From the NCBI GenBank assembly GCA_011390205.1, contig JAABSX010000029.1:1-48430 (forward strand): 48,430 nt of DNA, read 5' to 3'. This stretch comes from Microscillaceae bacterium (lineage in GTDB: Bacteria; Bacteroidota; Bacteroidia; Cytophagales; Microscillaceae). The translations under genes and the position numbers were made by a program. The notes below the pieces were generated by a model. That model worked only from the letters and a program-made list of their open reading frames with translations, ran no database searches and was not told where the DNA came from. Shown one piece after another: positions 1-48,430 of this stretch (position 1 is its first letter; every line of letters begins with the position of its first letter).

Positions 1-41
1 GTCAAAGGTGGAAGAGTAGGTCAATGCCAGGTAAGTATTAT

Positions 42-76
42 AAGCCAAGATTTTAAACAATCTTGGCTTTTTTTAT
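42..76 (+). terminator. Rho-independent terminator
   Basis: A perfect 11-bp inverted repeat (AAGCCAAGATT, then AATCTTGGCTT) encloses a short A/T loop and runs into a T tract. It would end transcription of a plus-strand gene lying left of the window. Only the last few codons of that gene could be present: frame 2 reads S-K-V-E-E-stop at bases 2-19, which is too short to identify. Confidence 0.8.
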
Positions 77-88
77 GTATTATGATGA

Positions 89-1222
89 AATGACAAACCT
101 ATACCAATATGGTTTATACAAAAAAATACAGGCAATGGTGTCAATGATTTTTTGTATAGAACTGCACAAACACTTAAGCAAGATTTAACCATCCACTTTA
201 TCAATTTTGATTTAGATGACAAAGAAGGGTATCAACACCAAATCGTAGAACCCCATATTCATATATTCGGAAAAGTAAAGTACCAATTGTTTTTCCCTAC
301 CAAATTTCAACATTGGCTTAAAAAAATTTCTTCAAATAACCCTATTTTTAACATCCACAGTGTTTTTAAGTTAGAAAATTTTGCATTTGCTTATCTTCTA
401 AACAAACACAAAATCTCTTATATTTTTACACCTCATGATTCATATAGTCCTGAAAGTATGCAGAAGAGACTGTTTCTTAAGAGGCTTCTACTCTATACTA
501 CTGAAAGGTATATTTTAAAAAAAGCCAGTATCATCCACGCTATTACTCGATTGGCATGCAAATATATCAGAAGATATACCAACAATCATGTCAATACTGT
601 ACTTAATTTCATCTTAGAGCCCTCGCTTTTGCTCAAGCTGTATCCAAAGCATGACAGCTCAAAGACTATTTGTTTCATAGGATGATTTGATATTTATCAA
701 AAAGGCATAGACCTGTCATTAGAGGCTTTGCATCTATTCTTGAAAGATAATCTTGATGCCATGAATATGCAAATCATAGGACCATATCAAACAGCAGAAC
801 TGGACAATGTGCATAGAATACTTACTAGACTCGGTCTGAAACAAGATGAGCAAGTCTTTATTTTAGGTTTTTTGGAGGAGGTAGAGAAGCAAAAAATACT
901 GTCAGAATGTCATGTACATATGTAACTATCTCGTTACGAGGGTTTTAGCTACAGTGTAGTAGAAGCACTGGCAATGGGTAAGCTTGTGATTATAAGCAAG
1001 AATATACCTATTCATGCCTACATATAATATTACAAAGCAGGCATGATTGTGAGCAATGTCAAGGAAGCCAGTGAGGCATTGGAAAAGATTTACAACATAT
1101 CTGATGGATTGTGTCAAGAATTATCTCTTAATGCCAGAAAATGTTATAAAGAAAATTTTCATTCCGATGTGATTTAGCCTCTTCTCTCAGAAATGTATCA
1201 ATCATTGGGTACGAAATCTTGA
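89..1222 (+). pseudogene. Glycosyltransferase (GT4-like) pseudogene with four in-frame stops
   Basis: One frame reads as a glycosyltransferase over about 1.1 kb: an N-terminal GVNDFLYRTAQ stretch, a THDSYSPE-like middle, an acceptor-to-donor linker ending FIG, then a C-terminal GT4 domain with the donor-site signature RYEGFSYSVVEALAMGK and a PLLSEMYQSLG tail. The frame is broken by TGA at 683, TAA at 923, TAA at 1025 and TAG at 1175, and it ends at TGA 1220. There is no frameshift anywhere. Each stop sits where Arg (CGA) or Gln (CAA or CAG) would fit the family, so each can be explained by one C-to-T change; this is inference from family knowledge. The start codon is unclear: TGA TGA at 83-88 lies immediately upstream in frame, so the N-terminus is probably also lost. 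The original role would have been transfer of a sugar from a nucleotide-sugar to a surface glycan or lipid. Confidence 0.85.
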
Positions 1223-1256
1223 TACGCATAGGCTTGTAAAGAAAATCTTTATTTTA

Positions 1257-2306
1257 TTAGCTGTATATCCTAGTATTTGGTAACAGGCTATCTAGTTTTT
1301 GCCTTTCTGATTTAGAAAGCGGATTACTCATGATATTTAGTTTGTTGAGGTTGTTACTGAGTCCTGAGATGCTGTCAGGAATCTTGGTAAGTTGATTTTT
1401 ATAGAGGTTAAGTTCTTGAAGATTCTTGAGCATGCCTATAGATTCGGGCAAAGATTCTAACTTATTTCCATTGATTCTCAACACAGCAAGCCCTTCTAGC
1501 CTGCCAAGTTGCTCAGGAAGCTGTCGGAGTTGATTGTTTTCTAAATTAAGTGTTTGAAGCCTTTTTAAGTCAGAAATACTCGAAGTAAGTTCGGAGATTT
1601 TATTATTGAGCAAGCTTAATGAACGCAAAGACTTTAGATGTGCTACTGCTTTGGGCAGTATTTTGATCTCATTGTTTTCTAAGTCTAAATTTTTTAAATT
1701 TTCTAAACTTCCTATTTCTTCAGGCAGACTTTCAATACGGTTATTGCCAAGCATAAGATATCCTAGATTACATAAATTCTCTATTTCTTTTGGGATAACT
1801 TGTATATTATTTGAATGCATATTAATGACTTCTAGGCTGGTAATCTCAAAAAGACTTTTGGGGAGTTCTTGAATCTTTGCCCTGTTACAGTGTAGATGAG
1901 TAAGCATTTTTAGTAATCGAATTTCATTGGGAATAAATTCTAGTGGGTTTTGGCTAAGAGAAATTTTTTGGAGATTTTGCAGTGCCAAGATGGCTGTCGG
2001 AAATTCGCGGATATGATTACTATACATGCTTAGCTCTTCTAGGTGTGTGAGTTTAGAAACTGCTGGAGGTAGGCTGTCAATATTTTTTTTGGCTAAGTCA
2101 AGTGTCTTGATGGCATACAAGGGCTCTAGAATATGATTTATAAGGCATAAAAGGCTGTGCTGCTGTAGTGCAGGGTATAGCAAAAGTGGTATTTTTTTGT
2201 TGAGAAGCATTTGCAAAGCAAGTTTTACATGATTTGTATCTTTGCTTTTGAGGAGTTGCTCCATTTTTTGGATTTGTTTTTCGTTGTATTCAATGGATTC
2301 AGACAT
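1257..2306 (-). CDS. Cytoplasmic leucine-rich repeat protein
   Basis: The 349-residue product has a helical N-terminal part (about residues 1-60) with no signal peptide. It is followed by eleven 23-residue leucine-rich repeats of the pattern LxxLxxLxLxxNxIxxLPxxI, plus a degenerate capping repeat that ends in LPNTRIYS. This SDS22/plant-LRR-like class folds into a curved solenoid used for protein-protein binding. With no export signal it is expected to stay in the cytoplasm. No enzymatic domain is attached. It is transcribed alone, divergently from the DUF4178 gene. The binding partner cannot be told from sequence. A second, secreted LRR protein at 13940-15475 uses the same 23-residue unit, so the two may share ancestry. 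Confidence 0.85.
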   Translation of the reverse strand: MSESIEYNEKQIQKMEQLLKSKDTNHVKLALQMLLNKKIPLLLYPALQQHSLLCLINHILEPLYAIKTLDLAKKNIDSLPPAVSKLTHLEELSMYSNHIREFPTAILALQNLQKISLSQNPLEFIPNEIRLLKMLTHLHCNRAKIQELPKSLFEITSLEVINMHSNNIQVIPKEIENLCNLGYLMLGNNRIESLPEEIGSLENLKNLDLENNEIKILPKAVAHLKSLRSLSLLNNKISELTSSISDLKRLQTLNLENNQLRQLPEQLGRLEGLAVLRINGNKLESLPESIGMLKNLQELNLYKNQLTKIPDSISGLSNNLNKLNIMSNPLSKSERQKLDSLLPNTRIYS

Positions 2307-2447
2307 AGTGTAAGAGGCTTATAAAGCGTGTAGATAAAATTGATCTCAGAAAACGACTTGAAAGCTAGAGGAAAATTCACACTTTTTTTATTTTTGTGTA
2401 GATTATTTTGTATTTTGGGTGTATTAAATTAACTAAATAACTTATTT

Positions 2448-2990
2448 ATGGCGTTTAGCTGGTTCAAAAAGAAAAAAGAAGAAACGAAACGCTTATACGA
2501 CCCTACACAAGTAACTGTCCGAGACCTGATTAAAGGTGCTTTTGTGGACTACGAACTTGAAACTTGGGAGGTAAGGGCTGTTTTTGAGTATGATTGGGGT
2601 GATAATTTCTTCAGTGATGAGTTTCAACTCTCGATAGCAGATGATACCATCTTCTTATCTGTAGAAGATGATGATGAGCTGTTTTTAAGTGTTACTCGCA
2701 AAATTGTTATTCAAGACATCGAGGAGGATGTGGTTTCGGTAATCTTAAAAAAGGAAGTCCCCCCTATGAAAGTAAATTATCAGGGAGAGACCTATTTTAG
2801 AAAGTCAGAAAGCATGGGGCATTACCGAAATGTAGAAACAGATAGCTGGGCAGAGCTGATTTCTTGGACATATTTTGACCGTAACCAAGAAAAAATACTC
2901 AGCATAGAGCAGTGGGGTGAAGAAGATTTTGAAGCCTCCTCAGGGCTAGTAGTGAGTGAGTATGACTTCTCATCTATTATTATGCCCTAA
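2448..2990 (+). CDS. DUF4178 domain protein
   Basis: A 180-residue soluble protein with a basic N-terminus (FKKKKEE), then a beta-rich domain containing the alternating WEV...YDWGD, LFLSV and YFRKSES...ETDSWAELISWTYFD segments typical of DUF4178. No signal peptide or membrane segment is visible. From family knowledge, DUF4178 genes sit in membrane-stress or polyamine-type clusters next to small lipoproteins and DUF350 membrane proteins; only the lipoprotein partner is present here, 74 bp downstream on the same strand. The biochemical function is unknown. The ATG at 2448 follows an A/T-rich leader without a Shine-Dalgarno, as usual in this phylum. The family assignment is from pattern recognition and has not been searched. 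Confidence 0.7.
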   Translation: MAFSWFKKKKEETKRLYDPTQVTVRDLIKGAFVDYELETWEVRAVFEYDWGDNFFSDEFQLSIADDTIFLSVEDDDELFLSVTRKIVIQDIEEDVVSVILKKEVPPMKVNYQGETYFRKSESMGHYRNVETDSWAELISWTYFDRNQEKILSIEQWGEEDFEASSGLVVSEYDFSSIIMP

Positions 2991-2999
2991 AAATAAATC

Positions 3000-3007
3000 T
3001 ATCTTTG
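3000..3007 (+). promoter_or_regulatory. Possible -7 box (TAnnTTTG)
   Basis: TATCTTTG fits the Bacteroidota primary sigma -7 consensus and would place the transcription start about 45 bases before the lipoprotein start codon. No good -33 TTG is seen at the right distance, so this is weak support for a promoter internal to the DUF4178-lipoprotein pair. Confidence 0.3.
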
Positions 3008-3064
3008 GAATATAAATCACCTTCTGTGTGTTTATTAAATTATAAAACAACAAAATATTAAACT

Positions 3065-3844
3065 ATGAAAAATATTAGTTTCGTCTTTACTCTACTCACA
3101 CTTTTTTTATTGGCCTGTGAGAGTAAGCCCAAGTATGCAGAGCCTAGCCCTGTAGACAAAATGGTGCGTGATATGAGCAATGAGAAGACTTTCTCTGTCA
3201 TCTTGCATGACATGCAAGTCAATGATAGCACAGGTACTGATGTGTATCAACACAAATACAAGGTTACAAAAAATACTACTGACAGCACCTCTGCTCCTGT
3301 GGTTACAGACTGGAAACAGGTGGATGAAGTGTTTTTTGCAGAAAACTTAGATAACATGGGGTTAGAACTTGCCTCCAAAAGCCCTGATGGGAAAGTACAC
3401 AAAGTTCCCTCTCCTCCAGGGTTCAATGGATATGTGGGCAATAACAACTACGGACAGTGGCGCAACGACAGTAGTGGAAATTCTTTTTGGGCATTTTATG
3501 GTCAGTATATGTTTATGAGCAGTATGTTTAACATGATGTCAAGGCCCACTTATAGAAGTTCTTATACAGGCTATCGCTCATATCGCAATAGCCCAAGCAC
3601 TCGTAATGCCCCCTACTATGGCACAGGACGAAATACTTATGGCACTAACAGCCCTTCTACGAGGGCGTCTAACCCTAATTTTTTCCAGAGAAAACAGCAG
3701 CAGAGTAAGCTTTCATCTTTTCGTCAAAAGGTGAGAAGCAATCCTTCAAGGTATTCTCGTAGCTCGTCTTCACGTACAAGCCGTACTTCTTCTCGATCTA
3801 GTGGCTCTTCTTCTAGGTCTAGGGGTGGCAGCTTTGGTAAATAA
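3065..3844 (+). CDS. Lipoprotein with Arg/Ser-rich tail
   Basis: A 259-residue protein with a lipoprotein signal peptide (hydrophobic stretch 5-17, lipobox ending LLAC, Cys18). The mature part begins with a Lys/Glu/Pro-containing spacer and a compact domain (about 40-125). A Tyr/Asn/Gly region follows around the sequence FWAFYGQYMF. The last 50 residues consist almost entirely of Ser and Arg, with a final GGSFGK. It is expected to be anchored to a membrane by its N-terminal lipid. The tail is strongly basic and would bind an acidic surface such as LPS, teichuronic-like polymer, DNA or a partner protein (inference). It follows the DUF4178 gene closely and is probably co-transcribed with it; DUF4178 genes often have such a lipoprotein neighbour. 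It has no recognised enzymatic motif. Confidence 0.75.
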   Translation: MKNISFVFTLLTLFLLACESKPKYAEPSPVDKMVRDMSNEKTFSVILHDMQVNDSTGTDVYQHKYKVTKNTTDSTSAPVVTDWKQVDEVFFAENLDNMGLELASKSPDGKVHKVPSPPGFNGYVGNNNYGQWRNDSSGNSFWAFYGQYMFMSSMFNMMSRPTYRSSYTGYRSYRNSPSTRNAPYYGTGRNTYGTNSPSTRASNPNFFQRKQQQSKLSSFRQKVRSNPSRYSRSSSSRTSRTSSRSSGSSSRSRGGSFGK

Positions 3845-3859
3845 GTATTGATAGACAAA

Positions 3860-3892
3860 TAAAAAAAGCCAACTTTTATTGGCTTTTTTTAT
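3860..3892. terminator. Bidirectional terminator between lipoprotein gene and trpC
   Basis: AAAAAAGCCAA and TTGGCTTTTTTT flank a six-base loop, giving a GC-containing stem with an A tract on one side and a T tract on the other. It lies between two convergent genes and can terminate both. Confidence 0.8.
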
Positions 3893-3911
3893 GCTTTGTC
3901 CTCAGTTAGAT

Positions 3912-4709
3912 TTATCTCTTAGGATTTTTGAGTGATTTAATAAATGCTGTACAAGCATCTCCCGGAACGGTGTTTTTCATAAAGTTTTCTCCCATTAAGA
4001 ACCCCTCAAAACCTGCAGCACGTAGCTGATGTAGGGTATCAATTTGGCTAAGTCCACTTTCAGAGATTTTCACAATATGCCCAGGAATTTTAGAAGCTAA
4101 AATAAGAGAGGTGTTTATATCTACTTCAAATGTCTTTAGATTCCGATTATTCACACCCACCAAGTCAATGTATTCGTGTATGTTGGGCTCTAGCTCTTCG
4201 GCACTGTGGACTTCTAGCAATACTTCCAAACCTAGACTGTGGGCAAGTTTTGCCAACTGATGTAATACCTCAGAACTTAGACAAGCAGCTATGAGCAAAA
4301 TCACATCTGCACCCATAGATTTTGCCTCTAAGATTTGGTATTCTTCTATCATAAAATCTTTTCTGAGCATTGGAAGTGTTAGACGCTTTCTGACTTCGGC
4401 AAAATCTTCTTCTTTTGCACCAAAAAAAGATACATCAGTCAGCACTGACAAGCCTGCTGCTCCTGCTTGCTCATATCCTTGGGTTACCTGAGTTGCGTTT
4501 GCCTGCTCATGAATCCAACCTTTAGAAGGTGATTTTCGCTTAAATTCTGCAATGATGCCTGAGGAGTCGTGAGCTTTCAGGCTTTCTTTGAGTGATAAAG
4601 TATGCTGCTCAAAGTAAGGTGATTTTTCTAAATCTTTGCTTGAGAGTGCCAGCTTTCTGAGAGCGACTTCTTTCTTTTTGTGGGCTACTATGGTCTCGAG
4701 TATGTTCAT
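3912..4709 (-). CDS. trpC: Indole-3-glycerol phosphate synthase
   Basis: This enzyme converts 1-(2-carboxyphenylamino)-1-deoxyribulose 5-phosphate to indole-3-glycerol phosphate in tryptophan synthesis. The 265-residue product has the full (beta/alpha)8-barrel signature: IIAEFKRKSPSKG near residue 53 with the catalytic Lys, LRKDF (phosphate and catalytic Lys), ADVILLIAACL, LLEVHS, VGVNNRNLKTF, and the phosphate-binding KISESGL and GFLMGE strands. Length and start agree with the family. It stands alone: no other trp gene is in the window, and it is bordered by a terminator and a divergent HNH gene. No leader peptide, T-box or attenuator is evident upstream. Confidence 0.97.
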   Translation of the reverse strand: MNILETIVAHKKKEVALRKLALSSKDLEKSPYFEQHTLSLKESLKAHDSSGIIAEFKRKSPSKGWIHEQANATQVTQGYEQAGAAGLSVLTDVSFFGAKEEDFAEVRKRLTLPMLRKDFMIEEYQILEAKSMGADVILLIAACLSSEVLHQLAKLAHSLGLEVLLEVHSAEELEPNIHEYIDLVGVNNRNLKTFEVDINTSLILASKIPGHIVKISESGLSQIDTLHQLRAAGFEGFLMGENFMKNTVPGDACTAFIKSLKNPKR

Positions 4710-4879
4710 TTTTTGTAAAACTTAATGTATAAATTGGGTATTGCTGTGCAAACCTTGCTTGCGGCGCTTGCCCACAAAAATGAGAAGACTTCTTATGAAA
4801 ACAAATCCATCTATCACTTTTTTTATGTAGACTCGTATAATTAAGCGTGTGTAAAATGGTTTTACGATAAAAAAAATAA

Positions 4880-5134
4880 ATGCCTGAATGTGAATTGTGT
4901 CAGCGAGAAGTAGAAAAAATATCTCGGCATCATCTTACACCTAAGCAAAAAGGAGGAAAACACGGAGCTACTGCTAACCTTTGCCAGCCTTGCCATAAAA
5001 CAATACACCATATCTACAGCAATGCTGAGTTGGCTAAATCTTACAATACGGTTGAGAAACTTCAAGAAGCGGCGAGATTAAAAAAGTACCTGAATTGGAT
5101 TAAGGATAGAGATATTCAAAGGTTGAGTTTTTAG
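4880..5134 (+). CDS. Small HNH-endonuclease-like zinc protein
   Basis: An 84-residue protein with two Cys pairs (C4-x2-C7 and C35-x2-C38) that can bind zinc, a His-His pair at 17-18 followed by a basic LTPKQKGGKHG segment, Asn33, and a CHKTIHH motif at 38-44. The order Cys pair, HH, N, Cys pair, H matches a minimal betabetaalpha-metal (HNH) nuclease fold, with H18, N33 and H43/H44 as likely catalytic or metal ligands. The C-terminal half is helical and basic. It has no restriction-modification or toxin partner next to it, so its target is unknown. It could act as a DNA-repair nicking enzyme or be a housekeeping orphan. Start codon chosen as the only ATG preceding the first Cys pair. Confidence 0.8.
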   Translation: MPECELCQREVEKISRHHLTPKQKGGKHGATANLCQPCHKTIHHIYSNAELAKSYNTVEKLQEAARLKKYLNWIKDRDIQRLSF

Positions 5135-5152
5135 TGTGGGCTTCATTCTTAC

Positions 5153-5207
5153 AAAAACTTGCCCTAAAAATAAATTCGTAGAGGATGTTTTTTCAGGGCA
5201 AGTTTTT
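5153..5207. terminator. Bidirectional terminator between HNH gene and phaC
   Basis: The 13-bp perfect repeat AAAAACTTGCCCT / AGGGCAAGTTTTT surrounds a loop of about 29 bases. It separates convergent genes and has A and T tracts built into the stem, so it can act on both strands. Confidence 0.75.
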
Positions 5208-5225
5208 ATCTTGAGCTTGAGTCAG

Positions 5226-6644
5226 TTATGAATCTTTCAGTAATGATTTTGCCTGCTCTATCCATTGATTTTTTTGAATGCGTGTGTAGGCAAAATTTAC
5301 CAATTCACTGATATTCTTGAGTTCTTCCTCATTGAGTTTAGCAATTTGCTCAAAAGTAGAGATGCCTATTTCATTGAGTTTTGCTGCCAATGAAGGTCCT
5401 ATGCCTTTGATTTCTTGTAAGTCATCTTTTTGAGAGGCCACCCTTCCTATTATCTCAGGGCTACTAGATTCTGTGCTTTCACTTTGCACTTTCTCGGTCG
5501 CTATACTTTCTTTTGAGGGAGTAATATGAGGCTCTTTTCTAAACTGTACTGCCTTGGACTCTTCTTTTGGCGTGCTTTGGGCATCTCTCTCTGTAAACCA
5601 TTGATGGATGGTAGGGGCAAGTTCTTTTTGAGAGCGTTTGCCTGTAAATACGCCGATGTGTCCTCCAGGAAACTCATAGAGTTGCTTGTCTTCGGAGCCT
5701 ATAAGTTCATTGAGTGGCTTTGTGGAGCTAGGAGGCACAAGGTGATCTTCGGAGGCATAGATAGTGAGTATGGGCATAGTAATATTTTTGAGATTTACCT
5801 GATGCTCACCGATGATGAGATCGCCCTTCACGAGTTTATTTTGTTGGTATAAATCCTTGATAAACTGTCTGTAAGTTTCTCCTGCTTGGTCAGGCAAGTC
5901 ATTAATCCATTTTTCCATTCGGTAAAAGTTCAGGAGCTTGTCTTGATTATCTAGCATATCAGTCAGATTTTTTTGTTTTCTAACTTTAAGCATAGGTTTA
6001 AGCAGCTGAAAGCCTGAATCTAAGAATGTACCAGGGATAAGCCCTCCGAAGCCCTCTACTACGGCATCTACATCTAGGTCTCTTGCCCATTTGTAGAGTA
6101 AGCCATCATTTTTAGAAAAATCCACAGGTGTAACAAGTGTGATGAGGTTTTTTACTTTTTGGGGGTGTATGGCTGAGTAAATCAAAGAAAAAGTGCCACC
6201 TTGGCATATTCCCATGAGGTTTACTTTCGAAATCTGGTGAGCCGCCCTGACATACTCTACGGCACCATTGATATAGACATTGATGTAATCATTCATAGTC
6301 AGGTAGCGCTCATTGCGGGTAGGGTATCCTGTGTCTATGACATAGATATCAAGTCCAAGGTTGAGCAGGTTGAGTATGAGGCTACGGTCAGGCTGGAGGT
6401 CAAGCATGTCATAGCGATTAATCAAGGCATAAGAGATGACAAGCGGAGTGCTGATGTTGGCAGAGCTGCTGCGCTTATATCTAAAAAGTCTGACCTTGTC
6501 CATTTCCCATACCAGTTCTTTAGGGGTAGTTCCTACTTCTATTTTCCCGATTTGCCCCATGATTTGTGCGCTTTTCTGAATTTTTTGGCTTGTTTCATTC
6601 AGCTTTTCGAGCAAGCTTCCCATGATATTAAAGTTCTCGTACAT
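5226..6644 (-). CDS. phaC: Class III PHA synthase catalytic subunit with C-terminal HhH-like domain
   Basis: This enzyme polymerises (R)-3-hydroxyacyl-CoA to polyhydroxyalkanoate on the granule surface. The first 350 residues are a class III PhaC alpha/beta-hydrolase: lipase-like box GICQGG with nucleophile Cys147, Asp300 in YASEDHLVPP, and His329 in GGHIGVFTG. The spacing almost equals that of the characterised Allochromatium enzyme (149/302/331). Class III synthases are normally about 355 residues; this one has 472. After a Ser/Glu-rich linker (about 352-405) comes DDLQEIKGIGPSLAAKLNE with IGISTFEQIAKL, typical of the helix-hairpin-helix domain also found fused to ribosomal L17/L21-type proteins. 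That domain often binds nucleic acid. The gene lies 68 bp downstream of phaE in the same direction, so they probably form an operon. Confidence 0.95.
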   Translation of the reverse strand: MYENFNIMGSLLEKLNETSQKIQKSAQIMGQIGKIEVGTTPKELVWEMDKVRLFRYKRSSSANISTPLVISYALINRYDMLDLQPDRSLILNLLNLGLDIYVIDTGYPTRNERYLTMNDYINVYINGAVEYVRAAHQISKVNLMGICQGGTFSLIYSAIHPQKVKNLITLVTPVDFSKNDGLLYKWARDLDVDAVVEGFGGLIPGTFLDSGFQLLKPMLKVRKQKNLTDMLDNQDKLLNFYRMEKWINDLPDQAGETYRQFIKDLYQQNKLVKGDLIIGEHQVNLKNITMPILTIYASEDHLVPPSSTKPLNELIGSEDKQLYEFPGGHIGVFTGKRSQKELAPTIHQWFTERDAQSTPKEESKAVQFRKEPHITPSKESIATEKVQSESTESSSPEIIGRVASQKDDLQEIKGIGPSLAAKLNEIGISTFEQIAKLNEEELKNISELVNFAYTRIQKNQWIEQAKSLLKDS

Positions 6645-6712
6645 AGTAATCAGTGATTTAGGTGATTGGGCAATAATTAGTTAGGCTATTTTGATGTAAA
6701 AATCAAGAAAAG

Positions 6713-8005
6713 CTATGCTTTCTCTTCTTCGTGATTTTTATTTATTTTTTGTTCGAGGCTTCTTACCTTATTTTTCAATTCATAGATAGTAGAGTTTAGC
6801 TCATCAATTTCAGAGCGGGGCACAAGGGGCAGAGGTGCTAGGATTTGCTCCATGAGAGAGTCCATTTTTGCTTTGATTTCTAGGCCAATTTTGAGTAAAT
6901 CACCCTGCAATTTAGAGTAAGTATCTCCCCCGAAGAGGCTGATGATTTCTTCTTCCATGGTGCCTACCCAAGTATTATAAAACTCGTCAAAACCAATGGC
7001 TTCATTGCCTTTTTGTGCTTTTTGCATGACTTCTTGCACGGCTACTTCCATGGCTTTTTGCCCTGCTACATAGATGGTGTTTTGCATTTCGCTAGATTTG
7101 ATATAATATCGGGTGTAGCGTGTCTGTATATCCATCATTAGTCCAGCCATTTCTTTTTCGGGGCTTGCAGGCACAGTCATAAAATGGGGGTGAATCATTT
7201 TTTGGAATTGTTCATTGAATTGCTGGCTAATCTGAGAGAGTGTAGAGAAGTTAGCATTTGGCACAAACTGCTGAATATTATCCATGAAAGAGGTACGCTC
7301 ACTGTTGATGTTGAGTGTGTGCATTGTCATTTCGCTGAGTTGCTGTATCATGTTCAAGAAGTTATGAGACTTACTTTGGTCAGCAAATTGGAAGATACTG
7401 CCCAATATTTCTTGGTATTTATCCATGTCGAGCATTTTGTTGAGTGAGTCAAGCCCCACGGAGTTGCTCTGTACCATTTTGTAGATGGGCTGCCACATTT
7501 CAAACATCTTCATGTAGGTGCGTGTATTATCGATGAGCTGGTGTAGGTTACTGAAGTTGGGGGTTTGTCCGAAAGATTGCATAAAATAAGGGATAGAAGG
7601 TTTAGTTGAGAACAGATTTCCATACATATTTTGCCATTCGGCATACATATTTTGCATATTTGACATTTGCCCAGTAGTGTCCATGAGATTTTTTGGGATT
7701 TTTGAAGAGCCACTGCTGAGTAGTTCAGCCCACTTTTTGCTCAATTCCATCTGAATTTCTACCCAATTTTTAAGAGAGGCCTTGCCTTTAGATTCAGTAT
7801 CTCCTTGTACATTGAGCATGTTGAGCATAGAGTCGGTCAGAGAGCGTTGTTTGTCAAACCAATTACTATACATCTCTACTGATTTTCCTACAATCTCATT
7901 CTTTTTGATTGATTCTTGTATTTTTTTAGAGGTATCTACTAGGTTATCTACTAGCTTACTCTGGGTATTCATCCAGGCATCAATAAAATTCTGAGTGCTG
8001 TCCAT
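6713..8005 (-). CDS. phaE: Class III PHA synthase subunit PhaE
   Basis: PhaE is the non-catalytic partner that activates PhaC in class III synthases. The 430-residue protein is mostly helical and Met/Gln-rich (many MNM, MQN and WQNMYG segments). It ends with the diagnostic PhaE segment LPLVPRSEIDELNSTIYELK, followed by a coiled coil (KVRSLEQKINK). The Pro-Arg-Ser-Glu-(Val/Ile)-Asp motif before the coil is the most conserved part of the family. It is somewhat longer than proteobacterial PhaE (about 360). It is the first gene of the phaE-phaC unit and is divergent from the phaJ-like hydratase. Confidence 0.9.
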   Translation of the reverse strand: MDSTQNFIDAWMNTQSKLVDNLVDTSKKIQESIKKNEIVGKSVEMYSNWFDKQRSLTDSMLNMLNVQGDTESKGKASLKNWVEIQMELSKKWAELLSSGSSKIPKNLMDTTGQMSNMQNMYAEWQNMYGNLFSTKPSIPYFMQSFGQTPNFSNLHQLIDNTRTYMKMFEMWQPIYKMVQSNSVGLDSLNKMLDMDKYQEILGSIFQFADQSKSHNFLNMIQQLSEMTMHTLNINSERTSFMDNIQQFVPNANFSTLSQISQQFNEQFQKMIHPHFMTVPASPEKEMAGLMMDIQTRYTRYYIKSSEMQNTIYVAGQKAMEVAVQEVMQKAQKGNEAIGFDEFYNTWVGTMEEEIISLFGGDTYSKLQGDLLKIGLEIKAKMDSLMEQILAPLPLVPRSEIDELNSTIYELKNKVRSLEQKINKNHEEEKA

Positions 8006-8030
8006 ATTTTGAGTTATTTTTAAATTAGTA

Positions 8031-8038
8031 CAAATTTA
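8031..8038 (-). promoter_or_regulatory. Possible -7 box for phaE-phaC
   Basis: On the minus strand this reads TAAATTTG, an exact TAnnTTTG match 26 bases before the phaE start codon. A convincing -33 TTTG is not visible, so confidence is limited. The 200-bp divergent region between phaE and the hydratase is very AT-rich. Confidence 0.35.
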
Positions 8039-8207
8039 AGTAGCGCTTCTTAATATATGAAATTTTTGTGAATAATTCATAAATTATTTTTACTTTTGAA
8101 GATGCATGCAATCGATTTCGTTTAGTTTTTGTCAAAATTATCATTATTTTTACAAATAATAAGATTATAGTTATAATTGCATTTTACCAATATTTTAAGG
8201 TTGTTAT

Positions 8208-8612
8208 ATGATTCAAATAAATGATACTTATTCCCATACATTTCGCTTTACACAAGCAGAAGTAGTACGTTTTGCGGCATTGACTGGAGACGAAAATCCA
8301 CTGCACCTAGACAAAGATTATGCTGCCACGACTATTTTTAAACAACCAATTATGCATGGGTTTTTGGGTGCAAGTGTATTTTCAAAAGTTTTTGGAATGC
8401 TTTTTCCAGGGGAAGGGACTATTTACCTTAAGCAGAGCATGGATTTTTTAAGACCAATGCTTATAGAGACAGATTATGAAGCTACTTTTGAAATCAAGGA
8501 AATAGACTCAGAGAAGCACCGTGCTACAGTAAGCACATCTATCACTGACAAAACTACGGGCAAGCAAGTGATTAAAGGGGAGGCGCTCGTGATGCACCCC
8601 ACCAAGCTCTAA
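8208..8612 (+). CDS. phaJ: MaoC-like (R)-specific enoyl-CoA hydratase (PhaJ-type)
   Basis: A 134-residue single hot-dog-fold protein. The hydratase-2 motif is complete: FAALTGDENPLHLD at residues 22-35, with catalytic Asp28 and His33, followed by IMHGFL. Enzymes of this family hydrate trans-2-enoyl-CoA to (R)-3-hydroxyacyl-CoA, which feeds fatty-acid beta-oxidation intermediates into PHA synthesis. The gene is divergent from phaE-phaC and shares their upstream region, which supports that role. A general MaoC-family hydratase in another pathway cannot be excluded, so the symbol is tentative. Its stop codon interlocks with the stop of dagK on the other strand. Confidence 0.8.
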   Translation: MIQINDTYSHTFRFTQAEVVRFAALTGDENPLHLDKDYAATTIFKQPIMHGFLGASVFSKVFGMLFPGEGTIYLKQSMDFLRPMLIETDYEATFEIKEIDSEKHRATVSTSITDKTTGKQVIKGEALVMHPTKL

Positions 8613-8980
8613 ACCAATACGGCCCATAGTTTGGGCAAAAAGATAAGGCAGGCTATAGAAAGGGCTGTGAATGCAAGGATAAGTACGGCGGCACTTGCGG
8701 TGTCTTTGGTGATTTTTGCAAGAGGGTGATATTCTGGTGTAACCAAATCTACCAAACTCTCTAGGGCAGTATTAAAACTTTCCGCAGCCATTACCATGCC
8801 TATAGATAAGCAGACAAGACACCATTCAAGGATGTTTAGCCCAAGTAAAAAACTCAAGTATATCACCAAAATAGCCGTAAAAAGGTGTATTTTGGCATTA
8901 CTTTGTGTCTTAAATAAGTAGCTTAAGCCTTGCCCTGCAAATACAAAACTTTGGATTCTTTTCTTTAAAAAACTGACCAT
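8609..8980 (-). CDS. dagK: Diacylglycerol/undecaprenol kinase
   Basis: A 123-residue integral membrane kinase with three hydrophobic segments (about 33-50, 52-66 and 97-117). The DagK signature is clear: AAESFNTALESLVDL at 65-79 (catalytic Glu67 and Asn70) and AKITKDTASAAVL at 88-100 (Lys92, Asp93). Such proteins phosphorylate diacylglycerol or, in many non-proteobacteria, undecaprenol, so recycling the lipid carrier for cell-wall and glycan synthesis. The substrate cannot be decided from sequence. It ends overlapping by four bases with the convergent hydratase gene, so no terminator fits between the two. Confidence 0.93.
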   Translation of the reverse strand: MVSFLKKRIQSFVFAGQGLSYLFKTQSNAKIHLFTAILVIYLSFLLGLNILEWCLVCLSIGMVMAAESFNTALESLVDLVTPEYHPLAKITKDTASAAVLILAFTALSIACLIFLPKLWAVLV

Positions 8981-9060
8981 TTATTGTAAGTTTATGGTTC
9001 AAGATATATTTATTTCTTTGCTTTGCAATGTCATTGATTAAAAAGTGCTGTGGTGCAAAG

Positions 9061-10095
9061 TTAGAGGCCTTCTAGGTCAATCTCATCTGCGTATGTCTTG
9101 AGAGAGGCTTTGATTCTTTTTTTGATGTTGTACTTGAGGCTTTCGGGTGCTATGACGTGCATCATCTCACCAAAGCCCAGTATTTCCCTTTCTAGTTCAT
9201 AATTTATCTGCACATTGAGAGAGATGATAATTCCTTCTGATTTTTTTTCTAATAGTTTTTGGGAGTGATGCAGTGGTTTGGTGAGTACATAGGGGGCATT
9301 TTTTGTATTGACAAACAAGACAACCTCTTGGGGTGGCAGGTGGAGAGATACTGTAACTCCGATTACATCCTGAAAATAATCAATCAATGCTTTGTCGCCT
9401 TCATAGGTTTTAAATGGATCGTAGCCAATGTCAAATATTTGGATACGGTCAAGGGCAAGGGTTTGTATGAGGCGGTGATTTTGTCTGATGCCTAACACAA
9501 ACCACCTGTTTCGGTATTCTTTGAGCAGATAGGGGTAAAACAAAAATGTACTTGCTTTTTTTGCTTTGAAAGATTGATAAGTGATTTGAATGGTTTTTTT
9601 TTCGGTAATTGCTTTGTAAAGTGGCTCTAGGTATGCCAAGCCTTGCAGGTCTTCGTTTTTTTCAAAATCAATGATAGGCTCTCGCTTTGCCTGTGCAGTA
9701 CTGATTTTATCTTCTAGCTTTTGTACCATTCCAGCCAAATCTTGAAAGTGGGTAAAGGCTTTGAATTGTTTGAGTATCTCTACTACTTCGTGAAGTCTGC
9801 CTAAGTCTTGGGCAGTAAGAGGGATATTGGTGATAGAGTAAGCAGGGTCTTGGTAAGTGTAATATTTTTTATTTACTACAATAATGGGCGCTTCATAGCC
9901 CAGTTTTTCACTTCTCATGAGTTGTATATCCATCTGGATAGTACGTTTGCTGACTCCCTTGTCTATGCCTTCATACTCGTAGAGTGCTTGTGAGCAAGCC
10001 TCTACGAGGTCATCTAGAGTCCATTTTCGGTATTTGTTTTGCAGGCACTGGTCTATGGTGCGGTAGCGTAGGAGTGCATTTCGATTGATGGGCAT
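9061..10095 (-). CDS. WYL-domain transcriptional regulator
   Basis: A 344-residue protein with an N-terminal winged-helix DNA-binding region (about 1-85, containing WTLDDLVEACSQAL and SKRTIQMDIQLMRS). It is followed by a WYL domain around 165-240, where ITYQSFKAKK...FYPYLLKEYRNRWFVLG holds the characteristic strand pattern, and by a WCX-type C-terminal region. WYL proteins sense a ligand, often nucleic acid or a nucleotide, and act as transcription regulators; many control defence or stress genes. No defence operon is adjacent. The nearest gene upstream on the same strand is a two-helix membrane protein 81 bp away. The target promoter is unknown. Confidence 0.85.
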   Translation of the reverse strand: MPINRNALLRYRTIDQCLQNKYRKWTLDDLVEACSQALYEYEGIDKGVSKRTIQMDIQLMRSEKLGYEAPIIVVNKKYYTYQDPAYSITNIPLTAQDLGRLHEVVEILKQFKAFTHFQDLAGMVQKLEDKISTAQAKREPIIDFEKNEDLQGLAYLEPLYKAITEKKTIQITYQSFKAKKASTFLFYPYLLKEYRNRWFVLGIRQNHRLIQTLALDRIQIFDIGYDPFKTYEGDKALIDYFQDVIGVTVSLHLPPQEVVLFVNTKNAPYVLTKPLHHSQKLLEKKSEGIIISLNVQINYELEREILGFGEMMHVIAPESLKYNIKKRIKASLKTYADEIDLEGL

Positions 10096-10176
10096 AGACT
10101 TATTTTGGGATATTCTTAGGTTTGAATTTAGCTATTTTTTTTCAGAAAAGCAATCCAAGCCACTAAAGTCAATGAT

Positions 10177-10704
10177 TTAAGAAACAAATTTTTGAAGGCT
10201 CTTACTCTGAAATCCCAGTCCTAAATGTCTGATGATGCTTTGCTTGAATGTGTCTGTTTGCGTTTCATTTTTTGGCAATGCAAGTCTGTAGCTTTCTCCA
10301 TTTTTGAGGTGAAGTAATAAATAATTTTTTGTCTTTTTATTGTCGTTTACGTTTTCTTCTAGTGCAGTGATTCCTTTGAGGGATATTTTAAGCACCTTGT
10401 CGTAGAATTTATTTTGCTTTGAAATAAGGAGGTAGCCCTTTGGGGGGTTTAGCTCTACATACATATTGGCATAGATAAAACAGCTCAGGAATAGAGGAAA
10501 AAGTGCCACAATCCCGAAAAAGGCGATAAAAAAAAATTTAAGCCAGATAAGGTCAGTAATAATAGCAGCAAAGCCCAATACGGCCAATACGGCCCTTAGC
10601 TTTATACGCAGGTTTTTGTGATTCTCCCAAGTGATAACCTCTGGATGCTGTCTTTGATACTGCCAATCTTTTATGTGAATGATTTTTCCCACTGTTGCGC
10701 TCAT
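10177..10704 (-). CDS. Hypothetical membrane protein with two transmembrane helices
   Basis: Start taken at the second in-frame Met (MSATVGKIIHIKDW), because the 17 residues preceding it look non-coding. The product of about 175 residues has a soluble N-terminal segment, a hydrophobic hairpin (about residues 33-78: VLAVLGFAAIITDLIWL and FFFIAFFGIVALFPLFL) and a C-terminal domain that is strand-rich (ELNPPKGYLLISKQN, KNYLLLHLKNGESYRLALP). The layout resembles bacterial PH-domain membrane proteins, but no family is firmly recognised. It is upstream of the WYL gene on the same strand and might be co-transcribed with it. Confidence 0.6.
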   Translation of the reverse strand: MSATVGKIIHIKDWQYQRQHPEVITWENHKNLRIKLRAVLAVLGFAAIITDLIWLKFFFIAFFGIVALFPLFLSCFIYANMYVELNPPKGYLLISKQNKFYDKVLKISLKGITALEENVNDNKKTKNYLLLHLKNGESYRLALPKNETQTDTFKQSIIRHLGLGFQSKSLQKFVS

Positions 10705-10907
10705 ACTAATTTGATAGAAGATGTTATGCTGTTTATAAATGCAAAATCGTGCCATAGGCAGCAGCTAATCCATAAGATTCGCTGCTTTGTAAGATTTTAT
10801 GCAAATAAGATTATTTTGAGGAAAGCAACATGTTGTGTAGGTTTTTTTATATCTTTATCACCCAGATAGTTATCTATCAGAGTACAAAAATAAATAAACA
10901 CTTAATT

Positions 10908-11672
10908 ATGAATATTTTAGATAAATTTAAATTAGATGGTCAAGTAGCCATTATCACAGGTGCAAGCAAAGGAATCGGTGAAGCCATTGCAAGAGGGTTA
11001 GGGCAAGCAGGTGCCAAGGTGGTCATCTCTAGCCGCAAACAAGACGCCGTAGATGAAGTAGCTGTACAATTAAAAGAAGAAGGGATAGAGGTCCTTGCCG
11101 TGGCAGCACACAATGGAGACAGCGAACAGCTCCAAAACTTGGTAGATATTGCCATGAAGACCTTCGGGCGGATAGACATTGTCATCAACAATGCAGCTAC
11201 CAACCCCGCCTTCGGCCCTGTGGTCAATACAACTGATGCAGCCTTTGATAAAATCATAGAGGTAAATCTGAAAGGCATGTTTATGCTTGGCAAAATGGTG
11301 TATCCTGAATTGAAAAAAAATAAAGGCCGAGTGATTAACATCAGTAGTGTAGCTGGTATTCGCCCCGACCACCGCACGGGCATCTACAGTGTCAGTAAAT
11401 CGGCTGCCATTTCTTTGACCCAAGTACTGGCAAGAGACTGGGGCAAGGACGGCATCAGGGTCAATGCCATCTGCCCAGGGCTTATCCGCACCAAAATGAG
11501 CGAAGCCCTCTGGAAAGATGAGCGTGTGCTTACCTCAGTTTTGCCTATGATTCCGATTAACCGCATTGCAGAGCCAGAAGAAATGGTCGGGCTTGCTTTA
11601 TTTTTAGCCTCAGAGGCATCTTCTTACTGCACAGGAGGCGTTTATGTAGCGGATGGTGGGCTGATTATCTAG
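10908..11672 (+). CDS. Short-chain dehydrogenase/reductase (SDR)
   Basis: A 254-residue classical SDR. The cofactor motif TGASKGIG is at 18-25, NNAA at 94-97, catalytic Ser147 in ISSVAG, and the YSVSK catalytic Tyr160/Lys164. The sequence ISSRKQ after the second strand suggests NADP(H) use. It ends with the usual GGVYVADGG segment. The start was set at ATG 10908; the longer open frame upstream has no coding look. The family includes FabG-type 3-oxoacyl reductases and DHRS4-like carbonyl reductases. As it lies 3 kb from a PHA synthase it might reduce 3-oxoacyl-CoA, but this is only suggested by proximity. Confidence 0.88.
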   Translation: MNILDKFKLDGQVAIITGASKGIGEAIARGLGQAGAKVVISSRKQDAVDEVAVQLKEEGIEVLAVAAHNGDSEQLQNLVDIAMKTFGRIDIVINNAATNPAFGPVVNTTDAAFDKIIEVNLKGMFMLGKMVYPELKKNKGRVINISSVAGIRPDHRTGIYSVSKSAAISLTQVLARDWGKDGIRVNAICPGLIRTKMSEALWKDERVLTSVLPMIPINRIAEPEEMVGLALFLASEASSYCTGGVYVADGGLII

Positions 11673-11942
11673 TGTGATTTTCACATCGGGTTCAGAGGTG
11701 GCTTTTAAGGAGCTGCTCAAAATGAAACCACACTACTTTTTATATCACACAATGATATTTGCCCACACGTATTTGGTGGATGCTATTCTTTAGACAATGT
11801 ATCATTAATCAATACATTGGCAAATTAGAGCATCCACTTAGTTGTTGCCTGTACTCAGTATGGTTTCTTTTGGCAAAAGCATTAAATTACATTTGTTTTG
11901 CACTTCTGATAAATATACTGCGCATATTAAAAAAATATTACA
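11673..11942. other. Gene-poor stretch between SDR and small hypothetical gene
   Basis: About 270 bases without a convincing gene. Short open frames here lack coding character (Trp/Cys-rich, unusual starts). No clear terminator follows the SDR gene. Confidence 0.5.
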
Positions 11943-12239
11943 ATGTTAAAAATACAATTAGAAATCGCTTTTTTAGACCAGTTTGAGCAAATGCTTTTTA
12001 GAGTAAATCATGAAAGGTCTATAGAATCTCTCCAATCAGGAGAAAGCACACTAAACGGCATCATCAATGAAATACGGCAAGAAGTACCTAGATTTGTGAA
12101 GGAGGCCTTAGAAAATAAAGCCGAGCAAGATACACATGCAGGTGAAATTTTGCCAAGGGTTTCTAAAGTAAGATTGCAATTTGATGTGCAAGGGCAGATA
12201 GTCAGCACTACGGTACCCATAGAAGCTATTCTTCCTTAG
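11943..12239 (+). CDS. Small hypothetical protein
   Basis: A 98-residue soluble protein: helical first half (LDQFEQMLFRVNHERSIESL, IRQEVPRFVKEALENKAEQ), then two strands (VSKVRLQFDVQGQIVSTTVPIEAIL). It reads as a real gene from its codon use and amphipathic pattern. No family is recognised and no signal peptide is seen. It stands alone and converges on a secreted-protein gene. Confidence 0.55.
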   Translation: MLKIQLEIAFLDQFEQMLFRVNHERSIESLQSGESTLNGIINEIRQEVPRFVKEALENKAEQDTHAGEILPRVSKVRLQFDVQGQIVSTTVPIEAILP

Positions 12240-12314
12240 CCTTGCTTAGATACAGAGATACAGGCCTGACATCTTCTCAAAAATGCCAGGTCTTAATGAG
12301 ACTAAAATATTGAC

Positions 12315-12806
12315 TCAGTTGGGCTGTATGGAAGAGAGTGTCATGTGAAGCAGCTCTTTTGTGCTTTTGTTTCTACTACATATCCAGCCAACATATGCTT
12401 GTTTTTCCCACTCAAAGGTGAAAATAACTGCGGAGTACTTGTTTTCAAACTCTATGAACTGAACTTTTATGTGATGTTGTTCTCTGGTAATCCATTTTCT
12501 GTCATTGATAATTTCTGTTTTTTGACTTGGGTTGATGGCATCATCAGGGATTTCTTCTAATATACTCTCTGTCTTTTGTTTGAGTTGTCTGGGCTGTGAT
12601 TTGTAAAAACATAGTTCATAATCATGCAGTGATTGCCCACGTGTTTCTATCCAGTAATGTGCTTTTTTAGCGTTGGCTTTTCCTATGCTGTTTTGTGGAA
12701 GTTTGAACTGTATATTCCAGAGTTTCTCCACTTGGTAGGGGGTCTGGGCATGTAGCCCAAGGTTTATCATAAGAAAAAGACTGATGTACAGAACCTTATA
12801 TATCAT
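12315..12806 (-). CDS. Secreted hypothetical protein
   Basis: Start placed at MIYKVLYISLF, which gives a standard signal peptide ending in LHAQ and a mature protein of about 140 residues. The longer frame upstream would bury that signal. The mature part is rich in Lys, Gln and aromatic residues (VEKLWNIQFKLPQNS, HHIKVQFIEFENKYS, FTFEWEKQAYVGWIC). It is probably periplasmic. The gene begins 84 bases after the murB stop on the same strand, so it may belong to the LRR-murB transcription unit. No family is recognised. Confidence 0.65.
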   Translation of the reverse strand: MIYKVLYISLFLMINLGLHAQTPYQVEKLWNIQFKLPQNSIGKANAKKAHYWIETRGQSLHDYELCFYKSQPRQLKQKTESILEEIPDDAINPSQKTEIINDRKWITREQHHIKVQFIEFENKYSAVIFTFEWEKQAYVGWICSRNKSTKELLHMTLSSIQPN

Positions 12807-12889
12807 TGTATTTTGATTTATTAATATCATCAAATCTAAAAGAATCATTCTCAGTAAAAAAATGAAGGCATTTGGTAGCATGTAACTTT

Positions 12890-13903
12890 TCAGGGAATAA
12901 TATTAATTTCTGGTGATAATTTTACTTCAAATAGTTCATTTACGGAGTCCTGTATTTTTTGAGAGAGTGCTAAAATGTCTTTGCCTTGGGCATTTCCTAG
13001 ATTGACTAATACGAGGGCTTGTTTTTCGTGTACCCCAGCTTTTCCTTCTTTTTTACCTTTCCAGCCAGCTTGCTCTATGAGCCATCCTGCGGGCACTTTG
13101 ACCAGACCTTCTGGGCTAGGATATGCAGGGACGTGCTCAAACCTTGCCTTGATTGATTCAAAATGTGCTGGGCTTATTTCAGGATTTTTGAAGAAGCTTC
13201 CCCCATTTCCTATTTTGGCAGGGTCTGGCAGTTTGCTTTTTCTAATCTCACAGATTACCTCACTGACGGCTTGTATGCTGAGAGTTTGTATGTTTTTTTG
13301 CTTGAGGATTTCTTGGATAGCACCATATTCCACCCTAAAGGTAGGTTTTTTGGAAAGTCTAAAAGTAACATGGTGTATGATATACTGGTATTTGTATTTA
13401 TTTTTAAAGATGCTCTCTCTGTATCCGAAGGCACAGTCTTGATTATTGAGGGTTATTTGCTGCTGTGTATCTCTGTGAATGGCTTCTACGGAGTGTATGA
13501 CTTCTTTTATTTCTACGCCATAAGCACCAATGTTTTGCATAGGTGCTGCCCCTACAGTACCAGGGATGAGAGACAGGTTTTCTACCCCAGCGTATTGTTT
13601 TTGTAGGCAGTAGCACACAAACTCATGCCAGTTTTCGCCTGCCCCTACTCTGAGCCAGACGTGTTGCGGGTCTTCTTTTATTTTTTGAATGCCTTTGATT
13701 TCGTTTTTGAGTGTCAGCCCTTCAAAATCTTGCACAAACAATATGTTGCTGCCTCCTCCCAAGATAAGTAAAGGCTCATCAGGAAGCGTTTCTTTGATTT
13801 TCACCAAATCTTCTATACACTCAAAAGTAGCAAAATAGCGAGATTTGGCATCTATTCCAAAGGTATTATAAGGCCTCAGAGAAAAATTTTGTTTGATTAT
13901 CAT
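12890..13903 (-). CDS. murB: UDP-N-acetylenolpyruvoylglucosamine reductase
   Basis: MurB is an FAD enzyme that reduces UDP-GlcNAc-enolpyruvate to UDP-MurNAc with NADPH, the second committed step of peptidoglycan synthesis in the cytoplasm. Family signatures are present: PYNTFGIDAKSRYF at the start, GGGSNILF (FAD), IPGTVGAAPMQNIGAYG, FGYRESIFK with the long insert of type I (E. coli-like) MurB, and NGGSFFKNP with the catalytic Ser. The start used is the second Met (MIIKQNFSLRPYNTFG), which matches the family; an upstream ATG at 13930 would add nine residues. It follows the secreted LRR gene by 36 bases, so the two are probably co-transcribed. Confidence 0.95.
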   Translation of the reverse strand: MIIKQNFSLRPYNTFGIDAKSRYFATFECIEDLVKIKETLPDEPLLILGGGSNILFVQDFEGLTLKNEIKGIQKIKEDPQHVWLRVGAGENWHEFVCYCLQKQYAGVENLSLIPGTVGAAPMQNIGAYGVEIKEVIHSVEAIHRDTQQQITLNNQDCAFGYRESIFKNKYKYQYIIHHVTFRLSKKPTFRVEYGAIQEILKQKNIQTLSIQAVSEVICEIRKSKLPDPAKIGNGGSFFKNPEISPAHFESIKARFEHVPAYPSPEGLVKVPAGWLIEQAGWKGKKEGKAGVHEKQALVLVNLGNAQGKDILALSQKIQDSVNELFEVKLSPEINIIP

Positions 13904-13939
13904 GGATGGTGCTTGCTTTGTTAAAATCAATCTGCAATG

Positions 13940-15475
13940 CTAAAAAATAACTGAGACTTTTAAAAAGTCTTTTCTGATTTTATCTATGTTATCTTTTTGG
14001 AGAGCGTTTCCTTGTAGGTTTATTTTCTCTAATTCGGGGAGCTCATCGGATGAAATATCAATGGCTGTAATCTGATTATTTTCTACATAAATTTCTTGAA
14101 GATGTTTCAGCATTTTGATGTTTTGAGGTAATTCGCTGAGTTGATTATTGCCCATAAATACACTTCTGAGTTCTACAAGAGAAGAAAAATCAAGGCTGCG
14201 AAGTTGGTTATGGCTCAAATCTAAGGAGTACAAATACTTCATAAGCTCTTGCCCGAAGTCAAGTGTCTTTAGTTGGTTTTTTTTGATGACCAAGGCTTTC
14301 AAGTTTTTGAGTAGCCAGAGGCTAGGAGGCAGCTCGCTGAGTTGGTTATCACTTAAATCTAGCACAGTGAGTTCAGCCATTCGCCCAAAATCAGGGCTGA
14401 GTGCCTGTATTTTATTTCTCCCTAGATAAAGGACTTTTAGCGAATGGAGCAAACAAAGGCGGCTTTCCCAAGATTCAAGTTGATTTTGTCCGAGGTCTAA
14501 GAAGACTAAATTTTGGAGTTTTTCTAAATTTTGGGGCAGTGTGCTGAGTGCATTGTCAGATACATCAAGGTATTGCAGTCCTGCCAGTGTATGTAGGGTT
14601 TCGGGCAGGCTGTTGAGTTGGTTATGCTCCAGATTCAGGTTATTGAGTTTTGCCATACTCTTAAAATTGGCAGGCATACTCGAGAGTAGATTATAAGAAA
14701 TATCTAATTTTTCAATACTTTTTAGTTTTTTCCAGTCATCTGGGAGTTGCTTTAGTTGATTGTGGGCTATATACATTTCTTGTATTTTTTCTAACCTCGT
14801 GATTTCGTCGGGGAGTGTCTGAAGCTGGTTATAGTCTATCCATAGTTTTTTTAGCTGTGTAAGTTGCTGTATTTTTTTTGGGATATTTTTAATCCGATTA
14901 TGGCTCAATATAAGTATTTCGAGCCCATTGCCAAGTGTTTGGGGGAGGCTGTCTAGCCGATTATGGGTAATGGAAAGCTCTCGGAGATTCTCCAGCAAGG
15001 CAATGCTATCAGAGAGCTGTGTCAGGAGGTTATTGTCTAGCTGGAGTGTCCGTAGGTTACTCATCCCGAAGATGCTCTGAGGGATGGCAGTGAGTCGAAG
15101 AGATTTCAGCTCCAGTATTTGTAAATTATCTAAGGTATCTAGCTCCTCAGGAAACGATTCTATGGGATTATTAGAAAGTCGCAAGATTTTGAGCTGCTTG
15201 AGTGCTGCCACTTTTCCAGGCACAAGGGTGATTTGATTGTTGTTAAGGTTGAGCTCTTGTAGATTTTTAAAAAGAAGGATTTCTCCTGGCACCTCGCTTA
15301 GCTTTTGGTTGCTGAGGTCAAGTCTGATGACTTTCTCAGGTTCTTTGCTCGCCTTTTTTATATCTCTGTAGATTGGCTGCGTATAATTGTATGTGTGGGC
15401 TTGGGTCTGGTCTTGAGCAGTGCTATTAAGGATAGACAGTACACAAACTAACATAAGAACTGGATATGTTTTCAT
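13940..15475 (-). CDS. Secreted leucine-rich repeat protein (about 20 repeats)
   Basis: A 511-residue protein with a signal peptide (MKTYPVLMLVCVLSILNSTAQ) and, from about residue 47 to the end, some twenty leucine-rich repeats of 22-24 residues (patterns such as LQELNLNNNQIT, LEILILSHNRIKNIP, LEKLDISYNLLSS). No T9SS sorting domain or membrane anchor is visible, so it is expected in the periplasm or outside. The fold is a solenoid used for protein binding. The repeat unit is similar to that of the cytoplasmic LRR protein at 1257-2306. It is directly upstream of murB, an unusual partner for an LRR protein; a cell-wall role is possible but unproven. Confidence 0.88.
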   Translation of the reverse strand: MKTYPVLMLVCVLSILNSTAQDQTQAHTYNYTQPIYRDIKKASKEPEKVIRLDLSNQKLSEVPGEILLFKNLQELNLNNNQITLVPGKVAALKQLKILRLSNNPIESFPEELDTLDNLQILELKSLRLTAIPQSIFGMSNLRTLQLDNNLLTQLSDSIALLENLRELSITHNRLDSLPQTLGNGLEILILSHNRIKNIPKKIQQLTQLKKLWIDYNQLQTLPDEITRLEKIQEMYIAHNQLKQLPDDWKKLKSIEKLDISYNLLSSMPANFKSMAKLNNLNLEHNQLNSLPETLHTLAGLQYLDVSDNALSTLPQNLEKLQNLVFLDLGQNQLESWESRLCLLHSLKVLYLGRNKIQALSPDFGRMAELTVLDLSDNQLSELPPSLWLLKNLKALVIKKNQLKTLDFGQELMKYLYSLDLSHNQLRSLDFSSLVELRSVFMGNNQLSELPQNIKMLKHLQEIYVENNQITAIDISSDELPELEKINLQGNALQKDNIDKIRKDFLKVSVIF

Positions 15476-15644
15476 TGACTTATCATAAAATGAAGCGAGT
15501 GATTTTTAATGAGGGTAAAAAAGACCTTCACAAAAATTGTTTTTACCTTAAACGCTTAAGAGTTCATTTTATTTAGTGGGGCAGACATGGCACTTTCTAG
15601 GAAAGCAGCACACCTGCCTCAAGGCACTATTTAAAATCTATTAT

Positions 15645-16649
15645 TTATGCTATTTTGATGACCAATTTACCAAACTGCCCTCCTGCTTCCATCTCATCAA
15701 AAGCAGAGATGGCTTCTTCTATGGGGCGGATAGAACTTATGATGGGTTCAATTTTGTGGTGGTTTACAAATTCAATCATTTCTCCAAATTCTTGGTCATT
15801 GCCCATGGTTGTTCCTTTGATGCTTGCCTGAGAAAAAAACAAACGAGGAATGTTAATGGGTGAGGGTGTGCCTGCTGTAGTACCATAGATTACTAAAGAA
15901 CCTGCAGGGGCAATCATCTTTGCTACTTCTCCAAAATCAGGCCCTGCAGCACTGTCTATAATGGTATTGAAGCCTAGTGGCTCTAACTTCTGGGCGGCTT
16001 TGTACCATTTTTCGGTTTTGTAATTAAAGCCTTCGGCAGCACCTAATTCTTTGGCTCGGGCTATTTTTTCATCGCTTCCTGAGCTTACATAGACCTTTGC
16101 CCCTGCTGCCACACAAAACTGCAAGGCAAACAAGGCCACACCACCACCTATGCCTGTGATGAGTACCTTGTCGCCTTTTTTGACTTTGCCTTTTCCGAAG
16201 ACAGCCCTGAAAGCCGTCAGACCTCCCAAGGGAATGGCTGCCGCTTGTTCTGCACTTAGGTGTGCGGGCTTGCTGTGTAGGCGGTGCGCAGGCAGGGCAA
16301 GGTGCTCTGAAAGTGTACCATTGGTGGGCATGCCTAAGATAGAATAATTATAGCCCTGAAATTCGGGGTCATCTCCCCAGTTTACGTTGGGGTTCATAAT
16401 TACTTCTTTGCCCACCCAGCTTTGGTCTGCATCATCGGCTACTTTTTCTACCACACCACAGCCATCTGAGCCTAAGATAGAAGGAAACCGCAGGCCTGGA
16501 TACATCCCGAGTCTGCACCATTGGTCACGGTGATTGAGTGCCGCAGCTTTGATTTTGATAAGGGCTTCCCCTGCTTTGAGTGCTGGAGTAGGGCTATCTT
16601 TGAATACTAATTTTTCGTCTGGATTTTCTTGTAATACAATGGATTTCAT
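15645..16649 (-). CDS. Zinc-independent MDR-family oxidoreductase
   Basis: A 334-residue medium-chain dehydrogenase/reductase. The N-terminal GroES-like domain (AALNHRDQWCRLGMYPG, ILGSDGCGVVEKV) is followed by a Rossmann domain with GIGGGVALFALQF (cofactor loop) and VYVSSGSDEKIARAKELGA. The four structural-zinc cysteines of alcohol dehydrogenases are absent, so it belongs to the quinone-oxidoreductase/enoyl-reductase-like branch, normally NADPH-linked. The true substrate cannot be inferred. It is transcribed alone in the same direction as the aldehyde dehydrogenase upstream, from which a terminator separates it. Confidence 0.85.
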   Translation of the reverse strand: MKSIVLQENPDEKLVFKDSPTPALKAGEALIKIKAAALNHRDQWCRLGMYPGLRFPSILGSDGCGVVEKVADDADQSWVGKEVIMNPNVNWGDDPEFQGYNYSILGMPTNGTLSEHLALPAHRLHSKPAHLSAEQAAAIPLGGLTAFRAVFGKGKVKKGDKVLITGIGGGVALFALQFCVAAGAKVYVSSGSDEKIARAKELGAAEGFNYKTEKWYKAAQKLEPLGFNTIIDSAAGPDFGEVAKMIAPAGSLVIYGTTAGTPSPINIPRLFFSQASIKGTTMGNDQEFGEMIEFVNHHKIEPIISSIRPIEEAISAFDEMEAGGQFGKLVIKIA

Positions 16650-16870
16650 AAGGATATATTTTTAAGGGTGAATTGAAAATAAAATAAATACAATCTTTTC
16701 TGCTAATATAACCCAAATCTTAGAGGATAAGAAACTTGTAGTGGGATACTTGACTGGATGCTTGTAAGAAATATTTTACTCAATACCCAGACTTATTTCA
16801 ATGACTATTCACCCATAGATTTACATTGGCTAAGCAGGGGGCATAGATTTATAGAAAATGTAAGCCCACA

Positions 16871-16909
16871 AAAAAAGCTTCTCAAAGATATTTAGGTCTT
16901 TGAGAAGCT
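16871..16909 (-). terminator. Rho-independent terminator downstream of aldehyde dehydrogenase
   Basis: A perfect 13-bp inverted repeat (AGCTTCTCAAAGA / TCTTTGAGAAGCT) is followed on the minus strand by a run of T. It lies just after the aldehyde dehydrogenase stop codon. The rest of 16650-16870 holds no gene and only the upstream region of the MDR gene. Confidence 0.88.
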
Positions 16910-16935
16910 ATCTTAATAATTTGATTATGAGTTAC

Positions 16936-18387
16936 TTACACAAATTTACTGAAACTATTGATGGTTTTTTTCTTCTTATCTGTATAAGGCGGGTAGAGCA
17001 TCTTGAGGGTAGTCCAGCCGATGCGTTGGTGCAAGACTGCACGCTCATTGCTAAAAGCCAAAAAGCCATAATGCCCGTGTGTTTTGCCTATTCCACTGTT
17101 ATTTACCCCTCCAAAAGGCAGGTCAGGGTTAGAGATATGGGCAAGGGTTTCATTGATAGCCGAGCCACCTGCTGAGGTGTTTTTAATCACAAACTCTTGG
17201 TTTTTTTTGCTTTTGCTAAAGCAGTAGAGAGCCAAAGGCTTGGGCTTGGTATTGACGTAATCGGTGGCCTCTTTGAGTGCTTTGAAAGACTGAATCGGTA
17301 AGATAGGCCCAAAGATTTCTTCGTGCATAATCTGCATATTGTCATTCACATCTGTCAGAATGGTAGGTGCTATGAAGTTATCATTTTCATTCATCTGAGC
17401 ACCATCCAGTATTTTTGCCCCTTTTTCTATGGCATCTTCTAGCAAGCCTTTGATTCTGCTGAAGTGTCTTTGATTGACGATTCGGGTATAATCAGGTGAT
17501 TCTTCTATAGGTACGCTTCCTTCCTGTCCGTAGAGTTTTTTGATATTTTCTTTGATTTCGGAGATGAGTTCCTCTTGGATATTCTCTTGCACAAGCACAT
17601 AATCAGGTGCTATGCAGGTCTGACCGCAGTTCATGAACTTGCCCCAGACTATTTTTTGGGCTGCATCCTTAATGTCAGTGGTTTCATCTACGATGGTCGG
17701 TGATTTTCCACCAAGTTCTAATGTTACAGAGGTGAGGTGTTTGGCGGCTGCCTCCATGACGATTTTGCCCAACATAGGGCTACCCGTGAAGAAAATATGG
17801 TCAAAAGGTTCTTTGAGTAGGAGCTGGGCGATGGTGGCATCTCCTTCTAGCACGGCTACTTCTTTCTCATCAAAGACTTCGTTGATTATTTTTTTGATAA
17901 GTGCAGAAGTATTTGGGGTCATCTCTGAGGGCTTGATAATAGCAGTATTGCCTGCAGCAATGGCATACAATAGTGGGTCTATGGCAAGTTGGAATGGATA
18001 ATTCCAAGGAGAGATAATCAGCGTAACACCCTTTGGCTCAAAATATACCTTAGAGCTAGAGCCCAGCATGTTGAGGGGGGTAGGCACACGCTTGGGCTTC
18101 ATCCATTTTTTTAAATGTTTAATGGTGTGGGTGATGGTGGCAAGCACACCGAAGATTTCGCCCAAATCTGCTTCTGCCGAAGATTTTTTAAAATCTTTAT
18201 AGACTGCCTCATGGATTTGAGGTCTGTAGTGCAGAATAAGGGCTTTGAGTTTTTTGAGTTTTGCGATACGCTCATTGGCAGTGCTTTCTCTGAGCTGCAG
18301 CGCAAATTGTTTTTGAGCTTTGAAGACTCTTTTTACTTCTTTTTCTAAAGAGGCGGTATCAGGAGTAGATAAAGTAGGGTTTGACAT
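16936..18387 (-). CDS. Aldehyde dehydrogenase (class 3-like)
   Basis: A 483-residue NAD(P)-dependent aldehyde dehydrogenase. Core motifs: IISPWNYPFQLAI, KPSEMTPNTSALI, FFTGSPMLGK, LELGGKSP with Glu224, and GKFMNCGQTC with catalytic Cys258. Length, lack of a long N-terminus and the C-terminal extension LYPPYTDKKKK place it with the class 3 / fatty-aldehyde (YwdH, CoxA-like) group that oxidises medium- and long-chain aliphatic aldehydes. A terminator follows it. It shares strand with the MDR oxidoreductase but is probably a separate unit. Confidence 0.93.
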   Translation of the reverse strand: MSNPTLSTPDTASLEKEVKRVFKAQKQFALQLRESTANERIAKLKKLKALILHYRPQIHEAVYKDFKKSSAEADLGEIFGVLATITHTIKHLKKWMKPKRVPTPLNMLGSSSKVYFEPKGVTLIISPWNYPFQLAIDPLLYAIAAGNTAIIKPSEMTPNTSALIKKIINEVFDEKEVAVLEGDATIAQLLLKEPFDHIFFTGSPMLGKIVMEAAAKHLTSVTLELGGKSPTIVDETTDIKDAAQKIVWGKFMNCGQTCIAPDYVLVQENIQEELISEIKENIKKLYGQEGSVPIEESPDYTRIVNQRHFSRIKGLLEDAIEKGAKILDGAQMNENDNFIAPTILTDVNDNMQIMHEEIFGPILPIQSFKALKEATDYVNTKPKPLALYCFSKSKKNQEFVIKNTSAGGSAINETLAHISNPDLPFGGVNNSGIGKTHGHYGFLAFSNERAVLHQRIGWTTLKMLYPPYTDKKKKTINSFSKFV

Positions 18388-18546
18388 TTTTCAAAAGTTT
18401 AATTCAGCAATTAAGTATGTTTCTTTAGTAGCCTAATGTAGTAAAAATTATTCAAAAACTGAAATTAAAGGCTATTTTTTATACATAAGCCAAGCATAGC
18501 CTTCCGATGAAGTGCATGCTTAGTTTATATAATTGTTTTTTGGTGT

Positions 18547-18939
18547 TTAACCTTTGAGTACAGATTTTATCTCCTCATAGTCTATGCCCATGTGTGAGTT
18601 ATCATAAATGACTTTTCCTTCTGAGATAATGAGGGCTTGCGGAGACTGATGCGTGATGCCGAAGTCTTGTGCTACCTGATTTGAAATATTTCTGTATTGG
18701 ATTAAATCCAAGAAATAAGGCTGTAGCTCAGTCATTTCTTCTTGCTTCCAGTTACGTTCTAAGCGGTTGAGGGCAGAAGCACTGATAGAACAGCGTGTAC
18801 TGTGCTTAAAAATCATGACCTTTTTTGTTTGGGAGATTTCTTTGATTTCCTGAAGCGTAGCGGCGTCGTTGAGGGCTTTCCATTGTATGCCTGTTGCTTT
18901 GGTATCTTGGGTATTTGATTTGAATATATTTTTGAACAT
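18547..18939 (-). CDS. ytxJ: YtxJ-like bacillithiol-system protein (DUF2847)
   Basis: A 130-residue thioredoxin-fold protein. FKHSTRCSISASAL at about 45-58 carries the single reactive Cys50 in the TRCSIS motif of the YtxJ/BrxC family, and SPQALII gives the cis-Pro region. Such proteins are monothiol bacilliredoxins that reverse S-bacillithiolation in the cytoplasm. Its presence suggests that the organism uses bacillithiol. No bsh gene is in the window. Two TAATTTTG boxes (18977-18984 and 18998-19005 on the minus strand) match the -7 consensus upstream, but without a -33. Confidence 0.85.
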   Translation of the reverse strand: MFKNIFKSNTQDTKATGIQWKALNDAATLQEIKEISQTKKVMIFKHSTRCSISASALNRLERNWKQEEMTELQPYFLDLIQYRNISNQVAQDFGITHQSPQALIISEGKVIYDNSHMGIDYEEIKSVLKG

Positions 18940-19063
18940 TTCTTTGGTAATTTTATTTTTTGACTGCTTTGATAATCAAAATTAGCCTTAAATGGTTCAA
19001 AATTAGGGTTTTATGCTCCTAAAATCCAGCATGGAGAAGTGGGCTAGTGTTGCTTTGGCTTGT

Positions 19064-20005
19064 TTATTTGATTTCACCTCCACGGTCTATGTCATAAGTC
19101 ATGACTCCCTTTTCGGTCCATTTTCTGAGCAAGATGGGTTCTTTTTCATCCCACCATTTTTGAGGGTATTGGGTGTCTTGTTTTCTTGCTCGGTTTTCGT
19201 GCCATTCACGCCAAGTACCTACTTTGTGGTTATTTTGGTAATCACCAGATTCAGCCAGCACACCATTTTCGTGGAACCTGTAATACTTCCCTTCTTTCCT
19301 GTCATAGACAACGGGAATAATCTCTTTTGGTTTTTTTTCGGCGGCATCATAGTAAGTGATTTGAGCACTTTCGGGGTATCCTAAATGAAAAGTAATTTTT
19401 TCTAGCAAAACCCCCTTACTGTTCAACTCCGTCCATCGGTCGTGTTTTAGGCCTTTATAGTAGTAGCCTTCTTCACGGAGTTCTTGGTCTCTATATTTTT
19501 GGTATTGCCCGTGTAGCAGATAGGCACTTAGGCCTTTTTTGACTTTTGCTCTGAAGTCATCGTAAGAATCTTGTTTGATTCTTTTGGCTTTGGTATCATA
19601 GTAGTAGATTTCTTTTTGGTAGGGGTCTTTGATGAGGTAGCTATCTTCAATCATTCTAAAAACCTCTACAGTGATGCTGCTAGAGCCTGTTTTGGTAAAA
19701 CCTCCCTTGGTTTTGATGTCAAAATAAATTCTTTTCTTTTTGCTCGTTTTTCTTCTTTTGCTTTGTTTTTCCTCTTCTTTGGCAAGTTTTGCTTCTTCAT
19801 CACTTAGCTCAAATCTTAGGTTAGGTTGGTCTTCATTAAAAAGTTCTTGTTCATCTAATTCTAAAACACCTTCGTCATTTTCTGTTTTTTTGAGATGCTG
19901 GTCTTTTTTTTTCTGGGCAAAACCATAAGAAGTAGCCCCCGGTATTAGTAATAAAAAAACGAAACAAAACGGAAGATATCGAGAAGCATCAAAATGTATT
20001 TTCAT
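19064..20005 (-). CDS. Secreted MORN-like repeat protein
   Basis: Start placed at MKIHFDASRYLPF, giving a signal peptide ending near GFAQ; a longer frame beginning at 20044 would hide it. After a highly charged segment (EDQPNLRFELSDEEAKLAKEE, KRRKTSKKKR) comes a C-terminal half with repeated YYKGLKHDRWTELNSKG, YYRFHENGVLAESGDYQNNHKVGTWREW motifs. These are MORN-like/YwqK-type repeats (G-x-x-x-G-x-W-x-x-W/Y). Such repeats are common in Bacteroidota secreted proteins of unknown role; the family's toxin-antitoxin label is not supported by context here. Confidence 0.75.
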   Translation of the reverse strand: MKIHFDASRYLPFCFVFLLLIPGATSYGFAQKKKDQHLKKTENDEGVLELDEQELFNEDQPNLRFELSDEEAKLAKEEEKQSKRRKTSKKKRIYFDIKTKGGFTKTGSSSITVEVFRMIEDSYLIKDPYQKEIYYYDTKAKRIKQDSYDDFRAKVKKGLSAYLLHGQYQKYRDQELREEGYYYKGLKHDRWTELNSKGVLLEKITFHLGYPESAQITYYDAAEKKPKEIIPVVYDRKEGKYYRFHENGVLAESGDYQNNHKVGTWREWHENRARKQDTQYPQKWWDEKEPILLRKWTEKGVMTYDIDRGGEIK

Positions 20006-20129
20006 TGCTATTGGCGTATTTGTGTTGGGATGATTTCTAGGCATAACGAGTGTTTTTCATAAATATTAACCAAAGTTCTTAGAATTTACCACTGTAATAG
20101 CATCACTCTTGCACAGTGCAGTACATCAC

Positions 20130-20171
20130 AAAAAAAACCTATCCCACATAAGTGAGACAGGCTTTTTTTAT
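20130..20171. terminator. Bidirectional terminator
   Basis: A 12-bp imperfect stem (AACCTATCCCAC / GTGAGACAGGCT) with a four-base loop is flanked by A and T tracts. It lies after the acidic lipoprotein gene (minus strand). Confidence 0.75.
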
Positions 20172-20209
20172 AGAGTTAAGAAACCCTAGAATAAATTAAA
20201 GAGTAATTA

Positions 20210-20434
20210 CTATTTAACTTCTTCTACTGGAGTTTCAGTTTCTGATTTTACTGTAGTGTCTTCTTCTACCGCTTCTACTTCAGCAGGCTCAGTAGTTTCT
20301 TCAGTAGTTTCTTCTGTAGTTTCCTCAGTTGTAGGCTCTTCAGTTTCAGTACCTTCAGTAGTTTCGCCACCGCCACAAGCAGTAGTGAATGTTAAGAATC
20401 CGAAAAGGGCGAATAATAAAATTAACTTTTTCAT
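20210..20434 (-). CDS. Small acidic Thr/Glu-repeat lipoprotein
   Basis: A 74-residue lipoprotein: signal peptide MKKLILLFALFGFLTFTTAC with lipidated Cys20 followed by GGG, then about 50 residues made almost entirely of Thr and Glu (repeated TTEE units). Mature charge is strongly negative and the chain is predicted disordered. Such short acidic lipoproteins are frequent in Bacteroidota genomes, and no function is known. No other domain is present. The neighbouring sigma factor gene is divergent, 206 bases away. Confidence 0.8.
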   Translation of the reverse strand: MKKLILLFALFGFLTFTTACGGGETTEGTETEEPTTEETTEETTEETTEPAEVEAVEEDTTVKSETETPVEEVK

Positions 20435-20640
20435 AAAAATAAAAATTAAATTAAGTGATTTTTAGATGCCCTTTATACTAGAAGTCAAGAAAGGTAAACC
20501 ACTGAATTAAAAAAAAATAAAAAAAAGTTTTTGGGTTACGTTTAAGACTTTTTAGAATAAATGGTAGATTTTAAGAATCTCACTAAATTGCACGTAGTTT
20601 TTAAAGGGCTATGTGATTTTAGGTTTCTTAAAACATAAAT

Positions 20641-21216
20641 ATGAGTGAAAGCGAATATCATTTTGAGTTAAAGTGGGTAGAGCAGATTCGGCAGGGAGAT
20701 TCTGGGGCTTTGAAAAAGCTTTATAAAGACAATTATCCCAGTATTGCACATTTTGTGTTAAATAACAGCGGGACAGATACTGAGGCAAAGGATGTTTATC
20801 AAGAAAGTATCATTGTTTTTTATGAAAAAATACAAAACCCAGCCTTTCAGCTAAACTGTTTGGTTAAAACTTTCTTATACTCAGTAGCAAGGCGGCTTTG
20901 GTTCAAAAGATTATCTGAGAAAAACCGCTATGTAGGTAAAATTACCGATTATGAGGATTTTGTGGATTTTTCGGAGGCTGAAACTGAAAACATACATGAG
21001 GGGGAAGAAAGATTCAGACAAATGGAGCAGGCACTCGAGCAAATCGGAGAGCCTTGCCAGACTATTTTGAAAGATTTCTATATTCATAAACACTCTATGC
21101 AAGAAATCGCTGAGAAGATGGGCTACACGGGTACTGACAATGCCAAAACTCAAAAATACAAATGCCTACAGCGCCTAAAGAAATTATTCTTTAAAGATTA
21201 CAGTTTTAAAGCATAA
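20641..21216 (+). CDS. ECF-type RNA polymerase sigma factor
   Basis: A 191-residue ECF sigma factor. Region 2 is around residues 20-95 (KKLYKDNYPSIAHFV, AKDVYQESIIVFYEKIQ). Region 4 is at about 135-187, with the helix-turn-helix SMQEIAEKMGYTGTDNAKTQKYKCLQRLKKLF. It redirects RNA polymerase to stress promoters. The next gene on the strand encodes a membrane protein with an anti-sigma-like cytoplasmic part, 173 bases away, so the two are probably a pair. It has no C-terminal extension. Confidence 0.92.
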   Translation: MSESEYHFELKWVEQIRQGDSGALKKLYKDNYPSIAHFVLNNSGTDTEAKDVYQESIIVFYEKIQNPAFQLNCLVKTFLYSVARRLWFKRLSEKNRYVGKITDYEDFVDFSEAETENIHEGEERFRQMEQALEQIGEPCQTILKDFYIHKHSMQEIAEKMGYTGTDNAKTQKYKCLQRLKKLFFKDYSFKA

Positions 21217-21389
21217 AAAGTAACTTTACTCAGAAAAAATTGTAATCAATATAGAAACATAAATAAATGGATAATTTAAGATGATTATTGATTATCAATA
21301 CATTAAATCGTAAAATAATATATACTAATTCTGTATAACTACTTATAGAAGTTTAAAACACAAATCTGCCTAAAAATGAAAATACGGTC

Positions 21390-22523
21390 ATGAAAGAAGA
21401 CAAGCCCATATTTATACAGCAAATTGAAGATTACTTGTCCCAAAACCTGGATGAGATACAGAGAGCAGCATTTGAACAACAACTCGAGGTGCATCCTGAG
21501 CTTCAAAAAGAAGTGGATGACTACCGAGTACTCTTTGATGGATTAGAATCTTATCAGCGTAGAAAAAACCTGAGTGCACAGCTAGAAAGCTTTCACCAAG
21601 AAATGACCAAAACTACCATACTGAGTGTTACTTCACAAGTAGCTAAACCTCAGCCGAGACAATTTTTCTTGACCCTAAAAAAATACAGTCCTAATCTGCT
21701 CGTAGCTGCCTCAGTAGCCATTCTTGCTATTTTTACCACTATTTGGGTCTTAGATGACAGTGTCCGCTCCATAGAGCAGAAGCAAAAAAGTTATTTCTTA
21801 TCACTCCGAAGAGACATCAACAAGGTAAAACAAAAACAAGAAAAATTGGCAAAAGACCAGAAAATAAGCCAAGACCCTAAGCCTGTCAGAGAATATGGCG
21901 CAACTGCCTTTGTGATTTCTAGTAATGGATACCTTGTTACAAACTATCACGTGGTCAAAGATGCAGACTCTATTTATGTAGAATCTACAAAAGACAAGAC
22001 TTCTTTGAGCTTCAAGGTAGAGAATATTTACAGTGACCCTGCCAAAGATTTGGCTGTCTTACGTATCACAGACCCTGATTTCATTGGTTTTGCGGAGCTG
22101 CCCTATACCATAAGAGGTGAGGAGGCAAACCTAGGTGAAGATGTATTTACGCTTGCCTACCCACGCCAAGAAATGGTCTATGGAGAAGGCTCTATCAGTG
22201 CCCAATCAGGCTACAGAGGAGATACACTTACTTATCAAATCTCTATTCCTGTAAATCCAGGCAACAGTGGTGGGCCTCTTTTGGATGCTCAAGGGAATCT
22301 CATCGGCATCGTGGTAGGCAAGCACTTGGCAATGGATGGAGCTGCTTTTGCGGTAAAGGTAAAGCATTTAAAGGCTGATCTAGATTCCTTAGCACTAAAT
22401 ACAGATATGCCTCCTATCTTGATTCCTAAAAGTAGCCACATACAGTTTTTAAAACGCCCCGAACAGATTGATTTGTTGAAAGATTTTGTGTTTGTGGTGC
22501 GTGTTTACAATGGCAAAGAATAA
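21390..22523 (+). CDS. Anti-sigma-like membrane protein with trypsin-like protease domain
   Basis: A 377-residue protein in three parts. Residues 1-100 are cytoplasmic and helical (EDYLSQNLDEIQRAAFEQQL...), like the N-terminus of transmembrane anti-sigma factors without a zinc site. Residues 102-120 (NLLVAASVAILAIFTTIWV) form one membrane helix. Residues 165-345 are an extracytoplasmic S1C/DegP-type serine protease domain with His187 (VTNYHVV), Asp220 (AKDLAVL) and Ser293 (NPGNSGGPLL). No PDZ domain follows. Between them lies a coiled coil (about 125-157). It sits downstream of the ECF sigma factor; that pairing and the N-terminus suggest the sigma factor is held by this protein and released when the protease side senses or cleaves something. 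Catalytic residues all look intact. Confidence 0.8.
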   Translation: MKEDKPIFIQQIEDYLSQNLDEIQRAAFEQQLEVHPELQKEVDDYRVLFDGLESYQRRKNLSAQLESFHQEMTKTTILSVTSQVAKPQPRQFFLTLKKYSPNLLVAASVAILAIFTTIWVLDDSVRSIEQKQKSYFLSLRRDINKVKQKQEKLAKDQKISQDPKPVREYGATAFVISSNGYLVTNYHVVKDADSIYVESTKDKTSLSFKVENIYSDPAKDLAVLRITDPDFIGFAELPYTIRGEEANLGEDVFTLAYPRQEMVYGEGSISAQSGYRGDTLTYQISIPVNPGNSGGPLLDAQGNLIGIVVGKHLAMDGAAFAVKVKHLKADLDSLALNTDMPPILIPKSSHIQFLKRPEQIDLLKDFVFVVRVYNGKE

Positions 22524-22572
22524 AACAATTTGCGCTCGGCTGTGAAGACACAAGCAAAGCTGATAATACCGT

Positions 22573-22624
22573 AAAAAAAACAAAGGGTCGCTTCATAGAT
22601 GGATACATCGGGGCGACCCTTTTT
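22573..22624. terminator. Bidirectional terminator between protease gene and tatC
   Basis: GGGTCGC and GCGACCC form a GC-rich stem flanked by an A tract on the left and a T tract on the right, between convergent genes. Confidence 0.85.
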
Positions 22625-22689
22625 CTTGGGTATTGTTTTATGAAAAATAAATATTACAGCCTGTTGGTCATTGTCTTGGTGTATAGATG

Positions 22690-23565
22690 CTAGGCTTTTG
22701 CTGCTTCTTTGAAGTATTTCTTTTCTACCCTTGCTGCTATCCCGATGCTTAACTCATACAGCAAGCTCAAAGGAATGGAAATCAATACCTGACTAAATAC
22801 ATCAGGTGGTGTGATAATCGCCGAAATCACCAAGATAATCACAATGGCATGGCGGCGGTAGGTACGCATAAATTTCGGTGAAATCAAGCCTACTCTTGCC
22901 AAGAAAAATACCACAATGGGAAGTTGAAACAAGAAAGCACAGGCAAGCACCAAAGTAAGCAATGTAGAAACATAAGAAGTAATGTCAATCTCATTCTGAA
23001 TGCTGGGGTCTATCTGATAGCTTGATAAAAAATTGATAGACAAAGGTGCTACAATGTAATACCCAAAAAACACACCTAACAAGAATAAAAAACTCACATA
23101 AACCGATGCACCACGTGCTGCTTTTTGCTCTTTTTTATACAGCCCTGGCCTAATAAACCGCCAAAGCTCCCAAAAAACATATGGAAAAGCACAGACCAAG
23201 CCAATCATCACCGATGCCGTGATGTGCATCATAAACTGACCACTCAAAGTGCGGTTCTGAATAATAAAATTCATAGAATCTATACACAGTGCAGGAGAGT
23301 TGAGCCAATCTGCAGCCGCACACATTTGTTTATAAGTCCAGAAATCAGGGCGTGCTGGTGCAAGAATGATATGATGAAAAACCCACGGACCATTTATAAA
23401 GGCAATGACCATAAACACCACTACAGCTGCAAGCCCTCGGATTAAGTGCCAACGTAACTGCTCGAGATGGTCTAAAAAAGACATCTCTGATGCCTCTATA
23501 TCTTCGGCATCAGGGTCTTTAAGGTGTTTTTCTAGGTCTTCGTTCGTAATTTGATCTAAGGGCAT
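22690..23565 (-). CDS. tatC: Twin-arginine translocase subunit TatC
   Basis: TatC is the core of the Tat export complex in the inner membrane and recognises RR signal peptides. The 291-residue product has six membrane helices. Diagnostic segments are MSFLDHLEQLRWHLIRG before helix 1 and FPYVFWELWRFIRPGLYKKE with conserved Pro/Glu/Trp. The N-terminal 28 residues are an acidic extension. The gene starts six bases after the glyA stop, so the two are co-transcribed (glyA first). TatA/B are not in the window. A Tat-type amine oxidase lies divergently about 1.7 kb away. Confidence 0.96.
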   Translation of the reverse strand: MPLDQITNEDLEKHLKDPDAEDIEASEMSFLDHLEQLRWHLIRGLAAVVVFMVIAFINGPWVFHHIILAPARPDFWTYKQMCAAADWLNSPALCIDSMNFIIQNRTLSGQFMMHITASVMIGLVCAFPYVFWELWRFIRPGLYKKEQKAARGASVYVSFLFLLGVFFGYYIVAPLSINFLSSYQIDPSIQNEIDITSYVSTLLTLVLACAFLFQLPIVVFFLARVGLISPKFMRTYRRHAIVIILVISAIITPPDVFSQVLISIPLSLLYELSIGIAARVEKKYFKEAAKA

Positions 23566-23571
23566 ATTTTT

Positions 23572-24867
23572 TTAAGCTTTAAATAAAGGATAAGATTGCA
23601 TCCATTCATTGATTTCTTTACGGACTGTACTGATTTTTGACTCATCACTGTGATTCATCAATACAGTATCTATGTAAGTTACGATTTGCTCCATATCACT
23701 TTCCAAAAGCCCACGAGTAGTGATGGCTGCTGTGCCTAGACGCATTCCTGAAGTTACAAAAGGAGATTTGTCATCAAAAGGTACCATGTTTTTATTGATG
23801 GTAATGTCTGCTTTGATAAGTGTATTTTCGGCGATTTTTCCAGTAAGATTTTTGGAGCGTAAGTCTATGAGCATCAAGTGGTTATCTGTACCCCCTGAGA
23901 TGATTTGGTAGCCTTTGTCTATGAATGCCTTTGCCATTGCTTGAGCATTTTTCTGTACTTGGACTGTATAAGCAAGAAAGCTATCTTCTAAGGCTTCACC
24001 ATAAGCCACAGCTTTGGCAGCGATGATATGTTCTAGAGGGCCTCCTTGAGTACCAGGGAATACGCCACTATCTAAGAGGGCAGACATCATGCGTAGCTCG
24101 CCCTTGGGTGTTTTGATTCCAAAAGGATTTTCAAAATCTTCACGCATCATAATCATTCCTCCACGAGGGCCTCGGAGGGTTTTGTGGGTGGTGGTAGTTA
24201 CGATGTGGCAATGCTCCAGAGGATCATTCAATAATCCTTTGGCAATGAGCCCAGAAGGGTGCGAAATATCCGCCAGCAGCAAAGCTCCTACTTGGTCAGC
24301 GATGCTTCGGAGGCGGGCATAATCCCAATCACGAGAATAGGCAGAAGCACCACAAATCAGGAGTTTAGGCTTTACAGCAAGTGCTTTTTGCTCCACCTTG
24401 TCCCAGTCAATCAGCCCCGAATCAGGCTCTACCCCATAAAAATTAGGTTGGTAGAGTTTTCCCGAGAAATTAACAGGTGAGCCGTGTGTCAGGTGTCCTC
24501 CATGGGCAAGGTCAAAGCCCAAGATTTTATCACCAGCCTCTAAGATGGCAAGCATCACGGCAGCATTGGCTTGTGCACCAGAATGTGGCTGCACATTTGC
24601 CCAAGTAGCCCCGAAGAGAGCCTTGGCTCGGTCTATGGCGAGCTGCTCTATTTGATCTACCACCTCACAGCCTCCGTAGTATCTCTTACCAGGAAGCCCT
24701 TCGGCATATTTATTAGTCAGGACGGAGCCTGCAGCGTGCATCACAGATTCGGAGGCGAAATTTTCAGAGGCAATCAGCTCAATGCCACGCATCTGTCGGG
24801 TTTTTTCTTCATTGATAAGGTCAAAGATTTGAGTGTCTTTCAGTGTGGAGGTAGGTGTTTCTATCAT
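23572..24867 (-). CDS. glyA: Serine hydroxymethyltransferase
   Basis: SHMT interconverts serine plus tetrahydrofolate with glycine and 5,10-methylene-THF, using PLP. The 431-residue protein has [25 protein letters not shown], and the PLP lysine Lys229 in [15 protein letters not shown]. The gene leads a glyA-tatC unit. A possible -7 box TAAATTTG is at 24945-24952 on the minus strand. No glycine riboswitch is recognisable in the 400-base region upstream. Confidence 0.97.
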
Positions 24868-25265
24868 TTCTTTATTTTTTTGTTAAATAGAGTTTCAATC
24901 TGAAATATGTTGATTTAAAGATTTTTAGATACAACATAGTTTTACAAATTTAATACATTTGTGGCTAAAAAAAGAACAGTGCAAAGGAAGTTAGATACTT
25001 TTCATAAGCCGCCCTGTTTGTTGAGTAGAAGTCAAGGTCATTAGATAGTTTGACCGTACCTAGTGCAAGATACTATCTTTAATTCCAAAACCACACCTTC
25101 TTGTTTCTATTTAAAGAATCATACTTTACAAAAAAGCTCATTTCAACTATTTTATTTTTACACATGATTATTTTTCCAAAAAAAAATCTTACCTTGAGGT
25201 ATTCAAAATAGAAATTCATAACTCCAAAAATATTTTAGATAAAGTTAAAATTAAACCTCAATACT
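24868..25265. other. Divergent intergenic region between glyA and amine oxidase
   Basis: About 400 AT-rich bases. I see no gene. A possible imperfect hairpin at 25043-25078 (AGATAGT-TTG ... CAA-GAT-ACTATCT) is present. Promoters for both divergent genes should lie here, but only a single -7 match was found (24945-24952, minus). Confidence 0.5.
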
Positions 25266-26624
25266 ATGCTCAATCGTCGAAAGTTTATCCAACAGACAGG
25301 AATCATTGTCGCAGGAAGCACGATGGCATTTTCTAGCCCTGCTTTCATTTTTAAACCCAAAAAAGTAATCATACTCGGAGCAGGCCTATCAGGTCTGACG
25401 GCTGCCTATCAGCTCAAGCAAAGTGGATTAGATGTAGTAGTCTTAGAAGCACGCAATCGGATAGGAGGACGAGTTTTTACGCATACCATAGATGAATCTT
25501 CTAAAATGACCGTAGAGCTTGGAGCAGAATGGGTGGGTGAATCTCACCCAAAAATCATTGGTTATTGCAAGGAATTTGGCTTAAAACTTAACAATCATCA
25601 GTTTGATACGGGGCTTATCCTCAATCATCAATACAGCCCCCCTAATACTTGGGAACACAATAAAACATGGGAAAATAAATACCAACAACTACTCACTGAT
25701 TTTAAAGAATATAACAAAAAACAGCTCAAGGATTTAGATAAAATCAACTGGTGGCAGTTTTTGCGTAAAATGGGCGTGAGTGAAGAAGATTTAGAAATCT
25801 TAGAATTGGCTCACAGCACCGATTATGGAGAAAGCATCCGCTTTGTCTCTGCCTATAGTGCTTTGGCTGAGTATGCTTACTCAAGCCCCAAAAACGAAAT
25901 GGATTTTAAGATTGAAGGAGGCAACAGCGAATTAGTCAAAGCGTTTACTCAAAGAATAGGCTTGGAAAATATTAAAATAGGGCATCTCGTGAGCTCAGTA
26001 TCTCAGCAAGGGCGTACCGTAACGGTTACTTGCCAAAACGGCACTAAATGGGAAGCTGATAAAGTAATTTGTACTTTGCCCGTGCAAGCCTTGCATCAGA
26101 TTGATTTTCAACCTGCTTTTTCTAGCAAAAAAATAGAAGCTTTAGATTCTCTTATTTATGCTCGCATTATCAAGACCTCGATTTTATTTCGGGAGCGTTT
26201 TTGGAAAAATGAGGGTCTTGATATTCTGACAGATGGCGTAGGGCAATATTATTTTCATACTACCAAAAACCAAGCGGGTACTAAAGGTTGCCTGACTTCG
26301 TATGCCATTGGGGATAAGGCGTATGTCATCTCTAAAATGAATGAGCAACAAAAAATAAATACGCTTTGTGAGGTATTAGAGCCAGCTTTTGGCAAAGTAG
26401 CTTCGCTGGCTGAAAAAGCAGTCAGCTATTATTGGGGAGAAGACCAGTATAGCAAAGGGGCGTATGCCATCTATACACTCAATCAATCATTTGATACTAA
26501 AGAGATGATAGCCAAACCTTTTAAAAACATTTACTTCGCAGGAGAGCATATTGCTGAGTGGCAAGGTTTTATGGAGGGAGCCATAGAAACGGGCGAGCTG
26601 GCAGCAGCGATGATTAGCAAATAA
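25266..26624 (+). CDS. Tat-exported flavin amine oxidase
   Basis: A 452-residue FAD-dependent amine oxidase-family protein. The N-terminus MLNRRKFIQQTGIIVAGSTM carries an RRKF twin-arginine motif followed by a hydrophobic stretch, so it should be exported folded through Tat. Next come the dinucleotide-binding IILGAGLSGLTAAYQL, the EARNRIGGRV motif, LGAEWVGE and the C-terminal FAD-contact segment NIYFAGEHIAEWQGFMEGAIETG. The substrate (polyamine, monoamine or amino acid) is not predictable. TatC is encoded nearby in the divergent direction. Confidence 0.9.
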   Translation: MLNRRKFIQQTGIIVAGSTMAFSSPAFIFKPKKVIILGAGLSGLTAAYQLKQSGLDVVVLEARNRIGGRVFTHTIDESSKMTVELGAEWVGESHPKIIGYCKEFGLKLNNHQFDTGLILNHQYSPPNTWEHNKTWENKYQQLLTDFKEYNKKQLKDLDKINWWQFLRKMGVSEEDLEILELAHSTDYGESIRFVSAYSALAEYAYSSPKNEMDFKIEGGNSELVKAFTQRIGLENIKIGHLVSSVSQQGRTVTVTCQNGTKWEADKVICTLPVQALHQIDFQPAFSSKKIEALDSLIYARIIKTSILFRERFWKNEGLDILTDGVGQYYFHTTKNQAGTKGCLTSYAIGDKAYVISKMNEQQKINTLCEVLEPAFGKVASLAEKAVSYYWGEDQYSKGAYAIYTLNQSFDTKEMIAKPFKNIYFAGEHIAEWQGFMEGAIETGELAAAMISK

Positions 26625-26645
26625 AAGGAGAGATATAAAAAATAA

Positions 26646-26684
26646 AAGGATAGAAAAAATGACTAAATCATCCTTTCTATCCTT
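26646..26684. terminator. Inverted repeat, probable bidirectional terminator
   Basis: A 17-bp stem with two mismatches (AAGGATAGAAAAAATGA / TCATCCTTTCTATCCTT) around a five-base loop, between the convergent amine oxidase and giant surface protein genes. It lacks a long T tract on one side, but the stem is exceptionally long. Confidence 0.6.
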
Positions 26685-26723
26685 CCTTTAAACTTGTGTC
26701 TTTACAGAATATCCTTGCGTAAA

Positions 26724-29700
26724 TTACTGTTTTATCAGTTTTGTCTCATAACGATGCAAAGCATCTTTGGCTTGCAAAATATACAAACCATGGGGTACAG
26801 ATGCCAAGAGTTGATTCATCTTGGCTTCCAAATCTACCAGCTTGCCACTTGCAGAAAATATAACTTTTCCACTTTCAGAGATAAGCCTTAACTGCATTAT
26901 TTTTTCCTTGGGCAAACGGATTTGTACATGCTCCGTAGTAGGGTTCGGAAAAATATCCATGCGAAGTAGCTCATTTTCTACCCCTATATACACCACTGGG
27001 CTGCTGCTATCTGTGCCACTATTTTCTATAAATTTCAACCGATAATAAGCAGCCTCTTCTGCATCCCAATCCATAAAAATATACTCATGGGGAGCACCCT
27101 CATTTGCTTGGGGGTCTGCCTGCCCAATGGTCTGAAAAACTTGACCCTCACTGCTTTTCTGTATTTCATAATGAGAAATACTATGCTCAATCAAGGTTCT
27201 CCAAGTAAGCTTGACATTTTGTGCATTTCTTCGCTCAGCTTCAAATGAGAGCAAGGTGAGGGGCAAAGGCATGCTTACATCTCCTGCTGTCCACTCCGAA
27301 AACTGAGAGATAGACTCCAAGGTGATTTGATTGGTAGCTGCATTGCGAAATATACCTGTTCGCTCATCCCAATTAGTGCCACTGTATCGGTAGAGGATAA
27401 GGTTATCTTCCAGCAGTTCGGCAAGTTCAGTATCTAAATAGTTAAAGACCAAAGTTGCATTTAGGTCTGTAGTAGCTCCAGCAGGAGAGATGACATAATA
27501 CCGCTCAATGCCTAAGTTCAAATCTCCTCTGCGTGTATGCCCTCGCCTGATGGTGATGCCTGCCAAGCCTGGCTTGGTAGGAATGGTGATATTTGCCCCT
27601 AGATTGGCTACATTCATACCTCCATTCAAAAAATTATTAGCCCCTGTCCTGACTGCCACTACCGAGCCTGTATTGCCTGTGATATGGCTTGTCTCGGATT
27701 CATTCACCAACATTCCTGTAGTGCCTAAATCTATGATTTTCCCATTCAATTGAAGATTGCCTTGAATGAAATTAATTTGACCACTCACTTCGATATTGGC
27801 TGCCAAACGTATATTTTGAGGGTTATTTACTGTCAAATTATTAAATTGAGTAATGCTTGCGGGTATAATTTGCAAGGTATTTCCGCTAAAAGATATTGTT
27901 CCATTGGCTGTAACAGTACCTTGATTGGTGATAGTGCCTGCAAGGTCTAACACCCCAGTAGGATTGATTGTAAGACGTGCACCATTTTGTAGGGTAATAT
28001 TGCGCAGCAAGGCAGTCGTATTGTCTATGACGGGGTCATTGGCTACATTCGGAATTAAAGCATCAATGGCAAGCCCATTGGGGACTACATTCGGACTCCA
28101 ATTGAGTGGTTCTTGCCAAGCCGTACTTTGATTACCTGTCCAGACAAAAGGCACGATAAAATTATCTGTACTTGTAGCCCCTCCCCCTGGAGTAATTACT
28201 GCAATAAGTCCTGTGGTAGTATTGGGTACGGTTGCGATGATTCTACCATCATTAATTACTGTGAAAGTAGCCTCTATGCCATTAAAAGTTACAGAGGTAG
28301 CAGTCGTCAGATTATCTCCAAATATCGTAACTTCACTGCCTACAGCCGCACTCATAGGCGTAAAGCTCGTAATTACGGGTGGTGGTGGAGGAATCACTGT
28401 AAAGTTGGTAGTGGTGTTTACATTGCCACTCGTGGTTATCAAAGTAATAGGCCCTGTAACTGCCCCAAGGGGTACTACAGCACTGATAAGGTTATCAGTA
28501 ATGGTGATATTCTGTGCCAATACGTCATTAAAAAAACGCACTTCTGTCGTGGTAGCCAAGTTAGTACCGCTAATGCTCACCACTGTCTCAATCACGCCTT
28601 CAGCAGGTGTAAAACTTAGAATGGTAGGCAAAGGAGGTGTAACCATAAAGTTTTCGCTTGCACTGCCTCCTGCAGTAGTTACTATTAATAAACCTGAACT
28701 TGCGCCCAAAGGTACAGTTACTGTAATGGTATTGGCATCAACTACAGTAAAGTTAATGGCATTTGTACCATTGAAAGCTATGGTAGTTCTTCCTGCCATA
28801 AATCCTGAACCTGTAATGGTGATTTCTCCCCCAACTAAAGCAGTAGTAGGATTTACATTCGTGATGGTTGGTGCATTAATAAATTCAAAATTATCGGCAC
28901 TCGTGGCAGTTTGCCCACCTACAGTAACTGATATTTGCCCTGTACTCGTGCCAGCAGCTACAATGGCAGTAATTCGAGTGGCATTGACTACATTAAAGCC
29001 AGTAGCAGCCGTACCATTAAAACTGACTGCACTTGCCCCAGTAAAGTTTGCCCCTTCTATGCTCACTTGCGTACCTGTTGTTCCACTCGTAGGTGTAAAA
29101 CTAAAAATGCTAGGCCTTACTGTGAGTGTAGCTGCCGAAGTAACCGTTCCGCCCTGCCCCACTACGGTGATTTGCCCTGAGGTAACATCGGCAGGTAAGT
29201 TAAAAGTAATCACTGTCCCATCTCCATTCACAGCAAAATCTAAGACACTTAATCCATTGATGATGAGCTCAGTAGCCTCTGTAAAGTTAGTGCCAGTAAT
29301 GGTAATTACATCATTGACACTTGCTTCTGGCCCAGGGCTAGCGGCTATGCCTGTAATGGTAGGGGCATCAAAAAAGGTAAATACCTCTTCACTGGTAGCT
29401 ATTCCATCAGGAGTGGCAATGATGATTTCGCCAGTTGCTCCAGCCCCTATGGTCAGTCTTACGGAAGTAGCATTTATAAGATTAAAAGTAGTATTGACAC
29501 CTCCAACAGTAATAGAAGTGATATTGCCAAGGTTAGTACCAAATACGGTAACTTCTGTACCTAGCCCTCCTGAGATAGGCAAAAACGATGAAATAGTAGG
29601 AATCACCGTAAATACAGCACTTGTGGCAGTGCCTCCTGGCGTGCTCACACTTATCACACCTGTAGTAGCCGCTGCTGGCACATAAGCGATGATGCTTTGA

Positions 29701-32700
29701 GCATCTATGACTGCAAAATCAGCATTTGCACCATTGAATTGCACCTCTTGTACTTCTATGAAATTTGTACCTGTAATCGCAACAGGGTCAGTGTTTACGC
29801 CTGTGTCAGGGTTTATGTTGGTAATGCTAGGTGCAGGTAAGAGCCTAAAGTTGTCCAGACTTGCATAGTCATTGGCATCGCCAGCCTTGATGACAATCGG
29901 TGCTGCTCCTTCTGGGGTAGTTATGGCTACTGTAGCACGAACCGTAGTACTATTTTCTACTGTAAATGCACTTGCTTCTACCCCATCAAATTTTACTGAA
30001 GTAGTACCTGTTAGATTTGTACCTTGAATGAGTACCTCTGTGCCTTCACGCCCAAACATTGGATTAAAACTGGCAATGCTAGGTGTAACCACAAAATCAT
30101 CTGCACTTTCTGCAGCACCTCCGCCTGTAGTAAGGCTAATTTTGCCTGTAGTGGCATTGGTGGGTACTACTGCCTCGATGGTTTCATCATCAATGATTGT
30201 AAAATTGGCAGCAAATACACCATTAAAAAGCAGCTCTGTTGTGCCTGTAAATCCTGTGCCTGTAATCGTGATCACTGCCGATGCCGTACCCGAAGTAGGC
30301 GTAAAAGCAAGAATGGTAGGCAAAGGAATTACCACCACAAAATCGTCTTCGCTGAAACCCGTGCCAAATGAATTGCTGACACTAATTTTGCCTGTAGTCG
30401 CAAAATCTGGAACAGTTGCCACAATGGTCTGGTCGTCCAATACTGTAAATTCTGTTGTGAAATTAAAATTAAAAGCTACAGCAGTTACGCCTGTGAAGCC
30501 AAAGCCTGTAATGGTAACCTCACTTCCTAAGTTACCCACAATAGGGTCAAAACTCAAAATAACGGGTGCATCACTGAATACCGCGCCAAATTCATATGCA
30601 CCAATATCACGGGCATTCACAGCAAGCAATCCTCTTTGGTCAGTAGCTGTGCCGTTCACAGCAGCATCTATGGCGGGGCTACCTTCTTGCAATGCCATGG
30701 TCTGCATAAAACCGCCATTCAGTGTGATGGGTGAAAGCATTGGGTCTGTAATGGGTTCAAGGCGACCTGGTACGGGGTTATCGGCTGTGCCATTCCATCT
30801 ATTTGCTGGAAATTGAATATTTGCCTCGCCTACCATTGTGGCAGGGCCTGCCAATTGATGTCCTTCCCATTCAAAATCAGAGGTATTGTTGGAAAAAATA
30901 GTATTCCTAATATTGAGGGTATTGTTAGCCCCCCCAAAAACTGCTCCTGCAAAGTGGGCTGAGCGATTGTTGGCAAAGGTGTTGTTGTTGAGTAAGAAGT
31001 TTCCTCCATAACCTGCACTTGATATTGCCAATGCACCGCCCAAAGAACCGCCAGGTCTTAGTACTTGATTGCCTTCAAAAGTACAATTCTCAATGCGTGC
31101 ACCCCCACCTGTGATGGTCCAAACAGCACCGCCCTGTCTTTGTGAACGGTTGTTGATAAAAGTAGAATTGCTGATGATAAAGTTTTCGGTAGGGTCATCA
31201 CTGTTGTTGGCGTAGTCGTCTTCTACGTGAAAAATAGCTCCTCCATTGCCATTGTCAGGGCTAATGAGTTGGTTGTTGATAAAGCTAGACCTATCTACCC
31301 TGAATTGATTGCGTTTGGAATCAGAAATGGCCATATACAAAGCACCGCCTTCGTGTTTGCCACGATTGCCCGTGAAGGTACTTCCGCAAATAGAAAAATG
31401 ATGGTCTTGGTTGTCTGCCAAATCCCATAAATCTATGCCATCTAGGTAAATCGCACCACCTACTCCCGAAAGAAATGCCTCTACACCCGCAGCTTCGTTG
31501 TTGGTAAAGGTGCTATTGATGAGCGTTACTTGGCTGCCCAAGCCTCCAATCGCTCCACCGTCATTGGCTGTATTGCCTGTAAAATTAGATTCTGAAATCA
31601 CTAGGTTTCTTAGTCTGTAGGCATAAATTGCCCCGCCTGCGCGCTCTGCGGTGTTGATGTTGGTAATGCTGTTGTTTTCAAAATCACAATGGAGAATCTT
31701 AACCAGCCCACCACCGTTGCCTGTGGTACCACTGCCTATCAAAATAGCTCCTCCACTCTCTACAAACAATCCGCCAGCCCCTGGCGCACGTCCATTGATA
31801 AGTCGGGTCTGTTGCAAGGTAAAATCTATGCCTTCACGCACATTAAAAATGCGTACTTGGTTATTGCCACTCAGCGTTACCCTACCGCCTCCATCAAATA
31901 CAGTATTGTTTTGTGTAACGTTGAGTTCTTGTGTAAGCGTAATGCTGAGGGCATCAGGACCGCAATTACAAACAATTCTTCCACCTGTATTGAGGGCAGC
32001 TTGCAAGGCGGCTTGGTTACAGCTTGCTGGAGTACCATCGCCTACTATGGCAGTAGGATTGGTCATTATTATGGGTTTGTGGGGAGTATTGTCACAAGCC
32101 TTGTCCGTAGTCGTGGTTGCTCCTGTGAGGTTGCTCCATTCTACACTTTCTCCGCCGATAGCCCTGATACGGTAATAATAGGTAGTACTGGGCTGAAGGT
32201 TGGCGTCTTGGTAAGTAGTAGTATTGGGGAAAAGCGTAGTAATAGGCTCAAAATTAAAAATATCGCCCTCTGAGCGTTGCAATTCGAAACCTTGCTCATT
32301 GGTAGAATTGTCGCCCCAAGTGAGGTTCATTGCTGTTTGGCTTATCGAGACCGCCGTAAGGTTACTAGGCGTGTTCACTACTACCCCTACTGTACTAAAC
32401 TCAAAAGCACCAATGTCTCTTGCCCCTCCTTCTATGGCTACCCCACGCTGGTCGGTAGAGGGAGTCAAAGCAAAACTCCCGCCCGCATCTATGGCTGGGC
32501 TTCCAGGCAGCAATGCCATGGTAAGGGTAGGCCCGCCATTGTCTTGCAGAGGTCCTAAAAGTGGATCAGCTACGAGAATGCCTGAAGTGCAGTAGTTGTC
32601 ATTTGTGTTCCAATCTAGCACCTCAGGAAACTGAATATTGTTACTACCCGTAAACAGCCGATTGCAGTTTTTCTTAATCTGATTTGTACTACCATTATTT

Positions 32701-33947
32701 CGTGCTATATTGTATGCAATTATAGAGTTGCTTAATGTTATCGTATTTGTTTGTTGTGGATTAGATGCTATCCCACCTCCATGACCTCCAGATGTGTTGT
32801 ATGCAATTGTGCAGTTATTAATGTCAAGATTGAGCCTATTTATAAAAATCCCTCCGCCAGTTGCTCCAGTACCATTTAACCTTTCTGCTGTATTTCCAAA
32901 AAAAGTACAATTAATCATATCAGCTTCTCCAGTACCAAAAATAGCTCCTCCCCCTAAATAGGTACAAATATTTCCTTGAAACAAAGAGTTACTCAATAAC
33001 ATGAATGTTTCATTATTACCGCCAGTATAAGGATAATCTGCATCAGGAGAAACCAATGTTTCACTAGAATAGTCAAGCCCCCCACCATAGCCATTCTGTC
33101 CTAGTGCTTTATTATTTTTAAAAGTACAATTGCTTACTGTTGATGTATTACGATTATACAGATACAGGTAAAGCCCACCTCCACCGCCTCCAATTCCGTT
33201 CATTCCTGACCTATTGTCTTCAAATAAACAGAGATTGATCTCAATATTGCCATTATCTCCTCTTGCGCCATCAATGTACATACCTCCTCCTGAGCGTAAT
33301 GTGCTATTACCGACAAAGGTCGTATTTTGAATATCTAAGTCAGATAACGTATTATAAACAGCCCCCCCATTATTATAACTATGATTGTCAAATAACTCAG
33401 AGTTAGTTATTCTTACAAAACAACGACTTCTGATTTTTATGGCTCCACCATAATCCTGTGTAGTTTCATTATTTATAAATCTACAATTATTAATTGCCAC
33501 ACTACTTTTAAAAGAAATAAATAAAGCACCACCACCTCTATTAATTTTTCCTCCCTCGAGAGTAAGATTATTTATTTCAAAGTTTGCTTGGAATTGAGTC
33601 AAGAAAAAACGAAATTGAGGTGCTGTATTAGGCCTTCTTATGACTGCCCCATTTCCATTGATAATTAGTTTGTAGCCATTGAGTATTCTTGGGAATGCAA
33701 TAGCTCCTTCGTTTCCATTATTTGTAAAGCCCTCTGAGCCGACAAAGCCTGCTGCATTGACTACATAAATGCCATTTGGGGCTAGATTGATGGTATTTAT
33801 CGCATCTCCATTTGTATTAGCATCTTCCATTGCCGCAATCAGTGCAGCTACATCACCATCAGGGATATTATAGACGGCAGCTTTTAGGGAAAGATAAGGG
33901 CATAGCAAGTACAGCAAGCCCAAGAGTAAAAATCGTGTCTTTTGCAT
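26724..33947 (-). CDS. Giant T9SS-secreted surface protein with beta-helices and IPT/TIG repeats
   Basis: A 2407-residue protein. Residues 1-23 are a signal peptide (LLLGLLYLLCPYLSLKA). About 24-520 is a right-handed beta-helix of NC(T/R)F-N-N-x-A-x-GGA-type repeats that closes with a choice-of-anchor-Q module ending ARDIGAFEF. About 525-615 is an Fn3 domain. About 640-1116 is a second beta-helix with a second ARDIGAYEF module. About 1125-1930 holds ten IPT/TIG repeats. A Trp-rich/beta segment (VWTGNQSTAW...) and another Fn3-like part follow. The last 78 residues (MDIFPNPTTEHVQ...YILQAKD...ETKLIKQ) are a type A T9SS sorting domain. It is expected to be exported by T9SS and fixed to the cell surface, probably as an adhesin or glycan-binding protein. 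It is a single gene, convergent with the amine oxidase. Confidence 0.93.
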   Translation of the reverse strand: MQKTRFLLLGLLYLLCPYLSLKAAVYNIPDGDVAALIAAMEDANTNGDAINTINLAPNGIYVVNAAGFVGSEGFTNNGNEGAIAFPRILNGYKLIINGNGAVIRRPNTAPQFRFFLTQFQANFEINNLTLEGGKINRGGGALFISFKSSVAINNCRFINNETTQDYGGAIKIRSRCFVRITNSELFDNHSYNNGGAVYNTLSDLDIQNTTFVGNSTLRSGGGMYIDGARGDNGNIEINLCLFEDNRSGMNGIGGGGGGLYLYLYNRNTSTVSNCTFKNNKALGQNGYGGGLDYSSETLVSPDADYPYTGGNNETFMLLSNSLFQGNICTYLGGGAIFGTGEADMINCTFFGNTAERLNGTGATGGGIFINRLNLDINNCTIAYNTSGGHGGGIASNPQQTNTITLSNSIIAYNIARNNGSTNQIKKNCNRLFTGSNNIQFPEVLDWNTNDNYCTSGILVADPLLGPLQDNGGPTLTMALLPGSPAIDAGGSFALTPSTDQRGVAIEGGARDIGAFEFSTVGVVVNTPSNLTAVSISQTAMNLTWGDNSTNEQGFELQRSEGDIFNFEPITTLFPNTTTYQDANLQPSTTYYYRIRAIGGESVEWSNLTGATTTTDKACDNTPHKPIIMTNPTAIVGDGTPASCNQAALQAALNTGGRIVCNCGPDALSITLTQELNVTQNNTVFDGGGRVTLSGNNQVRIFNVREGIDFTLQQTRLINGRAPGAGGLFVESGGAILIGSGTTGNGGGLVKILHCDFENNSITNINTAERAGGAIYAYRLRNLVISESNFTGNTANDGGAIGGLGSQVTLINSTFTNNEAAGVEAFLSGVGGAIYLDGIDLWDLADNQDHHFSICGSTFTGNRGKHEGGALYMAISDSKRNQFRVDRSSFINNQLISPDNGNGGAIFHVEDDYANNSDDPTENFIISNSTFINNRSQRQGGAVWTITGGGARIENCTFEGNQVLRPGGSLGGALAISSAGYGGNFLLNNNTFANNRSAHFAGAVFGGANNTLNIRNTIFSNNTSDFEWEGHQLAGPATMVGEANIQFPANRWNGTADNPVPGRLEPITDPMLSPITLNGGFMQTMALQEGSPAIDAAVNGTATDQRGLLAVNARDIGAYEFGAVFSDAPVILSFDPIVGNLGSEVTITGFGFTGVTAVAFNFNFTTEFTVLDDQTIVATVPDFATTGKISVSNSFGTGFSEDDFVVVIPLPTILAFTPTSGTASAVITITGTGFTGTTELLFNGVFAANFTIIDDETIEAVVPTNATTGKISLTTGGGAAESADDFVVTPSIASFNPMFGREGTEVLIQGTNLTGTTSVKFDGVEASAFTVENSTTVRATVAITTPEGAAPIVIKAGDANDYASLDNFRLLPAPSITNINPDTGVNTDPVAITGTNFIEVQEVQFNGANADFAVIDAQSIIAYVPAAATTGVISVSTPGGTATSAVFTVIPTISSFLPISGGLGTEVTVFGTNLGNITSITVGGVNTTFNLINATSVRLTIGAGATGEIIIATPDGIATSEEVFTFFDAPTITGIAASPGPEASVNDVITITGTNFTEATELIINGLSVLDFAVNGDGTVITFNLPADVTSGQITVVGQGGTVTSAATLTVRPSIFSFTPTSGTTGTQVSIEGANFTGASAVSFNGTAATGFNVVNATRITAIVAAGTSTGQISVTVGGQTATSADNFEFINAPTITNVNPTTALVGGEITITGSGFMAGRTTIAFNGTNAINFTVVDANTITVTVPLGASSGLLIVTTAGGSASENFMVTPPLPTILSFTPAEGVIETVVSISGTNLATTTEVRFFNDVLAQNITITDNLISAVVPLGAVTGPITLITTSGNVNTTTNFTVIPPPPPVITSFTPMSAAVGSEVTIFGDNLTTATSVTFNGIEATFTVINDGRIIATVPNTTTGLIAVITPGGGATSTDNFIVPFVWTGNQSTAWQEPLNWSPNVVPNGLAIDALIPNVANDPVIDNTTALLRNITLQNGARLTINPTGVLDLAGTITNQGTVTANGTISFSGNTLQIIPASITQFNNLTVNNPQNIRLAANIEVSGQINFIQGNLQLNGKIIDLGTTGMLVNESETSHITGNTGSVVAVRTGANNFLNGGMNVANLGANITIPTKPGLAGITIRRGHTRRGDLNLGIERYYVISPAGATTDLNATLVFNYLDTELAELLEDNLILYRYSGTNWDERTGIFRNAATNQITLESISQFSEWTAGDVSMPLPLTLLSFEAERRNAQNVKLTWRTLIEHSISHYEIQKSSEGQVFQTIGQADPQANEGAPHEYIFMDWDAEEAAYYRLKFIENSGTDSSSPVVYIGVENELLRMDIFPNPTTEHVQIRLPKEKIMQLRLISESGKVIFSASGKLVDLEAKMNQLLASVPHGLYILQAKDALHRYETKLIKQ
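28150..30570 (-). repeat. Ten tandem IPT/TIG-domain repeats
   Basis: Each unit of about 80 residues (240 bp) opens with a segment such as APTITNVNPTTA or PTILSFTPAEG, continues with a EVTITG/VSISGT strand, then FNG...NFTVVDANTITVTVP, and closes with G-x-ISVTT/GG. Ten openings were counted (ILSFDP, ILAFTP, IASFNP, ITNINP, ISSFLP, ITGIAA, IFSFTP, ITNVNP, ILSFTP, ITSFTP). Copies are diverged in sequence, so this is an old expansion. Confidence 0.85.
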
Positions 33948-34456
33948 AGAATTAAGATTTAAGATAATGCAATCTGTTGAAAAATGTTTTTAAATAAATT
34001 TTATGAATGTTTCTACCTCTACATAACGACCTCAGCACAAAAGGTTGTAAATTTCTCGTGGTACTTATGCCGCTTTATTACAAGTATTTTAAGAATTGGG
34101 AAGCAATAAAAAGTATTATAAATACAAATATACTTACCTCTTATTGGATGTGCTTTATGGGTGAGAACCTACTTATCTGTCTTTTCGGGCATTTTTTCTA
34201 TATAACAGCACTCAAAAAATTACATTTACCTTGCAAAAGGCAAATCAATGTCTAATCATTAAGCATATCACAAAGACAAGGGCAGGAAGTAGTAGGGCTG
34301 GGTGCTTGAGAAGCTGATTTCTTGATTGATTATTTTTTGAAAAATAAAATACCTTCAGACAACGAAGCAAATCTACAAGGCTATACAACAGGAAATAGTT
34401 ATTTGATGTATCCGAAAATTCATCTACTTGGTCTGTAATGAAGCTATTTTTACTAA
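33948..34456. other. Gene-poor region upstream of the giant protein
   Basis: About 500 bases without a supported gene. An 82-codon open frame at 34007 lacks coding character. An open stretch ending at TAA 34436 (IPSDNEANLQGYTTGN...) looks slightly gene-like and could be a remnant, but I cannot assign it. Confidence 0.4.
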
Positions 34457-34499
34457 AAAGGTGAAAAACTGACTTGTAGCCCGAAAGTTTTTCACCTTT
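34457..34499. terminator. Terminator downstream of amidohydrolase
   Basis: A perfect 14-bp repeat (AAAGGTGAAAAACT / AGTTTTTCACCTTT) with a 15-base loop. On the minus strand it follows the amidohydrolase stop codon and ends in TTTT; on the plus strand it ends in TTTAAAT. Confidence 0.75.
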
Positions 34500-34523
34500 A
34501 AATCTTTTTTAAGACAAAATATG

Positions 34524-36248
34524 TCAGAACTGAGAGCGCAAAAGTCGCCCAAATTTTTTCTGCCCAAGCTGCTGATGAAAGCCTTTTTCATTAAATACTT
34601 CCTCTCCACCAATCAGCACATGGCGTACAATGCCATCAGAGCGTTTGACTAGCCGCATAGCTCCTCCTAGTCTAGAGTCATAATCTTCAATGGGGCTTCC
34701 GAGGTTAGTTTTGAGCTTTTCTGGGTCAATGATGACCACATCGGCACGTTTGCCCTTGGTCAGTGAGCCAGCATCTAAGCCTAGCCAGTCTGCTGCCATT
34801 TTGGTGAGTCTGTAGATGGCTTTTTCTATGGGCAGCACATCAGGGTTGGCTTGTGCCTGCCGCAAAACTTGCAGCGAACCATCCTGAAAGGCCATATTGA
34901 CATTGTGTGCCCCTGAATCATTGAAGCCTGGGATGGTGGTGCGGTGCGAGAGCAAGCGAAGTCTTTGTTTGGGGCGGTGATTGGCTACGGCACTGTACCA
35001 GCGGATTTGGGTATCATATTTTGCCATCAAATCCATAAAGTACTCTAGGGCATCTTTGCCTTCTTCTTGTGCAATTTGGGCAAAAGATTTTCCGATATGC
35101 TTTGCTACGGGTGATTTTTCTATCCACATATCATCTAAGCGGCGGGGGAAAACCGATGCACCGCCATGGTTCCAGTCTTTTTTAAACCATTTACGAAATT
35201 CAGCATCTGCAAAAAGCATTTTGCGTTCTTCGTGGCTCGCCCCAATGGCTTTGACTGCCGAAGGAAACTCCTCGAAAAGAGGCGTAATAGGGCCGTCTGC
35301 ATAGTTTAAGAAGGGTTCTGCAAGCGCTTGCCACCTTATGTTAGCTCCTAGCAGATTGTTGGCTACTTCGGCAAGCGTAGTGGCGAGTAAGTGGATTTTT
35401 TTGTCAGATTTTACGTCTAAAGCAGCTACAATGGTGGTTTTGAGAGGCTTTTGGAAAATTCCTGCACTCATTCTTAAGAGATGCAAGACTGATTTTTTAT
35501 CTACAGCATTGGGGGTGGCCTGCAGCACACGGTCAAAGCGGCGGACAATATTGGCGAGGCGGCGGTATTCTTTGACACTGGCTTGCTGCGAGGGCACAGA
35601 AATCCCCTTAAATTCTGCTTTGTATTCTCCTAAAATTCTATGGAAAGGCAGCATATCAATAGACAAGCCTAGATAGCCTGCTTCCATGGCTTCTGCCACG
35701 ATTTTATCCATTTTTTTGAGCTCCTGCTCCTCTGCTTTGCGTATTCTGAGGCTTCGCTCAAAACCCATGGCAGAGATTCGGACATTAGAATGACCGATGA
35801 AACTGGCAATATTAGGCCCCACGGGCAAGGTATCTAAATGCTCATAATATTCTGCGGTAGTTTTCCAAGTAACTTTGTCTTTGAGCCAAGCCCGCAATAT
35901 ATCTGTGGGCATGTTTTCTACACGGCTAAAAAGCTCTAACATCTCTTGCTCTGAACCTATGGCGCTTGAGAGGGAGCAATTTCCGAAGACAACCGTGGTG
36001 GTGCCATGCCTTACTGATTCTTCCAAGCCTGGCATCACCTCTACCTCTGCGTCATAATGTGTGTGGATATCCAGAAAGCCTGGCATGACCCAGCAGCCTT
36101 TGGCATCTATTTCATGGGCGTTTTCTATAGGTGGGATTTGCCCTATTTCGGCTATTTTGCCATCTTGGATGAGTACATCCGTGATACGCCCTTGACTGCC
36201 TGTGCCGTCAAAAAAAGTACCATTGCGTAAGATAGTAGTATTAGACAT
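34524..36248 (-). CDS. Amidohydrolase, N-acyl-D-amino-acid deacylase type
   Basis: A 574-residue metal-dependent hydrolase of the amidohydrolase superfamily. The metal motif DIHTHYD gives His62, His64 and Asp66. Further family marks are TVVFGNCSLS, SFIGHSNVR, FNDSGAHN (third His region) and a C-terminal KRADVVIIDPEKL that closes the beta-sandwich. The closest group is D-aminoacylase/N-acyl-D-glutamate deacylase, which hydrolyses N-acyl-D-amino acids; related proteins act on other amides, so the substrate is uncertain. The protein has no signal peptide. It is transcribed alone. Confidence 0.88.
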   Translation of the reverse strand: MSNTTILRNGTFFDGTGSQGRITDVLIQDGKIAEIGQIPPIENAHEIDAKGCWVMPGFLDIHTHYDAEVEVMPGLEESVRHGTTTVVFGNCSLSSAIGSEQEMLELFSRVENMPTDILRAWLKDKVTWKTTAEYYEHLDTLPVGPNIASFIGHSNVRISAMGFERSLRIRKAEEQELKKMDKIVAEAMEAGYLGLSIDMLPFHRILGEYKAEFKGISVPSQQASVKEYRRLANIVRRFDRVLQATPNAVDKKSVLHLLRMSAGIFQKPLKTTIVAALDVKSDKKIHLLATTLAEVANNLLGANIRWQALAEPFLNYADGPITPLFEEFPSAVKAIGASHEERKMLFADAEFRKWFKKDWNHGGASVFPRRLDDMWIEKSPVAKHIGKSFAQIAQEEGKDALEYFMDLMAKYDTQIRWYSAVANHRPKQRLRLLSHRTTIPGFNDSGAHNVNMAFQDGSLQVLRQAQANPDVLPIEKAIYRLTKMAADWLGLDAGSLTKGKRADVVIIDPEKLKTNLGSPIEDYDSRLGGAMRLVKRSDGIVRHVLIGGEEVFNEKGFHQQLGQKKFGRLLRSQF

Positions 36249-36421
36249 TTATTTTGGAGGTTAATTTTAGATTTATCAACTTTTTATAGGATTTAGACTT
36301 TAATTTATATGAAAATCTCTATAATAGCAAATATATAAGTTTTTGAATACAGACAAAACACTTTCTGCCTCTGTGGGTTGATTTTTGTAAATCAAATTTG
36401 TATTTTTCTCAAATTACTTTT

Positions 36422-36901
36422 ATGATGAAACACCTAATTAGATTATTTACAGCTTGCTCCTTTTTATTTTCTTTGGGCGATTTGTCTGGGCAGAGCCTTA
36501 GTCCTCAAGACTCTATAGAGAGGGCAGCCATCCAGCAAGTCATCCAAGCATCTTACATTGATGCCATTTATAATCTAGGAGATACCACGGCTATGCGTCA
36601 GGGTTTTCATGAAGGTTTTCAGCTTTTGGGTCTGCGAGCAGACCAAAGTTTGAGGATACTGCCCATTGCTGAGTGGGTGGCACTAGTCCAAGAAAAGAAA
36701 AATCAAGGAAAATATCCTCCCTCAGCACAAAGCAGGGTTTCGGTTAATTTTCTGAGAATAGATGTGGTAGAGACAGTGGCCTCTGCCAAAATTGAGTTTT
36801 TGGTGGGTGGGCAGGTCAGATACATTGATTTTTTGGCTTTGTATAAATTTGGGAATGACTGGAAAATTATGAACAAAGTCTATTATGAACTACCCAAGTA
36901 A
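36422..36901 (+). CDS. Secreted NTF2-like (lumazine-binding-type) protein
   Basis: About 159 residues starting at MMKHLIRLF. A signal peptide ends near LSGQ. The mature part has an NTF2-like cone fold pattern: helix AAIQQVIQASYIDAIYNLGD, MRQGFHEGFQLLG, then strands VSVNFLRIDVVETVASAKIEF, YIDFLALYKFGNDWKIMNKVYY. It resembles the putative lumazine-binding / NTF2-like proteins that are common in Bacteroidota. The ligand or enzyme activity is unknown. It is followed by the VIT-vWA gene in the same direction, 140 bases away. Confidence 0.8.
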   Translation: MMKHLIRLFTACSFLFSLGDLSGQSLSPQDSIERAAIQQVIQASYIDAIYNLGDTTAMRQGFHEGFQLLGLRADQSLRILPIAEWVALVQEKKNQGKYPPSAQSRVSVNFLRIDVVETVASAKIEFLVGGQVRYIDFLALYKFGNDWKIMNKVYYELPK

Positions 36902-37041
36902 TGATAGCTAGAAGAATACTTCACCCACAAAAAAGCGGCATTTTTGAAGAGAAAAAACGTCCACCTTATAAAAAAAATATTTTTTTGTAATGTTCTAAGA
37001 AAAAGAGGGTAAGCCTATACAAACCCAAAAAATTAGAACGC

Positions 37042-39495
37042 ATGAAAAAATTACTTATCCTCCCTCTCCTCATCTTCTGGGCAACATTAGGCTACACCCA
37101 GACCAAGACAGACAAGACCCTTTCACCTTATTTCTTGGTGAAAAGTAGCCAACAAGGCACAGACCAGATGCCCCTCAAACATACCTCCGCAGAGGTGAGC
37201 ATTGCGGGCGTGATAGCCGATGTGAAAGTGAAGCAAGTCTATGTCAATCAAGGTGAAAACACCCTCGAGGCCATTTATGTATTCCCTGGCTCTACCAAGG
37301 CAGCCGTCTATGGGATGAGCATGACCATCGGCGAGCGAAAACTTTTTGCCAAAATAGAAGAGCGTAAAAAAGCCCGAGAAGACTATGAGCAAGCCAAACA
37401 AGAGGGCAAAACTGCCTCTCTCCTCGAGCAGCAAAACCCCAACGTATTCCAGATGAATGTCGCCAATATCCTCCCAGGGGATTCTATCACGGTAGAGCTT
37501 CGCTACACAGAATTGCTCGTGCCGAGTGAAGGCGTCTATGAATTTGCTTACCCTACTGTAGTGGGGCCAAGATATTCAGAAACCCCTGAAAATGAAGCAC
37601 TTGACAATGAGCAATGGGTCAAAAATCCTTACCTACACGAGGGCGAAAAACCCAACTATACTTTTAACCTCAGCACCACACTCAATGCAGGCATGCCTAT
37701 CCAGCAAGTTACCTGCAGCACCCATGAGGTAGATATCAAGTATGCAGGCAAAAATACCGCCGCCATCAGCCTTAAAAATTCTGAAAAATACGCAGGAAAC
37801 AAAGATTACATCCTCAGATACAGACTCACAGGAGGGCAGATTCAGTCGGGATTATTGCTTTATGAAGGTGAAAATGCCGTGGCAAGTGGCGAACTGAAAA
37901 GCTACGAAGATGCCCAAGCAGAAAAATTCTTTTTGCTGATGATGCAGCCTCCCAAAGCTCCTACCAATGAGCAAATCCCTCCACGTGAGTATGTCTTTAT
38001 CATAGATGTATCTGGATCTATGAATGGCTTTCCGCTAGATATTTCTAAAAAACTCCTCCGCGAACTGATTGGCAAGCTAAGACCCACAGACCGATTCAAT
38101 GTGATGCTTTTTGAGAGTAGCAACCAAATGCTCTCCCCCGAATCTATGCCTGCTACCCAAGATAATATCAACAAAGCCATCAAAGTGATAGACCAGCAAG
38201 GTGGTGGCGGTGGCACAAGGCTGATGCCTGCCCTTCAAAATGCACTTGCTTTCAAAGAAACCAAAGACTTCTCTCGCACTTTTGTGGTCATCACAGATGG
38301 CTATGTAAGTGTAGAAAGAGAAGCTTTTGACCTTATCCGTGATAACCTTAACCAAGCCAATCTCTTCGCCTTCGGTATAGGCTCAGCGGTCAATAGATAC
38401 CTCATAGAAGGAATGGCAAAGGTAGGAATGGGTGAGCCTTTCATCATCACCAGCCCTCAAGAAGCTCCTGCGATTGCCGAAAAATTTAGAAATTATATCC
38501 AAAATCCTGTACTGACCAATATACAGCTTACTTACAATGGCTTTGATGTCTATGACATTGCCCAGGTGAGCATCCCGGATGTGTTTGCAGAAAGACCCAT
38601 CGTCATTTATGGTAAATACAAAGGAAATCCGCAGGGCACGATCACGCTCACAGGGCTTTCGGGCAACAAACCCTACAAGCAAGTCATCAAAGTAGCCGAT
38701 GCCGACAAAAGCAATAACCAAGCACTCAGATACCTCTGGGCAAGGAAAAAAATAGAAACTTTGGATGATTACAACCGCCTTTCTATCAACTACTGGGGAG
38801 ACCCCAGCGCCTCACAAGTAGCACAAATGATACAGGCTGACCCTGCCAACAAAGAAAGAATAGCACAAGTAACCCAACTTGGGCTAAAATACAACCTCCT
38901 CACGGCTTATACTTCCTTCATCGCCATTGACCCAGAGGCACGTAATGCAGAGGGCAAAAGCACCACCGTAACACAGCCACTCCCTCTGCCTGAGGGTGTG
39001 AGTGATGCCGCAATAGGTAATAACAATGTATTCTATGCCCCCACACAATCATACCATACAAATGGAAGTTATTCAGGAAATGTAAGGAGGCGAAAACAAA
39101 TGAGCCAACCTACACTCAAAAAAGAGCAACACGACATCCAAATAATGGAAGATATAGAGGTAGAAATATGGGTGGATGAAGAAGAAAAACCCAAAGAAGA
39201 TGCTGAAAGCCAAGCTACCTTTGATGAGCAAGGAAATGACCTCATGACCTTTATCAAAGCCAACTTGAAGATTCCGGTCAAAGCCCAGAAAGAAGGAATC
39301 AGCGGAAAGGTGTGGCTGTCTTTTACCATCAAAGCAGATGGTACGCTCACAGATATTAAAATTATACAATCTCTCAGCCGAGAATGTGATGCAGAAGCCC
39401 TCAGACTGCTACAACTGACCGCAGGAAAATGGACGGCTGCTTCTAAAAATGGAAAAGCCAGAGATTCCAAAGAAAGTATTACCATCGCTTTTTAA
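37042..39495 (+). CDS. VIT-vWA protein with C-terminal TonB-type domain
   Basis: An 817-residue exported protein. A signal peptide ends about residue 19. A VIT domain (about 25-160, as in inter-alpha-trypsin-inhibitor heavy chains: EVSIAGVIADVKVKQVYVNQG, TLEAIYVFPG) is followed by a vWA domain (about 315-500) with the MIDAS motif DVSGS (Asp322, Ser324, Ser326), and then a marker-type beta region. After a low-complexity linker comes a TonB C-terminal domain (about 722-817: FIKANLKIPVKAQKEGISGK, GTLTDIKIIQSLSRECDAEAL). No membrane helix besides the signal is visible, so it is not a standard TonB and is probably periplasmic or surface-bound. It is a likely metal-dependent binding protein that may also contact TonB-dependent transporters. 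Confidence 0.88.
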   Translation: MKKLLILPLLIFWATLGYTQTKTDKTLSPYFLVKSSQQGTDQMPLKHTSAEVSIAGVIADVKVKQVYVNQGENTLEAIYVFPGSTKAAVYGMSMTIGERKLFAKIEERKKAREDYEQAKQEGKTASLLEQQNPNVFQMNVANILPGDSITVELRYTELLVPSEGVYEFAYPTVVGPRYSETPENEALDNEQWVKNPYLHEGEKPNYTFNLSTTLNAGMPIQQVTCSTHEVDIKYAGKNTAAISLKNSEKYAGNKDYILRYRLTGGQIQSGLLLYEGENAVASGELKSYEDAQAEKFFLLMMQPPKAPTNEQIPPREYVFIIDVSGSMNGFPLDISKKLLRELIGKLRPTDRFNVMLFESSNQMLSPESMPATQDNINKAIKVIDQQGGGGGTRLMPALQNALAFKETKDFSRTFVVITDGYVSVEREAFDLIRDNLNQANLFAFGIGSAVNRYLIEGMAKVGMGEPFIITSPQEAPAIAEKFRNYIQNPVLTNIQLTYNGFDVYDIAQVSIPDVFAERPIVIYGKYKGNPQGTITLTGLSGNKPYKQVIKVADADKSNNQALRYLWARKKIETLDDYNRLSINYWGDPSASQVAQMIQADPANKERIAQVTQLGLKYNLLTAYTSFIAIDPEARNAEGKSTTVTQPLPLPEGVSDAAIGNNNVFYAPTQSYHTNGSYSGNVRRRKQMSQPTLKKEQHDIQIMEDIEVEIWVDEEEKPKEDAESQATFDEQGNDLMTFIKANLKIPVKAQKEGISGKVWLSFTIKADGTLTDIKIIQSLSRECDAEALRLLQLTAGKWTAASKNGKARDSKESITIAF

Positions 39496-39524
39496 TTGAA
39501 TATTCGTAGTAATCTACCGAAAAG

Positions 39525-39552
39525 AGGAGGGCATTTTGCCTTCCTTTTTTTT
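39525..39552 (+). terminator. Rho-independent terminator of VIT-vWA gene
   Basis: AGGAGGGCA and TGCCTTCCT pair (one mismatch) around a three-base loop and run into a stretch of eight T. It lies 30 bases after the stop codon. Confidence 0.88.
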
Positions 39553-39731
39553 GTTTTTCCAGCAATACAGGTTCATCTAAGGAAATAGCAGAAATTGTTT
39601 TGTCATGTTTTAGACATTTGCTTTACGATGTAGTCTTTCGGCACACCTTCGGATTTTTTACGAAATGACAGCGAAAAAAATACCTCTTTTCATTAAAATT
39701 CTCCGTTCGGGAATTAGGGGGCTAGGGGCTG

Positions 39732-41399
39732 CTAATCCGTTACACAGCCCTCTGAAGCCGAAGAAACGGACTTGGCATATTTATACAAAATTCCTTGAGT
39801 GGCTTTGAGTGCTGGGGCTTTCCATTGAAGTTTCCTTTTTTGGATTTCTTCCTCACTTAGTTGCACGTCTATTCGGTTAGTTTCTGCATCTATGATGATT
39901 AAATCGCCATTTTCTACTAAAGCAAGCATACCACCTGCTTGGGCTTCGGGGGTGATATGCCCCACTACAAAGCCGTGCGAGCCGCCTGAAAAGCGTCCGT
40001 CTGTAATCAATGCCACATCTTTGCCCAAGCCTGCACCCATGACGGCAGAGGTAGGTTTGAGCATTTCGGGCATTCCTGGTGCACCTTTGGGGCCTTCGTA
40101 ACGAATCACAATGACCTCTCCTGCTTGGATTTCTCCATTTTCTACGCCTTTAATCATTTCAAATTCACCATTATAGACACGGGCTTTCCCTTCAAATCTC
40201 AGCCCTTCTTTGCCTGTGATTTTGGCCACACTGCCTCCCTCGGCTAGATTACCCTTTAAGATTTGGATATGCCCTGTTTCTTTAATTGGTTTTTCTACGG
40301 GCATAATGATTTGCTGCCCTTTGGTGAGTGAAGTAACCTCTTCTAAGTTTTCGGCAATGGTTTTGCCTGTTACGGTCAGACAGTCTCCATGCAAGTAGCC
40401 TTTTTCAAAGAGATATTTCATGACGGCAGGAGTGCCTCCTACTTGGTGCAGGTCTTCCATGACATACTGCCCGCTGGGTTTTAAATCAGCCAAGAAAGGC
40501 GTTTTATTGCTTATTTCTTGAAAATCATCCATTGCCCAGTCTATGTCAAAGGCTTTTGCCATGGCCAAGAAGTGCAGCACAGCATTGGTAGATCCTCCGA
40601 GTGCCATCACTAGGGTGATGGCATTTTCAAAGGATTTTCTTGTAACGATGTCTTTGGGTTTTAAATCTTTTTCTAAAAGATGGTGCATGGCTGCCCCTAT
40701 CTGATGGCATTCATTGATTTTTTGAGGGCTAATGGCAGGGTTAGAAGAGCTGTAGGGCAAGCTCATGCCCAGTGCTTCTATGGCAGAAGCCATGGTGTTG
40801 GCGGTGTACATCCCTCCGCAAGCACCTGCTCCTGGGCAGGCTTTTTTGATGATGCTTTTAAAATCTTCGGGCGTAATTTTTCCTGCAAATTTTTCACCCA
40901 GCACCTCAAAGGCAGAGACAATGTCTAGTTTTTTGCCCTCGTGGTGTCCTGGGTGAATCGTGCCTCCATAGACCATAATGGCGGGGCGGTTGAGCCTCCC
41001 GAATGCCATGAGAGAACCTGGCATGTTTTTATCACAACCTGCAATGGCGATGACTGCATCATACCATTGTGCTTCTACGACAGTTTCTATGGAGTCTGCA
41101 ATAATATCACGAGAGGGTAATGAAAAACGCATGCCTTCTGTGCCATTAGAGATGCCATCACTCACACCAATGGTATGAAAAATCAGTCCTAAATCACCTG
41201 CCTCTTGCACGCCTGATTTTACGTGTTTAGCAAGGTCGTTGAGGTGCATATTGCATGGATTTCCTTCATAGCCCATACTGACGATTCCTACTTGCGGTTT
41301 TAAAAGGTCTGCTTCTTCTAGCCCTAAGGCATAAAGCATGGCTTGGGAGGCAGGTTGGCTTTCGTCTTGTGTGATTCTTTGACTATATTTATTGAGCAT
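39732..41399 (-). CDS. ilvD: Dihydroxy-acid dehydratase
   Basis: The last common enzyme of valine and isoleucine synthesis, dehydrating 2,3-dihydroxy-acids to 2-keto-acids with an Fe-S cluster. The 555-residue protein has the cluster cysteines at Cys49 (GNPCN), Cys122 (GCDKNMPG) and Cys194 ([12 protein letters not shown]), the spacing of [2Fe-2S]-type enzymes. Further family marks are [19 protein letters not shown] and DGRFSGG. Length is normal. No other ilv or leu gene is in the window, so it is separate from the rest of the pathway. Confidence 0.97.
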
Positions 41400-41700
41400 G
41401 TTATTTCATTTTAAGTATGAACTATGAATGGGTCTTATTGAGGACTTTTTTTAATTGTTGTTATGAGAACTATGAATACACTATTTTGTAAACTTGGTGT
41501 AAAATTAATGACTATGAGTCATTTTATAAAGTAATGGTTATTGATTTTTTGAAAAATATTGGTTTTTGTCTTCTCTAAGAAAATCACTTTGTTCAAAATA
41601 TTACTTTTTGAAGATTTAATTAAATAATTAGGACATATTTACCTTACTCACTGCTGTTACAAAAGAGTATGGGAGATTTCTTGGGTCTCTAAGATTTTAT
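41400..41700. other. Region upstream of ilvD, no gene
   Basis: About 300 bases, no gene seen. It contains a short perfect palindrome, AATGACT-ATG-AGTCATT, at 41507-41523 about 110 bases before ilvD, which could be an operator. The remainder is AT-rich. Confidence 0.45.
41507..41523. promoter_or_regulatory. Palindrome upstream of ilvD (possible operator)
   Basis: A perfect 7-bp inverted repeat with a 3-base centre (AATGACT ATG AGTCATT), extended by TAAA/TTTA on the flanks. The size and spacing fit a dimeric regulator site, and the position upstream of ilvD is compatible. There is no second copy visible to support it. Confidence 0.3.
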
Positions 41701-41705
41701 ACGCC

Positions 41706-41752
41706 AAAAAACCACCCCTGAGAAATTTTAAAATCTGTTAGAGGTGGTTTTT
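41706..41752 (-). terminator. Terminator downstream of universal stress protein
   Basis: AAAAACCACC and GGTGGTTTTT form a 10-bp stem around a loop of about 27 bases, extended inside by a CT/AG pair set off by single bulges. On the minus strand it follows the stress-protein stop codon with a T tract. Confidence 0.75.
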
Positions 41753-41781
41753 GACATAGGCTTTGCAATGTATGGGTGTTT

Positions 41782-42636
41782 TTAGGCCTCTTTGCTTATC
41801 CCAAAAGTCAGTACAGGGACTTGTGCTTGATTGACCACATCTTCGGCGGTGCTTCCTAAGAAGAAGTGTGCAATGCCTTTTCGTTGTGAGCTTTGCAATG
41901 CTATTAAATCTACTTTGAGGTATTTTGCCATATTTAGGATGCCAGCGTCTTCGGTGCGGGCATTGGTTTGGTGCAAGACTACCTCACTCAGTCCTGCTTT
42001 TTCCACGAATTTTTCTTGTCTTTCCAGAATTTCTTCTTTGTCTAAGAATCCGAAGGAAGAGTTTACGTAAAGTAGGTGGATTTTTCCTCCAAAAATATTT
42101 GCGAATGCACCCATCCGCTGGAGTGCTTCTATTTGCCCATCACGGAGTGTGCTAGGGAAGAGGATATTGTCAAAGCTGTCAAAATCAGGGGCATTTTCTT
42201 TGATGGCAAGTACGGGGCAAGAGGCAAGGCGAACGACCTTTTCGGTGTTAGAGCCTACCCATATTTCTTCGAGGGTACGTGTGCCGTGTGTTCCCATCAT
42301 AATCAGGTCAATCTGATGGTCTTTTACATACGACTTTATTTTTTTGAAGATATTGCCTGTTTCGATGATGATTTTGTATTGGGCTTCGGGGAAAGCTATT
42401 TTTTTGATATAAGACTGAATCATCTCTAAGGTATTCTCTTGAATAGACTCGATGTATGATTTCTCTAATATTTCGTTTACCTCTTCTGGCTCGGGTGCCA
42501 TGATTTGCCCTCCAAGAGAAGAAATCACGTGCAGGATATCTACTTCGGCTTCGTATTTTTTAGCAAACCTAAAAGCAGCATTGAGGGCAGTCTGTGCATG
42601 TGTAGAGAAATCAGTGGGGACTAATATTTTTTTCAT
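41782..42636 (-). CDS. Tandem universal stress protein
   Basis: A 284-residue protein made of two UspA domains (about 1-147 and 153-284). Domain 1 has KILVPTDFSTHAQTALNAAF at the start and the complete ATP-binding loop MMGTHGTRTLEEIWVGSNTEKVV (G-x2-G-x9-G-S/T). Domain 2 has NILFPSTL at its start but a degenerate loop (ALQSSQRKGIAHFFLGST), so only the first site probably binds ATP. Cytoplasmic; role in stress survival is inferred from the family. It is on the same strand as the DUF4292 cluster but 195 bases away. Confidence 0.9.
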   Translation of the reverse strand: MKKILVPTDFSTHAQTALNAAFRFAKKYEAEVDILHVISSLGGQIMAPEPEEVNEILEKSYIESIQENTLEMIQSYIKKIAFPEAQYKIIIETGNIFKKIKSYVKDHQIDLIMMGTHGTRTLEEIWVGSNTEKVVRLASCPVLAIKENAPDFDSFDNILFPSTLRDGQIEALQRMGAFANIFGGKIHLLYVNSSFGFLDKEEILERQEKFVEKAGLSEVVLHQTNARTEDAGILNMAKYLKVDLIALQSSQRKGIAHFFLGSTAEDVVNQAQVPVLTFGISKEA

Positions 42637-42831
42637 AAATGATAGGTTTAATTTTGTGAATTAATAGGTTTTTGTTAAAAATCAATGAACTGTATGTAGA
42701 TTATTTTGTGTTTTGAGATAGACTTTTTGCATCTCCGTCAGTTTGGGTTTAAATTACATAGGAATTGTCAAATAGTATGATAATTCTTCCAAAAGTACTA
42801 AAATCCAAGAATTTTCATCAAAGTTACGTTT

Positions 42832-43611
42832 TTAGTTGCGGTATTTAGAGGGTACAGAAAAAGGGAATGAGATAGGCTTTTGCCCGAGTGTAGTTTTGCT
42901 ATGGAGGATGATTACGTTTGTTTTTTGTATTTCTTGGGTATTTTTATCTTTGTAGCTGACTTCTATGAGTCCTTTTTGTGGAAACCAATTTCCCTGTTTT
43001 TTTCGGTAATTTAAGAATTGTATTTCTAGTCGATTTCCTGAGGCGAGGTCAAGGAGTTGGAGCTTGTCTAACTTTCCGATTTTTGAGTTTACAAAATTAA
43101 CAATCTCTATTCCTTCTTTTTCTTGGGTGATTTTGAGGAATTTGCCTTCGGTGCTGACCTGCTCGGCATCATAGCGTGGGAGGGGCATATCGCCCAATAA
43201 AATCGCCTGCATGAGTTTGTAGTCAATCTCAAATTTGAGGAGTCGGGTGAGGGTATCTAAGTCAGATTCTAGGTATTGTTTATTGATGCGGTCTATGAGG
43301 TAGATAGAGTCTTTTGTAATCTGTGTGCGTATGCCCTCAATGCCTACGGGCCCCGTGATAGAAGCCCAGATAAGGCTATCACGCTTCATTCTTAGCTTTA
43401 CTTTGGCACTGAATTGCTGTGCTGTGTTTTTGTATTCTAGCTTAAATTTGGTATCTAAATAAGTAAAATCTGAGGCACTACCCAATGAAGCAGGGGGTTT
43501 TTGGCAGCTGATGAACAAGACAAACATCCATGCCCCAAAAAATAACCGGGCATAAGCCCGGCAAGGTATATTGTGATGGGGTGGTCTAAATTCTGTGATT
43601 TGCTTATTCAT
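42832..43611 (-). CDS. DUF4292 lipoprotein
   Basis: A 259-residue lipoprotein: long N-terminus with a hydrophobic stretch (FFGAWMFVLFISC) and lipid-carrying Cys36, followed by a LolA/LppX-like beta-baffle domain (FTYLDTKFKLEYKNTAQQFSAK, LIWASITGPVGIEGIRTQ, YLIDRINKQYLESD). This is the DUF4292 family, found in Bacteroidota downstream of a TPR gene and thought to deal with envelope lipids or lipoproteins; function is not established. It overlaps the TPR gene by 8 bases, so they are translationally coupled. The peptidase M23 gene that often follows this family is missing here. Confidence 0.85.
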   Translation of the reverse strand: MNKQITEFRPPHHNIPCRAYARLFFGAWMFVLFISCQKPPASLGSASDFTYLDTKFKLEYKNTAQQFSAKVKLRMKRDSLIWASITGPVGIEGIRTQITKDSIYLIDRINKQYLESDLDTLTRLLKFEIDYKLMQAILLGDMPLPRYDAEQVSTEGKFLKITQEKEGIEIVNFVNSKIGKLDKLQLLDLASGNRLEIQFLNYRKKQGNWFPQKGLIEVSYKDKNTQEIQKTNVIILHSKTTLGQKPISFPFSVPSKYRN

Positions 43612-45349
43612 AAAGTTGTTTGTTGCTTATTTTTTTGTCTAAATTTTTAGAAGTCCCCCCCTTTAATTTTGCTTTTTGCCACTGCTCTAGGGCATGTTCT
43701 ACATCTCCTAGTTGAAAAATCACATCTCCATAATGCTCTATGACTGCCCCACTTTGTGTAAACTGCAAGGCTTTTTCTAGCGTCTTTTTGGCTTTTTTAT
43801 AGTCTTTTTGGGCATAGAGCACCCAAGCATACGTATCTAAGTAAGTCGCATTTTCGGGTTCGTTTTCTACCAGTCTTTCTGCCATTTCTTTGGCTTTGGA
43901 TAGCTTTTCTTTTCGGATTGCGAGGTAATAGCTGTAATTATTGAGTGTTCTTGGGTGATTGGGGTCAAGGGCGAGGGCTTCTTCGTAAGCAGCATTGGAT
44001 TCTTCATACTGCTGTATAGCCTGATAGGCATCTCCTAGCATAGACATAAAGTCGAGCTTAAGTTCATCTTGGTTAAATGCCATTCTTTTGCCTTCTTCTA
44101 GGGCTTCAATGGCGGGGTTATAGTTTCCTTTTCCTAGCTGCCCCATGCCTAAGTAAAGCCAGAAGAGGGCTTGGTTGGGGTGCAGCTCTAGGGCTTCTTC
44201 TGCGTGTATGGTTAGGCTGTCAAAGTTGCTATTTTCTGACTCAATGGCAAGAATCTGTTGCCATATTTTGGGGTGAATGTTGGGGTCTATTTGAGTGGCT
44301 TTGAGGTATTGTTCTTTGGCTTGCTTTTGTTGGTTTTGCCTCACGAGCATATCAGCATAGAGTACATAAGCTGTGGCGCTGCTGGGCTGTGTCTGTATAA
44401 TTTGCTTTGCAAGCTGCGTGTATTGCTCATTGGGAGCTTTTTCTTTGTCTTGCTGCAGGTAATCTAGCATCGTCTTCACTTTGTCTTCTGCGGGCAGTTC
44501 GGGGCTGGCAAAGGCAATTTTAAGTTGCTCAATAAACTTTTGTGTTTCTCCTTTTTCTCGGTAAATCATAGCCAATAGCAGATAGACACGTGGGTCAAGG
44601 CTCTCCTTTTTGGCGGCTTCTTCTAAGATAGGAAGGGCCGCCTCGCTTTGTTTATTGGCGATAAGCATTTCGGAGAGTGAGATGGCATGTCTGGGGTTTT
44701 GTGGTTCGGCTGCGAGTAGTTTTTCCCCCTCTTTGATTGCCTTATCTGCCTGCCCTAGCTGGAGGTAGATTTGTTGTTTTCGGTGTGTGATTTGCTCATC
44801 GGGGCCGTATTCTTTTTCGAGTTGGTCAAAAGTATTGATGGCTTTTTGTGCTTCATTGTTTCTTTCGTAGAGGTTGGCAAGGTCATAATAATAGGCACTG
44901 TTTCCTATTTTGGCATCTATCATTTTTTGATAGATCTGTGTTGCTTGGGTTATTTTTGCTTGCCGCTCGTATATTTTTGCCAATAAGATATAAAAATAAG
45001 GGTTGGACTTGTCTTCATCTAAGGCTTTTTGGGCATAGACCTCTGCCTCGTAGAGATTGTCTAGCCTTGCGTGGGTTTCGGCAATTTTAAAATCAATGGC
45101 AGGTGCTTTTTCTACAAAACTATGTGCGTGCTCAAAGGTAGAGAGTGCTTTGGGGTAATTTTCTAGGCTAAAAAACTTCATTCCTTCTATAAAATAATAC
45201 TCAGCCTCCGCCTGTGCTTGTTTTGGGGATAGTCTCTCCTTGCTTGTTTTATTTTTCTTTTTTTGGGCTTGAAGAGGGCAAGTGTTTAAAACAATCAAAC
45301 CTAGGCAAAATGCCCAGGTTATGAGAGTAGCTTTGGAATATAGTTTCAT
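43604..45349 (-). CDS. Secreted tetratricopeptide-repeat protein
   Basis: A 581-residue protein with a signal peptide (TWAFCLGLIVLNTCPLQAQ) and at least eleven tetratricopeptide repeats covering residues 45 to 560 (e.g. AEYYFIEGMKFFSLENYPKAL, AYYYDLANLYERNNEAQKAI, ALFWLYLGMGQLGKGNYNPAI, PRTLNNYSYYLAIRKEKLSKA). It is expected in the periplasm as a scaffold. It lies between the nucleotidyltransferase (12 bases upstream) and DUF4292 (overlapping downstream), an arrangement common in Bacteroidota that suggests a shared envelope-assembly task. Confidence 0.9.
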   Translation of the reverse strand: MKLYSKATLITWAFCLGLIVLNTCPLQAQKKKNKTSKERLSPKQAQAEAEYYFIEGMKFFSLENYPKALSTFEHAHSFVEKAPAIDFKIAETHARLDNLYEAEVYAQKALDEDKSNPYFYILLAKIYERQAKITQATQIYQKMIDAKIGNSAYYYDLANLYERNNEAQKAINTFDQLEKEYGPDEQITHRKQQIYLQLGQADKAIKEGEKLLAAEPQNPRHAISLSEMLIANKQSEAALPILEEAAKKESLDPRVYLLLAMIYREKGETQKFIEQLKIAFASPELPAEDKVKTMLDYLQQDKEKAPNEQYTQLAKQIIQTQPSSATAYVLYADMLVRQNQQKQAKEQYLKATQIDPNIHPKIWQQILAIESENSNFDSLTIHAEEALELHPNQALFWLYLGMGQLGKGNYNPAIEALEEGKRMAFNQDELKLDFMSMLGDAYQAIQQYEESNAAYEEALALDPNHPRTLNNYSYYLAIRKEKLSKAKEMAERLVENEPENATYLDTYAWVLYAQKDYKKAKKTLEKALQFTQSGAVIEHYGDVIFQLGDVEHALEQWQKAKLKGGTSKNLDKKISNKQLYE

Positions 45350-45361
45350 AATCTATTCAAT

Positions 45362-46369
45362 TTATGCTTTCAATTGGTTGTAATCGCCCAAGCTTAAGTC
45401 TTGGCTTTTACCTTCATAATGTACAAAATTACCGACCATGGAATTGTGAAGGTGTGCATGAGCGATGACCGTATTTTGTTGTATGATGGAATCTTTAATG
45501 ATAGAATCCGTAATTTTTGTATTCTCTCCTATAGAAACGTGAGGCCCTATGATACTGTTATGTATCTCTACATTTTCTCCTATAAAAGCTGGCTGTATGA
45601 TCACAGAGTTGTGTAGTTTGGCACTTGCAGAGACAAGGCTTTGGTCTTGGATAAACTCTAAATAACGGTGATTGGTTTGTATGGTTACATCTTTGTTGCC
45701 ACAGTCTAGCCACTCATTGACCTGCCCTGTCAAGAATTTTGTGCCTTTGTTTTTCATGTTTTCTAGGGCATCCGTAATCTGGTATTCTCCCCTGTCTTTG
45801 ATGTCATTGTCTATCAAATACTGGATTTCGTCACGGAGATAAGCTCCGTCTTTAAAATAATAAATACCAATGATGGCAAGGTCAGACACAAAAGTGCTTG
45901 GCTTCTCCACAAAATCAGTGATGACATTGTCTTGGTCATACTTCACCACACCAAATGCACTGGGGTCTTCTACCTTTTGCACCCAGATAACACCCTCAGC
46001 TTCAGCATCTATTTTAAAATCAGCCCTGAAAAGTGTGTCTGCAAAGGCGACAATCAGTTTTCCGTCCATAGAATCTTTTGCACACTGAATGGCGTGGGCA
46101 GTTCCTAGCTTTTCATCTTGGTAATAAATGCTTGCTTTTGCACCGATTTGCTTGCCGATTTGGTGCAGTTGCTGCTCTACTTCTTTGCCAAAATCTCTGC
46201 CTATGATAAAAGCCACTTCTTCTACTGCTTCGGGGCATAGTTTTGCCAAGTCTTCTACCAAGCGGTGCACAATGGGCTTGCCTGCAATAGGGATAAGGGG
46301 CTTAGGGACAGTCAGTGTATGTGGGCGAAGGCGTGTGCCACGGCCTGCCATAGGGATAATAATTTTCAT
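45362..46369 (-). CDS. Sugar-phosphate nucleotidyltransferase with left-handed beta-helix
   Basis: A 335-residue protein. The N-terminal pyrophosphorylase domain has IIPMAGRGTRLRPHT with the GxGTRL nucleotide loop, KPLIPIAGKP, LIVAFADTLF (metal Asp) and DFVEKPS. The last 80 residues form hexapeptide repeats (SVIIQPAFIGENVEI, IGPHVSIGENTKITDSII). It should join a sugar 1-phosphate to an NTP, giving a nucleotide sugar for surface glycans; glucose-1-P thymidylyl/uridylyl or mannose-1-P guanylyl activity cannot be told apart. It is second in the dut / TPR / DUF4292 unit. Confidence 0.88.
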   Translation of the reverse strand: MKIIIPMAGRGTRLRPHTLTVPKPLIPIAGKPIVHRLVEDLAKLCPEAVEEVAFIIGRDFGKEVEQQLHQIGKQIGAKASIYYQDEKLGTAHAIQCAKDSMDGKLIVAFADTLFRADFKIDAEAEGVIWVQKVEDPSAFGVVKYDQDNVITDFVEKPSTFVSDLAIIGIYYFKDGAYLRDEIQYLIDNDIKDRGEYQITDALENMKNKGTKFLTGQVNEWLDCGNKDVTIQTNHRYLEFIQDQSLVSASAKLHNSVIIQPAFIGENVEIHNSIIGPHVSIGENTKITDSIIKDSIIQQNTVIAHAHLHNSMVGNFVHYEGKSQDLSLGDYNQLKA

Positions 46370-46485
46370 AGTTTTCTAAATTTTAAGTACGGTTCTAAAA
46401 AGTTTAAGTGTATGTGTAGTTTGTTATTTTAGGGAGAAGAGGCTCGTACAAACAGATTCCTCTGGTCTGTCTGAATACATTTCTG

Positions 46486-46920
46486 CTAGGCAGTGCCCGT
46501 GCTGCCAAAACCGCCTGCCCCTCTTTCAGTTTCGGCGAGGTCTTGAGCTACCTCCCAGCTTACTTTTTCATATTTACTGACCACCATCTGTGCAATCCGC
46601 TCTCCTGGATGAATTTTAAATGCCTCTGTGGAGTAATTAACCAGCAATATTCTAATTTCACCCGTATAGTCAGAATCAATCGTACCAGGAGCATTCAATA
46701 CTGTGATGCCATACTTGAGGGCCAGACCGCTGCGTGGGCGTATCTGTGCTTCGTATCCGTCGGGGAGTTTTAAGGAGAGTCCCGTAGGAATGGCAATTCT
46801 CTCTAAGGGCTTGAGTACCATAGGTTCTTCTAAATTTGCCCGAATATCCATCCCTGCTGAGCCTTCAGTGGCATAAGAGGGAAGTTCAAAGGGGGATTCA
46901 TTGATGATTTTGACTTTCAT
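46486..46920 (-). CDS. dut: Deoxyuridine 5'-triphosphate nucleotidohydrolase
   Basis: A 144-residue dUTPase with all five trimeric-dUTPase motifs: [36 protein letters not shown] with the catalytic Asp, GERIAQMVV and the C-terminal [10 protein letters not shown]. It removes dUTP to prevent uracil in DNA and supplies dUMP. It starts the run of four minus-strand genes that continues with the nucleotidyltransferase; a 116-base gap separates the two, so it may have its own transcript as well. Confidence 0.97.
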
Positions 46921-47077
46921 GTTTTGTGAATTAAGGCACTCAAATTTGGTGCATCTTTCTTATTTCCAAAAATAAAGAATAATTTGACCGTAAAAAATCT
47001 AAATTCTTTTAATTGCTAATTTTTTTGTTGGAAATCACCAAGCACCTCCTACAGGCAGCCTTGCGAGTTTGGTTTGA

Positions 47078-47533
47078 TTAGTGCCCTTTTGCCAGACATT
47101 GCCATGCTTTTTCTGTGCTTGAAAAATAGGCAATAAAATCACGTTCACTGACTTTTTTCTTGTCTAAGCGAAGAAGTTCCTCATTGTCAAAAATAGAATT
47201 ATTGACCACAAGAAGCAGCTTTTGAAGCCCTTCTTTGATTATTTGAGCCATGATGGCAGGCGTAAAATAATTATCTGAAGATGATAAGGAGGCGTTTTCA
47301 AGCCCCAAAATCCAAGCCCTTACTTGGTGCTTCTCTGTAATCTGCATGGCTTTCTCTAGGCTCAGACGAAAATCTGCAATACTGATGAAGCCCTCACAAA
47401 CCCACAGCAGGCAGTGCAGGGGTGCATCATGGAGGAGCATTATCTGCCCTTGTCTAAAATATAAAACCAACTCTCGCTGAGGCTCAATGTTACGGATAGC
47501 CGAAGCTCCCTCAGTATTTTGTGAATTACTCAA
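47078..47533 (-). CDS. STAS/SpoIIAA-like hypothetical protein
   Basis: A 151-residue soluble protein. The pattern of strand (RELVLYFRQGQIMLLHDAPLHCLLWVCEGFISIADF), helix (SLEKAMQITEKHQ), strand (VRAWILGLENASLSS) and helix (AIMAQIIKEGLQKLLLVVNN) resembles the STAS/SpoIIAA-like fold of Bacteroidota proteins of unknown function. No catalytic residues are recognised. It stands between dut and a PH-like gene on the same strand. Confidence 0.6.
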   Translation of the reverse strand: MSNSQNTEGASAIRNIEPQRELVLYFRQGQIMLLHDAPLHCLLWVCEGFISIADFRLSLEKAMQITEKHQVRAWILGLENASLSSSDNYFTPAIMAQIIKEGLQKLLLVVNNSIFDNEELLRLDKKKVSERDFIAYFSSTEKAWQCLAKGH

Positions 47534-47612
47534 ATTAAAATTTATTCAAATGCCTTAATTGCTATACATTTTTGGATTTGTCAAGGTATTGTCAAAACTA
47601 CACACAGACGGC

Positions 47613-47957
47613 TTATGCCTCAGAAAACAAAAACATTGCCTCCTCTGGATTCTCTACCTCTACAATAAGCTGCTGATAGTCTTCATCTTTTAACTCTACG
47701 ATGATGCTTTTTTCTTTGTTCATCACATCCCAAAAGGTCTTCCCGTCTGCAGCATAAAAAGTGCCCGCAGTGATGAGGTAAGGCACATAAGTCCCTGGCA
47801 TTCTGAAGCCCTTCCATTCACTAATCACTGAGAAATCTCGGTGTACTTTTAAGATATGTGCTTTCGGAATCTCTAACTGACTTTTAAAAGCCCAGAGTTT
47901 GTGCATTCCTTTGATTTCAAAAATAAACTTGTCTTCTTTTTTGTGAATCTCTACCAT
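47613..47957 (-). CDS. Small PH-like hypothetical protein
   Basis: A 114-residue protein with a beta-rich layout: KFIFEIKGMHKLWAFKSQLEIP, HILKVHRDFSVISEWKGFRMPGTYVPYLITAGTFY, then FWDVMNKEKSIIVELKDEDYQQLIVEVENP. The R-x-PGTYVP...AGTFY...FWDV pattern is shared with a family of small bacterial PH-domain-like proteins. No membrane helix. Function unknown. The promoter of this gene lies right next to the insertion-sequence end. Confidence 0.65.
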   Translation of the reverse strand: MVEIHKKEDKFIFEIKGMHKLWAFKSQLEIPKAHILKVHRDFSVISEWKGFRMPGTYVPYLITAGTFYAADGKTFWDVMNKEKSIIVELKDEDYQQLIVEVENPEEAMFLFSEA

Positions 47958-47999
47958 GATTTTTCTTTTTTATACCTCTACTAAAATTAATATGACCGC

Positions 48000-48007
48000 C
48001 AAATATA
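48000..48007 (-). promoter_or_regulatory. Possible -7 box for the PH-like gene
   Basis: TATATTTG on the minus strand is an exact TAnnTTTG match 42 bases upstream of the start codon. It is about 20 bases from the insertion-sequence hairpin, so insertion could have cut away or replaced the upstream control elements. Confidence 0.4.
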
Positions 48008-48028
48008 AATTTGTGCGATAAAAAAAGA

Positions 48029-48075
48029 GGCATTTCTTAGGGAAATTTTCCGAGGATTAACCTAAAAGAAATGCC
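48029..48075. promoter_or_regulatory. Hairpin covering the transposase start codon
   Basis: GGCATTTCTT at 48029-48038 pairs perfectly with AAGAAATGCC at 48066-48075; AGG/CCT extend the stem past a two-base bulge. The transposase ATG (48071-48073) is inside the right arm. RNA read through from outside would hide the start codon, which is a known way for IS elements to limit transposase synthesis. On the minus strand the hairpin is followed by seven T, so it could also terminate RNA leaving the element. Confidence 0.6.
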
Positions 48076-48430
48076 AAATTTAACAGAAACACTCTTGGTT
48101 TTAAGACCAATTCTTTCCAACGCAAATATCTATGATTTTCTCAAATTATCACTACGATTTTACAATTATCTAGACCTGTTACCACTCGTTCCATCGGTCG
48201 CTTAGGAATGATGGCTTTACGCAGTGTGGAGCGGTTTTATGCACAAACACCTTTTGACTGGACATCTGTACGCATATTACTATTCAAAAATTTCTTTTAT
48301 CAGGCAAAGCAAATCTATCTTTTGGCAGCAGATGAGCCTGTTCAAAAGAAGGCAGGTAAAAGCGCCCATGGTTTAGCGTGGTTTTATTCTTCCTTAGCCA
48401 AGAAAGCCATTCCTTCGGTAAGTTTTCTTG
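48071..48430 (+). pseudogene. Transposase, 5' part, with a frameshift
   Basis: From ATG 48071 the frame reads MPNLTETLLVLRPILSNANI and continues YDFLK. Homology then continues in the -1 frame from about 48145: IITTILQLSRPVTTRSIGRL, then RSVERFYAQTPFDW, QIYLLAADEPVQKKAGKSAH and GLAWFYSSLAKKAIPSVSF to the window edge. This is the N-terminus of a Bacteroidota DDE transposase of an IS4-like type; the AADEP stretch may hold the first catalytic Asp. Adding one A to the AAA at 48143-48145 restores a single frame. Either the copy is dead, or the base is a sequencing error; the site is not a classic slippery heptamer. Confidence 0.75.

Follow-up and report, generated by a model that had tools for sequence, protein, structure and literature searches.

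The open reading frame at 5226-6644 encodes the catalytic subunit of a class III PhaEC synthase, and its product, as read from the sequence, is a complete PhaC which continues into a linker and a C-terminal helix-hairpin-helix (HhH) domain. We give about an even chance to the reading that this tail is a built-in nucleoid anchor for the PHA granule. An earlier note on this DNA had read the frame as a synthase with an HhH tail and had proposed a nucleoid tether. Both parts of its assignment stood, though it mentioned neither PhaH nor the haloarchaeal PhaCs with an HhH domain, and the tether role seems plausible and now better grounded, and is still unproven.

The class III assignment was made from a profile, a catalytic triad and a gene neighbor. 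TIGR01836 matched residues 10-353 at 443.3 bits, above its curated cut-off of 365.3; the Cys-Asp-His triad named in the earlier note occupies invariant columns in an alignment of 24 PhaC sequences; and phaE adjoins phaC. The normal end of PhaC, which the note had placed near residue 350, is found here at about 354, and the frame itself was confirmed, with the addition of its strand (minus), which the note had not given. The MaoC-type dehydratase encoded divergently from phaEC may supply PHA precursors. Two leucine-rich-repeat type proteins, recognized by eye, are encoded near the PHA genes on the minus strand, at 1257-2306 and 13940-15475. Coordinates refer to the window, the whole stretch of 48,430 nucleotides that was analysed.

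Table 1. Features of the phaEC locus, in positions of the window.
Feature	Position	Strand	Remarks
PhaC with HhH tail, open reading frame	5226-6644	minus	472 aa
PhaC catalytic part, residues 1-354	5583-6644	minus	TIGR01836 443.3 bits; invariant triad; well folded in model
Cys147 codon	6204-6206	minus	PhaC triad
Asp300 codon	5745-5747	minus	PhaC triad
His329 codon	5658-5660	minus	PhaC triad
Linker, residues 355-403, Ser/Glu-rich, predicted disordered	5436-5582	minus	pLDDT <50 at 369-407
HhH domain, residues 404-472 (predicted)	5229-5435	minus	PF14520 32.2 bits; NCBIfam C-termini; AlphaFold2 tail model
HhH hairpin G414-I-G-P417	5394-5405	minus	
phaE, partner subunit	6713-8005	minus	PF09712 E 2.2e-20; 68 bases upstream of phaC
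MaoC-type dehydratase, divergent from phaEC	8208-8612	plus	PF01575 E 1.7e-17

The residues added to PhaC hold a Ser/Glu-rich linker and then an HhH domain, as had been proposed, and the profile search and structure prediction suggested as checks in the earlier note both returned the domain. Pfam HHH_5 (PF14520) matched residues 407-446 at 32.2 bits, above its gathering score of 27, and AlphaFold2, given residues 400-472 alone with a 16-sequence alignment, predicted four helices and a helical turn with a pLDDT of 84.9. The full-length model, built from an alignment of 24 sequences in which every other row lacks the tail, was less confident in this region: the linker fell below 50 at residues 369-407, and the tail reached roughly 50-75, its two final helices being merged. 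It is therefore the profile matches and the model of the tail alone that support the HhH fold, and they point to a real HhH domain at residues 404-472.

The nearest folds of the tail model were PolQ helicase (Z 8.7), RadA N-domains (Z 8.5 over 62 residues) and NusA acidic repeats (Z 8.3), where, by the tool's own warning, a Z of about 8 can reflect no more than a common arrangement; Foldseek with the same model returned no match at E 0.001 or better. RadA/Rad51 N-domains contact DNA, and NusA acidic repeats bind proteins. The tail is slightly acidic, with a net charge of -2 on the HhH part and -1 on the linker. Its hairpin and core positions are kept, and the residue after GIGP is Ser, a position at which Lys is common in PhaE tails.

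By sequence, the tail matched the C-termini of four NCBIfam families: NuoE (E 2.4e-17), L21 (2.9e-17), PhaH (2.7e-15) and S2 (8.7e-12). The match to the PhaH model, NF045508, covers profile positions 139-231, which correspond to the C-terminal HhH of PhaH; taken as a whole-protein match it scored 58.5 bits against a cut-off of 250 and spanned positions 138-231 only, leaving the phasin N-terminus unmatched. PhaH is a protein of Caulobacter crescentus, reportedly described by Salinas et al. in 2023. Relatives in the PDB, found with the A2 profile, were 8yy9 chain O (E 1.8e-23) and 9wqv chain a (E 6.6e-23). The C-terminal HhH of NuoE, L21, S2 and RC protein-O belongs to the same domain family as the PhaC tail and is carried by other host proteins. 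In 40 Bacteroidia regions (L168-L207), picked from the tail-only matches of a class-wide search and mostly read by eye, the domain ends S1, S2, L17, L21, NrfD-type (probably ActC), ActD, CBM48 and membrane coiled-coil proteins. Pfam, applied to ten HhH carriers including one from the genome studied here, found a named partner domain in eight and had no match in two.

This range of carriers suits a second reading, a serious competitor of the first which we consider rather unlikely: the tail would be a protein-docking module that recognizes one common protein, perhaps on the ribosome, on RNA polymerase or at the membrane, and makes no contact with nucleic acid. The slight acidity of the tail and the NusA repeats among its fold neighbors agree with docking, as does RC protein-O of D. 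shibae (8yy9), which carries an HhH domain that cannot be seen in the map and whose physiological function is called obscure in the available text of PMC12079452. Against docking, the RadA N-domains are equally near in fold, the HhH of PhaH is reported to bind DNA (PMC13052382, in the text available), and the basic, Lys-rich PhaE tail of relatives would suit a polyanion better than a specific protein.

The anchor reading draws on known tethers. In the accessible parts of PMC13052382, PhaM, PhaF and PhaH are described as granule-nucleoid tethers that bind the granule through their N-terminal part and DNA through their C-terminal part; PhaM and PhaF use histone-like DNA-binding domains, while PhaH, a Caulobacter phasin, binds DNA non-specifically via its HhH and distributes PHB granules. 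PhaH is also cited in the reference list of PMC11858518. Since the HhH of the PhaC tail and the PhaH C-terminus are homologous, the proposed nucleoid-tether role has a precedent. Both are granule proteins with homologous C-terminal HhH domains, but PhaH is a separate phasin, whereas here the HhH is fused to the synthase and the profile match leaves out the N-terminal part of PhaH. With PhaM and PhaF the tail would share the job of attaching the granule to the nucleoid; unlike it, they are separate proteins, and their domains are histone-like where the tail is HhH and not basic. Tether tails of the PhaF/PhaM type are basic and Ala/Lys/Pro-rich, and with the charges given above the PhaC tail is not one of them. 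In the genome studied here, phasin families PF09361 and PF05597 had no match at E 0.01, and the PhaH model matched only through the PhaC tail and a CBM48 protein.

The fusion of HhH to PhaC is rare in the survey of other Bacteroidota, a check which the earlier note had also put forward. Among 15 genomes of the family, the PhaC match reaches into the tail only in the present one (G000) and in G009, a member of another genus, so a family-wide fusion was rejected. An order-level sample of 390 genomes held 36 with a class III PhaC match above 200 bits, and the tail occurs in two of these, again G000 and G009, both of this family; in a class-level sample of 395 genomes, 39 had a PhaC match above 200 bits (G000 included, and G235 with a fragment), and only G000 has the tail. 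In the G009 assembly the catalytic part of PhaC is divided between two frames (L047/L051, on C46), either by a sequencing error or because the gene is a pseudogene, and the tail shares an open frame with the C-terminal half of PhaC. Since the PhaCs of G000 and G009 hang, together with close relatives, on one unresolved node of the PhaC tree, a single fusion event for the two is possible at most.

Aligned without gaps, the tails of G000 and G009 show 42% identity across 71 residues, and their linkers are little alike. This difference suggests selection on the domain, which, like the kept hairpin and core positions, argues against the tail being the neutral capture of a mobile, promiscuous domain with no function of its own. 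Such a capture would agree with how widespread the domain is at C-termini and with a fusion found in two genera only; we regard it as very improbable.

Outside bacteria, the long PhaCs of Haloferax mediterranei and other haloarchaea share the layout of class III PhaC, linker and C-terminal HhH. PhaCs from six haloarchaeal plasmid records align over 96-98% of the length of the protein studied here at 34-35% identity, and the four that were checked all have an HhH, best matched by a RadA profile in three and by TIGR03491 in one; the PhaH profile had no match in these four tails at E 1e-5. The haloarchaeal proteins sit apart from the present PhaC in the tree, which was built quickly and flagged for a long branch at the haloarchaeal root and in which the PhaC-HhH label changes twice, both times forced by starred branches. 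Because the haloarchaeal tails score best with RadA or TIGR03491, and none with PhaH, that fusion is likely independent. It is already in print, in PMC12028471, whose available text calls the domain absent from bacterial PhaC.

The haloarchaeal proteins also bear on a reading that we think improbable, in which synthase activity or PhaE-PhaC assembly, and not positioning, requires the tail. The C-terminal extension of Haloferax PhaC is reported to be indispensable for activity (PMC6631277 and PMC2939530, as far as their text is available) and contains the HhH (PMC12028471, likewise), and G000 and G009, the two genomes with a PhaC-HhH, also have a PhaE unlike that of their relatives. Against a role in activity, relatives in the family whose catalytic part is 66-72% identical have a tail-less PhaC, the linker is long and predicted to be disordered, and placing the C-terminus of Haloferax PhaC3 on PhaC2 gave no activity (stated in the accessible text of PMC2939530, data not shown there).

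The difference in PhaE follows the PhaC tail within the family. PhaE is present in 11 of the 15 genomes. All nine PhaEs beside a tail-less PhaC continue for 56-84 residues past the conserved PLVP motif to a Lys/Thr-rich end (counted by eye for G004, where one letter of the motif is different), and the two beside a PhaC-HhH continue for 34 and 39. At the present locus the phaE product stops shortly past its coiled coil and lacks the longer Lys/Thr-rich tail seen in its family relatives. The contrast in charge is sensitive to the number of terminal residues counted. Over the last 15, the net charge is +3 to +5 in 9/9 genomes with a tail-less PhaC and -1 in both PhaC-HhH genomes; over the last 12, it is +3 or more in seven of the nine; over the last 20, it is +2 here and 0 in G009, against +3 to +6 in the nine relatives. 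Within its last 20 residues the present PhaE has six Lys/Arg, as many as its relatives, and four acidic residues, which gives the net +2.

A wider comparison used 95 unique complexes, which remained from 147 loci after 115 with both PhaC and PhaE ends in view were retained and 20 duplicates removed; L165 (Nitrospirae) was left out, its PhaC end having been missed by the filter. With a basic end defined as a net charge of at least +3 in the last 12 residues, PhaE has one in 47 of the 67 complexes without an HhH or a PhaC tail (20/67 fall below), in neither of the two with a PhaC-HhH, and in none of the 12 with a long proteobacterial PhaC tail. The background was 42 of 339 other long open reading frames of these loci, which may include non-genes. 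Counted over the last 15 residues, the figures become 44/67, 0/2 and 2/12. The PhaC tree contains 101 of 118 rows after removal of duplicates, and on the 67 of those 101 used for the exclusion test, none of 14 rows with a PhaC tail had a basic PhaE end, against 41 of 53 others (sign test, p 0.5). This exclusion is not significant, because the tree offers only two independent contrasts. As a pattern it deserves testing, and it is no proven rule.

HhH domains occur on the other subunit as well. Among the best 80 of 131 relatives, no PhaC carried an HhH (0/80 loci at E 1e-3, with a seed model built here), and at 15 loci the open reading frame just upstream of phaC, which is PhaE, did. Thirteen of these frames match PF09712 (E 1e-4) and the other two match a PhaE model built here. 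The PhaH, NuoE and L21 profiles match all 15 PhaEs and the S2 profile 14; L153 has a different HhH subtype, and L130, from Phaeodactylibacter xiamenensis, is one of the PhaE-HhH loci. These Saprospiria-type loci, with coverage to about residue 470, had been candidates for further PhaC tails and were rejected as such, the HhH sitting on PhaE upstream. The sample is uneven, because it comprises the best 80 of 131 relatives and was scanned with patterns suited to Bacteroidota and proteobacterial PhaCs. In the PhaC tree all 15 fall within one supported clade, which has 23 rows; 18 of these bear the titles Saprospiraceae, Lewinellaceae or Phaeodactylibacter. The eight rows of the clade without an HhH on PhaE are intermixed with the 15, and all have basic PhaE ends, with a net charge between +3 and +5 over the final 12 residues. 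The PhaE-HhH label changes six times on the best PhaC tree, with one change forced by starred branches. In other Bacteroidota, PhaE mostly has a basic C-terminal tail. Six MAGs titled Actinomyces viscosus, Candidatus Kuenenia and Chryseobacterium gleum (L108, L115, L117, L121, L122, L131) have closely similar PhaCs which form two small groups inside a Bacteroidota clade, and their record names are probably wrong.

Elsewhere, a tail is found on PhaC. Twelve proteobacterial loci and one of Nitrospirae have PhaC tails of 23-91 residues, mostly Ala/Lys/Pro-rich and with a net charge of +3 to +16 except for L135 at -5, and their PhaEs stop near the coiled coil. The proteobacterial tails, of 29-91 residues, are those of L135 (acidic), L136, L138, L141, L143, L147, L150, L151, L156 and L161-L163. 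Three rhizobial-type plasmid PhaCs end at the catalytic domain, beside PhaE ends of net +2, +4 and -1. L235, a Rhizobium PhaEC, has neither kind of tail, and an anchor is therefore not universal. In the open-access full text searched, neither PhaC nor PhaE of bacteria was seen mentioned as the carrier of an HhH. The HhH on PhaE in Saprospiria-type loci and the distribution of PhaC and PhaE tails over relatives are new here.

Altogether, the anchor is favored by the homology to PhaH and the role reported for PhaH, by a domain kept across two genera while the linker differs, by the haloarchaeal PhaCs with an HhH of their own, by the two phasin families that had no match in this genome, and by a distribution of anchor-like tails over PhaC and PhaE which fits it: one such tail per synthase complex, switching subunit and chemistry, would agree with a nucleoid tether. 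Weighing against the anchor are the charge of the HhH part and linker, the Ser in place of the common Lys after GIGP, the NusA repeats among the fold neighbors, the same domain on ribosomal, membrane and carbohydrate-binding proteins, a tail exclusion which rests on two contrasts and depends on the measure, and the tail-less L235. If the tail is an anchor, PhaC would stay on the granule surface as the polymer grows, and the HhH tails of the many synthases on each granule would use the GIG hairpin to bind the nucleoid, or nearby RNA, in a weak and sequence-independent manner. Jointly they would keep the granule attached to the nucleoid and distribute granules between the two daughter cells, as PhaM, PhaF or PhaH do elsewhere, and in relatives the basic PhaE tail or the HhH on PhaE would do the same work.

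A broader reading, offered tentatively and with the balance somewhat against it, is that the class III complexes of many bacteria carry one interchangeable built-in nucleic-acid anchor which moves between PhaC and PhaE and whose chemistry may be HhH, Lys/Thr-rich or Ala/Lys/Pro-rich, so that the polymerase and not a phasin positions the organelle. A glycogen-type module with the same HhH in this genome may do likewise for another storage polymer. What is known of PHB granule positioning comes from a small number of proteobacterial proteins, PhaM, PhaF and PhaH (available text of PMC13052382). If the synthase complex carries the anchor, positioning would be set at granule birth and a phasin would be unnecessary. 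The swaps between HhH and basic tails in relatives would then be a natural experiment, and a testable function would be gained for the domain, which is also present on ribosomal, respiratory and photosynthetic complexes and whose role is called obscure (PMC12079452, in the part available).

The glycogen-type protein is a 205-aa CBM48-type protein ending in the same HhH (L002:1174-1791, on C58), the second storage-polymer-type protein with such a tail in this genome. A CBM48/AMPK1_CBM glycogen-binding-type module with a C-terminal HhH is found in L002, L058, L197 and L205, of which L002 and L205 were checked with Pfam. Elsewhere in Bacteroidia the C-terminal HhH looks like a tag of large assemblies: ribosomal proteins S1, S2, L17 and L21 and subunits of the alternative-complex-III type. 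The idea that the tail domain had a single identifiable donor was given up, since the tail tree, built from 73 rows and 65 columns, lacked resolution. One further carrier in the family, L055, is a membrane and coiled-coil protein whose tail is 40% identical to the PhaC tail; judged by eye it adjoins an OmpA-like gene, and its host, G001, is a family member with a tail-less PhaC.
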